A stretch of DNA of 64,000 nucleotides from Mycobacterium basiliense. GTDB lineage: Bacteria; Actinomycetota; Actinomycetes; Mycobacteriales; Mycobacteriaceae. Shown here one piece after another: positions 1 through 64,000 of the stretch. Numbering within the stretch: position 1 is the first letter of the stretch; each line of letters begins with the position of its first letter. The notes under the pieces were generated by a model. The model saw nothing but the letters and a program-made list of their open reading frames with translations. It made no database searches and was not told where the DNA came from. The position numbers and the translations under genes were made by a program. The DNA lies in the NCBI RefSeq assembly GCF_900292015.1, contig NZ_LR130759.1, forward strand, positions 1,488,001 through 1,552,000. Reading direction: 5' to 3'.

Positions 1-38
1 AGTGGCAGGGCCACCAGCAGCCAGGTGTAGTCAGTCAT
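1..38 (-). CDS. nuoL: NADH-quinone oxidoreductase subunit L, N-terminal fragment
   Basis: Only the first 12-13 codons lie in the window. Read on the minus strand they give MTDYTWLLVALPL, which matches the start of mycobacterial NuoL, the antiporter-like proton-pumping subunit of complex I. It follows nuoK by 10 bp, in the standard nuo gene order. The start is the ATG at 36-38; the gene continues off the left edge. Confidence 0.8.
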   Translation of the reverse strand, partial: MTDYTWLLVALP

Positions 39-48
39 GTTGGCGGTT

Positions 49-348
49 TTAGCCTTTGAGTAGGTTCGCGTCGTCGACCGACGCCGATTTACGGGTACGG
101 AAAATGGTCATGATGATGGCCAGGCCGACGACCACTTCGCAGGCCGCCACGACCATGGTGAAGAACGCGATCATCTGCCCATCGAGGTGGCCGTGCATCC
201 GGGCGAACGTGACGAAAGCCAGATTGACCGCATTGAGCATCAGTTCCACACACATGAACATGACGATCGCGTTGCGGCGCAACAGCACACCTGAGGCGCC
301 GATGGTGAACAGCAGCGCGGATAGATAAAGATAATTGGCCGGATTCAT
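49..348 (-). CDS. nuoK: NADH-quinone oxidoreductase subunit K
   Basis: This 99-residue membrane protein is the MnhC/MrpC-like subunit of the complex I membrane arm. It has three hydrophobic segments (about residues 4-22, 28-50 and 60-82). The conserved glutamate of the second helix ([12 protein letters not shown]) and a further glutamate in helix 3 ([11 protein letters not shown]) are present; both belong to the proton path in the family. Its ATG overlaps the nuoJ stop by 4 bp, so translation is probably coupled. Length is normal for the family. Confidence 0.96.
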
Positions 349-1157
349 GATGCACCGCTGTCCAGAGCTCCGGACACCGCTTCCGGTGAGGGTGTCTGCA
401 GTCCGTCGGCGCCGCGGGTCCGCAGAATGCGCGAGACCGACAACTGCGAGTAGCTGCCGTCGGGGAGCAACGCGGCGACGTCCACCGCGTTATGCCGTGC
501 ATAGACGCCGGGGTTGGGCAGTGGGGTGGGATGGCCGCCGGGAAGGAAGCGCTCCTGCGACAGCTCCCGCTGGGTTTTGCGGCGCTCGAAACGCTCGCGG
601 TGGGCCAGCACCATCGCCCCGATTGCTGCGGTGATCAGCAGCGCGCTGGTCAACTCGAACGCCCACAGGTATCGGGAAAAGATCAATGCGGCCAGGCCCT
701 CGACGTTGCCATTGGCGTTGGCCGCGGTCAATCCGGCGAAGCCCCCGGTCGCCACGTTGCCGATGCCGGCGATGAGTAGCGCTCCGAACCCGACGCCGGT
801 CACCACTGCTGCGATCCGCTGTCCGCGCAGCGTCTCCTTCAACGATTCCGCGGAGTCCACGCCGATGAGCATCAGCACGAACAAAAACAACATCATCACC
901 GCGCCGGTATAGACCACGACCTGAACGACGCCCAGAAACAATGCGTCTTGGGCCATATAGAACACGGCCAGGATTATCATCGTCATCGCCAGGAACATCG
1001 CCGAATACACGGCGTTGACCGCCAGCACCACGCCGAGCGCACCGATCACCGCGAGCGTGCCCAACACCCAGAACATGACCGCCTCACCGGTGGAGGTGCG
1101 CACGATGGCGTCTTCGGCCAACGTCGGGGCCAGGTCCTGGGCGAGTGTGGCGATCAC
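345..1157 (-). CDS. nuoJ: NADH-quinone oxidoreductase subunit J
   Basis: The 270-residue product is the ND6-like membrane subunit of complex I. About five hydrophobic segments fill residues 25-215, and the third carries the glycine-rich [17 protein letters not shown] stretch typical of NuoJ/ND6, whose pi-bulge takes part in coupling. The last 60 residues are polar and proline-rich, as in the M. tuberculosis protein, and face the cytoplasm. It overlaps nuoI by 4 bp upstream and nuoK by 4 bp downstream. Confidence 0.95.
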
Positions 1158-1699
1158 CGGGAACCACCGGCGTTCTGGCTCTCGCGCAACCCATGTGGGG
1201 TCACGTTGCCCAGGTAGTAATCCTTGTCGGTGGCGCCCGCGGCCCGGGGGTGCGGCGGCGCGGTCATGTCCGATAGCAGCGGTGCCAGCAACCGGTCCTT
1301 TTCATAGATCAGGTCAGCGCGGTTGTCGTCGGCCATCTCATAGTCATTGGTCATGGTCAGCGCCCGGGTTGGGCACGCTTCGATGCACAGGCCGCACCCG
1401 ATACAACGCAGATAGTTGATTTGGTAGACCCGGCCGTAGCGTTCGCCCGGTGAAAACCGTTGCTCTTCAGTGTTGTCCGCGCCTTCGACATAGATCGCGT
1501 CAGCCGGGCAAGCCCAGGCGCACAACTCGCAGCCGATGCACTTCTCCAGACCGTCTGGGTACCGGTTGAGCTGATGACGGCCGTGGTATCGCGGCGCCAC
1601 CGGTCCCGGCTTCTCCGGGTACTCCTCGGTGATCGTCTTTTTGAACATCGAACCTAGGGTCACGCCAAATCCGGCGATGGCGTCCAGGAATCTAGCCAC
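1154..1699 (-). CDS. nuoI: NADH-quinone oxidoreductase subunit I (two 4Fe-4S ferredoxin domain)
   Basis: NuoI carries clusters N6a and N6b, which pass electrons from NuoG to NuoB. Both motifs are visible: [12 protein letters not shown] and [13 protein letters not shown] place the start at the GTG at 1697-1699 because AAGGAG lies eight bases upstream and the protein then begins [12 protein letters not shown]; a longer reading from 1723 exists but would run further into nuoH. With this start the product is 181 residues and overlaps the nuoH stop by 8 bp. The C-terminal tail after about residue 150 is family-typical. Confidence 0.93.
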
Positions 1700-2966
1700 G
1701 GGCGTTCTCCTTGCTCGCACCAACTGGCCCTGCCAGTGGCTTCATCGGTAGCGGCGGTGTCGGGAATGCGGGTTGGCGGCTACCGTGGTCCTCCACAGGT
1801 TCCGCGCGCTGCTCGCGGCGCCGCCGGGCCAGCGTCCGGGCGCTGGGGGCGCTAAACGGTTTTCGTAGCGACAGCACTAGCGCTACGGCCACCACAATGC
1901 TGCTGACCACCAACAGTGGCGTCCAATGCGGATAACCCTGATTGCGTAGCGCGCGGATGACCGCCGCGATCATCACCCACACCAGCGAGACCGGGATGAG
2001 CAACTTCCAACCCAGCGCCATGAACTGGTCGTAACGCAGCCGGGGCAGCGTGGCGCGTAGCCAGAAGTAGATGAACAGAAAGACCCACACCTTGGCCGTG
2101 AACCAGATCACCGGCCACCAGCCGGTATTGGCCCCGGCCCACATGTTCAGCGGCCACGGGGCATGCCAGCCACCAAGGAACATGGTCGCGGCCAATGCCG
2201 AAACCGTCGTCATGTTGACGTATTCGGCGAGCATGAACATCGCGAACTTCAACGAGGAGTACTCGGTGTGAAAGCCCGCGACCAGCTCACCTTCGGCTTC
2301 GGGCAAATCGAACGGCGCCCGGTTGGTCTCGCCCACCATGGAGATGAGGTAGATCACGAACGACGGCAGCAACAAGAAGAGGTACCACACATGGTCTTGC
2401 GCGGCGATGATCTGCGACGTCGACATCGTGCCGGCGTAGAGAAACACCGCGGCGAAGGACAATCCCATCGCGACTTCGTAGGAGATCACCTGAGCGGTCG
2501 AGCGTACCCCGCCCAGCAGCGGATAGGTAGACCCCGACGCCCAGCCGCCCAGCACGATGCCGTACACGCCGATCGCCGATAACCCCAGGATGAACAGTAC
2601 CGCGACCGGCAGGTCGGTCAGCTGCAACGGGGTCCGGTGGCCGAATACCGACACCTCCGGGCCGAACGGGATGAACGCGAACGCGGTAAACGCGGGAATC
2701 ACCGAGATGACCGGTGCCACAAAATAAACGAAACGGTCGATGCCGCCGGGCGTGATGCTTTCCTTCAGCGCCAGCTTGATCCCGTCGGCCAGGCTCTGCA
2801 GCGAGCCTTTTGGCCCCACCCGGTTGGGGCCGGGCCGAAGCTGCATCCGGCCCAGCAGCTTGCGCTCGGCCAGGATTGCCACCAGCACGGTCAGCATCAG
2901 GAACACGAAGATGGCGATCGCCTTCGCTCCCACCAGCCACCAGACGTCGTGTCCAAAGGCGGTCAT
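1692..2966 (-). CDS. nuoH: NADH-quinone oxidoreductase subunit H
   Basis: NuoH (ND1) sits at the junction of the peripheral and membrane arms and lines the quinone chamber. The 424-residue product has eight or nine hydrophobic segments. Family signatures are present: [20 protein letters not shown] early in the chain and [14 protein letters not shown] followed by GFHTEYSS in the middle. The ATG at 2964-2966 is preferred over an upstream GTG at 2975 because GGAGG is well spaced from it and it gives MTAFGHD, like the tuberculosis start. The polar, proline-rich C-terminus (about residues 370-424) is a mycobacterial extension. Confidence 0.95.
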
Positions 2967-3015
2967 CGGCGTCACTCCTCCTCACCGCTTCGCGCTGCGT
3001 CGTCGCTGAGGCGGG

Positions 3016-5433
3016 TCACGAGCTCGCTCCGATTTGCACGACGCTGCCAATGGTCGCACCCAGCTGGCGATACACGGCCGAACCGGGCGAGTTCAGCGGA
3101 AGCCAGACCACTCGGTCCGGCATATCGGTGACGTTGAGCGGCAAGGTGATCGAGCCGCGCGATGTGCTGACCGTGACCGGGTCACCGTCGGCGACACCGA
3201 TTTCGGCTGCCGTATCAGCCGACAGCCGCACCACCGGTGACCGGGCGGTACCGGCCAGGTGCGGTTCCCCATCCTGCAACCGGCCATCGTCGAGCAGCAT
3301 CCGCCAGCCGGTCAACACGGCCTCGCCCGCCGCGGGCTGGGCGGCAGCGCCGGCCGCAACGTGGGGGCCGGTGGCGTGCTTGCCATCCCAGCTACCCAGG
3401 GCGGCGAGCTCCTCACGGGCCGCCTCCACGGTGGACACTCCCAGGTAGACGCCCATTTCGTCGGCCAGTGCGTCAAGTACCCGGTGATCCGACTGGCGGG
3501 CTTGCTGGGTGGTTCCGCGCAGCGCCGGTTCGAATCCCCGGTAGCGGCCCTCCCAGTTGACGAAGGCGCCGGATTTCTGCGTCGTGGGTGCGACCGGGAA
3601 AACCACGTCGGCGCGCTCGGTGACGGCGCTGTGCCGCAGTTCCAGGCTGACCACGAAGCCCACGGCATCCAGGGCGGCCAGTACTGCGTCCGGGTCGGCG
3701 AAATCGTCAGGTTCGACGCCGCCGACCAACAGCGCACCCAGGGCACCGTCGTTGGCCGCGGCGAGAATGCCGTCGGTGTCGCGCCCGACCGTGGTGGGCA
3801 AGTCCGAAACGTGCCACGCGGCCAAGACCTGCGAGCGGGCGGTCTCGTCGGTGAGTGGACGGCCACCGGGCAGCAGCGCGGGCAGCGCGCCGGCCTCCAG
3901 CGCCCCGCGTTCACCGGCACGTCGCGGCACCCACGCCACCCGCGCGCCGGTGCTGTCGGCCAGTCGCGCGGTGGCGGACAACCCGCCGGGCACCGTGGCA
4001 AGGCGTTCCCCGACCAAGATGACTGCGCCCGGCGTGGCCAGCCGATCGCCAACCTCGCCGGTGGCCAGGCCGTCCAATATCGCGGGTTCGCCGCCGGGCA
4101 CGGTCTTGATCAGTCGGCCGGACATTTTCTGCAGCCCGCGAGTGGCAAACGGGGCGATGGCGTACACCGGCAGACCGTGCTTGCGGGCCGCCTTACGCAA
4201 TCGCAGGAACACGATCGGTGACTCGTCTTCCGGCTCGAAACCGACGAGCAAGACAACCGGCGCCGTTTCCAAGTCCGCATAGCTGACTGCGACCGGCCGG
4301 CCCGCGATGCGCGCCGCCAGAAAGTCGGCCTCCTCCGTCGAATGCGGACGAGCGCGAAAGTCGATATCGTTGGTGTCCAACGTGATTCGCGCAAACTTTG
4401 CGTAGGCGTAGGCGTCTTCCCAGGTGGCCCGGCCACCGACCAGCACACCGGCGCGACCGCGGTTGGCCTCGAGGCCCTGAGCCGCTGCGACCATGGCGTG
4501 TGACCACGAGGCCGGGACCAACTTGCCGGTGGCGTCGCGCAGCAGGGGAGTGGTGATCACGTCCGGCTGGGTCGCATAGGTGAAGGCCCACCGGCCCTTG
4601 TCGCAGTTCCACTCCTCGTTGACTTCGGGGTCGTCGCCGGCCAACCGGCGCAGCACTTTGCCGCGGCGGTGGTCGGTGCGCTGCGCGCAGCCTGACGCGC
4701 AGTGCTCGCAAACGCTGGGGCTAGAGACCAGGTCGAACGGGCGTGCTCGGAAGCGGTAGGCGGTTCCGGTCAGCGCGCCCACCGGACAGATCTGCACCGT
4801 GTTGCCCGAGAAGTAGGAGTCGAACGGTTGGTCGGCATAGATGCCGACCTGTTGTAGGGCACCGCGCTCCTGCATGTCGATAAACGGGTCACCGGCGATC
4901 TGGTCGGAGAAGCGGGTGCACCGGGCACACAAGATGCAGCGTTCGCGATCCAGCAACACTTGTGAGGAGATGTTGATCGGCTTGGCGAATGTGCGCTTGA
5001 CGTCGGTAAACCGAGAATCGGGCCGCCCATTGGACATGGCCTGGTTCTGCAGCGGACATTCACCGCCCTTGTCGCACATCGGACAGTCCAGCGGATGGTT
5101 GATCAGCAGCAACTCCATCACGCCGTGCTGGGCTTTGTCGGCGGCCTCCGAAGTGAGTTGGGTACGCACCACCATGTCGTCGGTGGCGACGGTGGTGCAC
5201 GACGCCAGCGGTTTGCGTTGGCCTTCGACCTCGACCAGACACTGCCGGCAGGCACCGACGGGCTCCAGCAGTGGGTGGTCGCAGAACCGGGGAATCTGGA
5301 TGCCCATCAGCTCGGCCGCCCGAATCACCAGAGTTCCCTTGGGAACGCTGATTTCGACGCCGTCGATCGACAGCGTCACCATCTCGGGCTGGCTGACCCC
5401 CTCGCCAGCTTTGGTGTCGGCGGTACTTGTCAT
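3016..5433 (-). CDS. nuoG: NADH-quinone oxidoreductase subunit G
   Basis: This 805-residue peripheral subunit carries the first part of the iron-sulfur chain. The N-terminal 2Fe-2S site ([15 protein letters not shown]), the His-Cys3 4Fe-4S site ([14 protein letters not shown]), the CILCARC cluster and the bacterial-type N7 ligands ([11 protein letters not shown]) can all be read. The remainder is a molybdopterin-oxidoreductase-like fold without its own Mo cofactor, as usual for NuoG. Length equals that of M. tuberculosis NuoG (about 806). It lies between nuoF (7-bp gap) and nuoH (49-bp gap). Confidence 0.96.
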
Positions 5434-5440
5434 CGGGGCG

Positions 5441-6787
5441 TCAAGCCTTTCCGTCCAACGTGAGCATGGAGTCTCGGGGATCGAACGGGCAACCGCCCTG
5501 TTCGATGTGTGCGAGATATTCGTCGCGGAAGTGCTGGATCGAGGACATCACCGGGCTGGCGGCGCCATCGCCCAACGCGCAGAACGACTTTCCTAAGATC
5601 GAATCCGAGATGTCCTGCAGTTTGTCGATATCCTCGCGGGTGCCTTTGCCGGTTTCCAGCCGCTCGTAGATCTTGTCCAGCCAGAACGTACCCTCCCGGC
5701 ACGGGGTGCACTTACCGCATGATTCGTGCTTGTAGAACTCGGTCCAACGGCGCACCGCACGCACCACGCACGTGGTCTCATCGAAGATTTCCAGCGCTTT
5801 GGTGCCTAGCATGGAGCCGACGCCACCCACACCTTCGTAGTCCAAGGGCACGTCGAGGTGCTCGTCGGTGAGTAGGGGCGTCGATGAGCCACCGGGCGTC
5901 CAAAATTTCAGCCGGTGCCCGGCGCGCACTCCGCCGGCGTAGGCGAGCAATTCGCGTAGCGTGATACCCAGCGGCGCCTCGTATTGTCCGGGGCGGGTTA
6001 CGTGCCCGGACAGCGAATACAACGTGAAGCCAGGTGATTTCTCGCTGCCCATCGACCGGAACCAGTCGATGCCGTTGAGAATGATCGAGGGGACACTGGC
6101 GATCGTTTCGACGTTGTTGATCACCGTCGGGCAGCCATACAGCCCCGCCACGGCGGGGAAGGGCGGACGTAGCCGCGGCTGGCCGCGTCGACCCTCCAGC
6201 GAATCGAGCAGCGCGGTCTCCTCACCGCAGATGTAGGCGCCGGCGCCGGCGTGTACCACCAGTTCGAGGTCGAAGCCCGAACCATTGATGTTGCGCCCCA
6301 GATAGCCGGCCGCGTAGGCCTCGGCCACTGCGTTCTGCAGGCGGCGCAACACCGGCAGCACCTCGCCGCGCACATAGATGAACGCGTGGCTGGCCCGAAT
6401 CGCGTACGCCGCGATGATGACGCCTTCGACCAACACATGCGGTGTCGCCAGCATGAGCGGAATGTCTTTGCAGGTACCGGGTTCGGACTCGTCGGCGTTG
6501 ACCACCAGGTAATGCGGTTTTGCGGCCGGGCCGGTGTCGCCTTGCGGGATGAACGACCACTTGGTGCCGGTGGAAAAGCCGGCGCCCCCGCGGCCACGCA
6601 GCCCGGAGTCCTTGACCGTGCCGATCACGTCGTCGGGTGCCATGGCCAGGGCTTTCTGCATGGCCTGGTAGCCGCGATAGCGATCGTGGCGCAGGTAGGT
6701 TGCCAGCGACCATGACTCCGGGTCGTCCCAGTAGCGACTGATCACCGGGGTCAGCGGGGTCGCTTGTGCGCTGAAAGTGCTAGTCAT
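5441..6787 (-). CDS. nuoF: NADH-quinone oxidoreductase subunit F (NADH/FMN-binding)
   Basis: NuoF binds NADH and FMN and holds cluster N3; it is the electron entry point of complex I. The FMN/NADH loop ([16 protein letters not shown]), [12 protein letters not shown] and the N3 ligands in [16 protein letters not shown] are present. The product is about 448 residues, close to the tuberculosis protein (445). The ATG at 6785-6787 is chosen; its A is shared with the nuoE stop (TGATG). A GTG one codon upstream is also possible. Confidence 0.95.
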
Positions 6788-7548
6788 CACTGGCCTTCCG
6801 CTGCCGGAGGCGTCGGCGCTTGCATGTCGTTCTGCTGCGCCACTCGCAACCCGGCCAAAGTGGCCGCACCGGCCCCGCCCTGGCCCTCATCGGGACGTTC
6901 GTCGCGCAAGCCGGCCAATACGCGTGACGTTTCGCGGAACTTGCACAGTGGCGCGCCGCGGGTGGGCGCCAACGGTTCACCCGAGCGCAGGGATTCGACC
7001 AGTGCGCGGGCAGACTCGGTGGTCTGGTTGTCGAAGAACTCCCAGTTGACCATCACCACGGGTGCGTAGTCGCACGCGGCATTGCATTCGATGTGTTGCA
7101 AGGTGATGGCACCGTCGGAGGTGGTCTCGTCGTTGCCGATGCCGAGATGCTCTTTGAGTGAGTCGAATATCGCGTCACCGCCCATCACCGCGCATAGCGT
7201 GTTGGTGCACACACCGACCAGATATTCGCCGGTCGGGCCGCGACGGTACATGGTGTAGAAGCTGGCCACCGCCGAAACCTCGGCCCCGGTCAGTCCCAAC
7301 TGGTCGGCGCAGAACTGCAAACCTGCCGGTGTCAGGTAGGAGTCCTCACCTTGGACCAAGTGCAGCAACGGCAACAGCGCCGAGCGCTGGTTGGGGTAGC
7401 GGCCGATGATTTCCTTGGCGTCGACCTCCAGCCGGGCCACAACCTCAGGCGGGTAGGACTGGGGGGCACCGTCAACCAGAAATTGATTCGGCTCCTCCGG
7501 CGGTGGTCCGAGACGGAGGAACACCGGCTCACCTTGCGGACCGGTCAT
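6787..7548 (-). CDS. nuoE: NADH-quinone oxidoreductase subunit E
   Basis: NuoE is the 24-kDa-type thioredoxin-fold subunit with 2Fe-2S cluster N1a. The four ligands are in [11 protein letters not shown] (first pair) and [17 protein letters not shown] (second pair). The protein is 253 residues, with a mycobacterial C-terminal tail rich in Ala, Gly and Pro after about residue 200. Start and stop overlap nuoD (4 bp) and nuoF, consistent with a single transcript. Confidence 0.95.
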
Positions 7549-8843
7549 CGATCCACACCTCCCATGACAGGGTCGATACTGGCCACCGCGGTGATCAAGT
7601 CGGCGACCATGCCACCTTCACACATCGCGGCCACCGACTGCAGGTTGGTGAATGAGGGGTCGCGGTAGTGCACTCGATAGGGACGCGTGCCACCGTCACT
7701 GACCATGTGCACGCCCAGCTCACCGCGGGGCGATTCGACCGCGACGTAAACCTGCCCGGCCGGGACGCGGATGCCCTCGGTCACCAACTTGAAGTGGTGA
7801 ATCAGGGCTTCCATCGAAGATCCCATGATCTTGGCGATGTGCTCGGGTGAGTTGCCCATGCCGTCTGGGCCAACCTTCAGGTCTGCCGGCCACGCGAGTT
7901 TGCGGTCTTCGATCATGGTGGGGCCGGGGCGCAACTTGTCCAGGCACTGCTCGACGATCTTGATCGATTCCCACATCTCCTTGACGCGAATAATGTAGCG
8001 CCCGTAGGCATCACAAGTGTCATCGGTGATGACGTCGAACTCGTAGTCCTGGTATCCGCAATAGGGTTCGCTCTTGCGCAGGTCATGGGGCAGCCCGGTG
8101 GAACGCAGGATCGGACCGGTCATTCCCAGCGCCATACAGCCGGCCAAGTCCAGATAGCCGACGCCCTCGGTGCGCGCCTTCCAGATGGCGTTTTCGTTGA
8201 GCAGATCGCCCATTTCGCGCAGCGGCTGGCGGAGCTTCTTGAGGGCTTCGGCGATCTCGGTGGCCGCGTTGGGGGGTAGGTCCTGGGCCACGCCGCCCGG
8301 CCGGATGTAGGCGCTGTTCATCCGTAGACCGGTGATCGATTCGAACAAGCTCAAGATGATCTCGCGGGCGCGAAAGCCGACGAACATCGGGGTCATGGCG
8401 CCGAGTTCCATGCCGCCGGTGGCCAATGCCACCAGATGCGACGAGATCCGGTTGAGCTCCATCATCATCACCCGAATGACATTGACTCGTTCCGGGATCT
8501 CGTCGGTGATGCCGAGTAGTTTCTCGACGCCGAGGCAGTAGGCGGTTTCGTTGAAGAACGGTGACAGGTAATCCATTCGGGTGACGAACGTGACGCCCTG
8601 AGCCCAGTACCGGTATTCGAGGTTTTTCTCGATTCCGGTGTGTAGGTAGCCGATTCCGCACCGGACTTCGGTGACCGTTTCGCCTTCGATCTCGAGGATC
8701 AGCCGCAAGACTCCGTGGGTGGACGGGTGCTGGGGCCCCATGTTGACGACGATGCGCTCGCCGGGATCCGCGCTGCGGGCGGCCTCGACGATCTCGTTCC
8801 AGTCCTGCCCGCCGGCGACCAGGACGGTCTCGGTTTCGGTCAT
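7545..8843 (-). CDS. nuoD: NADH-quinone oxidoreductase subunit D
   Basis: NuoD (49-kDa subunit) forms the quinone-reduction site with NuoB. The 432-residue sequence shows [15 protein letters not shown] near the N-terminus, whose histidine contacts the quinone head group in the family, as well as [14 protein letters not shown], the RPGGVAQDL region and the C-terminal [11 protein letters not shown] that characterises the group. It overlaps nuoE by 4 bp and follows nuoC by 37 bp. Confidence 0.96.
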
Positions 8844-8880
8844 CTTCTCTCGTGTTTCGTCGTCATCTCGTTGTTGGTCA

Positions 8881-9597
8881 CTAGTTGTAGCCCCTCCGCT
8901 CGTCGGGTGGAGGTATGTTCGCGCCCTTGTATTCGACTGGGATGCCGCCGAGCGGATAGTCCTTGCGTTGCGGATGCCCCTGCCAGTCGTCAGGCATCTC
9001 GATACGGGTCAGCGCTGGATGCCCGTCGAAGATGATGCCGAAGAAGTCGTACGTCTCACGTTCGTGCCAGTCGTTGGTCGGGTAGACGGCAAACATCGAC
9101 GGAATGTGTGGATCGCTGTCGGGGACAGACACTTCCAACCGCAAGCGACGGTTGTGGGTGATCGATTGCAACGGATATACAGCGTGCAGTTCCCTGCCGG
9201 TTTCGTGCGGGTAGTGCACCCCGCTGACTCCCAAACACAATTCGAAGCGCAACTCTGGCTCGTCACGAAGCAGCTGGGCGACCTGCGTCAGCGACTCGCG
9301 GCGCACATGCAGAGTCAGCTCGTTGCGGTAGACCACGACCTTCTCGATGGCGTCCTCGAATTCGACACCGCCACGTTTGAGTGCTTCGGCCAGGTGGTCG
9401 GCGATGTCGTCGAAGTAGAAGCCGTAGGGTCGCGGGCTACTGCCCGGCAGCACCACCTCCCGGACCAGTCGCCCGTATCCGGAGGTGTCGCCGGTGCCTT
9501 TGACACCGAACATGCCACGGCGAACATCGACCACTTCTTCGGTGGCGGAGCCGTTGTCGCCGATTGCTTCTCGAGGGTCCTGCCCTGGCGAGCTCAT
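8881..9597 (-). CDS. nuoC: NADH-quinone oxidoreductase subunit C
   Basis: NuoC (30-kDa subunit) is a cofactor-free peripheral-arm protein. The signature block [20 protein letters not shown] and the following [16 protein letters not shown] are clear. The product is 238 residues; residues 1-60 form a poorly conserved leader. It overlaps nuoB by 4 bp. Confidence 0.95.
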
Positions 9598-10148
9598 CGC
9601 AGCAATCCACGCATCTCGACCGTGGGCCTGGCCAGCAGGGCCGCTTCCTCGGCTTCGGCGATGGCACGCTCCCGGTTGACGCCCAGCGGCATTTCCTGAA
9701 TCTTCTCGTGCAGCTTGAGTATTGCGTGCAGCAGCATTTCTGGACGCGGCGGACAGCCGGGCAGATAGATGTCGACCGGAACCACGTGGTCAACGCCCTG
9801 CACGATGGCGTAGTTGTTGAACATCCCGCCGGATGACGCGCACACACCCATGGCCAGAACCCATTTCGGCTCGGCCATCTGGTCGTAGATCTGTCGTAGC
9901 ACCGGGGCCATTTTCTGGCTGACCCGCCCGGCCACGATCATCAGATCGGCTTGCCGTGGGGTGGCGGAGAAACGTTCCATTCCGAAACGGGCGATGTCGA
10001 ACCTCGGTCCGGCGGTCGCCATCATCTCGATTGCACAACATGCCAACCCGAAGGTCGCCGGCCACAGTGAGTTTTTGCGGACATACCCCGCTACCTTCTC
10101 GACTGTCGACAGCAGGATCCCGCCGGGTAGCTGTTCTTCCAGTCCCAC
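9594..10148 (-). CDS. nuoB: NADH-quinone oxidoreductase subunit B
   Basis: NuoB holds terminal cluster N2, which reduces the quinone. Its ligands are the tandem cysteines in LACCAIEMM, the cysteine of [10 protein letters not shown] and the one in LPGCPPRPE. The protein is 184 residues, the usual length. It follows nuoA by only 8 bp and overlaps nuoC. Confidence 0.96.
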
Positions 10149-10156
10149 GTCTTACC

Positions 10157-10546
10157 TCAATCCCACGTCAGGCCACCGCGGCGCCACACGTATGCGTAGG
10201 CCACGAAAACCGTCAGCATGAATATCACCATCTCGACGAGCGCGAACGTCCCCAGTGAATCGAAGCTGACCGCCCATGGGTAGAGGAACACGATTTCGAT
10301 GTCGAAGACGATAAACAACATTGCGGTCAGGTAATACTTCACCGGGAACCGCTGGCCGCTGGTCGTTCCGGGGCCCATGGCTCCGGAACTGGCCCCGGTG
10401 TCGGTCGGTTCGATCCCACATTCGTAGGCGGCGCGTTTCGACCGATTGAAGCGTGACGGCCCGACCAGGCTGGCGATCACGACGGAGACCACAGCGAAGG
10501 CGGCGGCAAGCGTCGCCAGCACCAGGATGGGTATGTAGGCGTTCAC
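10157..10546 (-). CDS. nuoA: NADH-quinone oxidoreductase subunit A
   Basis: This is the first gene of the nuo operon and encodes the ND3-like subunit. The three expected membrane segments (about residues 4-26, 66-88 and 95-115) are visible, as is the conserved YECGIEP loop and FDIEIVFLYPWA. I place the start at the GTG at 10544-10546 (V-N-A-Y-I-P), giving 129 residues, nearly the M. tuberculosis length; a GGAG lies just upstream. Longer in-frame readings run into the repeat-bearing intergenic region and are unlikely. Confidence 0.93.
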   Translation of the reverse strand: MNAYIPILVLATLAAAFAVVSVVIASLVGPSRFNRSKRAAYECGIEPTDTGASSGAMGPGTTSGQRFPVKYYLTAMLFIVFDIEIVFLYPWAVSFDSLGTFALVEMVIFMLTVFVAYAYVWRRGGLTWD

Positions 10547-11028
10547 GTTGCTCCATGATCCGTCGTACGGGCCGCCAGGGCTGCGGCCGGGCGGTGACCA
10601 GGCTGCTGTGACCGACCGGGCTTGTGGACCGTCACAGTGACCTTCAACATAGTCGCGCGGGGGCCGAAGCACATGCCCGGGGGTCAACCTGTGGAACATC
10701 CGAAACGAGCCCGTCGGTGTCCGATGTCGGCGCCCGATGTCGGTCCCCGATGTCGGATATGCCGACTTGGCCGCCGACGACGCACGTGGCGCGGTCATTG
10801 CCGCCGGTTCCCCCGGTGGCTTCAAGTTGTGAATGCACTCGCAGCGGCGGGGTCATCGAGCGGACTCGATGATCTGCACCACGATCAGCGCGACGGTGGG
10901 ATTCTATGAATATCTGGCTAACCAGCGGATACGTAGATCGATTATTGTTACGCTATGCCGCCTTCGGTATTGGCCGGACTTCCTGAAAGTCAGCGCCAAC
11001 CGGTCGGTGATCTGGGAGGATTAGAGCT
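10547..11028. promoter_or_regulatory. Divergent intergenic region of the nuo operon and PPE52
   Basis: These 482 bases separate nuoA (minus) from PPE52 (plus) and must hold both promoters. No convincing protein is encoded. The part near PPE52 (10900-10960) is AT-richer than its surroundings and is the likeliest place for the PPE52 promoter; GGGAGGA at about 11013-11019 serves as its ribosome site. The three 13-bp repeats at 10721-10759 lie in the middle. Confidence 0.6.
10721..10759. repeat. Three tandem 13-bp repeats
   Basis: CCGATGTCGG occurs at 10721, 10734 and 10747, exactly 13 bp apart, with variable 3-bp spacers. Each core is a near-palindrome (CCGA, two bases, TCGG). The position between nuoA and PPE52 suggests an operator array or a microsatellite-like duplication; the sequence alone cannot decide between these. 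Confidence 0.75.
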
Positions 11029-12327
11029 GTGAGCTTTTTTACGCTGCCACCGGAGATTAATTCCCTGCGAATGTTCATCGGTGCGGGAACAGCGCCGATG
11101 CTGGAGGCGGCCGCGGCTTGGCAGGGGCTGGCCGAAGAGTTGGGCACCGCGGCGCAATCATTTGCCTCGGTGACGGCCGGGCTGGCCGGGCAGGCATGGC
11201 AGGGTTCGGCCGCAATGGCGATGGCCAACGCGGCGGCACCCTACGCCGGGTGGTTGGCTGCGGCTGCGGCTCAGTCCCTCGGGGCAGCGGGCAATGCCCG
11301 AGCCGTGGCCAGCATGTTTGAGGCGGCCCAGGCGGCGACGGTGCTTCCGGCGTCAATATCGGCCAACCGAAACGCCTTCGTCCAGCTGGTGATGTCGAAT
11401 CTGTTCGGTCAGAACGCGCCGGCGATAGCCGCTGCCGAATCTATCTATGAAGAGATGTGGGCCGCTGACGTGGCCGCCATGTCCGGCTACTACTCCGGGG
11501 TGTCGGCGGTGGCCGCGCAGGTGGTGCCGTGGCAGAACGTGCTGAAAAGTCTCCCGGGTCTGGGTGGCGGTGCGCTCGGCGCGGGCGGTGGTGGCGCCAC
11601 CGGCGGAGCCTATGTGGGCGGCCAAAACGGCGCCGGCTCGTCGGCCGGCAGCGGCACCGCGACCGCCGGGGCAGGCGGCGACGCCAGCGCCGGAACGGGC
11701 GGGGTTGGGGGCGGCGGCGGCGCTGTCGGCACTGGCGGTTACGCGGGTGCCGCCAGCGGTGGAAACACCGGAGCTGCATACCCGCAGGGCGATGCGACCT
11801 CCGCCGCGGCATATTCCGGGAATTCCGGTATCGGCGCTGGCGGCCATGTCGCTGCCAGCCCTGGTGTTGGGGGCCCCGCGATGGGGTTTGTGCCCGTTCC
11901 GATGATGGCTGGGGCCGGCGGCAGCAGTGCGAGTTCCGCCGGTGCTGAGCACGCTGCGCCGCCCAGCGCAAAGTCGACCGCCGAAACGGGCGCCGCTTCC
12001 GAGACGGCGCCCGAAGTGCCGGTCCCGAGGGCTGCGGAAGCCGAAAAGCCGGCCCCACAAATGAAGGTGTTGCCAACGGCGGCTCCCGAAATCGCGGCGA
12101 CGGCGGCTCCGGACGCGAAACCACAGGCCGCGCGGGCGGGTGGTGCGGGAATTCCCGCGTCGAAACTGCGGCCGTCGCGAACGTCCGCAGCCACTGCCGA
12201 GGATCGGCAAGTTGCCGATGCTGAAGCGGCCGAGGAGATGGCGGTGCCGCTACGGCCGGATGCGGTGGCGGGAGAATTGCGGCCCAGGGCAACCCAAGAA
12301 CCGAAAGTCCAAGTGCGGGGTGGCTGA
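11029..12327 (+). CDS. PPE52: PPE family protein, PPE52 ortholog
   Basis: The 432-residue protein begins [16 protein letters not shown] and matches remembered M. tuberculosis PPE52 (Rv3144c) through the roughly 175-residue PPE domain, including the WQG turn and the [18 protein letters not shown] segment. PPE proteins pair with PE proteins and leave the cell through ESX (type VII) systems. After the domain comes a Gly/Ala-rich stretch (about 185-290) and a Pro/Ala/Glu-rich tail. The start is a GTG with GGAGG upstream. No PE partner is adjacent. Its position next to nuoA is the same as in H37Rv. Confidence 0.9.
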
Positions 12328-12639
12328 GCCGCCGAAGCGTGCATTGATCAACCCGATTAACGCCGTCGCGAGTAATTGGAATGCGCGGTCGCGCCGAGGG
12401 TGCGCGCAGGCGTCGGACTTGAAATAAGCCACCCATCGTTGAATTGCCGGTCACGATGCGCATTGCTCGGCCGGCGTCCGAATCGGCCCGGCAAACCCCA
12501 GAATGGCCTTCGGAAACATTAATCGTCTGCCTGATTTCCAAACGGTAAACAGTACAAATTCGCGACGACACGCCAGTCTATGCCGCGAGGAGTTGTACCG
12601 CGGTCCCTTAGCTTGACGAGCAATACGTGAGAGGGGCTC
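12328..12639. other. Intergenic region upstream of phospholipase C
   Basis: No coding sequence is supported in these 312 bases. The middle (about 12515-12560) is AT-richer and could hold the promoter of the downstream gene. GAGAGGGG at about 12629-12636 is a plausible ribosome site for it. I see no repeats or clear terminator. Confidence 0.4.
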
Positions 12640-14235
12640 ATGGCGGTGAGTCGAACCGAACTCGACGACATGTCGCGTCGGGCATTTCTGGCAAAAGCCA
12701 TCGCGGCCAGCACCGGGGCGATGATGTCCATCGCCGGCCCGGTTATAGAAAAGGCTTATGGCGCTGGTCCGTGCTCTGGTCATTTGACCGATATCGAGCA
12801 CATCGTGTTGTTTCTGCAGGAGAACCGGTCGTTCGACCACTATTTTGGCACCCTCTCCGGCACCGATGGGTACAACACCGCGTCGCCGTTGTTCCAGCAA
12901 AAGGGCTGGAACCCGAAGACACAGGCACTCGATCCGGCGGGCATTACCTCGCCCTACCGCTTCGATACCACCCGTTTCGTGCTTGATGGCGAGTGTCTTA
13001 GCGACCCCGACCACTCGTGGAAGGCGATGCACGATTCCTGGAACGGCGGCGCCAACGACAACTGGCTGCCCGCACAGGTCGGCCACAGTCCGGTGCCGGG
13101 CTTCGCCAACGTCCCGGTGACCATGGGTTACTACACACGCAAAGACATCCCGATTCACTACCTGTTGGCCGACACGTTCACGGTGTGCGATCGGTACTAT
13201 TCCTCGGTTTTGGGCCCCACCCTGCCGAACCGGTTGTACTGGCTAAGTGCCAACCTCGGTGCCGACGGTACTCAGGGTGGGCCGCAGCTGACTAGCCCCG
13301 CTACCGAACCGCTTGGCCAGTTCAGCTGGACCACCATGCCGGAGAACCTCAGCGCCGCCGGCGTCAGCTGGAAGCTGTACCGCAGCAAATCGCTTGGCGC
13401 CGTCGGCAGCAACTACTTCAACTACACCTACGACCGCATAATGATGTATTTCAGGCAGGCGCAGGACCCGCGTTCGGACTTGGCCCGTTTTGGCATCGCT
13501 CCGACCTATCCGTTGGACTTCGCCGCGGACGTCAAAGCCAATAGACTGCCCCAGGTTTCGTGGGTCGTGCCCAATACCCCCGAGTCCGAGCATCCCGCAT
13601 TTCCGCCGGCCATCGGAGCCATCGGCATCGTCAATCTGCTCAGAATCCTGCTTTCCAACCCGGCGGTATGGGAAAAGACCGCGCTGATCGTCGCCTATGA
13701 CGAAAACGGTGGCTTTTTCGACCATGTCGTTCCGCCCACCCCCCCGGCGGGGACGCCGGGTGAATATCTCACGGTGCCGGATATCAACGCCGTTTCGGGG
13801 TCCAGCGGCATACGCGGGCCGATCGGACTGGGCTTTCGTGTCCCGTGTTTCATCATTTCGCCCTACAGCCGGGGCCCGCTGATGGTCCATGACGTGTTCG
13901 ACCATACCTCGCAGCTGAAGCTGGTCAGCAAGCGATTTGGAGTGCCCGTGCCCAACCTCACCGCCTGGCGCGACGGAACGGTTGGCGATATGACCTCGAC
14001 CTTCAATTTCGCCGTCCCACCCAACTCATCGCGACCGAATTTGAGCCACCCCCTGCTCGAGGCCCTGCCGAAACTGCCGCAATGCGTGCCCAACGTGTGG
14101 TTGGGCACGGTAGGGTTGAACCCGAATCCTTTCACGGGGTCACCGCAGGGAATCCCCTATCGGGTGCCCTTCCCGCAGATCATGCCCTCCCAGGAAACCG
14201 GGCCTGCTCGCGGAATTCCGAGTGGCGCCTGTTGA
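12640..14235 (+). CDS. Tat-exported phospholipase C (PlcA-D family)
   Basis: The 531-residue protein is highly similar to mycobacterial PlcA/B/C/D, non-haemolytic-type phospholipases C that cleave phosphatidylcholine and sphingomyelin at the cell surface. The N-terminus has a Tat signal ([14 protein letters not shown], hydrophobic core to about residue 37). Family motifs follow: [60 protein letters not shown] and [10 protein letters not shown], holding the metal-binding residues of the alkaline-phosphatase-like fold. H37Rv has no plc gene between Rv3143 and PPE52. It ends 8 bp from the convergent Rv3143-like gene. I cannot say which plc paralog it descends from. Confidence 0.93.
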
Positions 14236-14243
14236 CCCGGCCG

Positions 14244-14645
14244 CTAGAGCGCGGGTGTGCGGAGCAGGCTCAGCACCGTCCGCCCCAGCACGATCGGGTC
14301 GATGGGATGAGGCACCGCGGCCTCGGCTCGTGACCAACTGGCGAGCCAGGCGTCGTCGGGGCGCCCGGTGAGCACCACGATCGGCGGGCAGCTGGTCAGT
14401 TCGTCCTTCAGTTGCTTGGCGATACCCATGCCCCCGGTGGGTGTTGCCTCCCCGTCGAGAATGGCCAAGTCGATGCCGCCTTCGTCCATCCGCCGCACCA
14501 CCATGGGACCGGTGGCCACTTCGACGTAGGTCAATTGGGGCAAATCCGGATGCAGCCGTTTACCCAATGCTCGCATCACCTGTTCGCGGGTCTGGACGTT
14601 GTCGCTGTAGACGAGGATCCGCAGGTCCTGGCTGGAGTCGGGCAC
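14244..14645 (-). CDS. Response-regulator receiver-domain protein (Rv3143-like)
   Basis: The 133-residue protein is a stand-alone CheY-like receiver domain, as in M. tuberculosis Rv3143. An early hydrophobic strand (LRILVYSDN) lacks the usual acidic pair; ILDGEATPTGG contains the aspartate at the normal phospho-acceptor position, and PIVVLTGRPDD matches the Thr-containing strand. No output domain or adjacent histidine kinase is present, so its partner is unknown. It lies 86 bp downstream of the yceI gene on the same strand. Confidence 0.8.
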   Translation of the reverse strand: MPDSSQDLRILVYSDNVQTREQVMRALGKRLHPDLPQLTYVEVATGPMVVRRMDEGGIDLAILDGEATPTGGMGIAKQLKDELTSCPPIVVLTGRPDDAWLASWSRAEAAVPHPIDPIVLGRTVLSLLRTPAL

Positions 14646-14731
14646 GGTCCAGATGGTACTGGTCCCGGGCCGTCAAGCGGCGGGTGGCACCACGGCCACC
14701 TCATCGCGGGACTCCGTGGTTTCCTGCCGGA

Positions 14732-15271
14732 TCAGCCGGCCCGGGCCGGCGCGAAGACTAGTTCGGCGGACGCGGTGGCCGTCGCCGCCATCACACCGAA
14801 TTTGTTCCAATCCAGACCAAACTGGGCTCGGTCGATGTCGGCCTGGCCCGATATCCGCACCGAGCCGTCGCCGAACTCGCTGATCGTGACCGGCAGTGGC
14901 ACCGGGTCGGCGATGCCTTTGATAGTGAAGCTGGCGCGCAGGTCGGCGTTTTTGCCCTTGGTCGGGTGCAGCGTGGTGACCACCACCCGGATCTGGGGGA
15001 AATGCTCGACGTCGAAAAAGTCGGCCGAGCGCAGGTGCTTGTCGCGGCGGCCGATCCCGGTCTGCAGGGAGGCGGCCTCGATTTCCAGGTGTCCGGAGAC
15101 CGCGCCGTCGCTAGCCAGCTCGCCGTAGCCGCTGAACTGGGTGAACTCGCCCTTGACGGTTAGCAAGCCCCACATGTTCTTGATCTTGAAGGTGACGGTC
15201 GATTGTTCTGGAACGAGGTGCCACGCTCCTTGCGCGTCGGGATCGCTTAGCAATGCTTCCAGGGTCGTCAT
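14732..15271 (-). CDS. YceI family lipid-binding-like protein
   Basis: The 179-residue sequence has the YceI pattern: a start of the type WHLVPEQSTVTFKIKN, the KGEFTQFSGYGE strand, DKHLRSADFFDVEHFPQI and a C-terminal DRAQFGLDWN. YceI proteins form a lipocalin-like beta barrel that can bind polyisoprenoid chains. No signal peptide is visible, so it is probably cytoplasmic. It follows the NTF2-like gene by 34 bp on the same strand and may be the tail of the catabolic operon. Confidence 0.85.
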   Translation of the reverse strand: MTTLEALLSDPDAQGAWHLVPEQSTVTFKIKNMWGLLTVKGEFTQFSGYGELASDGAVSGHLEIEAASLQTGIGRRDKHLRSADFFDVEHFPQIRVVVTTLHPTKGKNADLRASFTIKGIADPVPLPVTISEFGDGSVRISGQADIDRAQFGLDWNKFGVMAATATASAELVFAPARAG

Positions 15272-15305
15272 CGTGGCTCCTCAATAGTTTTCCAGCTCCT
15301 CATGG

Positions 15306-15713
15306 CTATCGAGCTCGGTCGGGCTCATCCAGCAGGGGCGCGAGTTCGGCGGGGTCGAAGTACTCGTCGATGCGGTTGATCAGACCATCCATGTCCAGCT
15401 TGATCACGATGCACACCCGCACGGCGATCGACTGGCCGGCTTGGCCGGCCGCATGTAGCACATGCTGCTGGACAAAGCCCCTGTCGAATACCTGACGGTC
15501 CAGGATGCGGTAGCGACGTTCGGTGGTTGCCGCGACGAACCACTCGATCACCCGCAGTGCGCGATCCTTGTCGTTGTCCCGGTGGGCGCCGACACGCCAC
15601 ACCGCAATGTTGGCGCTCCACATTCGATTGACCGTGGCCAGGTCGCTGTTTTCGATGGCAGTGAACAGTCGATCGGCCACCTCGACGATGGACTCGGCGG
15701 GATAAGAGGGCAT
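15306..15713 (-). CDS. NTF2-like (SnoaL-type) protein
   Basis: This 135-residue protein has the alpha-plus-beta cone pattern of NTF2-like proteins: an N-terminal helix pair (AESIVEVADRLFTAIENSD), then strands with AVWRVGAH and VCIVIKLDMDGLINRIDEYFD, ending like many limonene-1,2-epoxide-hydrolase or SnoaL relatives. Function is not deducible; such proteins bind small hydrophobic ligands and some are isomerases or hydrolases. It lies 11 bp after the DUF6285 gene, so it is probably co-transcribed with the kinase/dehydrogenase genes. Confidence 0.75.
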   Translation of the reverse strand: MPSYPAESIVEVADRLFTAIENSDLATVNRMWSANIAVWRVGAHRDNDKDRALRVIEWFVAATTERRYRILDRQVFDRGFVQQHVLHAAGQAGQSIAVRVCIVIKLDMDGLINRIDEYFDPAELAPLLDEPDRAR

Positions 15714-15724
15714 AGGCCCGGCTC

Positions 15725-16063
15725 CTATTCGCTGTCGTATCCGGGGTGGGCGACCGCCAACCGATCTCGTACCAGTGTGCGCAGGCAGGCAACCACCTCG
15801 GCGGCGCGGCCGTCCAGGTGCCCAGCCCGGATAGCGGCGGCCAGGCGGGCCTCGTCGGCGAAGCCCAGGCTGTTCACCGCCGCGCGGACGTCGGAATCAC
15901 CGGGGCAGAGCAGTTCACGCTGCACGATGCGCAACGCGTTGGCGGCCACCCTGGCATGGAAATTGACCTGCCCGGTGGTTGTCGCCCGGACATCGCCCTC
16001 CAGGAACTCGGCAACGGCAGCGACGAGTTCGGCCGCGGTCGGACGGCCGTAGCGGGCGGTCAT
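15725..16063 (-). CDS. DUF6285 protein, LvaB-like partner of the APH kinase
   Basis: The 112-residue protein (MTARYGRPTAAELVAAVAEF, then FHARVAANALRIVQREL) fits DUF6285, small helical proteins found beside APH-like kinases and acyl-CoA dehydrogenases. In the Pseudomonas putida levulinate pathway the small protein LvaB is required by kinase LvaA; this gene has matching size and context. The ATG at 16061-16063 overlaps the kinase stop (TAATG), so translation is coupled and a stable complex is likely. A longer reading exists inside the kinase gene and is rejected. Its biochemical role here is inference. Confidence 0.8.
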   Translation of the reverse strand: MTARYGRPTAAELVAAVAEFLEGDVRATTTGQVNFHARVAANALRIVQRELLCPGDSDVRAAVNSLGFADEARLAAAIRAGHLDGRAAEVVACLRTLVRDRLAVAHPGYDSE

Positions 16064-17028
16064 TATCTGGCTCCTTCGAGTAGGTCCAGCAGGTCCCATT
16101 CGTTCTCGCAGACCCGGCGGCCGATCGTGGCCAACTCCACCGATCTGGCCTGCCCGCTCAAATGTCGCTCCGCCTGGTATCGGCAGATGACGCCCCAACG
16201 TAGTGTGGCCAGCACCAGCCACCAGCGAAAGGCGGCTCGGTCGACGGCGGTCCCGCTGGCATCCTCATAGGTCCGCAGGAAATCTTCGATGCCGCCCAGG
16301 CCGCCGGCCGCGTGGCTGGCCGGAGCGCCAAACCGCCAGGCGCGCACGCAGAACCAGGCCAGGTCCTCGTATCCCGCACCGACATGCACCAGCTCCCAAT
16401 CCAAAACGGCGGCAAGCCCGGATCCGTCGACGATGAGATTTCCCATCCGGTAGTCGCCGTGCACCAGAACCGCCGCCGGCTCGGCCGGCCGATGGGCGGC
16501 CAGCCAGCGGAAAGCCCATTCGAAGGTGGCGGTGGTGTCACCCATGGCGTCGAGTCGCTCGCGCCACTGTGCCACCGGGTCTTCGCGGGCCAAGCCGGCA
16601 TCGGCCGAGTCGGCTCGGTGGATGGCGGCCAGCGCCTGCGCGCACTGGCGCAGCAGGCGCCGCCGGCCCGCTTCGTCGAGCTGGCGCTGGATGCGCCGGA
16701 CAATGGTCTCGCCTTCGATCGCGTCGCAGACCAGGAACGGGTTGCCAAGTGCTGCAGCGGAATCGCTGGCGATCAGGATGCGGGGCACGGGCGCACCGGC
16801 AGCCGCGGCGGCGGCCTGGACGCGTGCCTCGAGTTCCATTCCGGCGTGTACATCGTCTGGTGGCCCGGTGCGCAGAATGAGCGACCTGCGTCCGCGGTCG
16901 GTGCTGGCGTCGAATGCCCAGGTGGTCCTGCTGGCTCCGCCGGTAAGCGTGCGCAGGTTGTCGACGGTCACCTCGGCGCCCAGGACCGGGCGCAACACGG
17001 CGGTCAAATTGTCGAGCAGTTGGGTCAT
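16063..17028 (-). CDS. APH/choline-kinase-like phosphotransferase (LvaA/ACAD10-11 kinase type)
   Basis: This 321-residue protein has the aminoglycoside-phosphotransferase fold. The nucleotide loop is LTGGASRTTWAFD, the catalytic loop is VHGDYRMGNLIVD and the metal-binding motif is LDWELVHVG. It resembles kinases paired with acyl-CoA dehydrogenases, such as LvaA and the N-terminal half of vertebrate ACAD10/11, which phosphorylate 4-hydroxyacyl-CoAs; drug resistance is less likely given the neighbours. The ATG at 17026-17028 overlaps the dehydrogenase stop by 4 bp (ATGA), and MTQLLDNL is a natural N-terminus. The substrate is not shown by sequence. Confidence 0.87.
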   Translation of the reverse strand: MTQLLDNLTAVLRPVLGAEVTVDNLRTLTGGASRTTWAFDASTDRGRRSLILRTGPPDDVHAGMELEARVQAAAAAAGAPVPRILIASDSAAALGNPFLVCDAIEGETIVRRIQRQLDEAGRRRLLRQCAQALAAIHRADSADAGLAREDPVAQWRERLDAMGDTTATFEWAFRWLAAHRPAEPAAVLVHGDYRMGNLIVDGSGLAAVLDWELVHVGAGYEDLAWFCVRAWRFGAPASHAAGGLGGIEDFLRTYEDASGTAVDRAAFRWWLVLATLRWGVICRYQAERHLSGQARSVELATIGRRVCENEWDLLDLLEGAR

Positions 17029-18263
17029 TTCTTGCCAAACTTGAATAGCCGCTGGGCAACCCGGCGAATCTGTATTTCTTCGGCGCCCTCGGTGATCCGG
17101 TAGCGACGGTGATGGCGATAGATGTGCTCGAACGGTTCGTGACGGCTGTAACCGACACCGCCAAACACTTGCATGGCCCGGTCGGCTGCTTCGCACACCA
17201 GTCGATTGGCGCGGTAGTTGGCCATCGACACCTTGTCGGAAACCTCCATATGGTGGTTTCGGTCCAAATGCCAGGCGGCGTAGTACACCAGTAGCCGCAC
17301 CATCTGCGCCTCGGTCTGCAGTTCGACAAGGGGCCACTGGACGGCCTGGTTCACCGACAGCGGCTTGCCGAACACCGTGCGGTCGCCCGCGTAGGCCACG
17401 GCCCGGTCAATGCAGTATTGGGCGGCACCCAGACTACTGGCCGCCTGGCGAATCCTGTTCTCGTGCAAGAAGGTCTGCCCGACCTCAAGGCCCCGGTCCA
17501 CTTCGCCAAGCACCGCGCCGTCGGGGACTCGGACGTCATTGAGCTCCACCTCGCCGTGGTCGGTGGGCATGTTCAGCGTCCACCAGTAGTACGGCACGGT
17601 GAAGCCGGGGGCATCGGTCGGCACCAGAAACGCGGTGATGCCTCGAGCCTGGCCGGGTTCACCCGAGGTTCGAGCGAACACCAGATCGTGGGTGGCGCGG
17701 TGCACACCGGTGTTGAACCGCTTGGCGCCGTTGATAATCCAACTGTCACCGGTTCGTTCGGCGTGGGTCTGCATCCAGGTGGCATCCGACCCGTGCCGTG
17801 GCTCGGTCAGTCCGAACGCCATCGACCGTTCTCCAGTGATGAGCGCCTCGGTCCATTCCTTTTTTTGCGCCTCGGTGCCGAACCGGTCCATCATGATGAC
17901 CTGCGGAAAGTTGCCGACGATCGAGGATTCGTTCTGCAGATCGTTATGCAGGCCGAGTCCCTTGTGCGCCAGGTGTTCGCGGATGACGGCCATATCGAGG
18001 TTGGTCCCGTCGCGGCCGCCGAACTGAGCGGGCAGCCCGTAGCGTAGCCAACCCGCTTTGTCGGCACGCCTTCGCATCTCACCCAGCAGGTCTTCCCATT
18101 CCCGGCGGGGAATACCGTCGTTGTCCCAGTCGGTGCGGGCGTGCTCCCGACGATGGTCGAAATAGTGAATGTGTTCGTGTTCCAGCGGCTTGATCTCGGC
18201 CTCGATGAACGCGTCCATCTCGGCGAGCAGTCCTGGCAGGTGTTCTGGCAAAGTGAAATCCAC
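17025..18263 (-). CDS. Acyl-CoA dehydrogenase (ACAD10/11- or LvaC-like)
   Basis: The 412-residue flavoprotein has the N-terminal helical domain, the middle beta domain (MAFGLTEPRHGSDATWM, WIINGAKRFNTGVHRATHD) and the C-terminal helical domain ending YRITEGAEEIQIRRVAQRLF. I place the start at the GTG at 18261-18263, which has AAGGAG six bases upstream; upstream in-frame sequence overlaps the TetR gene. In the LvaC/ACAD11 branch the enzyme acts on 4-phosphoacyl-CoA, eliminating phosphate on the way to the 3-hydroxyacyl-CoA. That assignment rests on the flanking kinase and DUF6285 genes. Confidence 0.88.
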   Translation of the reverse strand: MDFTLPEHLPGLLAEMDAFIEAEIKPLEHEHIHYFDHRREHARTDWDNDGIPRREWEDLLGEMRRRADKAGWLRYGLPAQFGGRDGTNLDMAVIREHLAHKGLGLHNDLQNESSIVGNFPQVIMMDRFGTEAQKKEWTEALITGERSMAFGLTEPRHGSDATWMQTHAERTGDSWIINGAKRFNTGVHRATHDLVFARTSGEPGQARGITAFLVPTDAPGFTVPYYWWTLNMPTDHGEVELNDVRVPDGAVLGEVDRGLEVGQTFLHENRIRQAASSLGAAQYCIDRAVAYAGDRTVFGKPLSVNQAVQWPLVELQTEAQMVRLLVYYAAWHLDRNHHMEVSDKVSMANYRANRLVCEAADRAMQVFGGVGYSRHEPFEHIYRHHRRYRITEGAEEIQIRRVAQRLFKFGKK

Positions 18264-18285
18264 GGAAATCTCCTTAGCGGTCTCC

Positions 18286-18909
18286 CTACGCGCCGTACAA
18301 GGTCTTTTTCCAGACCGTTGACAGGGTCCTGATGGCATCCTCGTCGGTGACATCCATTCCCAGCCCGGACGGACCCACAAAGACGGTCGTAAAGTTCTCG
18401 AACAACAGCGCGATGGCCGCTGCGGTGTGGTCCGGGTTGAGTTCGGTTCCGAAGCCCTGGCCCTGCGCGTGGCGAACCGAGGCGGCGACGATTTCCATGC
18501 CGAAGCGCCGGAATTGGTTCTGGACGGCGGCGAAGCGCTGCTGGGTGGCCGCGAGCTGGGCAACCGCGATCATGATGCCGATGTTTTGTTTGAAGATATT
18601 CCAGTAGCCGGTGACCACCGAGGTGAAAAACGCGTCGTCGTCCGGAGATTCCGGCAGCTGCAGGCTCAGCCCGGACGGCGCCACTACGTCGTGCAAGAAC
18701 GACTGTGCCAGCGCGGCCAACAGGTCTTCCTTGTCGGTGAAGTACCGATAAAACACCGCCGATGACTTTCCGGCGGCGGAGGTGATGTCGGCCAGGGTGG
18801 TCCCGTGGAAGCCGCGCTCGGCGAACAGCTTCCGCGCGGCTTGCTCGATGGCCTGCCGAGTCTGGCGGCCTTTGGAACTGAGTTCTCGTGCGGCTTCCGG
18901 AGCGGGCAT
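18286..18909 (-). CDS. TetR/AcrR family transcriptional regulator
   Basis: The 207-residue protein has a TetR helix-turn-helix at about residues 14-60 (RQTRQAIEQAARKLFAERGF, then TLADITSAAGKSSAVFYRYF). The ligand-binding C-terminal part is unremarkable. It sits inside the catabolic operon: it starts at the stop of the HMG-CoA-lyase-like gene and ends 22 bp before the acyl-CoA dehydrogenase. It is therefore the likely acyl-CoA- or substrate-responsive repressor of these genes. I found no obvious operator palindrome next to it. Confidence 0.9.
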   Translation of the reverse strand: MPAPEAARELSSKGRQTRQAIEQAARKLFAERGFHGTTLADITSAAGKSSAVFYRYFTDKEDLLAALAQSFLHDVVAPSGLSLQLPESPDDDAFFTSVVTGYWNIFKQNIGIMIAVAQLAATQQRFAAVQNQFRRFGMEIVAASVRHAQGQGFGTELNPDHTAAAIALLFENFTTVFVGPSGLGMDVTDEDAIRTLSTVWKKTLYGA

Positions 18910-19805
18910 CAGATTCGGATCCGGTCTCCTGCGCGTAGCAAAGCGCCCGGCAGATCATGGCCGACAATCGCTTTCGCAACCTCGGCGGCTGCGATGGCGG
19001 CGGGCAAGTCGACATCGACATGGTAGCCGCTGTCGGTAAGCAGATACACCAGATCCTCGGTGGCGATGTTGCCGGTGGCGCCCGGGGCGAAGGGGCAGCC
19101 GCCGAGCCCGCCGACCGAGGCGTCCAGTCGGGTAACACCGGAGCGCACGGCCGCATACGCGCTGGCCAGCCCCGCGCCACGGGTGTTGTGAAAGTGTCCA
19201 CCCAGCCTAATGTCACCGATCACCGGACTGAGCTGTGCGACGAGGGAACTGACGCGGCCCGGGGTTGCGGTGCCGATGGTGTCGGCAATCGAGAAGCGGT
19301 GCGCACCCTGCTCCCGGGCGGCGGCAGCGATCTCAACGACTCGCTGCGGCGGGGTTGGCCCGTCGAACGGACAATCCCACGCGGTGGCCACGATGACCTC
19401 GACGGTGACATCGCTGTCGTGGGCGATGGCGAGGATCTCACCGATCTGACGGGTGGCCTCCGCGGTGGTACGCCCGACATTGGCCATGCTGAATGAATCG
19501 CTGGCCGATACCACATATTCGATGGCGCGCAGCCCCGCGGCGACCGCTCGTCGGGCGCCGTTGGGACTGGCCACCAACGCGGAGAATTCGATGTCCGGGT
19601 AGTTATCCAGTTCCGCGGCAAGCTCGGCGGCGTCGGCCATCGACGGCACCTTCGACGGCGACACGAATGCGGTTGCCTCGACCTCGAGAACTCCGGTGGC
19701 GGCCACCGCGGTCAGCAATTCCAGCTTGGCGGACAGCGGGATTGGGCGCTCGATCTGCAGGCCGTCGCGCAACGCTACCTCGCGGATGTCGACATGATTG
19801 GTCAC
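18909..19805 (-). CDS. HMG-CoA lyase-like / DRE-TIM metallolyase
   Basis: The 298-residue TIM-barrel protein carries the hydroxymethylglutaryl-CoA lyase hallmarks: DIREVALRDGLQIE (metal aspartate and catalytic arginine), GGHFHNTRGAG (two metal histidines) and the glycine loop GGLGGCPFAPGATGN with the catalytic cysteine. Such enzymes cleave 3-hydroxy-3-methyl-acyl-CoAs into acetyl-CoA (or another acyl-CoA) and a keto product. It overlaps the CaiB gene by 4 bp upstream and touches the TetR gene downstream. The physiological substrate is not known. Confidence 0.9.
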   Translation of the reverse strand: MTNHVDIREVALRDGLQIERPIPLSAKLELLTAVAATGVLEVEATAFVSPSKVPSMADAAELAAELDNYPDIEFSALVASPNGARRAVAAGLRAIEYVVSASDSFSMANVGRTTAEATRQIGEILAIAHDSDVTVEVIVATAWDCPFDGPTPPQRVVEIAAAAREQGAHRFSIADTIGTATPGRVSSLVAQLSPVIGDIRLGGHFHNTRGAGLASAYAAVRSGVTRLDASVGGLGGCPFAPGATGNIATEDLVYLLTDSGYHVDVDLPAAIAAAEVAKAIVGHDLPGALLRAGDRIRI

Positions 19806-21007
19806 AGCACCTTCTCGGCCCGCAATGCTTCGAGTTCCTCGGCGGCCTTGCCCAGCAGCCCGAGATACACATCGTCGTTGTGTTGTCCCGGGCGTGCCGG
19901 ACCGGCGTTGCGGATGCTGCCCGGGGATTCTGACAGCACCGGCACGATTCCCGGCCCCAGTACCGGCCGCTCGAATCGTTCGTCGAAGTGTTCGACCAGC
20001 ATGCGGCGCGCACGCAGTTGTGGATCGTCGACTACCTCTGCCACCGTGTTGATCGGCCCGGCTATCACGCCTGCGGCAGAAAGCGTTTCGATAATCTCGC
20101 TAGGCTTGCGTTGGGCGGCCCAGTCGCCGATGATCTTGTCGAGTTCATCTTGGTTGCGACCGCGAGCACCGTGGTTGGCGAAGCGGTCGTCGGTGGCCAA
20201 TTCCGGGCATCCCATCGCGTGGCACAGGCGGGCAAACACAGTGTCCTGGTTGGCCGCGATCACCACCCACGATCCGTCGGCGCTGCGGTAGATGTTGGAC
20301 GGCGCGATGCCCTCCAGCCTGGTGCCTGACGGCCCACGCACTATCCCGCCCACGTCATAGTCCGGAATGGTGGACTCCTGGACTGCCAAACAGGATTCGG
20401 TCAATGCGACATCGACCACCTGACCCTTGCCGGTGATGCTGCGGCGGTACAGCGCGGCCAGCGCACCCTGGGCGCCGAACATGCCCGCCAAGCTGTCACC
20501 CAAAGACAGCGCCAGCCGAGGTGGGGGTCCACCGGGGAAACCGTTGAGGTGACGCAGTCCGCTGGCCGCCTCGGCCACCGACGCGTAACCGGCCTTGTGG
20601 GCATCGGGTCCGGTCTGCCCGTAACCCGATACCCGAACCAGGATGATCCCGGAATTGCGGTCGGCCAGCACCTCATAACCCAGGTTCCACTTCTCCAGCG
20701 TTCCCGGGCGGAAGTTCTCCACCACGATGTCAGATTTCTCGACCAGCTCCAGGAACAACTCCCGGCCCCGCGGCCGGCGCAGGTCGAGTGTGATGGCGCG
20801 CTTGTTGCGCGCATGCACCGTCCAGAACACATGCTGCCCGTCCAGTTCGGCCTGCCCCCAGGTGCGCAATGGGTCCGGGGCTCCGGGCGGCTCCACCTTG
20901 ATTACGTCGGCGCCCATGTCGCCGAGCAGCCGGCCCGCGAACGGCCCGGCGATCAGGGTGCCGAGCTCGAGCACCCGGATACCGTCCAGCGGCCCGGTCC
21001 CGCTCAC
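19802..21007 (-). CDS. CaiB/BaiF family (class III) CoA-transferase
   Basis: The 401-residue protein matches the class III CoA-transferase pattern: LDGIRVLELGTLIAGPFAGRLLGD near the N-terminus with GADVIKVEPP, then RNKRAITLDLR, ENFRPGTLEKWNLGYE and GYGQTGPDAHKAGY. The catalytic aspartate of the family is probably that in SLGDSLAGMFGAQGAL. It transfers CoA between carboxylic acids and would activate the pathway substrate. It overlaps both neighbours by 4 bp, so it belongs to the operon. Confidence 0.92.
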   Translation of the reverse strand: MSGTGPLDGIRVLELGTLIAGPFAGRLLGDMGADVIKVEPPGAPDPLRTWGQAELDGQHVFWTVHARNKRAITLDLRRPRGRELFLELVEKSDIVVENFRPGTLEKWNLGYEVLADRNSGIILVRVSGYGQTGPDAHKAGYASVAEAASGLRHLNGFPGGPPPRLALSLGDSLAGMFGAQGALAALYRRSITGKGQVVDVALTESCLAVQESTIPDYDVGGIVRGPSGTRLEGIAPSNIYRSADGSWVVIAANQDTVFARLCHAMGCPELATDDRFANHGARGRNQDELDKIIGDWAAQRKPSEIIETLSAAGVIAGPINTVAEVVDDPQLRARRMLVEHFDERFERPVLGPGIVPVLSESPGSIRNAGPARPGQHNDDVYLGLLGKAAEELEALRAEKVL

Positions 21008-21681
21008 CCGGCGCTCGCGAAGTCATGGCGGATCAGCCAGTCGGTGACAATCTCGACGGCCTGACCCAGCTTGTCGCGTTGGTCGGGGCCCGCGTAATAG
21101 TGAGTAGCACCAGGTATTTCGTACATCTCCTTATCGGCGTGTCCGATGGCATCGAAGAGTCGTCGGGCATGGCTGGGTGTGCAGGCGTCATCGGCCAGAT
21201 TACCGATCACCAGCGCAGGAACAGCGAGGTCCTGCCCGCACGCCACGCCGTCGCCACGGGCGTCGTCGTAACTCCATTGCGACAACCAGCTGCGCAGCGT
21301 GCAGAACCGGGCCAACCCGACCGGGCTCATGTTCACCACGCGCGGATCACCCAGATAGCAGGTGCCCGGCGTGCGTTCGTTGGGGTCCACGCTCGGATCC
21401 AGCCAGCGTGGGTCGGCCATGGTGCCGTGTACGACGAAACAGAACTCATCCTGTGGGCGTCCCGCGCCCTGCAACTCGGCGAGCTTGTCTTTCACCCATG
21501 CGGTGATACGCCGGTTGCGGTCGATCTGCGCCTGCCGGTATCGGGTCAGGAACTGCGCGCTGTAGCGCGGTTGGTGTGCGACCGGGCGGCATCGGCGATC
21601 CACGCCCCGAACCGGTCCGCACCTGGGGATTTCGCTCCGACGCGGGCCGATGGCGGTAGCTGTCCTCTGAAACCATTCCAC
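21004..21681 (-). pseudogene. 5'-truncated alpha/beta-hydrolase
   Basis: The readable frame (225 residues) begins to look like protein only at about residue 38 (HQPRYSAQFLTRYRQAQIDR). From there it resembles the C-terminal half of a large mycobacterial alpha/beta-hydrolase, with the acidic residue in LVIGNLADDACTP and the catalytic-type histidine in PGATHYYAG. The nucleophile elbow and the N-terminal half are missing, and the first ~35 codons have low-complexity Arg/Pro content typical of noncoding frames. It still overlaps the CaiB gene by 4 bp, so it was probably the first gene of the operon. It could instead be a short functional relic. Confidence 0.6.
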
Positions 21682-21976
21682 GGAGCTACATTTCGCCCCC
21701 AGGTCAACGCCGCCGAGCCGCGGCTACGGCGGCGGCGTGCGGTGTGCAACCAACCCCGCAGCGCCCGGAACTTCGACGGCGCGCCCGCAAACTGCTGCGG
21801 CAGACGAAAATGCTCGTTTACGAAGTCAATGCGCACTTCTGAGAGCGGCGCTCGGACATTATCGCAGCGACATTCGAGCCAAAACGCCAACCTGATTCGG
21901 CGGAATCGACTAACGTTCCCGCCATCCACTTATAGGTTGCGGTCATTACTCGGTGCGGTTGAACGGGGTGGGTTAG

Positions 21977-23959
21977 GTGAACTTTGCGGTCCTGTCGCCA
22001 GAGGCGAATTCGGCTCGAATTCTTAGCGGTCCGGGACCGGGGCCGCTTCTGGCCGCGGCAGCGGCCTGGGATGGCATCGGAGATGAGTTGTCCTCGGCGG
22101 CCAACGCGTTCTCGTCGCTGACGTCGGAGCTCACCGGGGTGGCGTGGCAGGGCCCGTCGGCGTTGGCGATGGCCAATGTTGCCGCCTCGTATGTGGGGTG
22201 GCTGGGATCCGCGGCGTCCGGCGCGGCCGCGACCGCGCGTCAAGCCGCGACGTCGGCCGCAGTGTTCGAGGCCGCGCGCACGGCCACGGTTCCGCTGGAA
22301 ATGGTGGCGGCGAACCGGTCTGCGTTGATGTCGATGGTGGCGTCCAACATCTTTGGGCTCAACGCGCCGGCGATCGCGGCGATCGAGGCGCAGTACGAGC
22401 AGATGTGGGCACAGAATGTGGGCGCCATGTTTGGCTACCACGCCGGCGTCTCGGAGGCACTCTCGCAGCTCGCGCCATGGCAGGAAATGTTGTCGAGCGT
22501 GCCGCGGCAGGTGGCCGGGGCCCTGGAACGGACGTCGGCGGCCGCCGCGGCGGCGATCAGCCCCACCGCCGTGACAGCGGCGGATGCGGCGTTACCGGCG
22601 GCGGCAACCGACGTCACGTTGGTGATAGGTGGCAGCGGCTACCCGATACCTTCGCAAAGTTACGTCGAAAATGTCGTGAACAATTTCGTCACTCCCAATT
22701 TCCCCGCCTTTACTGTAAGCAACGCGATCTCCCTGTTTACCCCTGCCGAGTCGTATTGGATTACCGGTATTAAAACCATGACCGAGGACGCGTCGTGGGC
22801 GGAAGGCCTGACCATCCTGGACACCGCGATCAAGGAGCAATTGGCCGCCGGAAACAACGTTGTCGTTCAGGGCTACTCCCAGGGCGCTGGGATTGCATCG
22901 CTAGAAATGGAAAACCTCAAGGCGGCGGGTGTGTCGCCTAGCTCGGTAAGCTTTTCGTTGGTCGGTAATGCCATGAACCCCAACGGCGGCTTGTACGAGC
23001 GCTTCGCGGGTTTGGTTTCACCAAGTCTCGGCAAAACGTTTTGGGGCGCGACCCCGGATAATTACTATCCGACGGCGATGTACACCCTCGAATACGACGG
23101 TTTCGCCGACTTTCCCCAATACCCGCTCAATTTCGTGTCCGACCTCAACGCCATTATGGGCATCTACTACGTGCACACCCAGTATCCGACTCTCACCGCC
23201 GCGCAAGTCGCCACGGCTATCACCTTGCCGACGGAGGGATCAACGATGACCGACTACTACTTGATTCCGACCGAAAATCTGCCGCTGCTGGAGCCGTTGC
23301 GTGGGGTGCCGTTCATCGGGAACACCCTGGCGGACCTGGTCCAACCGAACCTGAAGGTGATCGTGAACCTGGGCTACGGCGACCCCAACTATGGCTATTC
23401 GACCGGACCGGCCAATGTGCCGACCCCGTTTGGTTTGTTCCCCGATGTCGACCCGGGCACGGTATTCGACGCGTTGGTTGCCGGCACTCAACAAGGCATT
23501 AACGATGCCGCCGCCGATATCAGTGCGTGGCAATTGCCGTCGGTGCCCGACATTTCGCTGTCGAGCATCTCGGACGCGCTTGGCTCAGATCCGTTGTCGG
23601 CACTTGGCGACGTGACCTTGCCGACGCTGTCGGTGTCATCGATCGAAAACGCCATTAAGGCGATCCAGACTGCGACAACCGACATCGCCAAAACCATCTC
23701 ATTCGATGCCAGTACGGCGTACGCAACCTTGCTACCCACCGCAGATGTCGTGAACGCGATGGTCACGACCCTCCCCGCCTACGATCTCAAGCTATTCCTG
23801 GACGGGATTCTGCAGGTGCTCAATGGTGATCCCGCCGGCTTCATTTATGCACTCGGCGCCCCGGTCGCCGCCAATGTGGCGCTGCTCACACTGCTGGCCG
23901 GCTTTAACCTTTATGCCTACTTGTATGCCTTCAACCAGATTGTGCCCGGCGTCATTTGA
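21977..23959 (+). CDS. PPE protein fused to a PE-PPE serine hydrolase domain
   Basis: The 660-residue protein opens with a PPE domain (MNFAVLSPEANSARIL, to about residue 180; the usual PPE motif reads SPE here). A PE-PPE alpha/beta hydrolase domain follows (about 210-440), with the nucleophile elbow VVQGYSQGAGIAS and candidate acid and base residues downstream. The C-terminal 150 residues are less conserved and end in a hydrophobic stretch (NVALLTLLAGFNLYAYLYAF). It is probably an ESX-5-type exported esterase or mycobacterial lipid-active enzyme. The start is a GTG. H37Rv has no equivalent at this position. There is no adjacent PE gene. Confidence 0.88.
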   Translation: MNFAVLSPEANSARILSGPGPGPLLAAAAAWDGIGDELSSAANAFSSLTSELTGVAWQGPSALAMANVAASYVGWLGSAASGAAATARQAATSAAVFEAARTATVPLEMVAANRSALMSMVASNIFGLNAPAIAAIEAQYEQMWAQNVGAMFGYHAGVSEALSQLAPWQEMLSSVPRQVAGALERTSAAAAAAISPTAVTAADAALPAAATDVTLVIGGSGYPIPSQSYVENVVNNFVTPNFPAFTVSNAISLFTPAESYWITGIKTMTEDASWAEGLTILDTAIKEQLAAGNNVVVQGYSQGAGIASLEMENLKAAGVSPSSVSFSLVGNAMNPNGGLYERFAGLVSPSLGKTFWGATPDNYYPTAMYTLEYDGFADFPQYPLNFVSDLNAIMGIYYVHTQYPTLTAAQVATAITLPTEGSTMTDYYLIPTENLPLLEPLRGVPFIGNTLADLVQPNLKVIVNLGYGDPNYGYSTGPANVPTPFGLFPDVDPGTVFDALVAGTQQGINDAAADISAWQLPSVPDISLSSISDALGSDPLSALGDVTLPTLSVSSIENAIKAIQTATTDIAKTISFDASTAYATLLPTADVVNAMVTTLPAYDLKLFLDGILQVLNGDPAGFIYALGAPVAANVALLTLLAGFNLYAYLYAFNQIVPGVI

Positions 23960-23976
23960 GCCGCTCGAGGTCGCGC

Positions 23977-24948
23977 CTAGTCCCGGACCCGCAAAACCAC
24001 CTTGCCCCGGGCGGAGCGATTCTCCAGCGATGCCACCGCGGCCGCCGCCCGCTGCAGCGGGTAGACCGCCGGTTTGGGTGGCGGTAGCTTGCCCGAACTC
24101 AGCAGCTCATTGAGGGCGGCCCATTGCTCGGCCAGCGCGCCCGGATGAGTTCCGGCCCAGGCACCCCAGCCGACGCCCACCACGTCAATGTTGTTCAGCA
24201 GCAGCCGGTTTACCTTGACCGTTGGTATCTCACCACCGGTGAAGCCAATGACCAGCAGTCGTCCGCCGGGGGCCAGTGAGCGCAGCGAATCGGTGAAGCG
24301 GTCACCGCCGACCGGGTCCACGACCACGTCAACGCCCCGACCGTTGGTGAGCTCCTTGACCGCGTCCTTGAAACCGTCGGCCAAGATCACGTCGGTGGCA
24401 CCGGCGGCCGTCGCGATCGTGCCTTTGTCCTCGGTGCTCACCACCGCAATCGTGCGAGCGGCCCCGAGCACGGGCGCCAGCCGCAGCGCCGACGTTCCGA
24501 TCCCACCGGCCGCGCCGTGCACCAGCACCGTCTCGCCGCGCTGTAGTCGGCCGCGGACGTTCAGGGCGAAATACACCGTAAGGTCGTTGAACAGCAATCC
24601 GGCCCCGGCTTCGAAGCTGACGTTGTCGGGCAGCTTGAATACCCGATCGGGGGAGAGCACCGCGACCTCGGCCATGCCGCCGGAAAGCATGGTCAGGCCA
24701 ACAACTCGGTCGCCGGCGCCCACGTGACAACCATCCGGTGCGGACCGAACCACCCCGGCGATCTCGGCTCCGAGGACGAAGGGGAGCTGCGGTCTGTACT
24801 GATAGAGGCCGCGGGTGAGTAGCGCATCGGGGAAGGCCACGCCGGCAGCGTGCACTTCGACGACCACCCCGTCGCCGGTGGGTTCGTCGATCTCGGCCAC
24901 CTCTACCGCGTCCGGACCATCGAGCCGAGTCACCCTTATCGCGCGCAT
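23977..24948 (-). CDS. fadB4: NADPH quinone oxidoreductase-type MDR protein FadB4
   Basis: This 323-residue medium-chain dehydrogenase/reductase is nearly identical in length and sequence to remembered M. tuberculosis FadB4 (Rv3141). The zinc-free quinone-oxidoreductase pattern is present: the catalytic-domain AGVAFPDALLTRGLYQ and the nucleotide fold VLVHGAAGGIGTSALRLA. The ATG at 24946-24948 (MRAIRVTRLDGPDAVEV) is chosen; a longer reading to 24975 is not supported. It follows the AcuI-like gene by 41 bp on the same strand. Confidence 0.92.
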   Translation of the reverse strand: MRAIRVTRLDGPDAVEVAEIDEPTGDGVVVEVHAAGVAFPDALLTRGLYQYRPQLPFVLGAEIAGVVRSAPDGCHVGAGDRVVGLTMLSGGMAEVAVLSPDRVFKLPDNVSFEAGAGLLFNDLTVYFALNVRGRLQRGETVLVHGAAGGIGTSALRLAPVLGAARTIAVVSTEDKGTIATAAGATDVILADGFKDAVKELTNGRGVDVVVDPVGGDRFTDSLRSLAPGGRLLVIGFTGGEIPTVKVNRLLLNNIDVVGVGWGAWAGTHPGALAEQWAALNELLSSGKLPPPKPAVYPLQRAAAAVASLENRSARGKVVLRVRD

Positions 24949-24989
24949 GCCACCTCCAATGCCGACGGTTGTCAAAGTCGCGCCTCAAT

Positions 24990-25988
24990 CTAGAACGCGC
25001 CGGCCACCCGCACTACAGCCCGGCCGGTGAATTCCCCTGCGCGCAGCTGATCGAGCACACCGACCACGTCTTTGATATCGACGTCGGTGGTGACTTCGGC
25101 CAGGTGAGGTGGTCGCAGCGCATCGCCGAGACGTGCCCACAGGTCTCGGCGGCGGTCGATAGGCATGAGCACCGAGTCCATCCCCAGCAACGCAACGCCG
25201 CGCAGGATGAACGGCATCACCGTGGTGTGTAGCGCGGCGCCACCAGTGAGGCCGCTGGCGGCCACGGCACCGCCGTAGTTGACGGCGCTGAGTAAGTCGG
25301 CCAGCGTCGCGCCGCCGACGCAGTCCACCCCCGCGGCCCAGCGTGATGCGGCCAATGGTCGCGCTTGCGCATCGGGATCCGCCGGCAAACGACCGATGAC
25401 CTCGGTGGCCCCTAACGATTTCAGCAGCTCGGCCGCCTGGGGTTTTCCGGTCGAGGCCACCACCTGGTAGCCGGCGGCTGCCAACAGGTCGACGCCGATC
25501 GAGCCGACGCCGCCGGATGCGCCAGTGACGACGACGGGTCCGGCGTCTGCAGCAATACCCCAGTCGACCAGCGCCTGAACGCTCATCGCCGCGGTGAAGC
25601 CGGCCGTCCCGATCGCCGCGCCCTCGTGCGGGCTCAAGGTGCCCAGGGCGACCACCTGTTCGGCCGGCAGCCGGGCGTACTCGGCGTAGCCGCCGTGGTG
25701 GCCGGTGCCGATCTGGTAGCCGTGGGCCAGGACCTTGTCGCCGACGGCGAATTCCGGTGACTGGGATTCGACGACTTCGCCGGTCAGATCGATGCCGGGC
25801 ACGACCGGGTATTTACGCACCACACCGCTTCCGGGCGTCAACGCCAACGCATCCTTGAAGTTGATGCTCGAGAAGAGCACACGGATCGTCACGTCGCCCG
25901 GTGGCAGGTCTGACGATGTCAGCGTCCGGATCGACGCGGTGATCTGATCCCCCTTCTGGTGCGCGACCAGCGCGTGAAACGTGTCCAT
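24990..25988 (-). CDS. YhdH/AcuI-like acryloyl-CoA or quinone reductase
   Basis: The 332-residue MDR protein has the YhdH/AcuI pattern: SSINFKDALALTPGSGVVRKYP, VPGIDLTGEV and the Rossmann loop VVVTGASGGVGSIGVDLLA. AcuI enzymes reduce acryloyl-CoA to propionyl-CoA with NADPH; related members reduce quinones. It stands directly upstream of fadB4, giving two MDR genes beside the fadE23/fadE24 pair. I do not recall an ortholog at this spot in H37Rv. Confidence 0.87.
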   Translation of the reverse strand: MDTFHALVAHQKGDQITASIRTLTSSDLPPGDVTIRVLFSSINFKDALALTPGSGVVRKYPVVPGIDLTGEVVESQSPEFAVGDKVLAHGYQIGTGHHGGYAEYARLPAEQVVALGTLSPHEGAAIGTAGFTAAMSVQALVDWGIAADAGPVVVTGASGGVGSIGVDLLAAAGYQVVASTGKPQAAELLKSLGATEVIGRLPADPDAQARPLAASRWAAGVDCVGGATLADLLSAVNYGGAVAASGLTGGAALHTTVMPFILRGVALLGMDSVLMPIDRRRDLWARLGDALRPPHLAEVTTDVDIKDVVGVLDQLRAGEFTGRAVVRVAGAF

Positions 25989-26287
25989 AGCGTCTTACGC
26001 TAACCTCACCGCGCGCGGCCGAACGCAGTCGCATGGCAAAGCGTGCTCGCCGAGCGTGCAGTTATTGCGCGCAAATCGGGGCTGGCGCGTGGCCCCGGGC
26101 GTTCGCGGTTCGGACGTCCGCGCCGATGCGGGGTAGGGTCTGCCGTCCGGCGGCGAATCGCTTTCCGGCCGGCGCGAGTGCGAACCGCCAGTCGGGGCCG
26201 TCCTCCGACACCGTGGCAGCGGCTAGGACTACCCGAGGATTTTCTCGCAGTTATACGACTGAAATTGGCGGACGGGCATCGATCCCG

Positions 26288-27490
26288 CTACTTGAGTTCG
26301 GCCGAGGACAGACCAAGTAGTCGACGTGCGACCACCAACTGCTGGATCTGTTGGGTGCCCTCGAAGATATCCAAAATCTTGGAATCGCGACCCCACTTCT
26401 CCAGCAGGGTCTGCTCGGAATAGCCTGTGGTGCCTGCCAATTCGACAACCTTGAGGGTGACATCGCTGGCCATCCGGCCGGCCTTGGCCTTGCTCATCGA
26501 CGCTTCTTTGGAGTTGGGGATGTTGTTGTCGGCCTGCCATGCCGCGCGCAGCGATAGCAGGTAGCTGGCCTCCCAGTCGGCTTCCATCCGCAGAAACTCG
26601 GCCGCGGCGGCGCTTTGCGCGTGTGCGGGTCTGTCATAGTCGATCTCGACGCCGGCGTCGGCCAGGATCTTGCGGATTTCCTCCAGGGCCGCGCGGCCGA
26701 TGCCGACGGCCATGGCAGCAACGATCGGACGGGTGTTGTCAAAGGTTTCCATGACCCCGGAAAAGCCTTTGCCTTCTTCGATTTCCGGGTTGCCCAACAA
26801 GTTGTCTTTGGGAATGCGTGCGTTGTCGAAGCGGATCACCGCGGTATCAGAACCCTTGATGCCGAGCTTGTACTCAAGCCGTTCGACGATGACGCCGGGA
26901 TGCTCGCGCGGCACGACGAACGACTTGATGGCCGCACGCCCCTTGGATTTGTCCAGCGTGGCCCACACCACGATGTGGGTAGCGCGTGAACCCGCGGTGA
27001 CGAAGATCTTCTCGCCGTTGATCACATACTCGTCGCCGTCGAGGGTCGCGGTGGTCGACACGGCCGCCGAGTCCGACCCGAAACCCGGTTCGGTGATCGC
27101 CATGGCCGCCCATACCTTGCCGAGGCGTTCCAGCTGTTCATCGGTGGCGACCGCGGAGATGGCGGCATTGCCCAGTCCCTGATAGGGAATGGTCAGCATC
27201 ATCGCGACATCGGCCCAGCTGGCCTCCAGCGTTTGCAGCAGGGCGGCCATGTTGGCACCGTTGTGGTTGTCCTTGATCTCCTCGGCGTCGCGGAGCGCAT
27301 CGGCCCCGGCGAAGCTGTAGGACTCAGATGCCGCCTCGAACAGCGTGATCAGGGTGTCGAGCTCGACCGGGTAGGCGTGCTCTTTCAGGTCGTACTTGCG
27401 GGCGATTGGCCGAACCAACTCGGCGACGCCCTGATGGGTCTTGGTGAGGACTGCCTGCAGTTTGTGCGGTAGTTCCAGATTGATTGCCAT
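26288..27490 (-). CDS. fadE23: Acyl-CoA dehydrogenase FadE23
   Basis: The 400-residue flavoprotein matches M. tuberculosis FadE23 (Rv3140) in length and sequence. The FAD/substrate middle domain is clear (MAITEPGFGSDSAAVSTTA, YVINGEKIFVTAG), and the C-terminus ends with DIFEGTQQIQQLVVARRLLG. FadE23 pairs with FadE24, probably as a heteromeric dehydrogenase, as is common for mycobacterial FadE neighbours. It follows fadE24 by 35 bp on the same strand. Confidence 0.94.
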   Translation of the reverse strand: MAINLELPHKLQAVLTKTHQGVAELVRPIARKYDLKEHAYPVELDTLITLFEAASESYSFAGADALRDAEEIKDNHNGANMAALLQTLEASWADVAMMLTIPYQGLGNAAISAVATDEQLERLGKVWAAMAITEPGFGSDSAAVSTTATLDGDEYVINGEKIFVTAGSRATHIVVWATLDKSKGRAAIKSFVVPREHPGVIVERLEYKLGIKGSDTAVIRFDNARIPKDNLLGNPEIEEGKGFSGVMETFDNTRPIVAAMAVGIGRAALEEIRKILADAGVEIDYDRPAHAQSAAAAEFLRMEADWEASYLLSLRAAWQADNNIPNSKEASMSKAKAGRMASDVTLKVVELAGTTGYSEQTLLEKWGRDSKILDIFEGTQQIQQLVVARRLLGLSSAELK

Positions 27491-27525
27491 GATTGATCTT
27501 TCGCTAGGGAAACCTGGGGGATGAG

Positions 27526-28929
27526 CTAGATGACAACCACGCCCTCGGCGACGCCGATGGCCCGCAGGTCGCGGTACCAGCGTTCAACCGGGTGCTCTTT
27601 GGTGAAACCGTGGCCGCCTAGCAGCTGGACGCCGTCCAGGCCGATTTGCATGCCCTTGTCCGAACCGAGCCGTTTGGCCAGCGCGGCTTCGCGGGTGAAC
27701 GGCAGGCCCTGTTCGGCGCGGGATGCGCCGCGCCAGGTGATCAGCCGCAGCCCGTCCAGCTCGATGGCGATATTGGCGCACATGAACGCCACGGCTTGCC
27801 GACGGGCGATCGGCTCGCCAAAGGCTTGGCGTTCCTTGACATATGGGACGACGTAGTCAAGGACCGCGTGCGAGGTGCCGACGGCCAACGCGGCCCATCC
27901 CAGCCGAGCCAGGGCGATGGCCTCCGAGTAGTCGGCGTCGGTGGCTTGGTCTTCGCCCAGCCGGGCGCTCAACGGGACCGCTACCCCGGACAGTTCGACC
28001 TGGCCCAACGCCGCGGCACGAATGCCCATACTCGGGTCCGCCTTGACGGTGAGTCCTTTGCTCGAGGACTCGACAATGAACAGCGCCGGCTTGCCGTCCA
28101 GCTGCGCGCCGACGATGAACAGTTCGGCATCGGCCGCCGCGGGCACCAGTGACTTCACGCCGTCGAGCCGGTAGCCCGATGGTGTGCGCACCGCAGTGGT
28201 CTTCAGTCGGGTCGGGTCGAACAGAGGCTGGGGTTCGGCGATGGCAACGCAGGCCTGGGGGACATGCTCGCCGGCGAACTCGTTGAGGTAGGTCGCCTGC
28301 TGACCCGCGCTGCCCCAGTAGGTTAGCGCGGATGCCGCCCCGCCTGGAGCCAGGATCGGCAGTGCCAGGCCCATGTCTCCGTACGCCAGTGCCTCGGCCA
28401 CCAGCACGTTGGTCACGCTGGAGCGATGTTCGGCGATGCCGTCGAACTGCTCGGGAATGTTGATGGCGGTGATGCCCAGTTCCGCAGCCTTGGCAATGAG
28501 ATCGGGCGGGTAGGTCACCGCTTCGTCGGCGTCGTGAGCGGCGGGACGCAGTATCTCAGCGGCAAATTCATCGACGGTGTCGACGATCATCTTCTGATCG
28601 TCGTCGGGCGTTAGGTCGAAGTAGTCGCGGCCGCTGGACTTGAGTCGGGCCGGGGCGCCGCGCAGGCTTTGCACCCGCTTGAACTGACGGGTGGTGGCGC
28701 CGGCGGTGGAGAACATGGTCTTCACCCCGTAGCGCAGGGTCCGGTTCAGCGGATCGCGCAGGTTGTATTTGTCGAGGAATTCCTGGCCGACGATCGGGGT
28801 CAGGAACGCGATAGCGAAGTCGATCCCGGTTCGCTTGTGCGGCTGCATTCCGATTGCGGTCTGGCGACCGCGTCGCGGGTTGCGCGCGCGGGATCGCTTG
28901 GCGGTAGCAGCAGGAAGGGTGTCGGTCAT
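27526..28929 (-). CDS. fadE24: Acyl-CoA dehydrogenase FadE24
   Basis: This 467-residue partner of FadE23 matches Rv3139. A basic N-terminal tail (about residues 10-30, many Arg/Lys) precedes the dehydrogenase fold, also seen in the tuberculosis protein. Middle-domain motifs include AIAEPQPLFDPTRLKTTAVR and YRLDGVKSLVPAA; the last residues are RDLRAIGVAEGVVVI. The ATG at 28927-28929 is chosen because it matches the ortholog N-terminus. A longer frame continues through the palindromic promoter region and is rejected. In M. tuberculosis this pair is induced by isoniazid. Confidence 0.93.
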   Translation of the reverse strand: MTDTLPAATAKRSRARNPRRGRQTAIGMQPHKRTGIDFAIAFLTPIVGQEFLDKYNLRDPLNRTLRYGVKTMFSTAGATTRQFKRVQSLRGAPARLKSSGRDYFDLTPDDDQKMIVDTVDEFAAEILRPAAHDADEAVTYPPDLIAKAAELGITAINIPEQFDGIAEHRSSVTNVLVAEALAYGDMGLALPILAPGGAASALTYWGSAGQQATYLNEFAGEHVPQACVAIAEPQPLFDPTRLKTTAVRTPSGYRLDGVKSLVPAAADAELFIVGAQLDGKPALFIVESSSKGLTVKADPSMGIRAAALGQVELSGVAVPLSARLGEDQATDADYSEAIALARLGWAALAVGTSHAVLDYVVPYVKERQAFGEPIARRQAVAFMCANIAIELDGLRLITWRGASRAEQGLPFTREAALAKRLGSDKGMQIGLDGVQLLGGHGFTKEHPVERWYRDLRAIGVAEGVVVI

Positions 28930-28965
28930 GTGCAGGCCTCTGTCGTTGGGGCGGTGCGACAACCG

Positions 28966-28987
28966 TATCTTACTCCGGAGTAAGATA
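28966..28987. promoter_or_regulatory. Perfect 22-bp palindromic operator upstream of fadE24
   Basis: TATCTTACTCC is followed immediately by its exact reverse complement, forming an uninterrupted 22-bp palindrome 36 bp upstream of the fadE24 start codon. The length and symmetry are typical of a TetR-family operator controlling lipid genes. No regulator gene lies next to it; the closest TetR gene in the window is about 10 kb away. The operator role is inference from symmetry and position. Confidence 0.75.
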
Positions 28988-29008
28988 GATAGGGTCGTGT
29001 TAGCTAAT

Positions 29009-29797
29009 TCACACGAGATCGGAGCGAATTCTGCGCAGCACCTGAGGGTGCAATAAGCCATTGGTTGCCACGGCGCTGCCGCCATGCGGGCCCGAGGTGC
29101 CATCCAGGCTGGTGAGCTGCCCGCCCGCCTCGCGCACCAGGATGTCGAGCGCGGCCAGATCCCACACCGAAACCTCCGGTTCGGCGGCGATATCTACGGC
29201 GCCCTCGGCGAGGAGGCAGTAAGACAAGAAGTCGCCGTAGGCGCGCACGCGCCACACGGCATCGGTCAAACCGAGGAAATTTTCTCGCAACCCCAGCGCG
29301 GTCCATCCCGATAGGCTGGAGAATGACAGACTCGCCGAATCCAGCTCCGTGACAGCGGAAACCGCGAGTCGTCGTGGCGTCGTCCCGTCGACCGACGCGA
29401 ACGCGCCCTGGCCATGTGCCGCCCACCACCGCCGCTGCAGTGCGGGTGCACTCACCACACCGATGCGCGGAACCCCATCTTCAAGCAACGCGATCAAGCT
29501 GGCCCACACCGGCACCCCGCGAACAAAATTCTTGGTGCCGTCGATCGGGTCGATGATCCATTGCCGTCCGTGCCAGGCGGTTGTCCCACCGAACTCCTCG
29601 CCAAGGATGCTGTCACTGGGCCGCTCGCGCTGGAGAGTCTGACGGATTTCGGCTTCAACGGAGCGATCGGCGTCGGTCACCGGGGTCAGGTCGGGCTTGG
29701 TATCGACGTGCAGGTCGAGCGCCCCGAACCGGGCGCGCGTCACGGTGTCGGCGCGGTCGGCCAGCGCCAGCGCGAGGAGTAGGTCCGCCTGATTCAT
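29009..29797 (-). CDS. hisN: Inositol-monophosphatase-family histidinol-phosphatase
   Basis: The 262-residue protein belongs to the lithium-sensitive phosphatase fold and matches M. tuberculosis Rv3137, which acts as histidinol-phosphate phosphatase (last-but-one step of histidine synthesis). Metal-binding motifs are [23 protein letters not shown] and [19 protein letters not shown]. In H37Rv, pflA (Rv3138) lies between this gene and fadE24; here only 79 bp separate them. Confidence 0.9.
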
Positions 29798-29820
29798 GCC
29801 AGCAGTCCTACCATGGCGGC

Positions 29821-30153
29821 GTGGGATGGGAATTTGGCGTACTGCTTGTACTCGTCGCGGTTGCCCTGGTGTTTCTTGCTCCCCGGTTCATCCCGGTCGG
29901 TCCGCGCGGTGCGCTGGCCAGCGGCACGCTATTGGTGACCGGAGTCAGCCCGCGGCCGGACGAGACCGGCGTGCAGTTTGTCACCATCTCCGGCGTCATC
30001 AACGGACCGACGGTCAACGAGCACGCCGTATATCGGCGGCTGGCTGTCCACGTCGACCAATGGCCGGTCACTGGGCAAGTGCTTCCGGTCGTGTACTCGC
30101 CCAAGAATCCGGACAATTGGAGCTTGGTGCCAGAGGAGTCCGCAGACGGCTAG
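29821..30153 (+). CDS. Small membrane-anchored hypothetical protein
   Basis: The 110-residue product (GTG start, [19 protein letters not shown]) has one N-terminal membrane segment at about residues 5-22. A soluble beta-rich part follows, containing [20 protein letters not shown] and [20 protein letters not shown], the latter resembling the end of DUF3592-like or other small exported domains. It runs between hisN (divergent) and PPE51 (convergent, 9 bp away). Function unknown. Confidence 0.75.
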
Positions 30154-30162
30154 CGCGCGGCA

Positions 30163-31314
30163 TCAACCGGCCGCCGGCGGGTGTGCCATCACCGTGAGCC
30201 GGACCCCGTATCGGGGCAGCACGCCCGAGGCTCGCCCCGGCGCGGGCATGGCCATCCCCGGAATCCCGGGCGCCGCCGCCGCCTCCTCGGTGCCCGGGAG
30301 TGTGGTCAAACCCGCCGGTGACAACGCCGCTACGGTGCGCACCGAGGGCGCCGCCCAGCTCGGAGGCACCGACAGCTGGCCGATCGACCCCGCCCTACCC
30401 GCGCTCGCCAACACCGTGTTGCCCACTCCGCTGCCAAAGCTCGACGTCGTAGGTGCAGCGCTGGTGCTCGACGCGAACGAGCCGAGCCCAAAGTCGGTGG
30501 GCGCCACCTCGGCCGGATTTTCCGCACCGGCGCCGATAATGCCCAAGTTGTTTTCGGCTCCAATGATCCCGGCGCAGAACGACTCCAGATCCTGAGTGAC
30601 GCCGATGGTCGCATAGACGCTGAATATGCCGTCCAGGACGGTGAAGTCGTCCGGAATGATGTTGGGTATTTGCTGCAGTGCCTGCACTGATTGGGTCACC
30701 GAAGAAATCAGCTGTGACACCGGATCGGCGGCGGCGGCGCTGGCATTGGCTTGGGTGACCGCACTGTTCTGCGCCGCCAGCCCGGCCGGGTTGGTGGGCT
30801 GCTGTGGGGAGGTGAACGGTGTCAGCTGCACCGCCGCCGCCGAGTTGGTCGCATAGCCGTACATTGCGGTGGCGTCCTGGACCCACATTTCGGCGTACTG
30901 TGCCTCGTTCGCTGCGATCGCGGCGGTGTTCTGGCCAAAGAAATTGGTGGCGATCAGCGACAGCAGCTGGATGCGGTTGGCCGCGATCACGGGCGGCGGC
31001 ACGGTCATGGCGTAGGCCTGCTCGTAGGCCATCGCCGCCGCCCTGGCCTGAATCGCGACCTGCAGTGTCTGTTCGGCGGTCGCGTGCAACCAGCCCACGT
31101 AGGGGGTGGCGCTTGCCTCCATCGACGCGGCCGCCGGGCCATGCCAATTCAAACTGGTGAGGCCGGTAAGGATCGACCCACAGGTCTCGGCGGTGGTGGC
31201 TAACTCGGCGGCCAGTGCATCCCAGCTGGCCGCGGCGGCCAAAAGTGACCCCGAGCCGGGGCCGGCGTACATCCGAGCAGAGTTGACCTCCGGCGGAAAT
31301 ATGGCGAAGTCCAT
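30163..31314 (-). CDS. PPE51: PPE51 ortholog
   Basis: The 383-residue protein begins MDFAIFPPEVNSARMYAG and has a full PPE domain (to about residue 175, with the WHG turn) and a PPE-SVP type C-terminal region ending in YGVRLTVMAHPPAAG. It matches M. tuberculosis PPE51 (Rv3136), an outer-membrane-associated protein implicated in uptake of glycerol, disaccharides and other small solutes. Its position next to hisN is conserved. A close paralog follows at 31800-32930 on the same strand. Confidence 0.9.
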   Translation of the reverse strand: MDFAIFPPEVNSARMYAGPGSGSLLAAAASWDALAAELATTAETCGSILTGLTSLNWHGPAAASMEASATPYVGWLHATAEQTLQVAIQARAAAMAYEQAYAMTVPPPVIAANRIQLLSLIATNFFGQNTAAIAANEAQYAEMWVQDATAMYGYATNSAAAVQLTPFTSPQQPTNPAGLAAQNSAVTQANASAAAADPVSQLISSVTQSVQALQQIPNIIPDDFTVLDGIFSVYATIGVTQDLESFCAGIIGAENNLGIIGAGAENPAEVAPTDFGLGSFASSTSAAPTTSSFGSGVGNTVLASAGRAGSIGQLSVPPSWAAPSVRTVAALSPAGLTTLPGTEEAAAAPGIPGMAMPAPGRASGVLPRYGVRLTVMAHPPAAG

Positions 31315-31799
31315 TGGTACACAGCTCCTTTAATCGGCGGATGTGGTGAAACCGCGCCGAAGTCGACACCTACGGTCGCTGCTTTGGCGCGGTCAGTAGA
31401 AATGTAGGATTTCTGATATTTGCGGTGGGAGGATTCAGATAAAAATTGTGTGAATCAGGTCATGTTTTGCCCGTTGCGGTAGTACGGGGACACGTGGCCG
31501 CACAGCGGTACCGGCGGCCGAAATCCGATGCGGCGCTGGCAGGTCACGCGAACAGGGTGCATGGCGGCCCTCGGTTGGGGCGGGTCCCTAAACGCGCAAG
31601 ACCTAGCCGGCGGCTCCGCACAGCAAAGTAAATTCCTGGTAATGGTCCAGTGAATTCTCGATGGGCGACTACTTACCGCAAATTGTTGCCTTTGGATTGC
31701 CTACGGATTGCCTTCGGATAAAAGGATTGCCGAATCCATGGCCGAGAAAGTGGGAAACGCTTTTCGGTTTAGCGGAGCCACCGCTTGCCTAGTGGTATG
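31315..31799. other. Intergenic region between two PPE genes
   Basis: These 485 bases lie upstream of PPE51 and downstream of its paralog. No protein is supported. The section near PPE51 (31390-31450) is AT-richer and is the likely PPE51 promoter. At 31694, 31705 and 31724 the octamer GGATTGCC recurs, with a partial copy at 31716. Confidence 0.5.
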
Positions 31800-32930
31800 T
31801 CACCCGGCCGCCGGCGGCCGCGACATCACGGTGAGCCGGACCCCGTATCGGGGGATCACGCTCGAGCTGCGCTTGCCGGTGCCAACTGGCATCCCGGGAA
31901 CTCCCGGCGCGCCCTGGTCGGATACCTCGGTACCCGGGATCGTTGTCAAACCGGTGCCGGACATCGCCGTGACGGCGCCGGTCGAGGGAGCCGACCAGGA
32001 TGGCGGTACGGACATCGGCCCGATCGAACCCGCCCGGCTCATGCTGACGGTGACGGCGTTGGGCGCTGCGCCGGCGCTGCCGGCCGCAGTCAATTGCGGT
32101 GCGAGCGCGGCCGGCAGCAATTCGGCCGGACTTACCGCGTTGCTACTGAAGAGACCCAGACTGCTTTCCGCCGAGATGATCCCAGCGGCAAAAGCCTCGA
32201 CGTCCTGGCACATGCCGACCGTCGAATACAACGCGAATATGGCGTCAAGGACGGTGAAGTCATCTGGGATAATGCCCGGCCACCACGACTGGGTCGTCTT
32301 CAGGGCCTGGGGAATCGCAGCAGACAACTGCGACAACACCGACTGCGTCGGTGAGCCGCTTTCGGCCGGGCCGGGGGCAACGCTGTGAGCGGGTGATTCC
32401 GCTGGATTGATGATGTCCTGAGGGGAGGAGAAGGGTGTCAACATTGTCGCGGCCGCCGAGCTGGCTGCATAGCCGTACATCGCGGCGGCGTCCTGGGCCC
32501 ACATCTCGGCGTACTGTGCCTCGGTGGCCGCGATGGCCGCCGTATTCTGCCCGAAGAAGTTTGATGCAATGAGGACCTGCAGCTGGGCCCGATTGGCGGT
32601 GACATCCGCGGGCGGAACCGTCATCGCATAAGCCTGTTCGAACGCAGCCGCGGCCGCTCTGGCCTGATTGGCCGATTCCTTGGCTTGCAAACCGGTCGCC
32701 TGCAGCCAGTCCACGAATGGTGTAGCGGTTGCCAACATCGCCGCGGATGCGGGGCCCCACCAGTACATGGCGGTCAGCGACGAGATCGTCGAGTCGTAGC
32801 CCTCGGCGGTCGACAATAATTCAACGGCTACCATATCCCAGCTGCCCGCGGCCGCCAAAAGCGAGGCAGGGCCGGGGCCGCTGTAAATTCTCGCCGAGTT
32901 GACTTCGGGTGGCAGGAATGCGTAATCCAT
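31800..32930 (-). CDS. PPE family protein, full-length PPE50-like paralog of PPE51
   Basis: The 376-residue protein begins MDYAFLPPEVNSARIYSG and is homologous to PPE51 over its whole length, including the closing YGVRLTVMSRPPAAG. In H37Rv this position is held by PPE50 (Rv3135), which is only about 132 residues, so this looks like an intact version of a gene truncated in M. tuberculosis. The ATG at 32928-32930 is the natural PPE start; upstream in-frame sequence is not protein-like. Likely ESX-exported; specific role unknown. Confidence 0.87.
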   Translation of the reverse strand: MDYAFLPPEVNSARIYSGPGPASLLAAAGSWDMVAVELLSTAEGYDSTISSLTAMYWWGPASAAMLATATPFVDWLQATGLQAKESANQARAAAAAFEQAYAMTVPPADVTANRAQLQVLIASNFFGQNTAAIAATEAQYAEMWAQDAAAMYGYAASSAAATMLTPFSSPQDIINPAESPAHSVAPGPAESGSPTQSVLSQLSAAIPQALKTTQSWWPGIIPDDFTVLDAIFALYSTVGMCQDVEAFAAGIISAESSLGLFSSNAVSPAELLPAALAPQLTAAGSAGAAPNAVTVSMSRAGSIGPMSVPPSWSAPSTGAVTAMSGTGLTTIPGTEVSDQGAPGVPGMPVGTGKRSSSVIPRYGVRLTVMSRPPAAG

Positions 32931-33255
32931 TACTCCACAGCCCCTTTTGACTGTTGTGGCCTTATCGGCGTTTGGCGAAGGCACGAGTCGGCGCTGGCTC
33001 GCGTGATCGTCACAAGCGGCGGGAACCGCTGAGGGCCGCCCTCTTTGGTAAGCGTCAACAACTGTGGAATGTCGCGGCGGGCTTAGCGTATAGTCGCCCG
33101 CCGTTTGTCGCATGGTGAGAACCATGGCGACGTCGAGTGATTGGACAAGGAAACGGCTCGGCGGACAAGCTGCGTACCTGGTCAACACATTGCTGCGCGG
33201 TGTCCCCGGGCCGGTTGAGGTCAAATCCGCGACTTTGAGTCACGGCGATTCTAAC
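32931..33255. other. Intergenic region upstream of the PPE50-like gene
   Basis: I see no protein in these 325 bases. They should contain the promoter of the PPE50-like gene on the minus strand; AGGGGC about 5-10 bp before its ATG is the ribosome site. Confidence 0.4.
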
Positions 33256-33860
33256 TCATTTGTGCTGGCCTTCTTGAGAATTCATCGGCGGGTGGCTTCC
33301 TGGGGTTCGGTTCGCCGCCGTGGTCAAAGGTGTCTTCCCGGGCGTGGCGGCATTCCGCACTGCGTCCGGCCGCGGCAGGGAGGGCGTGATGATGTCAACC
33401 GGCACCGGGAATACCACTGTCGAATTCTGATCGGCTTCGAGTTCCAAAAGGGTTTGCAAGTAGCGCAACTGCAGCGATGCCGGACTCCTTGAGAGCGTCT
33501 CGGCGGCCTCCCGCAGCTCCTCTGATGCCTGCAGCTCTCCTCGGGCGTTGATGTCCTTGGCGCGACGTTCCCGCTCGGCTTCGGCCTCGCGGGCCATCGC
33601 TCGCTGCATTGATTCGGGGATCTCGACGTCCTTGATCTCCACCACCCGAACCTGCGCGCCACACGGTTCGGTCATGTTTTCGATTACCGCCCGCGGATCG
33701 TTGTTGAAGTCATCGCGTTGTGCCAGCAGCGTGTCCAGGTCAATGCGGTTGTCATGTTCCAGGTCACCGACCCCCTGAAAGCAATTATGGCGGTGGAGAA
33801 TTACGCGGTCGCGACGTCACAGATCGCGCACCGCGTGTGGTCGGCGCGGTTGCCGGTCGC
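33256..33860 (-). pseudogene. Broken stomatin/prohibitin-like (SPFH) gene with an internal inversion
   Basis: On the minus strand from about 33741 down to 33256 one reads the middle and C-terminal parts of a stomatin-like protein: DLDTLLAQRDDFNNDPRAV, VRVVEIKDVEIPESMQRAMA, EAEAERERRAK, SASLQLRYLQTLLELEADQN-like sequence and PVPVDIITP. The segment that should precede it (VNAVVMFQVTDPLKAIMAVE, then NYAVATSQIA) is present at about 33739-33825 but on the plus strand. The two halves meet near 33740, so an inversion has split the gene; the N-terminal membrane anchor is missing. SPFH proteins scaffold membrane proteases and microdomains. Confidence 0.7.
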
Positions 33861-33927
33861 GCCATTGGGCGGCATCGGGATCATGTTCGCCAGCTATGAC
33901 CGCTGGCGTCAGAAGGTCGGCTGGCAC

Positions 33928-34045
33928 GGCGCCGAGGCGTCGTTGACTACTTTGTCCGGCAGCGGCATTGCCGCGGTGTAGGTGCGGTAGGCGAGGATCC
34001 CTATCACCAGAAAGCCGAAGAGCATCACCAGGGACTATCCCCTGA
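33928..34045 (-). pseudogene. Remnant resembling the N-terminus of a quinol-type nitric oxide reductase
   Basis: A short minus-strand frame reads LVMLFGFLVIGILAYRTY followed by MPLPDKVV and soon stops. A hydrophobic helix followed by a PxPDxVV block is how quinol-dependent NO reductases (NorZ/qNOR) and relatives begin. No start codon context or remaining gene follows, so if real it is a relic. The similarity is by memory over about 30 residues. Confidence 0.35.
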
Positions 34046-34221
34046 ACATCCCTTGCCAACCAGCGGGCGCGCCGATTGCTGCGCTGAATCTGGTGGTAAC
34101 GATGTCGGCTGAGCTGTCATTCCAGGACCTCTCGTGTGGGCGACGGGCGGTATCGCCATGTGCTCATGAACATCCAAATTGCGGTCCGGCGGCTGCGACG
34201 ACAGGATTTCGCCATTTATCT

Positions 34222-34241
34222 GTAGGGACCAAAGACACCCG
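34222..34241. promoter_or_regulatory. Dos box 1 upstream of usp-dosR-dosS
   Basis: GTAGGGACCAAAGACACCCG keeps the GGGAC half-site and the central A-rich and GNC positions of the 20-bp DosR consensus (TTSGGGACTWWAGTCCCSAA). It lies about 85-105 bp upstream of the usp start and 21 bp (two helical turns) from the second box, the paired arrangement that DosR dimers use. Confidence 0.65.
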
Positions 34242-34242
34242 A

Positions 34243-34262
34243 TTTGGGACCTAGGGCTCTGG
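34243..34262. promoter_or_regulatory. Dos box 2 upstream of usp-dosR-dosS
   Basis: TTTGGGACCTAGGGCTCTGG matches the left half of the DosR consensus well and the right half partly. It is the promoter-proximal member of the pair and places DosR near the polymerase site, supporting autoregulation as known for Rv3134c-devR-devS in M. tuberculosis. Confidence 0.65.
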
Positions 34263-34325
34263 GGGTTGCGGGTGCTCGGTCGATAGCGTGCTGACTGGCC
34301 GAAGGGCTCGATAGAGGAGACGCGA

Positions 34326-35123
34326 ATGAGCAACGAGTCAGCCCCGGCAATCGTCGTCGGAATTGACGGGTCGCATGCGGCAACCTACGCGGCCCTTTGG
34401 GCGATCGACGAGGCTGTCAGTCGAGACATTCCACTGCGCCTGGTGTACGTCGTCGATCACCTGGAACCGGCGGGCAGCGGTGCTCATGTTGCGCAGGAAG
34501 GAGCGGCGCATGCAGCGTTGTACGACGTCTACCGCGCGGTCGACGCCACTGGGCGCCCGGTCAAGATCGAAACCGAGATTCTGTGGGGCAGGCCGCTCAC
34601 CAAGCTGATGGCCGAGTCCCGGTCGGCGGTCATGGTCTGTGTTGGGTCCATCGGGCTTAACCACGCACGGCGAGGGGAAGGCTCGGTGGCGGGCACCCTG
34701 GCCGGATCGGCGCTATGTCCGGTGGCGGTGATCCAGGCGCCTGCCGGGGGAGCGGCGGTACCCGCCATCAGTGGTGTCGTGGCGGAGGTGGGAAACGGGT
34801 CGGTGTTGCGGCACGCTTTCGAGGAGGCGAGGTTACGGGATGTTCCACTGCTGGCCATCTCCTCAGGATTGACGACGGCGTCCGACGTTGATGACGGAAA
34901 CCGTTTGGCGAAAAAGCAACTGGAGCGCCGGCTTGCCCGGTGGACGCGGCTGTATCCGGATGTGGAGGTTGACTCAGAAGTGATCCGTGGACATGCCTGC
35001 ACCTATCTGGCCGCCAATGCAAAGCCGGACCAGCTGTATGTTGCTGACTCCCATGCAGCGCAGGTATGCAACGTCTACAGCGCGGCATGTTCGGTACTGA
35101 CGGTACGCATCGGCAACCTGTAG
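34326..35123 (+). CDS. Universal stress protein, Rv3134c ortholog
   Basis: The 265-residue protein has two tandem USP domains (about 8-145 and 155-262). The first has the ATP-binding pattern VGSIGLNHARRGEGSVAGTLAGS-like, with the G-2x-G-9x-G(S) spacing visible. It is the first gene of the dosR operon, as in M. tuberculosis, and is preceded by two Dos boxes and a GAGGAG ribosome site. It ends 24 bp before dosR. Confidence 0.93.
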   Translation: MSNESAPAIVVGIDGSHAATYAALWAIDEAVSRDIPLRLVYVVDHLEPAGSGAHVAQEGAAHAALYDVYRAVDATGRPVKIETEILWGRPLTKLMAESRSAVMVCVGSIGLNHARRGEGSVAGTLAGSALCPVAVIQAPAGGAAVPAISGVVAEVGNGSVLRHAFEEARLRDVPLLAISSGLTTASDVDDGNRLAKKQLERRLARWTRLYPDVEVDSEVIRGHACTYLAANAKPDQLYVADSHAAQVCNVYSAACSVLTVRIGNL

Positions 35124-35147
35124 GCAGCCAAAATCGGGAGTGGTGTC

Positions 35148-38515
<3,368 letters not shown>

Positions 38516-38618
38516 GGCTGCCTTTCCGGTCAGACAAGCCTTCCGGTGGACGACGCGCGTCATGAATTAAGGATCTGCGCGCACCGCGTTGTGGTGGCAG
38601 AGGACGAAGCCATCGGCA

Positions 38619-38638
38619 GCGAAGGACCTTCGGCCCTG
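38619..38638. promoter_or_regulatory. Dos box upstream of the Rv3131-like gene
   Basis: GCGAAGGACCTTCGGCCCTG has the GGAC-N4-GGCCC arrangement of DosR sites, including the GGCCCT right half seen at several tuberculosis DosR targets. It lies 104-123 bp upstream of the nitroreductase start, in the place where the shared Rv3131/tgs1 promoter lies in M. tuberculosis. Confidence 0.6.
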
Positions 38639-38676
38639 CTCCGTCCGGCGATGCACGCCAATCCGCGCCATGGCCA

Positions 38677-39105
38677 TCACGCAAAGGTGTCGAGACGGTC
38701 CGGTTCGGGTCCAAACCTGAAGCGTCGACCGGCAGTTCCGGACGGGATTACCCGCACGTAGTGGAGTTTCAACGTTGCAACCCATGGGATGAGGTGGGCT
38801 CGTTCGGCTTTCTGAATTTCCGCATCTGTTTCCAGAACCTGTGCCCGTCCTTTGACGATCACGCTCCTGCCCTCGACGGAGGTGTGGTCGTCGGCCTCGA
38901 AAGCGACAGGGCTGCTAGTCGCCGCGAGAAACAATTTCGTGCCCTCGGCGGTCCGGAATAGCACCGTACGGTCCTGCACCACGTAGTTGACCGGAAAGAT
39001 CTCCGGCTCGCCGGCCATGCTGGTAACCAACCGGCCCAGCGCGGCACCGCTGCGTAGATCCCAACTCTGGTCGTCGGAGAGATACGTGACTGGCTCGTCG
39101 GCCAC
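38677..39105 (-). CDS. Pyridoxamine-5'-phosphate-oxidase-like FMN-binding protein, Rv3129 ortholog
   Basis: The 142-residue split-barrel protein resembles Rv3129 (DosR regulon) but has about 40 more N-terminal residues (ALGRLVTSMAGEPEIFPVNY), giving a complete PNPOx-like fold including the first strands. VLFRTAEGTKLFLA and AFEADDHTSVEGRSVIVKGR are conserved. Rv3129 in H37Rv is annotated as 110 residues and begins at the following strand. The GTG start directly follows the stop of the Rv3127-like gene, so the two are coupled. Members bind FMN or F420. Confidence 0.88.
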   Translation of the reverse strand: MADEPVTYLSDDQSWDLRSGAALGRLVTSMAGEPEIFPVNYVVQDRTVLFRTAEGTKLFLAATSSPVAFEADDHTSVEGRSVIVKGRAQVLETDAEIQKAERAHLIPWVATLKLHYVRVIPSGTAGRRFRFGPEPDRLDTFA

Positions 39106-40128
39106 CTAATCAACTTTTCCTGGGGCATAGCGAATTTCGAAGACACTGTCTATGGATCTTCGCGGGGTTGGGGCCGGAATATCGTCGATCGACGGTGCGG
39201 TCCCGGCCCGGATCAAGACTTGTGGGTCGCCGCGGCGGCCGATGAGTTCTCGGACTGCCTCGCGGCTTTCCGCCGATTCGATCAAATGGCTCAACGTACA
39301 CGTCGCCATGCCGGCCATAGTGCATTCCAGCAGCACGCGGGACAGCGCTTCTCCACATCGCAATACGTCATTGCGGGTGTTGGTGCGGGTCGACAGCACT
39401 AGGATTTTGGAGAAGTCCGCGCTGACTTCCGCTCGGCGATTCTGGTGGCCCCGGACCGGGAATTCGCGGCCGACGTCCACCCGGTGCCGCTCGGTGTCGG
39501 AGGGCAGCGAGCTTGGTGGTATGCCTTCGACTAGGGCGAATGGTGAAGTCCACCAATCGAGTTCGGCATGATACGTTGGATCGTCGCGCCGCAGAGCCGC
39601 ACTGAGCTGTGATGCCTCCACCAACTGTGGTCGTTGGTGATCGGTCAGGACGTCAAGCATGGCAACGTCTTCGTCGACGATGCCGCGCAGGATCGGTTCG
39701 ACGAGGTTCCAGTACCTGGGACGGTCAAACGCTAGCCGGTCGGTTCTGCGCCGCAGCATGGCATCGGCCCGCCTTCGTTCAGCTTCCGTAACGTGTTCGG
39801 TGGCGCCGAAATCGATGGTGGCCAGCTGCGCTGAGTCGTTCGGGTTCGGGAAACGGACGACGTTGGCGTACCAACCCGCGCTTGCCGCGGCGGTCCGGAA
39901 GTGGTCGAGTACTGCGCCGCAGCTGAGTAGCGCCTGTCGGCCGGACCGATCTGTGGCCGGGACGGTTCGGTTGCGATCAACGAACAACCGCAGGGTTATT
40001 TGCGCACCGTATTCGGCCACCCACCGCCAGGGTTGACTGTTGTGTACCGACGGCGCTCTGGACGCCAGCAGGACGGCGTTCTTGAGCGCCTCGATATCCA
40101 CGACATCGACATTAGGGTGACCGCACAA
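39106..40128 (-). CDS. Nitroreductase-family protein, Rv3127 ortholog
   Basis: The 340-residue protein matches M. tuberculosis Rv3127, a DosR-regulated Acg-family nitroreductase-like protein, and is a paralog of the gene at 37526-38515: it shares APSVHNSQPWRWVAE, ATDRSGRQALLSCGAVLDH and RRRTDRLAFDRP. It is followed without a gap by the Rv3129-like gene. A weak Dos-box-like sequence lies just upstream at 40135-40154. The broken 13E12 gene is divergent from it, whereas in H37Rv the 13E12 gene lies between Rv3127 and Rv3129. Confidence 0.91.
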   Translation of the reverse strand: MCGHPNVDVVDIEALKNAVLLASRAPSVHNSQPWRWVAEYGAQITLRLFVDRNRTVPATDRSGRQALLSCGAVLDHFRTAAASAGWYANVVRFPNPNDSAQLATIDFGATEHVTEAERRRADAMLRRRTDRLAFDRPRYWNLVEPILRGIVDEDVAMLDVLTDHQRPQLVEASQLSAALRRDDPTYHAELDWWTSPFALVEGIPPSSLPSDTERHRVDVGREFPVRGHQNRRAEVSADFSKILVLSTRTNTRNDVLRCGEALSRVLLECTMAGMATCTLSHLIESAESREAVRELIGRRGDPQVLIRAGTAPSIDDIPAPTPRRSIDSVFEIRYAPGKVD

Positions 40129-40134
40129 GCCTCA

Positions 40135-40154
40135 ATAGGGTCATTCGTCATCTG
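40135..40154. promoter_or_regulatory. Possible weak Dos box upstream of the Rv3127-like gene
   Basis: ATAGGGTCATTCGTCATCTG matches about nine or ten of the 14 core positions of the DosR consensus (GGG-C at left, GTC at right). It lies only 7-26 bp upstream of the chosen start, which is close for an activator unless the true start is further downstream. Confidence 0.3.
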
Positions 40155-40286
40155 GTCCAAATGTATTGCGTGCGTGCGCTTTCAAAGTCGTGGCACGACG
40201 AGAACGGGATGAAATCACTTGTGCGCCATGGCTTCATGGGAATCCGCGGCGGCATTTTTGTCGGTGGCCCGGCATAGTATGCGAAC

Positions 40287-41647
40287 ATGAGTTCGAGTAG
40301 TCGTGAGGAGATTGCGGAGGCGTTTGCGGAGCTGGATGTGGTGGTCTCGCGGGTGCTGGGGCTGTCGTTCGAGGTGTTGACCACCCCGGAGCGGTTGGTG
40401 TACTTGGAGCGACTCGAACGGGAAGCTCGGCGGTTGCCGGTGGTGGGGCACTCGCTGATTAACCAGGCGAGCCAGCAGGCCGGTGAGGAAGAGCTCGGGG
40501 GCACGCTGCCCGCGGTGTTGGCGCGTCGGTTACGGATCACCCGTGCTCAGGCCGCTCGGCGTATCGCCGAGGCGGCCGATCTGGGGCCGCGGCGCGCGCT
40601 GAGCGGTGAGGCGCTGGCGCCGCGGTTGACCGCGACGGCGGCCGCCCAGCGCGACGGACGCCTCGGCGAGGGGCAGGTGCGGGTGATCCGGGACTTTTTC
40701 GGCATCTGCCCGCCGAGGTGGACATCGAAACCCAGGAGAAGGCCGAAGCCCATCTGGCGGGGTTGGCGGGCCGGTTCCGTCCCGATCAATTGGCCAAGCT
40801 GGCGGGTCGGTTGATGGATTGTGTCAATCCCGATGGCAGCTACAGCGACGAGGATCGAGCGCGGCGACGCGGACTGACGCTGGGCAAGCAGGGCCTCGAT
40901 GGGATGTCGCGGATCAGTGGCTGGCTGAGCCCGGAAGCGCGCGCTGGGCTGGATGCGGTGCTGGCCAAACTGGCCGCCCCGGGCATGTGCAACCCCGACG
41001 ACGAGTCCCCGGTCGTGGATGGCGCGGCCGGCGAACAAGCCGTCCAGCGTGACACCCGCTCGACCAGTCAGCGTAACCACGATGGGCTCAACTCCGCACT
41101 GCGGGCGCTCTTGGCTTCCGGAGACTTGGGCCAGCACAACGGATTACCGGCCACCATCATCGTTGCCACCACGCTCGGGGAGCTCGAAGCCGGCGCCGGT
41201 CGGTGATTGACCGGTGGGGGAACGCTGCTGCCCATGACTGATGTCCGGCTGGCCCGCCATGCTCACCACTACTTGGCGATCTTCGACCAGGGCAAAGCCG
41301 TGAGTCTGTACCACACCAAGCGGCTGGCGTCCCCCGGGCAGCGAATAGTGCTCTACGCCAAAGACCGTGGTTGTACGCGCCCGGGCTGCGACGTGCCCGG
41401 TTATCAATGCGAGGTCCATCACGTCACAGCGTGGGCCGCCAGCGGCCGTACCGACATCGACAATCTCACCCTGGCGTGCGGGCCCGACCACAAACTGCTC
41501 GACAACGGCTGGACCACCCGCAAGAACGCACACGGCACCACCGAATGGCTGCCACCCCCACACCAAGACCATGGCCAACCGAGAACCAACACCTACCACC
41601 ACCCCGAAAAACTCCTACGCGACAGCGAAGACGGCGAGGGAGGTTGA
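40287..41647 (+). pseudogene. 13E12 repeat family HNH endonuclease gene with a frameshift and a stop
   Basis: The gene encodes a REP13E12-family protein (DUF222 followed by HNH). Frame 1 runs from ATG 40287 ([17 protein letters not shown]) to about 40705, where one base is missing: GGCATCTG stands for the GGC-CAT-CTG expected from [13 protein letters not shown]. The second frame runs to a TGA at 41204-41206 in place of the glycine codon of GRGLTGGG, then continues to 41647. The HNH part ([18 protein letters not shown], then [14 protein letters not shown]) is intact. M. tuberculosis Rv3128c in the same neighbourhood is the counterpart. Confidence 0.88.
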
Positions 41648-41675
41648 ACGCGCGATTGTCTGGCATCCTGAACTG

Positions 41676-41879
41676 ATGGCAGGCAAGGAAATCGATCGGG
41701 TCCGGGCGACCAGTGCGCTCGACGTGATCAAGCAACACCCCGCAATGGTGCTTTTCGCGTTGTCGCCTGTGCTGGCGTTGTTGGCCGCCATTTGGTGGCT
41801 GGCGGGTGCCGGCTGGGCCATCGTGACAGCCTTGGTGGTGCTGGTTGTCGGCGGAGTACTCGTCGTCCGCAAACGCTGA
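41676..41879 (+). CDS. Small two-helix membrane protein
   Basis: The 67-residue product (MAGKEIDRVRATSALDVIKQ) has a polar N-terminus and two close hydrophobic segments (about 22-42 and 45-63), ending VVRKR. It is 9 bp upstream of agpS in the same direction, so probably co-transcribed. I do not recognise a family. The start ATG at 41676 has no strong ribosome site. Confidence 0.6.
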   Translation: MAGKEIDRVRATSALDVIKQHPAMVLFALSPVLALLAAIWWLAGAGWAIVTALVVLVVGGVLVVRKR

Positions 41880-41888
41880 TCTGGCCGC

Positions 41889-43481
41889 ATGCGGTCCTGG
41901 TGGGGTTGGGGCAACGTCGAGGACGCTCTGTCGGAGCAGGAAACCCACGCGCTGACGTCGCGTGTGGCCGCGCTGCTTCCCGGCCATGACCTGACAGACC
42001 ACCCGCCGCCGGACCCGGCCGCGCTCGGGCTGGTGAGTGCGCGCATCACGCCGCCGGCGGCACTGGCCGGGCTGTGTTCGGCCGACCCGGTGGATCGGGC
42101 GGGGCACGCGCGCGGCAAGGCATTTCGTGACGTCGTGCGCAACCTGCAGGGCCAGTTGGATAGCGTGCCGGACCTGATCGTGCGACCGCGCCGCGAGCGG
42201 GACGTGGTCGATGTACTGGATTGGTGCACACGCGAGGGGATTCCGGTGATCCCATATGGCGGCGGTAGCTCGGTGGTCGGCGGTGTTGAGCCCCGCTTCG
42301 ACCGGCCGGCCGTCACCATCGACGTCGGCACGATGGGCGCGGTGCTTGAAATCGACCGGATCAGCCGGGCCGCACGGATCCAGGCCGGGGCGCTCGGGCC
42401 GTCGATCGAAGATCAGCTGCGCCCGCACGATCTCACGCTGCGCCACTTCCCGCAGTCCTTCGCGTTTTCCAGCCTCGGCGGCTGGTTGGCGACCCGAGCC
42501 GGTGGCCATTTCGCCACGCTCTACACCCACATCGACGATCTGACCGAATCGATGCGGGTGATCACCCCAGCGGGAATCAGCGAGTCTCGCCGGCTGCCCG
42601 GCTCCGGCGCCGGACCGTCCCCGGACCGGCTGTTCCTTGGTTCTGAGGGGTCCCTGGGCATCATCACCGAGGCGTGGATGCGGCTGCAGGACCGTCCGCG
42701 CTGGCAGCTCACCACGTCGGTTGCATTCGACGATTGGGCCGCTGCGGTCAGCGCAACCAGGAGGATCGCGCAGGCGGGCCTTTACCCGGCCAACTGCCGC
42801 CTGCTAGACCCCGCCGAAGCGTTCCTCAACGCCGGTGCGACGGTCGGTGGCGGTCTGCTGGTGCTGGCCTTCGAGTCGGCCGATCACCCGATCGACGCCT
42901 GGCTGGAGCGTGCGGTGGCAATAGCAACCGATGTCGGCGGCGCCGTAACCGCGCGGCGTGCCCGCGAAACCGCAACCGAGACAACGCAGGACGGCAAGTC
43001 CGATGCTTCCCAAGCGTGGCGCTCGGCGTTCCTGCGGATGCCCTACCAACGAGACGCGCTGGCCCGTCGCGGCGTTATCGCCGAGACGTTTGAAACCGCG
43101 TGCACCTGGTCAGGATTCGACGAGCTGCATGACGCGGTGAGGACAGCTGCCCGGGCCGCGATTGAGCAGGTCTGCGGAACCGGCGTGGTGACTTGCCGGT
43201 TCACTCATGTCTACCCCGACGGCCCGGCCCCGTACTACGGCATCTATGCGGGCGGCCGGTGGGGTTCGCTGCACACGCAGTGGGATGAGATCAAAGCCGC
43301 TGTGTCCGAGGCGATCAGCACCACCGGCGGCACCATCACGCATCACCATGCCGTCGGCCGCGACCACCGGCCGTGGTACGACCGCCAGCGTCCGGACCCG
43401 TTCGCGGCGGCCCTGCGTGCGGCAAAGTCCGAACTCGACCCGGCCGGAATTCTCAATCCTGGGGTGCTGTTCGATCGCTGA
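41889..43481 (+). CDS. agpS: Alkyldihydroxyacetonephosphate synthase-like FAD enzyme
   Basis: The 530-residue flavoprotein matches M. tuberculosis AgpS (Rv3107c). The vanillyl-alcohol-oxidase-type FAD domain is clear: VIPYGGGSSVVGGVEP, HFPQSFAFSSLGGWLATRAGG and LFLGSEGSLGIITEAWM. The C-terminal domain ends with HHHAVGRDHRPWY and PAGILNPGVLF. In eukaryotes the family makes ether lipids; the bacterial role is unproven and lipid or hydroxyacid oxidation is possible. It ends one base from the convergent fprA stop. Confidence 0.88.
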   Translation: MRSWWGWGNVEDALSEQETHALTSRVAALLPGHDLTDHPPPDPAALGLVSARITPPAALAGLCSADPVDRAGHARGKAFRDVVRNLQGQLDSVPDLIVRPRRERDVVDVLDWCTREGIPVIPYGGGSSVVGGVEPRFDRPAVTIDVGTMGAVLEIDRISRAARIQAGALGPSIEDQLRPHDLTLRHFPQSFAFSSLGGWLATRAGGHFATLYTHIDDLTESMRVITPAGISESRRLPGSGAGPSPDRLFLGSEGSLGIITEAWMRLQDRPRWQLTTSVAFDDWAAAVSATRRIAQAGLYPANCRLLDPAEAFLNAGATVGGGLLVLAFESADHPIDAWLERAVAIATDVGGAVTARRARETATETTQDGKSDASQAWRSAFLRMPYQRDALARRGVIAETFETACTWSGFDELHDAVRTAARAAIEQVCGTGVVTCRFTHVYPDGPAPYYGIYAGGRWGSLHTQWDEIKAAVSEAISTTGGTITHHHAVGRDHRPWYDRQRPDPFAAALRAAKSELDPAGILNPGVLFDR

Positions 43482-44840
43482 CTAGCCGTGCCCGATGCGC
43501 AATAGCTCGGCCACGTTGGGCAACTTGACGCGGGGCCGGCCGTGCGGTTGGCCGGCGGTCCGCTCGAAGTGGTCAATGATTTTCCAATGCGCGGTTGTGA
43601 CCAGCTTCGGCTGGCGTGCGGCCAGCCAGCCGGCCAGCCGCTCGGCGTGGTCGGCCGGAAAATCAGCGAGCCCGCCAGCGGACAAGTCGGCGATCAGTGT
43701 GTCGACGGTGTCCTGCGAATCCTTCTTGTTCGTGCCGATCACTCCGGTCGGCCCGCGCTTGATCCAGCCGACGACGTAGTCGTTGCGGCGGCCTGTTACC
43801 CGTCCTTGGGTGTTGGGAATGGTCCCGCGCTTGTCGTCGAACGGCAGCCCGGGAGTGGGCACACCGCGATAGCCGACCGAGCGCACCACCAACTGGACCG
43901 GCAATTCGTCGCGCTCCCCGGTGTCCTTGGCCGACACCCACCCGTCCTCGTCGGCGACCAGCTCGTTGCGCCCGAGCACAATCTGCTCCACCCTGCCGTC
44001 GCCCTTGATCTCGATGGGGGAGGTCATGAACCGGAATACGATTCGCCGATGGTTGGGGCGAAGCGCGCGCTGGGCGTAGCCTCGCAGCACCTTGATGTTC
44101 TGCTTGATCGTCTTGCCGGCCGCCTCCGCATCCTCGTCGCTGATGACGTCCAGTTGAGCTGGATCGACCACCACGTCGACCCCTTCCAGCTCGCCTAGCT
44201 CACGTAACTCCAGCGTGGTGAATGCGGCCTGCAGCGGCCCGCGCCGGCCGATGATCACCACTTCTTCGACGCCGCACGGACGCAGGGACTCCAGCGCATG
44301 ATCGGCGATATCGGTGAGGGCCAAAACCTCGGGATCGGTGACCAGGATGCGAGCGACATCGATCGCGACGTTGCCGTTGCCCACCACGACGGCGCGGGCA
44401 CCCGATAAGTCGGGCGTTGCCTGTTCGAAATGGGGATGAGCGTTGTACCAGCCCACGAAATCGACGGCGGCGATGCTGCCGAGCAAATCTTCACCAGGAA
44501 TATTCAGCGGCTTGTCCGACTGCGCGCCGACCGCATAGATCACCGCGTCGTAGCGCTCCGCCAGCTCGTCCGCCGCGACGTGCTCGCCCACCACCACGTT
44601 GCCGAAAAAGCGGAAGCGGGGATCTTCGGCCGTCTTCTCGAACTGCTTGCTGATCGACTTGATCTTCGGGTGGTCCGGCGCGACACCGGAGCGCACCAGC
44701 CCCCAGGGCGTCGGCAGCATCTCGAGCATGTCCACGGCCACGCCGATCTCGCCGGCGGAGTCCGCGGCCTTCAGCAGGGACGCGGCGGCAAAGAATCCGG
44801 ATGGCCCGGAGCCGACAATAGCGATGTGGTACGGACGCAT
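43482..44840 (-). CDS. fprA: NADPH-ferredoxin reductase FprA
   Basis: The 452-residue enzyme is the adrenodoxin-reductase-like FprA (Rv3106), which passes electrons from NADPH through FAD to ferredoxins, for instance for cytochromes P450. The FAD loop (IAIVGSGPSGFFAAASLL), the NADP-binding region (ARAVVVGNGNVAIDVARIL, EVVIIGRRGPLQAAF) and the C-terminal GWIKRGPTGVIGTNKKDSQD signature are present. The start is the ATG at 44838-44840. It shares a short divergent region with prfB. Confidence 0.95.
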   Translation of the reverse strand: MRPYHIAIVGSGPSGFFAAASLLKAADSAGEIGVAVDMLEMLPTPWGLVRSGVAPDHPKIKSISKQFEKTAEDPRFRFFGNVVVGEHVAADELAERYDAVIYAVGAQSDKPLNIPGEDLLGSIAAVDFVGWYNAHPHFEQATPDLSGARAVVVGNGNVAIDVARILVTDPEVLALTDIADHALESLRPCGVEEVVIIGRRGPLQAAFTTLELRELGELEGVDVVVDPAQLDVISDEDAEAAGKTIKQNIKVLRGYAQRALRPNHRRIVFRFMTSPIEIKGDGRVEQIVLGRNELVADEDGWVSAKDTGERDELPVQLVVRSVGYRGVPTPGLPFDDKRGTIPNTQGRVTGRRNDYVVGWIKRGPTGVIGTNKKDSQDTVDTLIADLSAGGLADFPADHAERLAGWLAARQPKLVTTAHWKIIDHFERTAGQPHGRPRVKLPNVAELLRIGHG

Positions 44841-44973
44841 GCGTAAGCCTTCTGTTCGTGCCCGGCTGCAGCGTCAAAGGGCTGTCAACGGTATCGCCGC
44901 AGTCGCGCGGTGCACATGATGGTCACCTGATGCTAAACGCTGTCGCCAGCGACTCCCGGTAACGTGGTCGGCT

Positions 44974-46080
44974 GTGGAACCCGACCGACAAGCCGAGATA
45001 ACAGCCCTCGACTCCACCCTGACCACGGTGGAGCGGGTCCTCGACGTCGAGGGTCTGAAGAGCCGGATCGAGAAGCTCGAGCACGAGGCATCCGACCCGA
45101 ACCTGTGGGACGACCAGGCCCGTGCGCAAAAGGTGACCAGTGAGCTGTCCCACACTCAAGGGGAGTTGCGTCGGATCGAGGAATTGCGGCAACGCCTCGA
45201 TGACCTACCTGTGCTCTACGAACTCGCGGCCGAAGAGGATGAGGCCGACGCCCTCGCCGAAGCCGACACCGAGCTCAAGGCGCTGCGCAGCGAGATCGAG
45301 GCCACCGAGGTGCGCACGCTGCTGTCGGGAGAATACGACGAGCGTGAGGCGCTGGTGACCATTCGTTCCGGCGCGGGCGGCGTGGATGCGGCCGACTGGG
45401 CCGAAATGCTGCTGCGGATGTACATCCGGTGGGCCGAACAACACAAATACCCGGTTGAGGTGTTCGACACCTCCTACGCGGAAGAGGCCGGCATCAAAAG
45501 CGCCACGTTCAGCGTGCGTGCGCCGTTCGCCTATGGCACCTTGTCGGTCGAACAAGGCACCCATCGGCTGGTGCGGATCAGCCCGTTCGACAACCAGAGC
45601 CGCCGGCAGACGTCGTTCGCCGAAGTCGAGGTACTCCCGGTGGTGGAGACCACCGATCACATCGATATCCCGGAGGGCGATGTGCGGGTCGACGTCTACC
45701 GCTCCAGCGGTCCCGGCGGCCAATCGGTGAACACCACCGACTCGGCGGTGCGACTTACCCACATCCCGACCGGCATCGTGGTCACCTGTCAGAACGAAAA
45801 GTCGCAGCTACAGAACAAGGTGGCGGCCATGCGGGTTCTTCAGGCAAAGTTGTTGGAACGCAAGCGCTTAGAGGAACGCGCCGAACTTGACGCGTTGAAG
45901 GGGGACGGGGGCAGTTCCTGGGGTAATCAGATGCGGTCCTATGTTCTGCACCCCTATCAGATGGTCAAGGATCTGCGGACCGAGTACGAGGTGGGCAATC
46001 CGGCAGCCGTCCTAGACGGAGACATCGACGGGTTCCTGGAAGCGGGGATCCGGTGGCGCAACCGAAAAGATGACGACTAA
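44974..46080 (+). CDS. prfB: Peptide chain release factor 2
   Basis: The 368-residue RF2 recognises UGA and UAA and triggers peptide release. The GGQ loop is in [20 protein letters not shown], and the long N-terminal helices (residues 1-105) are present. The frame is continuous, without the in-frame UGA and programmed frameshift found in E. coli, as in other mycobacteria. The GTG at 44974 is the start ([13 protein letters not shown]). The following MscS-like gene starts inside its last codons. Confidence 0.96.
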
Positions 46081-47050
46081 CACGACACTTCTTGCCGTAG
46101 CTGCAGCTTCGCCGACCCAGCGCTGGCACGACTTTTGGCGCGGCCAGATCGGCGAATGGATCATTACCCGGGGTCTGCGCATCGTGATGGTGCTGATCGC
46201 GGCCGTGTTGGCGGCGCGGTTCGTGTCCTGGGTTGCCAAACGGGTGACCCGCCGCCTCGATCTGGGATTCACCGAAAGCGACGCCTTGGTGCGCTCGGAG
46301 GCGTCTAAGCATCAGCAGGCGGTCGCCTCGGTGATCTCCTGGGTCGCGATCGTCCTGATCTATGTCATCGTCCTCTACGAGATCGTCGATATCCTGCCCT
46401 TTCCGGTCGGGTCGCTGGTGGGGCCGGCGGCCGTGCTGGGAGCGGCGCTGGGCTTCGGCGCCCAGCGGCTGGTACAGGACCTGCTTGCCGGGTTTTTCAT
46501 CATCGTCGAGAAGCAGTACGGCTTCGGTGACCTGGTCGAGCTGAGCATGATCGGGTCGCCGGAGAACGCGGCCGGCGCGGTAGAGGAGGTCACGCTGCGT
46601 GTGACCAAGCTGCGATCCAGCGAGGGCGAGGTGTACACCGTCCCGAACGGGAACATCGTCAAATCGATCAACCTGTCCAAGGACTGGGCGCGCGCGGTCG
46701 TGGATGTGCCCGTCCCCAGCGGGGCCGACCTGAGCCGGGTCAACGAGGTGCTGCACCAGGAATGCGAGCGGGCGCGCGACGATCGGGTGCTGGGCGAATT
46801 GTTGTTGGACGAGCCCACGGTGATGGGCGTGGAGCGCATCGAAGTCGATACCGTCACCCTCCGGTTGGTGGCCCGCACGCTGCCCGGCAAGCAGTTCGAG
46901 GCCGGACGACAGCTGCGGGTGCTGGTGATCCGCGCACTTGGGCGCGCCGGCATCGCCACCGCGGCCGATGACCAGTCCGGTGTGGGGGCCACCGTCCATG
47001 CGGTGCCGGCCGAGGCCGAGGGCCAAAGCCAGGGCTCGGGGCAGCAGTGA
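46070..47050 (+). CDS. MscS-family mechanosensitive channel, Rv3104c-like
   Basis: The 326-residue protein has about three N-terminal membrane helices (around 32-55, 82-105 and 112-135). The MscS core follows: the glycine/alanine pore helix ([20 protein letters not shown]), the beta domain beginning [12 protein letters not shown], and [20 protein letters not shown]. It would open under membrane tension to release solutes. It overlaps prfB by 11 bp. A pore helix with FGAQ is typical of the actinobacterial branch. Confidence 0.9.
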
Positions 47051-47553
47051 TGAAGTTCACGTTCGCACGCACGCCGCGCGACGGCGACCGCCAGCGGGAC
47101 ACCCCACGGCACCTGTTCGGCGGGCGAATCCGCACGTCGACGCTGGTACTGATGGTGGCGTTCCTGGTGGTGTGGTGGCTGTATGACACCTATAGTCCGC
47201 AGCAGCCGGCCAGCAAGAACACACCACCCACCCAGGTGGTGCCGCCCGGTTTCGTGCCGGACCCGAACTACACCTGGGTGCCGCGCACCAGGGTGCAGCC
47301 ACCCAGCACCAGCCCGCAACCAACGCCCACCACGACGCCACCGGCGGAGCCGACCACCACTGGGCCGGAGCCGTCGTCGCCGCCGTGTCTGTTGCCGCCG
47401 CCGTTCTGCCCGGCTCCCACGACTCCGTCGGCACCTTCGATCCCGTCGACCCCATCGGGGCCGACCTGGCCGTCGGAGCCAACGGGCCCGTCCCCGCAGT
47501 CACCCCGGCCGGGGCCGGGCCCAGCACCCATCGCGACACCACCGGCCAGTTGA
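47050..47553 (+). CDS. Proline-rich membrane-anchored protein, Rv3103c-like
   Basis: The 167-residue protein has a basic N-terminus, one membrane helix (about residues 31-48, [16 protein letters not shown]) and a long Pro/Ser/Thr-rich tail beginning near residue 60 with [20 protein letters not shown]. It starts within the stop of the mscS gene (TGATG) and ends 44 bp before ftsE. The position is that of Rv3103c. A role at the cell wall with FtsE/FtsX is possible but not shown. Confidence 0.82.
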
Positions 47554-47597
47554 TTTTCGCCTGTAGGCGAACCCCACCGCTACACTGGCGTGCCGTG

Positions 47598-48287
47598 ATG
47601 ATCACCCTGGACCATGTCAGCAAGCAGTACAAGGCGTCGGCGCGCCCGGCGCTGGATGACATCAACGTCAAGATCGACAAGGGTGAGTTCGTCTTTCTGA
47701 TCGGACCGTCGGGCTCGGGCAAGTCGACGTTCATGCGGCTGCTGCTGGCAGCGGAGGCGCCGACCTCCGGAGACGTGCGGGTGTCGAAGTTCCATGTCAA
47801 CAAGCTGCGCGGCCGTCATGTGCCAAAGCTGCGTCAGGTGATCGGCTGCGTCTTCCAGGACTTCCGGTTGCTGCAGCAAAAGACGGTGTACGAAAACGTT
47901 GCCTTCGCCCTCGAGGTGATCGGCAAGCGCACCGACGCGATCAACCGGGTAGTGCCCGACGTACTTGAGACGGTGGGGCTGTCCGGTAAGGCCAACCGCA
48001 TGCCGGGGGAGCTGTCTGGCGGCGAACAACAGCGGGTCGCGATCGCCCGCGCATTTGTCAACCGGCCGCTGGTACTGCTGGCCGACGAGCCCACCGGCAA
48101 CCTCGACCCGGAGACCAGTAAGGACATCATGGATTTGTTGGAGCGGATCAACCGCACCGGAACGACGGTGCTGATGGCAACCCACGACCACCACATCGTC
48201 GACTCGATGCGGCAACGCGTGGTCGAGTTGTCGCTGGGCAGGCTGGTTCGTGACGAACAGCGCGGTGTCTACGGGATGGATCGCTAA
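47598..48287 (+). CDS. ftsE: Cell-division ATP-binding protein FtsE
   Basis: The 229-residue ABC-type ATPase has Walker A (GPSGSGKST), the Q-loop ([11 protein letters not shown]), the signature [14 protein letters not shown], Walker B (VLLADEPTG) and the switch histidine in MATHDHH. With FtsX it couples division to peptidoglycan hydrolase activation (RipC in mycobacteria). The ATG at 47598 is chosen ([12 protein letters not shown]). It ends immediately before ftsX. Confidence 0.97.
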
Positions 48288-49181
48288 GTGCGCTTCGGCT
48301 TCCTGCTCAACGAGGTCCTAACCGGCCTGCGTCGCAATGTCACCATGACCATCGCGATGATCCTGACGACCGCGATCTCGATCGGTCTGTTCGGCGGCGG
48401 TCTGCTGGTGGTCCGGTTGGCGGACAACTCCAGAGCCATCTACCTCGACCGGGTTGAGACCCAGGTGTTCCTCACCGACGACGTCTCGGCCAATGACCCG
48501 ACCTGCGATGCCAACCCGTGCAAGGCGCTGCGCGAGAAGATCGAAAAACGATCGGACGTCAAGGCGGTGCGATTCCTCAACCGCCAACAGGCCTACGACG
48601 ACGCCATCAAGAAGTTCCCCCAATACAAGGACGTCGCGGGCAAGGATTCCTTCCCTGCATCGTTCATCGTCAAGCTGGAAAACCCCGAGCAACACAAGGA
48701 CTTCGACTCCGCGATGCAGGGCCAGCCGGGCGTGCTTTCCGTGCTCAATCAGAAAGACTTGATCGATCGGCTGTTCGCGGTGTTGGACGGCTTGAGCAAT
48801 GCCGCGTTTGCGGTGGCGCTGGTTCAGGCCGTGGGCGCAATCTTGTTGATCGCCAACATGGTCCAGGTCGCCGCGTATACCCGACGCACCGAGATCGGCA
48901 TCATGCGATTGGTCGGCGCCAGTCGCTGGTATACCCAGCTGCCGTTCCTGGTGGAGGCGATGCTGGCCGCGACGGTCGGCGTGGCCATCGCCGTTGGTGG
49001 CTTGATTTTGGTGCGAGCGATGTTCTTGGAAAACGCGCTGAACCAGTTCTACCAAGCCAATCTGATCGCCCGGGTCGACTACGCCGACATCTTGTATATC
49101 TCCCCGTGGCTCCTGGCGTTGGGGGTGGCGATGGCCGGGCTAACCGCATACGCGACGTTGCGCCTATACGTACGGCGGTAG
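48288..49181 (+). CDS. ftsX: Cell-division protein FtsX
   Basis: The 297-residue FtsX has the four-helix topology: helix 1 at about 20-45, a large extracellular loop (45-165, with two cysteines in [16 protein letters not shown]), then three helices at about 170-195, 215-240 and 265-290. The extracellular domain contacts the cell-wall hydrolase RipC in mycobacteria. The start is a GTG that directly abuts the ftsE stop, so the two are translated together. Confidence 0.96.
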
Positions 49182-49183
49182 CG

Positions 49184-49684
49184 GTGGCCGGGCAGTCAAA
49201 GCAGGCGGTCGGTAAGGGCGGCGGTAAGAAGATCATCGCCACCAACCGCAAGGCGCGGCACAACTACTCGATCCTGGAAGTGTTCGAGGCCGGCGTCGCG
49301 CTGCAGGGGACCGAGGTGAAGAGCCTGCGCGAAGGGCACGCCTCGCTGGTGGACGCCTTCGCCACCGTCGACGACGGCGAGATTTGGCTGCGCAACCTGC
49401 ACATTCCGGAATATCAGCACGGCAGCTGGACCAACCACGAACCGCGGCGCACCCGCAAGTTGCTGCTGCACCGCCGCCAGATTGACACCCTGATCGGCAA
49501 GATTCGTGAGGGCAACTTTGCGCTGGTGCCGTTGTCGCTGTATTTCACCGACGGCAAGGTCAAGGTCGAACTCGCGCTGGCGCGCGGCAAGCACGCCCAC
49601 GACAAGCGCCAGGACCTGGCCCGACGCGATGCCCAGCGCGAAGTGATTCGTGAGCTGGGTCGCCGGGCCAAAGGCATGGGCTGA
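49184..49684 (+). CDS. smpB: SsrA-binding protein SmpB
   Basis: The 166-residue protein binds tmRNA and delivers it to stalled ribosomes. The beta-barrel core is typical ([44 protein letters not shown]), and the basic C-terminal tail that enters the mRNA channel ends GRRAKGMG. I choose the GTG at 49184, two bases after the ftsX stop, giving [19 protein letters not shown]. The tmRNA gene lies about 1 kb downstream on the same strand. Confidence 0.94.
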
Positions 49685-49696
49685 ACGAGGTCGGCC

Positions 49697-49713
49697 TCAG
49701 CGGTTGCCGCTGA
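49697..49713 (+). terminator. Possible hairpin terminator after smpB
   Basis: TCAGCGG and CCGCTGA form a perfect 7-bp stem around a 3-base loop, 13 bp after the smpB stop. No U-tract follows, which is common in mycobacteria. It could end the prfB-to-smpB transcript before the following gene. Confidence 0.35.
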
Positions 49714-49731
49714 CCGGCCTAGGATCCGACC

Positions 49732-50577
49732 ATGGCCGAACGTCCTCTGACCAAGCTCGACAAGTCCGACGTACTGGCAGGGCTATTCGCCGTGTGGGAT
49801 TCGCTGGACGCCTTACTGAGCGGGCTGTCCGAGACGGACTGGCAGGCGATGAGTCCGCTGCCCGGCTGGAACGTGAAGGCCGTGGTAGCACACATCATCG
49901 GCACCGAGTCGTTTCTGCTCGGTGTGGCGCCACCCGAGCCCGACATCGACGTCTCGGCGCTGGGGCATGTACACAACCCCATCGCCGTGATGAACGAATG
50001 CTGGGTGCGGCACCTCAGCGAAGAATCGGGCAGTGGCCTGCTCGAGCGGTTCCGCGAGGTCGCCGCCAAGCGGCGCAAGGCCCTCACGGACCTTTCCGAC
50101 GAGGAATGGAACGCGGCGACCACCACACCGACCGGTCCCGACACCTACGGGCGATTCATGCGGATCCGCGTCTTCGACTGCTGGATGCACGAGCAGGACA
50201 TCCGTGCGGGGGTGCAGCGTCCGTCGTCCGACGACGAGCTGGTTGGACCGGCCTCGCGGCTGTCTCTCGACGAGATCTCGTCCACCATGGGATTCATCGT
50301 CGGCAAGCTCGCCAAAGCACCCGACGGTTCACGCGTCCTGTTCGAACTGACGGGCCCGGTGGCCCGCACCATGCGCGTCAGCGTCGACGGCCGGGCGCAG
50401 GTGGTCGACGACTTCGGCGGTCAGGATCCGACCGCGACGATCCGGATCGATGGGCTGCAGTTCACCAGGCTTGCCGGCGGGCGCCCAAAGTGCCCGACCC
50501 GTGCCCAGGATGTTGAACTGGGCGGTGACCAGGCCATGGCCGCCAACATCGTCGAGCACCTCAACTTCGTGATCTGA
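49732..50577 (+). CDS. Maleylpyruvate-isomerase/DinB-like protein, Rv3099c ortholog
   Basis: The 281-residue protein has an N-terminal DinB/MDMPI-type four-helix bundle (LSETDWQAMSPLPGWNVKAV, VAHIIGTES), whose histidines would bind a metal, and a C-terminal SCP2-like or MDMPI_C domain (about 190-280). Related enzymes depend on mycothiol. M. tuberculosis Rv3099c holds the same place beside smpB. The actual reaction is unknown. Confidence 0.85.
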   Translation: MAERPLTKLDKSDVLAGLFAVWDSLDALLSGLSETDWQAMSPLPGWNVKAVVAHIIGTESFLLGVAPPEPDIDVSALGHVHNPIAVMNECWVRHLSEESGSGLLERFREVAAKRRKALTDLSDEEWNAATTTPTGPDTYGRFMRIRVFDCWMHEQDIRAGVQRPSSDDELVGPASRLSLDEISSTMGFIVGKLAKAPDGSRVLFELTGPVARTMRVSVDGRAQVVDDFGGQDPTATIRIDGLQFTRLAGGRPKCPTRAQDVELGGDQAMAANIVEHLNFVI

Positions 50578-50663
50578 TCGGGAAGTTAATTCGGTTGCCG
50601 CTTGTTGATAGCGGCGTACGATGGGTTGTCCTGCCGAAAGTCGGCGGGGATGTTCGAAGACAT

Positions 50664-51031
50664 GGGGCTGAACGGTTTCGACTTCGCGCATCGAATCAAG
50701 GGAAGCGTGCCGGTGCAGGCAAGAGACCACCGTAAGCGTCGCTGCAACTAGATAAGCGCCGATTCACATCAGCGCGACTACGCTCTCGCTGCCTAAGCGA
50801 CGGCTAGTCTGTCGGACCGGGAACGCCCTCGCCCCGGACCCCGGCATCAGCTAGAGGGATCCACCGATGAGTTCGGTCGCGGGACTCATCGGGACATCAA
50901 CAGCGACTGGGATTGTCATCCTGGCTAGTTCGCGTGACCAGGAGATCCGAGCAGAGGCATAGCGGACTGCGCACGGAGAAGCCTTGAGGGAATGCCGTAG
51001 GACCCGGGTTCGATTCCCGGCAGCTCCACTG
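50664..51031 (+). ncRNA. ssrA: Transfer-messenger RNA (tmRNA)
   Basis: The 5' end GGGGCTG pairs with CAGCTCC near the 3' end to form the acceptor stem, and GGTTCGATTCC forms the T arm. The internal reading frame at 50758-50796 encodes the degradation tag ADSHQRDYALAA and a TAA stop, identical to the known M. tuberculosis tag. tmRNA with SmpB rescues stalled ribosomes and marks the nascent chain for proteolysis. The 3' end is estimated to within a few bases. The position near smpB matches H37Rv. Confidence 0.96.
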
Positions 51032-51784
51032 AAGAATGCTGTTCAAGCACCATATTGTGCAAGCGTTCGGTCACTCGACACTTTCTAGTCGAGACACATA
51101 GACGGAAAAGATTGCAGATCGGACCATATTTCAGAGCGGGTGAAGACCACTGGCAGCAGGCATCAATACCCGACCCTGCGTACTACACGGCCACGCTGGG
51201 TGACTGGGGCCGATTGCCGAGTTAATAACGCTCACGGCCGCCGTGGTGGCGTGAATGGCTGGCCGGATGCTGGCGGCAACGCTTCGGCGGCGAGTTGGGC
51301 GCCAAGGCCCTGCGATCGACGGGCCATAATCCGTAGCTGAGCAAGTACGACTTGCAGTTCATCCGATCCCACCCGCGCGGGTCTCAATCGACGACACGTG
51401 GGCGGACAGTCAGGCCCGATCCGCAACCGCTGAGGAAGCGACCCGTTGATAGCTGGCCAGCGCGGCAAGGTCCGGCCAAGTACTTTTTCTGTGCTAGCTC
51501 GGCAGCCGACATGCCGCCGGGGCGGCGGCGCAAGCCAATGCCGTTGTCGCAGTAAATACTTGGGACTAGGTGGGCCTGAAGCGCTTCCGTATGGACGCAA
51601 ATCTGGCCGTACTCATTCACGGGAACACGCCGGCTATGAAGTGCCGGGGCCATGACGGGGCACCGGGCGCAGACGAGTTCGATTACAACGCCTGAAAGGG
51701 GTCCGCCGGGGGCGGACGGATCTCGGTCGGGTTGCTGGGGGCCGCGTGCATTGGCCGAAACGAACCGGGGAGTGTTTCGAACGA
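51032..51784 (-). pseudogene. Decayed DNA with a frameshifted EspC-like type VII secretion substrate
   Basis: No intact gene is supported directly downstream of tmRNA. On the minus strand a GTG near 51373 begins VGSDELQVVLAQLRIMARRS and continues to ALPPASGQPF near 51250. One base is then out of register, and TTAAVSVINSAIG continues in another frame to about 51190. This resembles the N-terminal helix, proline turn and second helix of EspC-like ESX targets. A further minus-strand stretch near 51600 (VHTEALQAHLVPS) may be another such start. The rest appears noncoding. Confidence 0.45.
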
Positions 51785-52339
51785 TCAGGCGGATGGCACG
51801 CTGGGAACGTCAGCAGGGTGGAGCCGGACATTACCATCAAGGTCGCACTCCGGGAATAGCACTGCTCCGCTGCCAATCTGGGCTCCCAGCTGCTCGACCA
51901 TAGCCACATTCGCCTCGTGTGTGAAGATGACCAATTCCTCGATCAGTTCGACACCCTCGGGTTGGGTCTCAAGGCCTTCGATCTCGTACTGTGCCGCGCT
52001 TACCATTTCGTAGATCTGGTCTTTGAGCTCCAGCGTTGCCGTGGCGGTCTCTTCGTGCCAAACGTATAGCTCTTGAAGCTGCCTTGTCAGCAACGCTATT
52101 CGCCTCATCCACCTCTGTAGCTCGCCGTCGGCTGCGTCGGCGGTCGCCCCCGACCAGACGCTAGGCTCGAAGATCCGCAACTGCAACAGCAGGCAGGTCT
52201 CGTACACGTGGCAAACCTGCGCGTGCATTTCCATCAATTCCCGTGACCGCTGATACAAGTGGTCCTCGTCAACGTCAGGCCACCCGCCAGGGTCGAGCAT
52301 CAATTCAGCGTAGGGACCCATCGGCCTCATCAAGGTCAT
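51785..52339 (-). CDS. WXG-type N-terminal domain of a probable ESX-secreted effector, apparently truncated
   Basis: The 184-residue protein is almost all helical and acidic. A WSG turn (FEPSVWSGATADAADGELQR) joins two long helices, and the second contains YEMVSAAQYEIEGLE, which fits the Y-x3-D/E signal of type VII substrates. The start reads LDPGGWPDVDEDHLYQRS. Proteins beginning this way are, to my recollection, usually much longer, with a C-terminal effector or toxin part; here the chain stops soon after the helical region. It follows an EspC-like gene on the same strand. Assignment is by architecture. Confidence 0.6.
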   Translation of the reverse strand: MTLMRPMGPYAELMLDPGGWPDVDEDHLYQRSRELMEMHAQVCHVYETCLLLQLRIFEPSVWSGATADAADGELQRWMRRIALLTRQLQELYVWHEETATATLELKDQIYEMVSAAQYEIEGLETQPEGVELIEELVIFTHEANVAMVEQLGAQIGSGAVLFPECDLDGNVRLHPADVPSVPSA

Positions 52340-52457
52340 CGCCCACGGCCTTTCAACTGTTGGTACCTTTCGATTGGGCCTGCTGCGTTCTTAGGCGCGC
52401 CGGTCACATCGGCTCGGCCGCAGCGGGTTTCCGGGTCCATCGGCGGTCGCCGGAAAA

Positions 52458-52748
52458 CTACTGGCGAGCGAGTTGAGTGCCTCGTCTCCGGTCGCTACTC
52501 GCGTATGCGAGCGCCGCAAACGCTATCTTCGAGGCTGTTTCCCCTAGACCTGCTCTGATGCTTGGCAGCAAGGTAAACACCGCTGAGTAGATGGTCGGCA
52601 TCGCCACGTTGATCGCCGCCGACGCCGCATCCTCTCCGACCATGACCAATGGTGGTGGGGCTGGCGGCAAGCTACGCGCGTCGGCAGCCAGTTCTTCTGC
52701 TACGGACTCGAGAATGGACGGGTCGCATCTCAGTGGCGGTAAGGGCAT
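52458..52748 (-). CDS. EspC-like small type VII secretion target
   Basis: The 96-residue protein forms a predicted helical hairpin: helix 1 about 10-25 (ILESVAEELAADARSL), a proline turn (PPAPPP), and helix 2 about 42-80. It ends with AYASSD, which fits the Y-x3-D general secretion signal. Size and layout match EspC/DUF2580 proteins, which accompany larger ESX substrates; the next gene (51785-52339) would be its partner. The start ATG at 52746-52748 is tentative. Confidence 0.6.
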   Translation of the reverse strand: MPLPPLRCDPSILESVAEELAADARSLPPAPPPLVMVGEDAASAAINVAMPTIYSAVFTLLPSIRAGLGETASKIAFAALAYASSDRRRGTQLARQ

Positions 52749-53597
52749 TGCCGAATCCCTCCGTTGGGTAAGGCATCTCCGGTTGGGCGAACATCTTGAC
52801 GGGGCACCCGCCGGTCGTGGTCACAGCCCCGCCTCGCGGCATCGAATGGGCGTCGTGCGGTACCAAAGAATGCCGCTGGATCAACGCGAGCACGCGTTCG
52901 CAGCGTGCTTGGTACCACCTGCCCGCCCACGGCGCTTCCGCATTCGTCGACCGGTGGCCCGCTGGCGCGCATGCCAGACAGGCAGGCCCGGGATCGTTAA
53001 TTTGCCTCATCGTCACGAACGCGCGCCCGCAAATATGACGTCTTGAGTAGAAATCCACGGCGAAGTGTCGCACACTAGTTGTGCAATCATGCGCTCGATC
53101 CTTCTTTGCACCAGCACGCATTCGTTTCTTAATCCCTTGGTGGGACACATATACCGCAGTTGGTGCATTCATTCAAGGGGTTTGCTGTGGAATGAATTTC
53201 CTTATCAACTTTCGATGATTTTTGCCGATCGTAGCGGCGCTGCCGCGGTGGCAACCCTAAAGGCCGCCAACCGTGCCCGCCAGTCCGATTGCCGGCACGA
53301 TCGTTTCAGCTCTACCGGCACTATTCGGAGCGATTCCGGGGTGCGCTGCAGCGGCTCCACCCATGGGGCTGGGCCGCTCGGTGTCCGCCCCCAGCCCTGC
53401 GAATTATGCAGCGGGCTGATGAATTATTTCAGCGGTCGTCGGTGAATAAATTCTGGCGACAAAACCAGTAGGTCGACCCCGATCGGTTGGGTCATGGTTT
53501 AAGGGGTCTGATGCCCACGTTGTGGCCGGAAGGCGCGACAAAGTCATGGCGAAAAGGGAAATAATTCACCCGATGCTGTTAGACACGGAGTGGGGTG
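52749..53597. other. Stretch without recognisable genes
   Basis: About 850 bases hold only frames without family resemblance or clear starts. The section 53080-53230 is noticeably AT-richer than the surroundings and may be a promoter-like or foreign piece. Taken with the decayed sequences before it, the block from tmRNA to 53597 looks like an eroded insertion. Confidence 0.5.
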
Positions 53598-54176
53598 CTA
53601 GTCGAGTGGGTTGGTCGTGATCAGACTGGCGAGTTTGTGGTCGAAGACGGACACAGCGGTAGCGCTACCCGGCTTGCGCGCGGCCTGATTTTCGAAGCAC
53701 GTTAGGAACTCGTTGACGAAGTCTTGCCGCGGGTAGCGGGCAAGCACCTCGGCCCGGGTCTCGAGTGGGAATTCCTCCGGGCGCAGGCCAACGACATCCC
53801 AGGCTGTGGCCACCTGAAGAAGGTGTGACTCGGGATCGACGTCGGCCGCTACGGCGTCACGCATGTGCAGCACGATGATTTCCGCGGCCCTGGCGGCGCG
53901 TTCCGGGGTCCAGCCAGCCGCAATACCGAAAACCCAGGCCAGTTCACCACCGGCGTTCTCGAACGGCACTGTGTGGCTGTCGAACACGTCGGTGAGCGCC
54001 ATGTCGTGAAGCATCGCCGAGACATACAACAGCTCGTCGTCGTAGTTGATGCGATGGGTCGCGGCGTAGTGCGCACCCCACAGGTAAGAGCGGATGCAGT
54101 GGTCGCGAAGCGAGGGTGTATAGCAGCGGTTTGCCACCGTCAGCGCGGCTGCGGCGGCCGGTGTGTTCGGAAACAT
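53598..54176 (-). CDS. HD-domain metal-dependent phosphohydrolase-like protein
   Basis: The 192-residue protein has the HD pattern: an early histidine (SLRDHCIRSYLWG), the HD pair in VSAMLHDMALTDVF, a later histidine in EIIVLHMRDAV and an aspartate in ATAWDVVGL. It resembles cyanamide-hydratase-like HD proteins of fungi and actinobacteria, which can be hydratases or phosphohydrolases. The substrate is unknown. No partner gene is adjacent. Confidence 0.83.
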   Translation of the reverse strand: MFPNTPAAAAALTVANRCYTPSLRDHCIRSYLWGAHYAATHRINYDDELLYVSAMLHDMALTDVFDSHTVPFENAGGELAWVFGIAAGWTPERAARAAEIIVLHMRDAVAADVDPESHLLQVATAWDVVGLRPEEFPLETRAEVLARYPRQDFVNEFLTCFENQAARKPGSATAVSVFDHKLASLITTNPLD

Positions 54177-54435
54177 CTTCGTGAAACGACGCAGCGTGCT
54201 ATCGCATTCCGGTGAGCTGGGCAGCCGTCCCGTCTTTCCCCACGCATATTGGCTACCGAAGCTTCGGCGTCAGCGACGCCCAGTCGTGCCTATGGATGAG
54301 CGGTAAACGGCGCTGTGACAATGTTATTCACTCATGACCCGCGCCCGCTGGTGGCGGCACATCACGCCAGTCGGCCTTGACCTTCCCGTTGCCAACGGTG
54401 TCCACTCTAAAAAGGTTCCAGAAGGGGCGTGAATC

Positions 54436-54552
54436 ATGGGCGCGGCCATCATGCTCGGCATGCTGTTTGGGCTGATTGCCCTGGTGTTCGTCGCGGTCTA
54501 CTACTTCGACCCCGAAGCGCGTCCCGAAACGCGTGCAGGTCGGCGGCGATGA
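54436..54552 (+). CDS. 38-residue single-helix membrane microprotein
   Basis: The frame MGAAIMLGMLFGLIALVFVA continues to YYFDPEARPETRAGRRR and stops at TGA 54550-54552. One hydrophobic helix (about 4-23) is followed by a charged tail, giving a cytoplasmic C-terminus. AGAAGGGGCG stands upstream as ribosome site. The stop overlaps the next start (ATGA), so the two genes are translationally coupled. It is too short for most gene finders. Confidence 0.65.
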   Translation: MGAAIMLGMLFGLIALVFVAVYYFDPEARPETRAGRRR

Positions 54553-55334
54553 GCACCGAGCTGACGCCGTTGCTGACCGGGGCCGTGATCTTCGGTTGGG
54601 GCAGCGGCATCGTGTTCACCGCAATTGGGGCGTATCTGAGCATCCGCCGCGGCCGCCTGCACCCACTATTGTTGCTGTGCATCTCGGCAATTTCGTTCTC
54701 CTGGATCGAGGCGCCTTACGACTGGGCGATGTACGCGCAGTTCCCACCCGCTCTGCCCCGCATGCCACCGTGGTGGCCGTTGAACATGACGTGGGGTGGA
54801 CTGCCGTCGTCGGTGCCGGTCGGCTACATCGGCTACTTCGTGCTACCCGCGGTGATCGGCGCCGCGCTCGGACGACGGTTGAGCGCGCGGTTCGGTTGGC
54901 GTCGACCGCTGACCCTGCTATCCGTCGGCCTTGTCGTGGGCTTTTGCTGGGCCTTCGTTTTCAACGCGTTTGTCGGCGCCCGGCTCGGCGTCTTTTTCTA
55001 CGGCTACGTGATCCCCGGGCTGGCGGTCTTCGAGGGCACCAAGCACCAGTACCCGATCTATGACTCCTTGGCGTTGGGCTTTCAGATGATGGTGTTCACC
55101 TACTTGCTCGGCAGGACGGATTCCGACGGACGAAATGTCATCGAGATGTGGGCCGACAAGCGGTCAACGAGCCGTCTCCAGTTGTCGCTGCTGTCCGTCG
55201 GCGCCGTCGTTGTCATCGGAAACCTGCTCTACGGCGCGGTTTTTGCACCGCACCTCGCGACCAAGCTGGGCGGCTGGGTGACTTCGGGGCCGACGGAGCA
55301 GCTATTTCCCGGTGTACCGAACCAGCCCCGCTAG
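54549..55334 (+). CDS. AveC-family (spirocyclase-like) membrane protein
   Basis: The 261-residue protein has seven or so hydrophobic segments and the conserved block EAPYDWAMYAQFPPALPRMP with WWPLN, and later PGLAVFEGTKHQYPIYDSLALG. These mark the AveC-like family named after the avermectin spirocyclase/dehydratase; mycobacteria carry many homologs of unknown role, often near lipid or steroid genes. The ATG at 54549 overlaps the microprotein stop. Confidence 0.78.
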   Translation: MSTELTPLLTGAVIFGWGSGIVFTAIGAYLSIRRGRLHPLLLLCISAISFSWIEAPYDWAMYAQFPPALPRMPPWWPLNMTWGGLPSSVPVGYIGYFVLPAVIGAALGRRLSARFGWRRPLTLLSVGLVVGFCWAFVFNAFVGARLGVFFYGYVIPGLAVFEGTKHQYPIYDSLALGFQMMVFTYLLGRTDSDGRNVIEMWADKRSTSRLQLSLLSVGAVVVIGNLLYGAVFAPHLATKLGGWVTSGPTEQLFPGVPNQPR

Positions 55335-55373
55335 CGCGGCCTCGGTGACCAGGGGTGCGATCGGTGCGGCGAT

Positions 55374-55529
55374 TCACTCACGGTGGTGCGGTGGAGCCTC
55401 ATCGCGCAGCCATTCGTCGTTGGAGGCCCGCCGAATCAGATCCTCGTCGCCGAACCTGTCCAAGTCCTCGGGCGCGACGTGCACGCGCCGCGGTTTCGGC
55501 GCGCTCGGGGGCGGGGTTTCCGAATCCAT
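55374..55529 (-). CDS. Small charged hypothetical protein
   Basis: The 51-residue frame (MDSETPPPSAPKPRRVHVAP, then EDLDRFGDEDLIRRASNDEW) is acidic-basic and has no membrane segment. A longer reading from 55658 overlaps the neighbouring secreted-protein gene and is less likely. Codon content is typical of the genome. Function unknown. Confidence 0.5.
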   Translation of the reverse strand: MDSETPPPSAPKPRRVHVAPEDLDRFGDEDLIRRASNDEWLRDEAPPHHRE

Positions 55530-55563
55530 GGCGGTGATTGTCTCCAATGTGCCCAACTCGGCC

Positions 55564-55827
55564 TTAAAAGCCCATCTTCTGGCATTTGATATTTCGATTC
55601 TGACAGACCATGCCGATACGGCCCTGGCCTTCAAGTACGCCCTCGGGGTGGCTCGCATGCTGTTCGCGCGGATCCTGCAGGGGTGGCTGGATGAGGATGA
55701 GCAAATCGTCGATTATCGGCGGCGTCGCATCTTCGGGGTCTGCATGAGCGATGCCACTGCCGCTCGCGAGAGCGGTCACCGCGATCAGGATGGCCGACGC
55801 TGCGTGGGCGATTCTGCGAAGTGGCAT
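55564..55827 (-). CDS. Small secreted protein
   Basis: The 87-residue protein has a clear signal peptide (MPLRRIAHAASAILIAVTAL, cleavage after SGIAHA) and a short mature part starting DPEDATPPIIDDLLIL, with two cysteines in MVCQNRNIKCQ. The pattern resembles a group of small exported mycobacterial proteins with a C-terminal Cys pair. Function unknown. Confidence 0.65.
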   Translation of the reverse strand: MPLRRIAHAASAILIAVTALASGSGIAHADPEDATPPIIDDLLILIQPPLQDPREQHASHPEGVLEGQGRIGMVCQNRNIKCQKMGF

Positions 55828-56052
55828 TGGTCAACCTCTCGGCGGCCTGCGACGGATTGCCGGCTGAGTCTGAAGCCTACTCGACAATCGCAGCCGTGAA
55901 CGATCTGGCAAACGAACCGCTATCGGCCGCGCGGGTTGTGTCCAGAGTGACTTAGCTGCGTCGCAAACCAGCTACAAACGGGAAACAACTCAGATTTCAT
56001 TAACCAGCAAAGGCGTCGGCGCAATCGGGTGGTGCTTAGCGTATCGGCTGTG

Positions 56053-56751
56053 ATGCCGCTTTCCGCGGTCCTTCGACGGGCCGCGGTTCTGGCTGTGTGC
56101 CTCGTCGTGTCGGTCACCGCACCGTCGGCAGGTGCGCAACCGGACGCCCAACCCCCGCCCGGCGCTGTGCCGCCGGACGACGGGACAGTGCCTCCGGGCA
56201 CACCCGCCAGGATCACCACTCCTGACGGCTGGAGCCTGGCTCTCGGCGCCAAGGACGAGAAGCACGTACCGGTGGCGCCGCTGACCACCGCGCTGTCCTC
56301 TCGCGAATACCTCTCCAGCGGGATCTTCGGCGCGTCGCTGACCGGGCCGGAAACTCCTCGGGGCATCCTCGAGGTCGGATACGAGATTGGCTGCGGTATC
56401 GACATGAGCACTTCCAACGGCTTCGTCATGGCAAACAGCGGCGGTGTCGCTCCATCGATCGGCGCCGAGCTTCCGTTGGGGCCGGGCCAGCCGCCGATTC
56501 TCATTCCACTGGTGACCGGGCAGTACAACAACCTGGTCAGCGTGGGGCTCAAGCCCGGATTCGTCGTCGTGGTGCCGGTGGTCAGAAAAGAATTCAAGGG
56601 AGCCAATCCCTGGATCATGATCAGCGCCTTCCATCTCAAGATCGACGGCTGCGTTGGCCAGTCGTTTGTCCGCTCGTATTCGACCTTGACCCGTATCACC
56701 GACGAATCCGACGTGGTCTTGTCCTACGTCGGCTCTACCAAGGCTGTCTGA
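56053..56751 (+). CDS. MspA-family porin-like protein
   Basis: The 232-residue protein has a signal peptide (MPLSAVLRRAAVLAVCLVVS, cleavage near SAGA) and a Pro-rich linker. The MspA-like beta domain follows: WSLALGAKDEKHVPVAPL, REYLSSGIFGASLTG, LEVGYEIGCGIDM, then SVGLKPGFVVVVPV and DGCVGQSFVRSYSTL. MspA porins form octameric goblet channels in the mycobacterial outer membrane. The ATG at 56053 is chosen over a GTG at 56029 because it gives a normal signal peptide. MTBC genomes lack MspA-type porins, to my knowledge. Confidence 0.87.
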   Translation: MPLSAVLRRAAVLAVCLVVSVTAPSAGAQPDAQPPPGAVPPDDGTVPPGTPARITTPDGWSLALGAKDEKHVPVAPLTTALSSREYLSSGIFGASLTGPETPRGILEVGYEIGCGIDMSTSNGFVMANSGGVAPSIGAELPLGPGQPPILIPLVTGQYNNLVSVGLKPGFVVVVPVVRKEFKGANPWIMISAFHLKIDGCVGQSFVRSYSTLTRITDESDVVLSYVGSTKAV

Positions 56752-56784
56752 TCGCGTTGTGGAAGACCGCGGTCGATCTCGGTG

Positions 56785-57651
56785 CTACGCGGGGGTGGCG
56801 GGCTCGATCAGCAGCGTCGGCACGCCGCACGTACCGTTCTTCACGCTGACCACGCGCGTGCCAGGCCTGCGCCCCGGGCGAACGTCGGAGACGTCGAGCC
56901 CGGCTTCGGCAAGCCGCGTCCGCGCGGCGTCAGCGTTCGCAACGCGCCAGGACAACCCCCAGAGCTGATCGGTTCGAGCCGGGAGCTGCGCGTCGCTCAA
57001 CGGCTCCGCGATCTCAACGGTGACTCCGCCCACCTGCAGGAACACCAGCCGCATGCCCCAGTCCACAAAACTGCGATCCAGCGCAAGACGCAGGCCCAGT
57101 CGATCGCGGTAGAGCGCAATCGCGGCATCCGCGTCGGAGGTCGTGAGCACTACGTGATCGATCCCGGTGATCACCGCCTCGTTGGATCCGGACGGTGGCG
57201 CCTCGGGAAGGCGATCGGGTGCCTCGTGCTCGATGGCGACCATTAACACGCCGCGGGTACGGGATTGCGGTAGCAGTGCGCTGCGCCAGCGCCGGACTTG
57301 CCCGGTTTCGGTGTCGCGGCCGAGACCGGGGGATACCGGCGAGGGCTCGAGACCGTTGGCCACGAGTTGTGCGTGTGCAAGGTCGAGATCAGCGGTGGCG
57401 AATGCGAGCCCGATCGGGCCCTCGCCTCGTTCATCCAACTGCGCCGCGACAGTGCGCCCGAGGGGACCATCGCCGTGCGGTGTGATCAGCTCGAGGTAGG
57501 TGTTGTTCAGCCGAAACAGTGCATTCGCCGTACCCCATCCGGGATGATCTCCGCGCCGCGACAGGCCGCGGGACAACAGCGTGGCGTAGCGCCGGGTGGC
57601 GTCACCGAGGTCGTGCACCGCGAGAATGACGTGGTCGAGAGCGTCGAACAC
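56785..57651 (-). CDS. Two-domain glyoxalase/bleomycin-resistance (VOC) protein
   Basis: The 288-residue protein has two VOC modules: residues 1-145 (FDALDHVILAVHDLGDATRR) and 160-285 (ITGIDHVVLTTSDADAAIAL). Each begins with the metal-binding DH pair; a glutamate in TYLELITP and one in GVTVEIAEP are the other expected ligands. I set the start at the GTG at 57649-57651. The long upstream frame is not protein-like. Reaction unknown. Confidence 0.82.
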   Translation of the reverse strand: MFDALDHVILAVHDLGDATRRYATLLSRGLSRRGDHPGWGTANALFRLNNTYLELITPHGDGPLGRTVAAQLDERGEGPIGLAFATADLDLAHAQLVANGLEPSPVSPGLGRDTETGQVRRWRSALLPQSRTRGVLMVAIEHEAPDRLPEAPPSGSNEAVITGIDHVVLTTSDADAAIALYRDRLGLRLALDRSFVDWGMRLVFLQVGGVTVEIAEPLSDAQLPARTDQLWGLSWRVANADAARTRLAEAGLDVSDVRPGRRPGTRVVSVKNGTCGVPTLLIEPATPA

Positions 57652-57706
57652 GCACTCAGCATGCCTGATCGATCGGGTCGGGTGAACCCGGGTGAGGGTG
57701 GGCTCG

Positions 57707-58396
57707 CTAACCGTTGCTGGCGCGGGCCTTGATCGCGTCCTGGGAGATGTAAACGTCGAACTCGCCGGGCGCCGAGATGACCGCGTTGCCGTAGGCCGAC
57801 CGCACGAACGGTCGGGTCCACCACTTGCCACCGCGCATGTCGGCGAAAAAGTCTCCGTCACCGCCGTTAAGAAAGATTTGGTGCTGTGTCGGCGAAACCC
57901 CGTCGAGGCGTTCACCAAAAAGCCGGGTCACCTTGTAACCGGAATGCATGCCCAGCACATTTACCCAGTGGTGCAGCTCGACAATGTCGGCCTGCAGCAC
58001 CCACAGGTCGCCCTCGACCTGATAGGTGTGGCGGCTATATGCCTTGCCGTCATCGTCGTAGAGCGTGAGATCCACAGTGAGTTCATGCGCGGAGTTACTC
58101 ACCGGGGTGGCCAGCACGTGGGCGGCTTTCACCTCGCCGGTCAGCCCCAAGTACGTCTGGACCACCGTGGCGAACCAGAGCACCAGAATCGAAACAACAA
58201 GCAGCGTAACGCCGGTGACCGCTCGTCCGGGCCGCAATCGCAGTCGGCGTCCCCGTGCCGTCGACTCCGGCGACCCGTCGCCGGAATGTACCTTCTGGCG
58301 TCGCCCGACCACCGACGACAACAACATCACCACTGCGGCAATGGCGACACCCGCCAGGACGATCTGCGCCAAGCCAAACTGGTGAGGATAGGTCAT
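57707..58396 (-). CDS. Membrane protein of unknown function
   Basis: The 229-residue protein has two membrane segments (about 9-27 and 60-80) separated by an Arg-rich cytoplasmic loop. A C-terminal domain of about 145 residues follows, with conserved-looking aromatic blocks (DLWVLQADIVELHHWVNVLG and GGKWWTRPFVRSAYGN). The latter domain probably faces the periplasm. I do not recognise the family. Confidence 0.75.
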   Translation of the reverse strand: MTYPHQFGLAQIVLAGVAIAAVVMLLSSVVGRRQKVHSGDGSPESTARGRRLRLRPGRAVTGVTLLVVSILVLWFATVVQTYLGLTGEVKAAHVLATPVSNSAHELTVDLTLYDDDGKAYSRHTYQVEGDLWVLQADIVELHHWVNVLGMHSGYKVTRLFGERLDGVSPTQHQIFLNGGDGDFFADMRGGKWWTRPFVRSAYGNAVISAPGEFDVYISQDAIKARASNG

Positions 58397-58593
58397 ACCG
58401 GTAGCTGTACCCGCCGAACGTCAGTGCGAAGCGGATTCCCGCCGGTTCACCGCCGAATTGCACACAAAGCCGACTGAGGTAATTCGGGCAAACCGCCACG
58501 TGCATCGCCGACGCCGGCATACGCTCCGGCTACTCGGCGATCGGAATTGGTGGGCGGCTTGGGAGGCCGCCCTGATGTGGTGGGAGCGACGCT

Positions 58594-59985
58594 GTGTCCT
58601 ATGTCTTTGCGTGGCCCGAGACGATGTCCGCGGTGGCCACCGACGTGGAGTCGATCGGTTTGGCGGTCGCGGCGGCAAACCAAAGCGTGACAGGTGCCAC
58701 GACGCGGGTGCTAGCAGCTGCCGAGGACGAGGTGTCGGCGGCGATCGCGGCCCTGTTCTCCGCCCACGGCCAGGGCTATCAAGCGCTTAGCGCCCAGGCG
58801 GCGGCGTTTCAGCAGCGATTTGTCCAGACGTTGGTCGGCGCCGGCGAGGCCTATGCCGCCGCCGAGGCGGCCAACGTGTCGCCGTTGGTGGCCCTTGAGC
58901 AAGCGCTGTTAGGTATGCAGCTGGAAATTCAGCAGGCCCCAACGACGCTGGCCACCGGCTTTACCCAGATATCCAACACGATTATTACCGGAATCTTTGG
59001 TGCACCGGCCGATCCGCCCTTCCCGGCAACGCAGACTGGGACCTTCACCGGCACCCCGTCGCTGGCAACCAGACTTGAAATCGCTGCGTTGGCGCCGGTG
59101 AAACCCCTGCTGTCGTTATCCGGACTCGAAACTCAACTCGCCGTGCCGGGTAATCCGCTATTGGCGCTCATTGCCAGTGACATCCCGCCGCTGTCGTGGT
59201 TTATCGGCAACTCCCCGCCACCGTTGTTGAACTTGCTGCTCGGAGAAACGGTGCAATACACCACCTACAACGGGATGAGCGTGGTGCAGATTACGCCGGC
59301 TCACCCCACGGGGGAATACGTGGTCGCTATTCATGGGGGCGCGTTTATCATTCCGCCCTCGTTCCTCCATTGGATCAATTACTCGGTGATGGCTCACCAA
59401 ACCGGCGCGACGGTTCAGGTGCCGATTTATCCATTGCTGCAAGAGGGAGGTACCGCCGCCACGGTGGTGCCCCAGATGGCCGGCCTTATCTCCTCCCAAA
59501 TCGCCCAACACGGGTCCTCTAACGTCAGCGTGATCGGCGACTCCGCGGGTGGCAACCTCGCGCTCGCAGCTACCCAATATCTGGTGAGCCAGGCCCTACC
59601 CGTGCCAAGTTCGATGGTTCTGTTGTCTCCGTGGCTGGACGTCGGGATGACCAATCCCAATATTGCGTTCGTCCAGGACCCCTTGCTTCCGGTTGGCCCT
59701 GCGCAACAGATCGGCAAGGTGTGGGCAGGCAATCTTGCGGTGACCGACCCGCTGGTGAGTCCGCTGTATGGGTCACTCAACGGACTCCCGCCGACGTATG
59801 TCTACTCGGGCAACTTGGACATACTTTCGCCCGACGTGTTTGTCCTGCAGCACGAAGCCGCAGCGGTCGGGGCCCCGATCAATTTTGTGTTGGCCAACAG
59901 TCAAATTCATGACTGGATTCTGCTCACCCTGGACGGTCCGCGTTACTGGCCGCAGATCAACCGGGAACTCGGTATCGCGGCCTGA
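58594..59985 (+). CDS. lipY: PE-domain triacylglycerol lipase LipY
   Basis: The 463-residue protein has an N-terminal PE domain ([20 protein letters not shown], to about residue 100), a linker, and a hormone-sensitive-lipase-type domain matching M. tuberculosis LipY (Rv3097c). Catalytic motifs are [11 protein letters not shown] (oxyanion hole), [12 protein letters not shown] (nucleophile), the acid in [12 protein letters not shown] and the histidine in [10 protein letters not shown]. LipY is exported through ESX-5 and hydrolyses stored triacylglycerol. The GTG start is preceded by GGGAGCG. It has about 25 more residues than the tuberculosis protein. Confidence 0.93.
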
Positions 59986-60156
59986 CTGCAACGCAACTAC
60001 GGAGTGCCGCCTAGCTTGCGGGCCGACTCGTTTCCGACGAGGACAAACACGGCTATTGGAACACCGACTTCGGCATCGGTAAACCACGGCAGCAACGACT
60101 CGGGCGCCGTCAACGACGGTACCGGGCAATCGGGCCTTTTCCGGGCCGCCTAGGGC

Positions 60157-61020
60157 CTACAGGTTCGGCTCGGTTTCCAACAGCCGCAGTGGGTGCAGGC
60201 CGTCGACCGCGCCGACAAACGGCGGATGGATGCTGTAGCCGAGCATGCGGCGAATGTCCTCGGAGACCGTTCGAGCGATCTCACGTGACACCGACAAGGA
60301 GAAGGCCTCCATCGGCCGCAACCACGGTTCACAGTACTGGGCGGTGACGGCGAGGCGCTCCCCGCTACTGGTGTTCGCGCCTCCGCCGTGCCACAGGGTG
60401 CCCACGAAAAAGACGCACGAGCCGGCGGGCATAACGACGGGTAGCGCGCGATCGTCGGGGCCCGGCCGGCGTTTGCCCCAGCGCTGGCTGCCGGGTATGA
60501 CCACCGTGGCGCCATTGTTGGCGGTGAAGTCGTCGATCGCCCAGATCGTCGCCGCGGCCAGCGGTGCCCGGGGGCGCGGAACCGGGTAGAACCCGTCGTC
60601 ATGGTGAGCCAGTTGCGCGGTCTCGCCGGGCAATATGTTGATGGCTTGCAATGCCGAAAGCAGGTAATTGGGCATCAGCAACCGGTCGAGCACCGCCAGC
60701 ACCCGCGGATGGTCGACAAGCCGGTCGCACACCCGCGTGCGGCTCAGCACGCTGTAGATGCGCTGGGTATGCCGGCCCTCGAATGTGTTGCGCCCGGTAT
60801 GCCCCAGCCAGGGTCGCACGATTTCGCGGATTTGCTGGCATTGCTCGTCACCGAGCAGGTTCTCCCAAATGACGTAGCCGTCGCGGTCCAGGGCCGCCAT
60901 GTCGGCGTCGACGATTGCACCCTCAATCGAGCCGCCACCGCTGGGCGTCCACTTGAACCGTTGCGCCAGGTCGCCCTTGAGGTCCTCCAGCGTGGTGACG
61001 GCGTCGTCCTCGATGTTCAT
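60157..61020 (-). CDS. Phytanoyl-CoA dioxygenase (PhyH) family protein
   Basis: The 287-residue enzyme has the double-stranded beta-helix fold of Fe(II)/2-oxoglutarate oxygenases. The HxD iron motif is in AQLAHHDDGFYPV, the distal histidine in VGTLWHGGGANTS, and a 2-oxoglutarate-binding arginine in SSGERLAVT. An N-terminal lead (GDLAQRFKWTPSGGG) precedes AALDRDGYVIWENLLGDEQ, typical of PhyH proteins. The substrate is unknown. It converges with lipY. Confidence 0.86.
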   Translation of the reverse strand: MNIEDDAVTTLEDLKGDLAQRFKWTPSGGGSIEGAIVDADMAALDRDGYVIWENLLGDEQCQQIREIVRPWLGHTGRNTFEGRHTQRIYSVLSRTRVCDRLVDHPRVLAVLDRLLMPNYLLSALQAINILPGETAQLAHHDDGFYPVPRPRAPLAAATIWAIDDFTANNGATVVIPGSQRWGKRRPGPDDRALPVVMPAGSCVFFVGTLWHGGGANTSSGERLAVTAQYCEPWLRPMEAFSLSVSREIARTVSEDIRRMLGYSIHPPFVGAVDGLHPLRLLETEPNL

Positions 61021-61241
61021 TGGCGCTTGTCCTTGTCCCGGCGTTCAGCAGCGTGGTCTTCCTCTGACCAGACTAGGCCGACGATGAAGAGAAAGTGGGT
61101 GACCCGAAAGCTGCTATCGAGGTGGTAGCTCCGGATGAAATGCCGCCTGATGCGTGCACGCATTGACGGCAACTAGCCCTGCAACGACTGTGCATGTGGT
61201 CAACTACTTGGACATCTAGGAATACCGTGAGAGACGTTCTA

Positions 61242-62024
61242 ATGGATAATGACCAAAGCAGTTCTACTCCATCGCGATCTCCCGTTCCGCCGGACGAGCG
61301 GGCCGCCCTGCCGGATGGCCGCGGCGATACCGGCTTTTTAAAACGAATCGGTAAATGGTGGCGGGGGGAGCGCAGAGCGTTCCTTGCTGCTCACTTCGCG
61401 GTACACATTGCATCCGGCGAGTGGATGCTCAAAGGGCGCGTTAACGGCGGGACGGTTATCTTCTTTCGATCGGTACAGGTCGCGTTGACGGCTTGGCTGG
61501 TCGCCGTCTGGTTTCGATCCTTCTGCTACGCCGCTTGGCCCTTGCGTTTTGACGGTGTGCAATTCTTGCGCGATATGGGCAATCACCTCCCTTGGCTCGG
61601 AGCAACCTTTGGTGCGATTTACGTCGCGCTTTATACCAGGTTCTCCGCACAATGGAACTATCTCGCTGCCACCTATAACCAGCTGATGTCGACGCAAGCG
61701 CAGATCGAGGGACTGGCTCCGACTCTGGACCAGAGCCAGCCTGACCGCAACAAGAAGATCGTCGTCTGGAAGGCCGGCTTTATCGAAGATGCACAGGATC
61801 TGCATCTCGCCACCAAGCCCACCTTTGCGATGGCGATCCTGTACATGCTCAAGAACCAGGACATCGCTGACGTATTCGATGCCGGAGCCAAGGGCGGCGA
61901 GCAACGCCGGAAGAAGTTGGAGGCACTCCTGATAAAGAGCATCGGCGAAGACAACCTTCCAGCCCACTACATCCAGTACCAGGAAGGTTCGCTGGATACG
62001 CCAACTTCGACCCGGCCCGGGTAA
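61242..62024 (+). CDS. Hypothetical membrane protein
   Basis: The 260-residue protein (MDNDQSSSTPSRSPVPPDER) has a polar N-terminus, two hydrophobic segments (about 77-97 and 118-135) and a C-terminal cytoplasmic helical domain with many charged residues (NKKIVVWKAGFIEDAQDLHL). I do not recognise it. Upstream in-frame sequence to 61194 offers another start, but the ATG at 61242 begins the more protein-like sequence. Confidence 0.6.
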   Translation: MDNDQSSSTPSRSPVPPDERAALPDGRGDTGFLKRIGKWWRGERRAFLAAHFAVHIASGEWMLKGRVNGGTVIFFRSVQVALTAWLVAVWFRSFCYAAWPLRFDGVQFLRDMGNHLPWLGATFGAIYVALYTRFSAQWNYLAATYNQLMSTQAQIEGLAPTLDQSQPDRNKKIVVWKAGFIEDAQDLHLATKPTFAMAILYMLKNQDIADVFDAGAKGGEQRRKKLEALLIKSIGEDNLPAHYIQYQEGSLDTPTSTRPG

Positions 62025-62356
62025 TGGATGGTCCTTGGTGGAAAACCTCACCAAGGGCGCTCGTGGCGGGTCGGCACATTTCTCTTGGTTGCAACGGCCG
62101 CTTCTCTTGGTTGCAACGGCGGCTTCTATTGGTCGCAACGGCGGCGAAAAGCCTCGCCTAGTTGTGCACCGGGAGTTTGGCGAAAGCGGGCGATACACCA
62201 TGCGTCCACGGTTTCGTTACCGGTCAATAGGCGAGATTTATCGGACCATAACTAGTTGGTCATGGACAGCTTTGGCACCGCGGAGTGAAATGGGAACCAG
62301 ACCTTGAATTCCCTTACAGCTCAATCCAGCACCCGATCCAGCAGAGGAGTTAGCCC
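62025..62356. other. Intergenic region with tandem repeats
   Basis: No protein is supported. The region contains a 22-bp tandem repeat (62081-62146) and then about 200 bases of ordinary intergenic sequence that should hold the promoter of the next gene; GGAG at about 62345 is its ribosome site. Confidence 0.5.
62081..62146. repeat. Three tandem copies of a 22-bp unit
   Basis: TCTCTTGGTTGCAACGGC plus four bases repeats at 62081, 62103 and 62125. The second copy differs from the first at one or two positions and the third at a few more. It does not match the roughly 53-77-bp MIRU units of M. tuberculosis. It may vary in copy number between strains. Confidence 0.75.
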
Positions 62357-63013
62357 ATGCACGCCTCGTCGACGCCAGGGGCCGCAACCAGATCGACAGT
62401 GCCGCCAATCCAGACTTCCGCGTCAGTGCACCGCCGCCGTCGTTGGGGACGACGAATGGGCTCCGGGCTGCGGGTGGTCGCGCTCGCGGCGGCGGTGACC
62501 GCGGCGATAACCCTGACCGGCATCATCAACCGACCAGCGGTGACCCTGGCTGCGGGCGACGCGATCGACATCGGGGCCGGCATCTCGGTCACCCCCGCGC
62601 CGGGCTGGAGCATCGGTGACCAGGGTCCTGGCTGGGTGACACTGCACAACACCTACTCCACCGCCGAGATGGAGATCAGGGTCAAACCTGCCAACGGAAC
62701 GGATGCGGTCGCGTTGCTCCAAGCCGATATCGATCAGTTGGCCACCGTGTCGGCGACGGGTCTGACCAACGTCCACGATATGGGTGCCCCCGATGCCGAC
62801 ACCCTGCAAGGCGGACGATTTCAGCAGGAAGCCTCGATCAACTACAGCGCGGACGGATCCTCACGGATGGGCGATATTCCCGTCATCGGCGCCTTCTACG
62901 AATTGCTGAGCACTTCAAGCCATCAGTCGGCGTTCATCGTGTTCACCCAAAATGGCGACTCCTCCACGCACTCGGACAACGACGCCGCAATGATGATCAA
63001 CTCCATGTTGTAA
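62357..63013 (+). CDS. Exported or membrane-anchored hypothetical protein
   Basis: The 218-residue protein has a basic N-terminus, one hydrophobic segment at about 38-58 (VVALAAAVTAAITLTGIINR) and an extracellular domain (IDIGAGISVTPAPGWSIGDQ, GPGWVTLHNTYS) resembling a family of mycobacterial secreted proteins with a 'PxGWxL' start after the anchor. No catalytic motif is visible. Function unknown. Confidence 0.7.
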   Translation: MHASSTPGAATRSTVPPIQTSASVHRRRRWGRRMGSGLRVVALAAAVTAAITLTGIINRPAVTLAAGDAIDIGAGISVTPAPGWSIGDQGPGWVTLHNTYSTAEMEIRVKPANGTDAVALLQADIDQLATVSATGLTNVHDMGAPDADTLQGGRFQQEASINYSADGSSRMGDIPVIGAFYELLSTSSHQSAFIVFTQNGDSSTHSDNDAAMMINSML

Positions 63014-63131
63014 CCGTTGGCGGTAGCGGTTGCTAGGCCAACACGCGGACAGCGGCACCGCGGTGCTGGCGGGCCCTGGGCCGATGTGAGAGTTCGTCAG
63101 CGCTCATGCCTCGGCCGGTAGCCTGTCGGCC

Positions 63132-63446
63132 ATGAAGAAACTGCTGTCAGCTATGGCGCTGATGATCGCGGTCATCGGCCCGGCCGCGATGTCGGGCATT
63201 GTCGCCACGGCTCAGGCTCAACCGATCGCCTTCGAGCCCGATTGGCCGGATCATCCGGACCAAACCCAACACACGATATGTGCTGCCCTCGCCCAGGGTT
63301 GGTCCCGCGCCCAGATTGTCGATGCTGCGGAATACGCGAACGATATGAATCTGACCGGTCTTAGTGTCGTTCAGGCTGCACAACGCGCCGACGCGATGAT
63401 CGATGCGGCTCACGACGCGGTGTGTCCGACGCTGAACGTCGATTGA
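63132..63446 (+). CDS. DUF732 secreted protein
   Basis: The 104-residue protein has a signal peptide (MKKLLSAMALMIAVIGPAAM, cleavage near TAQA) and a DUF732-like mature part with the two cysteines in HTICAALAQGWS and HDAVCPTLNVD, which are probably disulfide-bonded. DUF732 proteins are abundant exported proteins of mycobacteria with no assigned function. A second one lies on the opposite strand. Confidence 0.8.
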   Translation: MKKLLSAMALMIAVIGPAAMSGIVATAQAQPIAFEPDWPDHPDQTQHTICAALAQGWSRAQIVDAAEYANDMNLTGLSVVQAAQRADAMIDAAHDAVCPTLNVD

Positions 63447-63510
63447 TCCAGACAGCGGGCCGTTGCCCGCAACGGCGGTGGGTGGGCCAAATGTGTTGCG
63501 ACGCTTCGGT

Positions 63511-63894
63511 TCAGGTGCAAAGGGTGGGAGCGTCGCACACATTGCCCGGGCAGTAAACCGAGTGTGCGGCGTTGACCATGGTCCCGACGTCCAGCAACGT
63601 AACGCCTCTCGCGTCCAGGTGGGCGTGAATATCGTCGGCAATCCGTTGCGGCGTCCAACCCCAGGTGAGGTCGTAACAGATGAGGTGCGCCTCCCCGATT
63701 AGTGCCTCTTCCTTCCCGGCCGGCCACGTGAGGCCGACCGCGCGCAGCTGTGCGAGGTAGTCGTCATCGGCCGGACTGGCAGTCGCAATCCCGGCGCTAC
63801 CCATCAGGGCAACGCCAGCCATTACAGGGATGCTCAGGCCGGCCAGCCAGCGAGGTAAGGGCATTCGACTCGCCTCCATTCTTGGTGTTGGCAC
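63511..63894 (-). CDS. DUF732 secreted protein
   Basis: The 127-residue protein has a signal peptide ending at about ATA-SPADDDYLAQL. A canonical DUF732 domain follows (YLAQLRAVGLTWPAGKEEAL, HLICYDLTWGWTPQRIADDI, AAHSVYCPGN) with the conserved cysteine pair. It converges with the other DUF732 gene, from which it has diverged considerably. Function unknown. Confidence 0.85.
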   Translation of the reverse strand: MPTPRMEASRMPLPRWLAGLSIPVMAGVALMGSAGIATASPADDDYLAQLRAVGLTWPAGKEEALIGEAHLICYDLTWGWTPQRIADDIHAHLDARGVTLLDVGTMVNAAHSVYCPGNVCDAPTLCT

Positions 63895-64000
63895 GAAGGG
63901 TAGCGAAGGGGTTGCCGCCGGTGCTCGCGATCGGTGGGTCGATCACCGGTCTCGGTGAGGTTACGAGCGGTATACGTGGGGATACCAGCGGCGGTGTTGT

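Follow-up and report, generated by a model that had tools for sequence, protein, structure and literature searches.

The phosphorylation of acyl-CoAs to drive off a hydroxyl group has been linked to genes only recently, through the lva operon and ACAD10/11. In the levulinate catabolism of Pseudomonas, LvaA and LvaB constitute a 4-hydroxyvaleryl-CoA kinase and its small subunit. Binding between the two was detected by pulldown, as quoted in an excerpt of PMC6692424; P. citronellolis reportedly has LvaA without LvaB (PMC6692424), so some systems may do without the small subunit. Human ACAD10 and ACAD11 are 62% and 56% identical to LvaC (excerpt of PMC11342911). According to excerpted text of PMC12440821, residues R626, H634, R637, and D753 of ACAD11 are tied to the 4-phosphoacyl group, and Ala or Leu substitutions of the first three are the most disruptive to ACAD activity.

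Here, an operon of Mycobacterium basiliense is compared with these systems; the window analyzed is a stretch of 64,000 nucleotides. Among the papers searched for its gene set, DUF6285 by name included, there was no description, only the known lva and ACAD10-11 work together with one study of Burkholderia polyhydroxyalkanoates.

Organization of the Locus

The genes under study and their neighbors are as follows.

16063-15725, minus strand: DUF6285 (LvaB-family) gene, 112 aa, PF19802; its ATG overlaps the kinase stop (TAATG)
17028-16063, minus strand: LvaA-class APH-fold kinase, 321 aa, PF01636; its ATG overlaps the ACAD stop (ATGA)
16438..16464, minus strand: kinase catalytic motif VHGDYRMGN, residues 189-197, from sequence
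18263-17025, minus strand: E-type acyl-CoA dehydrogenase (ACAD), 412 aa, Acyl-CoA_dh domains; GTG start behind AAGGAG
17436..17471, minus strand: E-type active-site helix F265..S276 (FLHENRIRQAAS), counterpart of R626 and the HCMR motif in LvaC/ACAD11
17088..17090, minus strand: E392, the glutamate typical of ACADs, in the position of the catalytic Asp (D753) of LvaC/ACAD11
18286..18909, minus strand: TetR-family regulator within the operon, PF00440
18909..19805, minus strand: HMG-CoA-lyase-like enzyme, 298 aa, NF004283 and PF00682
19802..21007, minus strand: class III CoA-transferase, 401 aa, PF02515
21004..21681, minus strand: alpha/beta hydrolase, C-terminal remnant; homology at 21010-21576, residues 202-390 of 391
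21977..23959, plus strand: PPE gene (PE-PPE domain), PF00823/PF08237
15306..15713, minus strand: SnoaL-like gene, 11 nt downstream of the DUF6285 gene, PF12680
14732..15271, minus strand: YceI-like gene, downstream, PF04264

The initial annotation, made from the sequence alone, had described three overlapping genes, and the ATGA overlap between ACAD and kinase and the TAATG overlap between kinase and DUF6285 indeed leave the trio translationally coupled. The TetR, HMG-CoA-lyase-like, and CoA-transferase genes, also named there as operon companions, all lie upstream, match their family models, and are coupled by overlapping stop and start codons; the 22-nt gap from TetR to ACAD is the sole uncoupled junction among them. 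For six operon genes, comparison of the window with four relatives gave dN/dS values of 0.05-0.26, indicating that these are working genes under purifying selection rather than chance open reading frames. Judging by its 11-nt spacing, the SnoaL-like gene may be co-transcribed with the operon; it follows in 14 of 22 loci read in the genus, and the window copy scores 27.2 bits against PF12680 (cut-off 27).

Kinase and Small Subunit

The kinase matches PF01636 at 124.9 bits, and the stretches VHGDYRMGN and LDWELVHVG, which the earlier reading had taken as signs of an APH fold, supply both its HGDxxxxN and DWE motifs; in mouse ACAD11, the catalytic stretch aligns with the former. The protein is 35% identical, over the greater part of its length, to the LvaA encoded on plasmid p12939-PER of P. 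aeruginosa (E=8e-53 in a pairwise comparison). In a tree of LvaA-class and ACAD10-like kinases, the window protein and LvaA fall in one clade of 29 rows (100/100), with six ACAD10-like kinases outside. By this placement, the kinase is assigned to the LvaA class.

The 112-residue product had been called a DUF6285 protein, an identification borne out by its 83.9 bits against PF19802 (cut-off 28.1); a named LvaB scores 85.3 bits. By family model, it is classed with LvaB. The window pair thus resembles LvaA-LvaB in kinase clade, Pfam family, and adjacent overlapping genes, but differs in sequence, identity being 35% for the kinase and 25% for the small subunit. The DUF6285 gene was found in single copy in the genome. 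Of 80 proteobacterial loci, 15 contain a natural kinase-DUF6285 fusion, as does one mycobacterial locus (L046). A tblastn search of plasmids with DUF6285 gave no match; lva operons were retrieved when the kinase was the query instead.

A Separate Clade of Acyl-CoA Dehydrogenases

The third protein has the ACAD fold, as do LvaC and the corresponding domains of vertebrate ACAD10 and ACAD11, and like them it adjoins an LvaA-class kinase. However, it is only 31% identical to LvaC. R626, the HxMR motif, and the catalytic Asp are all missing; the protein has F265, R272, Q273, S276, and E392 instead. Relative to LvaC and ACAD11, phosphate-binding R626 is replaced by Phe265, the HCMR motif (H634, R637) reads QAAS (H634→Q, R637→S), and D753 becomes Glu392. 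All four residues are replaced in each of 106 aligned proteins of the window type, hereafter E-type, and F265, R272, Q273, and E392 are common to all 106. At the catalytic aspartate position, Glu is found in 106/106 E-type proteins vs. Asp in 10/10 LvaC-type proteins.

In an ACAD tree in which the LvaC type was represented by bacterial rows alone, the window protein lies in its own E-type clade (100/100), outside the LvaC-type clade. The two clades adjoin (100/97) in what is a small tree, with seven other ACADs of the genome and long branches flagged, so that LvaC-type enzymes are possibly the nearest ACAD clade. Membership of the window protein in the LvaC/ACAD10/11 group is rejected on the four residues and the clade. 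Thus, of the proposed resemblance to LvaA-LvaB-LvaC, the kinase and DUF6285 parts stood, and the label "ACAD10/11-like" for the dehydrogenase had to be withdrawn. Its residues and clade mark it as a distinct flavin enzyme without the active-site residues of the known partner. The genome encodes three LvaC-type ACADs elsewhere, with HCMR or HAMR motifs. The window protein is 60-61% identical to a Sulfitobacter ACAD neighboring a kinase-DUF6285 pair, and at least 120 ACADs with at least 76% identity to the Sulfitobacter protein are named only by fold.

Linkage Across Genomes

The conservation of kinase and DUF6285 across mycobacteria was a check put forward with the initial annotation. Of 248 genomes sampled from the genus, 232 have DUF6285, and the three genes lie together at all 22 mycobacterial loci read, which were picked for having DUF6285. 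The kinase is adjacent to or fused with DUF6285 in 24/24 loci obtained, from 27 DUF6285 places listed, and the trio members stay together across four gene orders. Among 77 sampled Alphaproteobacteria, DUF6285 is found in 15/15 genomes with an E-type ACAD (one, G414, by a weak match) vs. 5/62 without (Fisher p=4e-12, relatedness ignored). Conversely, E-type is found in 0/57 of the DUF6285-less genomes, whereas LvaC-type occurs in 10 of 15 tested, which have larger genomes and belong to a search of 27 chosen genomes; that search showed LvaC-type ACADs to be common without DUF6285 as well. The five Alphaproteobacteria with DUF6285 and no E-type all carry an ACAD scoring as LvaC-type ~1.2 kb away. 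On this co-occurrence and the linkage conserved across the genus, a chance neighborhood of the trio was rejected.

Several counts speak against a dedicated module. E-type ACAD, kinase, and DUF6285 are together in 43 of 80 proteobacterial E-type loci; 37 are without at least one partner and 34 have neither nearby, some contigs being short. Four actinobacterial genomes have the E-type ACAD apart from kinase-DUF6285. L083 has no DUF6285 match anywhere in its genome. In favor of the module, of 19 E-type genomes without DUF6285 near the ACAD, 18 have it elsewhere.

Loci like that of the window occur in Sulfitobacter, Variovorax, Marinobacter, Bradyrhizobium, and sphingomonads, with an E-type ACAD, an LvaA-class kinase, and DUF6285, the last two sometimes fused. 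Their recurrent neighbors are enoyl-CoA hydratases, CoA ligases, thiolases, and SDRs, not an HMG-CoA lyase and CoA-transferase, and we know of no described function for them. Taken together, clade and linkage place the LvaA-class kinase, paired with or fused to an LvaB-family subunit, in genetic association with a separate E-type ACAD clade, not with LvaC. As judged from sequence, DUF6285-kinase systems are of at least two kinds, and the window trio represents an undescribed one.

Operon Companions and Apparent Upstream Gene Loss

The lyase-like enzyme scores 274 bits against NCBIfam NF004283 (cut-off 246) and also matches PF00682. The CoA-transferase scores 408.8 bits against PF02515, and succinate-hydroxymethylglutarate CoA-transferase is among its nearest PDB chains. 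In family models and in nearest PDB chains, the two enzymes recall the HMG-CoA lyase/succinate-HMG CoA-transferase pair, a likeness at family level from which substrate specificity is not predictable. Unlike the lva operon, no LvaD, LvaE, LvaF/G, or LvaR was seen beside the trio. The absence of LvaD and LvaE had been noted initially, and neither LvaD reductase, LvaE ligase, nor LvaR occurs among the window neighbors scanned, in contrast to locus L034. No enoyl-CoA hydratase gene was seen in the operon, which counts against the module, as does the rarity of the other operon members in the 80 proteobacterial loci: by tblastn, the lyase is found in four and the CoA-transferase in six (~30% identity), and the homogentisate-dioxygenase-like gene in none, so these are not general companions.

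In the genus, the TetR gene is present in 21/22 loci read, and a homogentisate-dioxygenase-like gene and a full-length alpha/beta hydrolase lie upstream in 20/22. A search of the window's genome did not find the dioxygenase gene. The hydrolase remnant is 86% identical to its counterpart in L043 (tblastn), with a homology break near 21575, and the PPE gene occupies the place that, in relatives, holds the dioxygenase gene and the remaining part of the hydrolase. The operon thus seems to have been shortened, with the substrate-supply genes lost and the lower part kept. These losses were not visible to the initial annotation.

Possible Pathway and Competing Explanations

We regard it as an evenly balanced proposition that the trio represents a second kind of catabolic module built on DUF6285 and its kinase, with the pathway outlined here and a reduced substrate supply. 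At most of the mycobacterial loci read, the homogentisate-dioxygenase-like enzyme and the alpha/beta hydrolase would supply the substrate. The CoA-transferase would load a hydroxy acid with CoA, and the kinase-DUF6285 complex would phosphorylate a hydroxyl of the hydroxyacyl-CoA, most probably at a carbon past C3. The E-type enzyme, via FAD, E392, and the invariant Arg272 and Gln273, could then convert the phosphoacyl-CoA to an enoyl- or 3-hydroxyacyl-CoA, and the lyase-like enzyme could release acetyl-CoA and a carbonyl compound from a 3-hydroxyacyl-CoA; the signal sensed by TetR is probably a pathway intermediate. We infer both the substrate and the E-type reaction from gene content and residues. 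Since the LvaC/ACAD11 phosphoacyl residues are absent, a "4-hydroxy" substrate is an extrapolation from the kinase alone. Somewhat more tentatively, E-type ACADs may form a second class of phospho-acyl-CoA flavoenzymes with dedicated DUF6285-kinase partners, in which a Glu would serve as base and R272 as a relocated Arg, replacing the Asp, HCMR, and Arg, with a different reaction or phosphate carbon, acting after homogentisate-dioxygenase-like ring cleavage in most mycobacteria read.

The absence of the known phosphate-binding residues also means that the E-type may be an ordinary dehydrogenase beside the kinase, a point against the module. One such arrangement would have kinase-DUF6285 serve an LvaC-type ACAD encoded elsewhere, with the E-type carrying out independent alpha,beta-dehydrogenation in the same pathway. 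The three LvaC-type ACADs of the genome, the usual ACAD Glu, and the E-type genes apart from kinase-DUF6285 all fit; however, DUF6285 is tracked more tightly by E-type than by LvaC-type (0/57 vs. 10/15 DUF6285-less genomes), and we consider this division of labor unlikely. Also doubtful is a plain LvaABC equivalent that handles another 4-hydroxy acid by the LvaC/ACAD11 reaction, in which phosphate is removed from a 4-phosphoacyl-CoA with no electron acceptor. It would account for the shared arrangement beside LvaA- and LvaB-family genes, and for the neighboring clades (100/97, with the reservations on tree size and branch length given above). Against it stand the 31% identity to LvaC and the replacement of all four residues in 106/106 E-type proteins; in the excerpt of PMC12440821, changes at the first three, to Ala or Leu and not to the E-type residues, were the most disruptive.

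It is scarcely credible that the kinase has an unrelated small molecule, such as an antibiotic, choline, or thiamine, as its substrate and that its place in the operon is accidental. Antibiotic kinases were compared by profile and PDB scores, outside the tree: matches to APH(3') and thiamine-kinase models are weak and far under their cut-offs, and PDB chain 9o56, named only "Aminoglycoside phosphotransferase", matches at 1.2e-9, on par with ACAD11 (3e-9), whereas chains named APH(3') match at 6e-4 and weaker. With the LvaA match, 35% identical over most of its length, an antibiotic or thiamine kinase was judged unlikely on scores, and the conserved DUF6285 linkage likewise opposes an accidental placement. 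A decaying remnant, non-functional since its first genes were lost, would agree with the missing dioxygenase and truncated hydrolase; it is quite improbable, as dN/dS for the six genes is similar in window and between-relative comparisons (slightly higher for DUF6285 and the kinase), and L053 and L046 keep the trio, lyase, and CoA-transferase with the dioxygenase wholly or mostly gone.

Implications

The window trio suggests a second, undescribed version of the phosphate-assisted chemistry by which bacteria burn 4-hydroxy acids. If a distinct and widespread ACAD clade serves such kinases, this chemistry would be broader than 4-hydroxy fatty acids, and the residue rules for it would need rewriting. 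If true, this would also provide a testable function for DUF6285, for a large set of ACADs named only by fold, and for an operon whose DUF6285 gene is found in most of the genomes sampled in the genus.

Gene Organization

Six minus-strand genes of the Mycobacterium basiliense window are considered here:

21007–19802, minus strand: class III CoA-transferase, upstream of the trio and coupled
19805–18909, minus strand: HMG-CoA-lyase-like enzyme, upstream and coupled (NCBIfam, 274 bits; cut-off 246)
18909–18286, minus strand: TetR regulator, upstream and coupled
18263–17025, minus strand: acyl-CoA dehydrogenase (ACAD; Pfam Acyl-CoA_dh)
17028–16063, minus strand: kinase (Pfam APH, 124.9 bits)
16063–15725, minus strand: DUF6285 protein (Pfam DUF6285, 83.9 bits; cut-off 28.1)

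The overlapping trio described in the initial annotation was recovered, with ATGA at the ACAD/kinase junction, TAATG at the kinase/DUF6285 junction and matches to the three expected Pfam families; its three proposed companions are all present upstream. One DUF6285 copy was found in the genome (a single 5.6-Mb contig).

The Kinase and DUF6285 Protein

Both proteins had been likened to LvaA and LvaB of Pseudomonas levulinate catabolism, and the comparison held. Against the reference lva operon of P. aeruginosa plasmid p12939-PER, in which the small gene is annotated LvaB, the kinase is 35% identical to LvaA (pairwise E = 8e-53); the DUF6285 protein is only 25% identical to LvaB, though both match the same Pfam family. 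In a tree of 35 kinases, confined to DUF6285 loci and ACAD10-like kinases and with one row (L069) whose DUF6285 match lies below the cut-off, the 29 kinases of DUF6285 loci, including LvaA and the window kinase, form a single 100/100 clade, and six ACAD10-like kinases fall outside it. Among PDB chains, the window kinase matches ACAD11 at 3e-9, chains named APH(3') at 6e-4 or weaker, and 9o56, named only "Aminoglycoside phosphotransferase", at 1e-9. The alignment of PDB 3dxp is likewise that of a kinase; its title, "putative acyl-CoA dehydrogenase", is apparently inherited from ACAD10/11.

LvaB is described as being pulled down with LvaA, and both genes as needed for growth on levulinate (PMC6692424, citing Rand et al., 2017). 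In all 24 loci obtained, from 27 DUF6285 places listed, DUF6285 lies next to the kinase or forms one protein with it. Of the proteobacterial loci (the best 80 of 583 matches), 15 encode a fusion with the kinase as N-terminal part, as do three actinobacterial loci, one of them mycobacterial (L046). Such natural fusions are compatible with a kinase–DUF6285 complex, short of proving it. The mycobacterial fusion (L046, 6242–7618) is a single open frame with a linker between its parts. A P. citronellolis cluster is reported to lack lvaB (PMC6692424), whereas a similar Stutzerimonas plasmid lva cluster (L035) carries DUF6285 (7996–8355) plus a histidine phosphatase. A gene of the latter family lies immediately 3' of kinase–DUF6285 both there (8352–9113) and in a Thermus plasmid (L033, 7312–7965).

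The Dehydrogenase

In ACAD11, the 4-phospho group is described as being handled by R626, H634 and R637, residues absent from conventional ACADs, with D753 as base (PMC12440821). The alignment places R/H/R/D at these sites in all 10 LvaC-type proteins, versus F265/Q273/S276/E392 in the window ACAD. Its clade, termed E-type, was aligned as 106 proteins (80 named loci, the best 80 of 583; 22 mycobacterial loci; L032, L066, L068 and the window). F, Q and E at 265, 273 and 392 are invariant among them, and position 276 is Ser in 104 and Gly in two. Arg272 is likewise found in 106/106, versus 0/10 LvaC-type proteins and 0/7 other ACADs of the genome. The window ACAD is 31% identical to LvaC, for which identities of 62% and 56% to human ACAD10 and ACAD11 are given (PMC11342911). 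The ACAD tree separates the E-type clade (21 rows, 100/100) from the LvaC-type clade (10 rows, 100/99) and joins the two against seven other genome ACADs; long branches are flagged there, so any kinship between the two clades is tentative. Judged from its sequence, the window dehydrogenase is not LvaC, and the ACAD10/11-like assignment made initially fails for this gene.

Three LvaC-type ACADs are encoded elsewhere in the genome (motifs HCMR, HAMR and HAMR). One of them, a HAMR dehydrogenase, adjoins two ACAD10-like kinases at about 5.39 Mb (L197, 6366–11419); these make a likelier ACAD10/11-like pair than the trio does.

Distribution

E-type ACADs and DUF6285 occur together. DUF6285 was detected in 232 of 248 mycobacterial genomes, and in all 22 loci picked from DUF6285-positive genomes the kinase, DUF6285, E-type ACAD (82–92% identity), lyase and CoA-transferase are found together; TetR was found in 21. 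Eight of the 16 genomes without a DUF6285 match carry a different E-type ACAD (65–66% identity), and none was found in the other eight at E ≤ 1e-90. In 4/4 examined of the former, the ACAD neighbours a kinase and a diverged DUF6285 (27–30 bits with a local model), arranged in another gene order. This second trio type (L189–L192), ordered diverged DUF6285, kinase, E-type ACAD, is undetected by the Pfam DUF6285 model.

Named genomes were scanned with a Sulfitobacter protein as first query, and the best 80 of 583 matches, all proteobacterial, were kept. DUF6285 lies near 45 of these 80 E-type genes, a kinase near 44, both near 43 and neither near 34. Of the 43 strong kinase matches, 36 are co-oriented and no more than 2 kb away, five lie within 2 kb on the opposite strand and two are more distant. 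Among the 35 loci of this set lacking a nearby DUF6285, 18 of 19 genomes examined encode it elsewhere. A sample of 77 Alphaproteobacteria was centred on G395, itself E-type-bearing, with E-type called at ≥60% identity to the Caulobacter protein, by identity rather than residues. All 15 E-type genomes fall within the 20 with DUF6285, one (G414) by a weak match only (Fisher p = 4e-12; 14/14 and p = 2e-11 without G395, kinship ignored in both). In the five with DUF6285 but no E-type, an ACAD with an LvaC-type score (≥435 bits) lies about 1.2 kb from DUF6285; LvaC-type ACADs also occur in 10 of 15 genomes picked from the 57 without DUF6285. Outside Proteobacteria the association is looser. Six of 13 DUF6285-positive non-mycobacterial Actinomycetota have an E-type ACAD, in four cases apart from kinase–DUF6285, and the remaining seven have LvaC-type ACADs somewhere in the genome.

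Upstream Genes and Proposed Function

In 20 of the 22 mycobacterial loci, two further full-length genes precede the CoA-transferase. The product of one resembles homogentisate dioxygenase (371 aa in L043); its closest PDB match is 3zds, the HGO of P. putida, at E = 7e-11, and it scores far under the cut-off of the HmgA equivalog model. The other encodes an alpha/beta hydrolase (391 aa). The window hydrolase is reduced to residues 202–390 (21576–21010), homology stopping near 21575, and the gap left by its missing part and the dioxygenase gene is occupied as follows:

21977–23959: PPE gene

No dioxygenase match was found in the window genome at E ≤ 1e-5, the control for this query being full-length matches in 20 of 22 relatives in a separate search rather than a positive control within the genome search. 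Both upstream genes are lost in L053 and most of the dioxygenase in L046; these loci retain the trio together with the lyase and the CoA-transferase. Across the six window genes, dN/dS against four relatives is 0.05–0.26, near relative-versus-relative values and slightly higher for DUF6285 and the kinase. Given this retention and the low dN/dS, the lower pathway seems useful even without the upper genes.

A 59%-identical hydrolase adjoins an E-type ACAD in two Brevundimonas loci and one Bordetella MAG (L081, L089, L093). In L081 and L093, for which ORFs were listed, a 218-aa ORF precedes it, with a glyoxalase/extradiol-dioxygenase domain in L081, a hint that the hydrolase may act after a ring-cleaving enzyme. 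Besides its extradiol-type VOC protein, L081 encodes a flavin reductase, a sulfatase and a TonB receptor; clusters of this type possibly serve aromatic or sterol-like catabolism.

Beside the established gene content, families, residue replacements, linkage and selection, a route may be proposed. The CoA-transferase would load CoA onto the substrate, the kinase and DUF6285 protein would phosphorylate the hydroxyacyl-CoA, the E-type flavoenzyme would convert the phospho-product, with R272 and Q273 as candidate phosphate contacts, and the lyase would cleave a 3-hydroxyacyl-CoA. C3 branching is known for HMG-CoA lyase. By analogy, the lyase suggests a C3-branched product beyond the reach of ordinary beta-oxidation; the "4-hydroxy" substrate idea would have one basis, the relatives of the kinase. 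A few Proteobacteria (L111, L123, L137, L172; at the edge of L081) likewise have a lyase-like gene close to kinase–DUF6285 or to an E-type gene. Neither DUF6285 nor a description of this gene set was found in the literature searched, which mostly excluded subscription papers. The system combines an Lva-type kinase pair with a different flavoenzyme.
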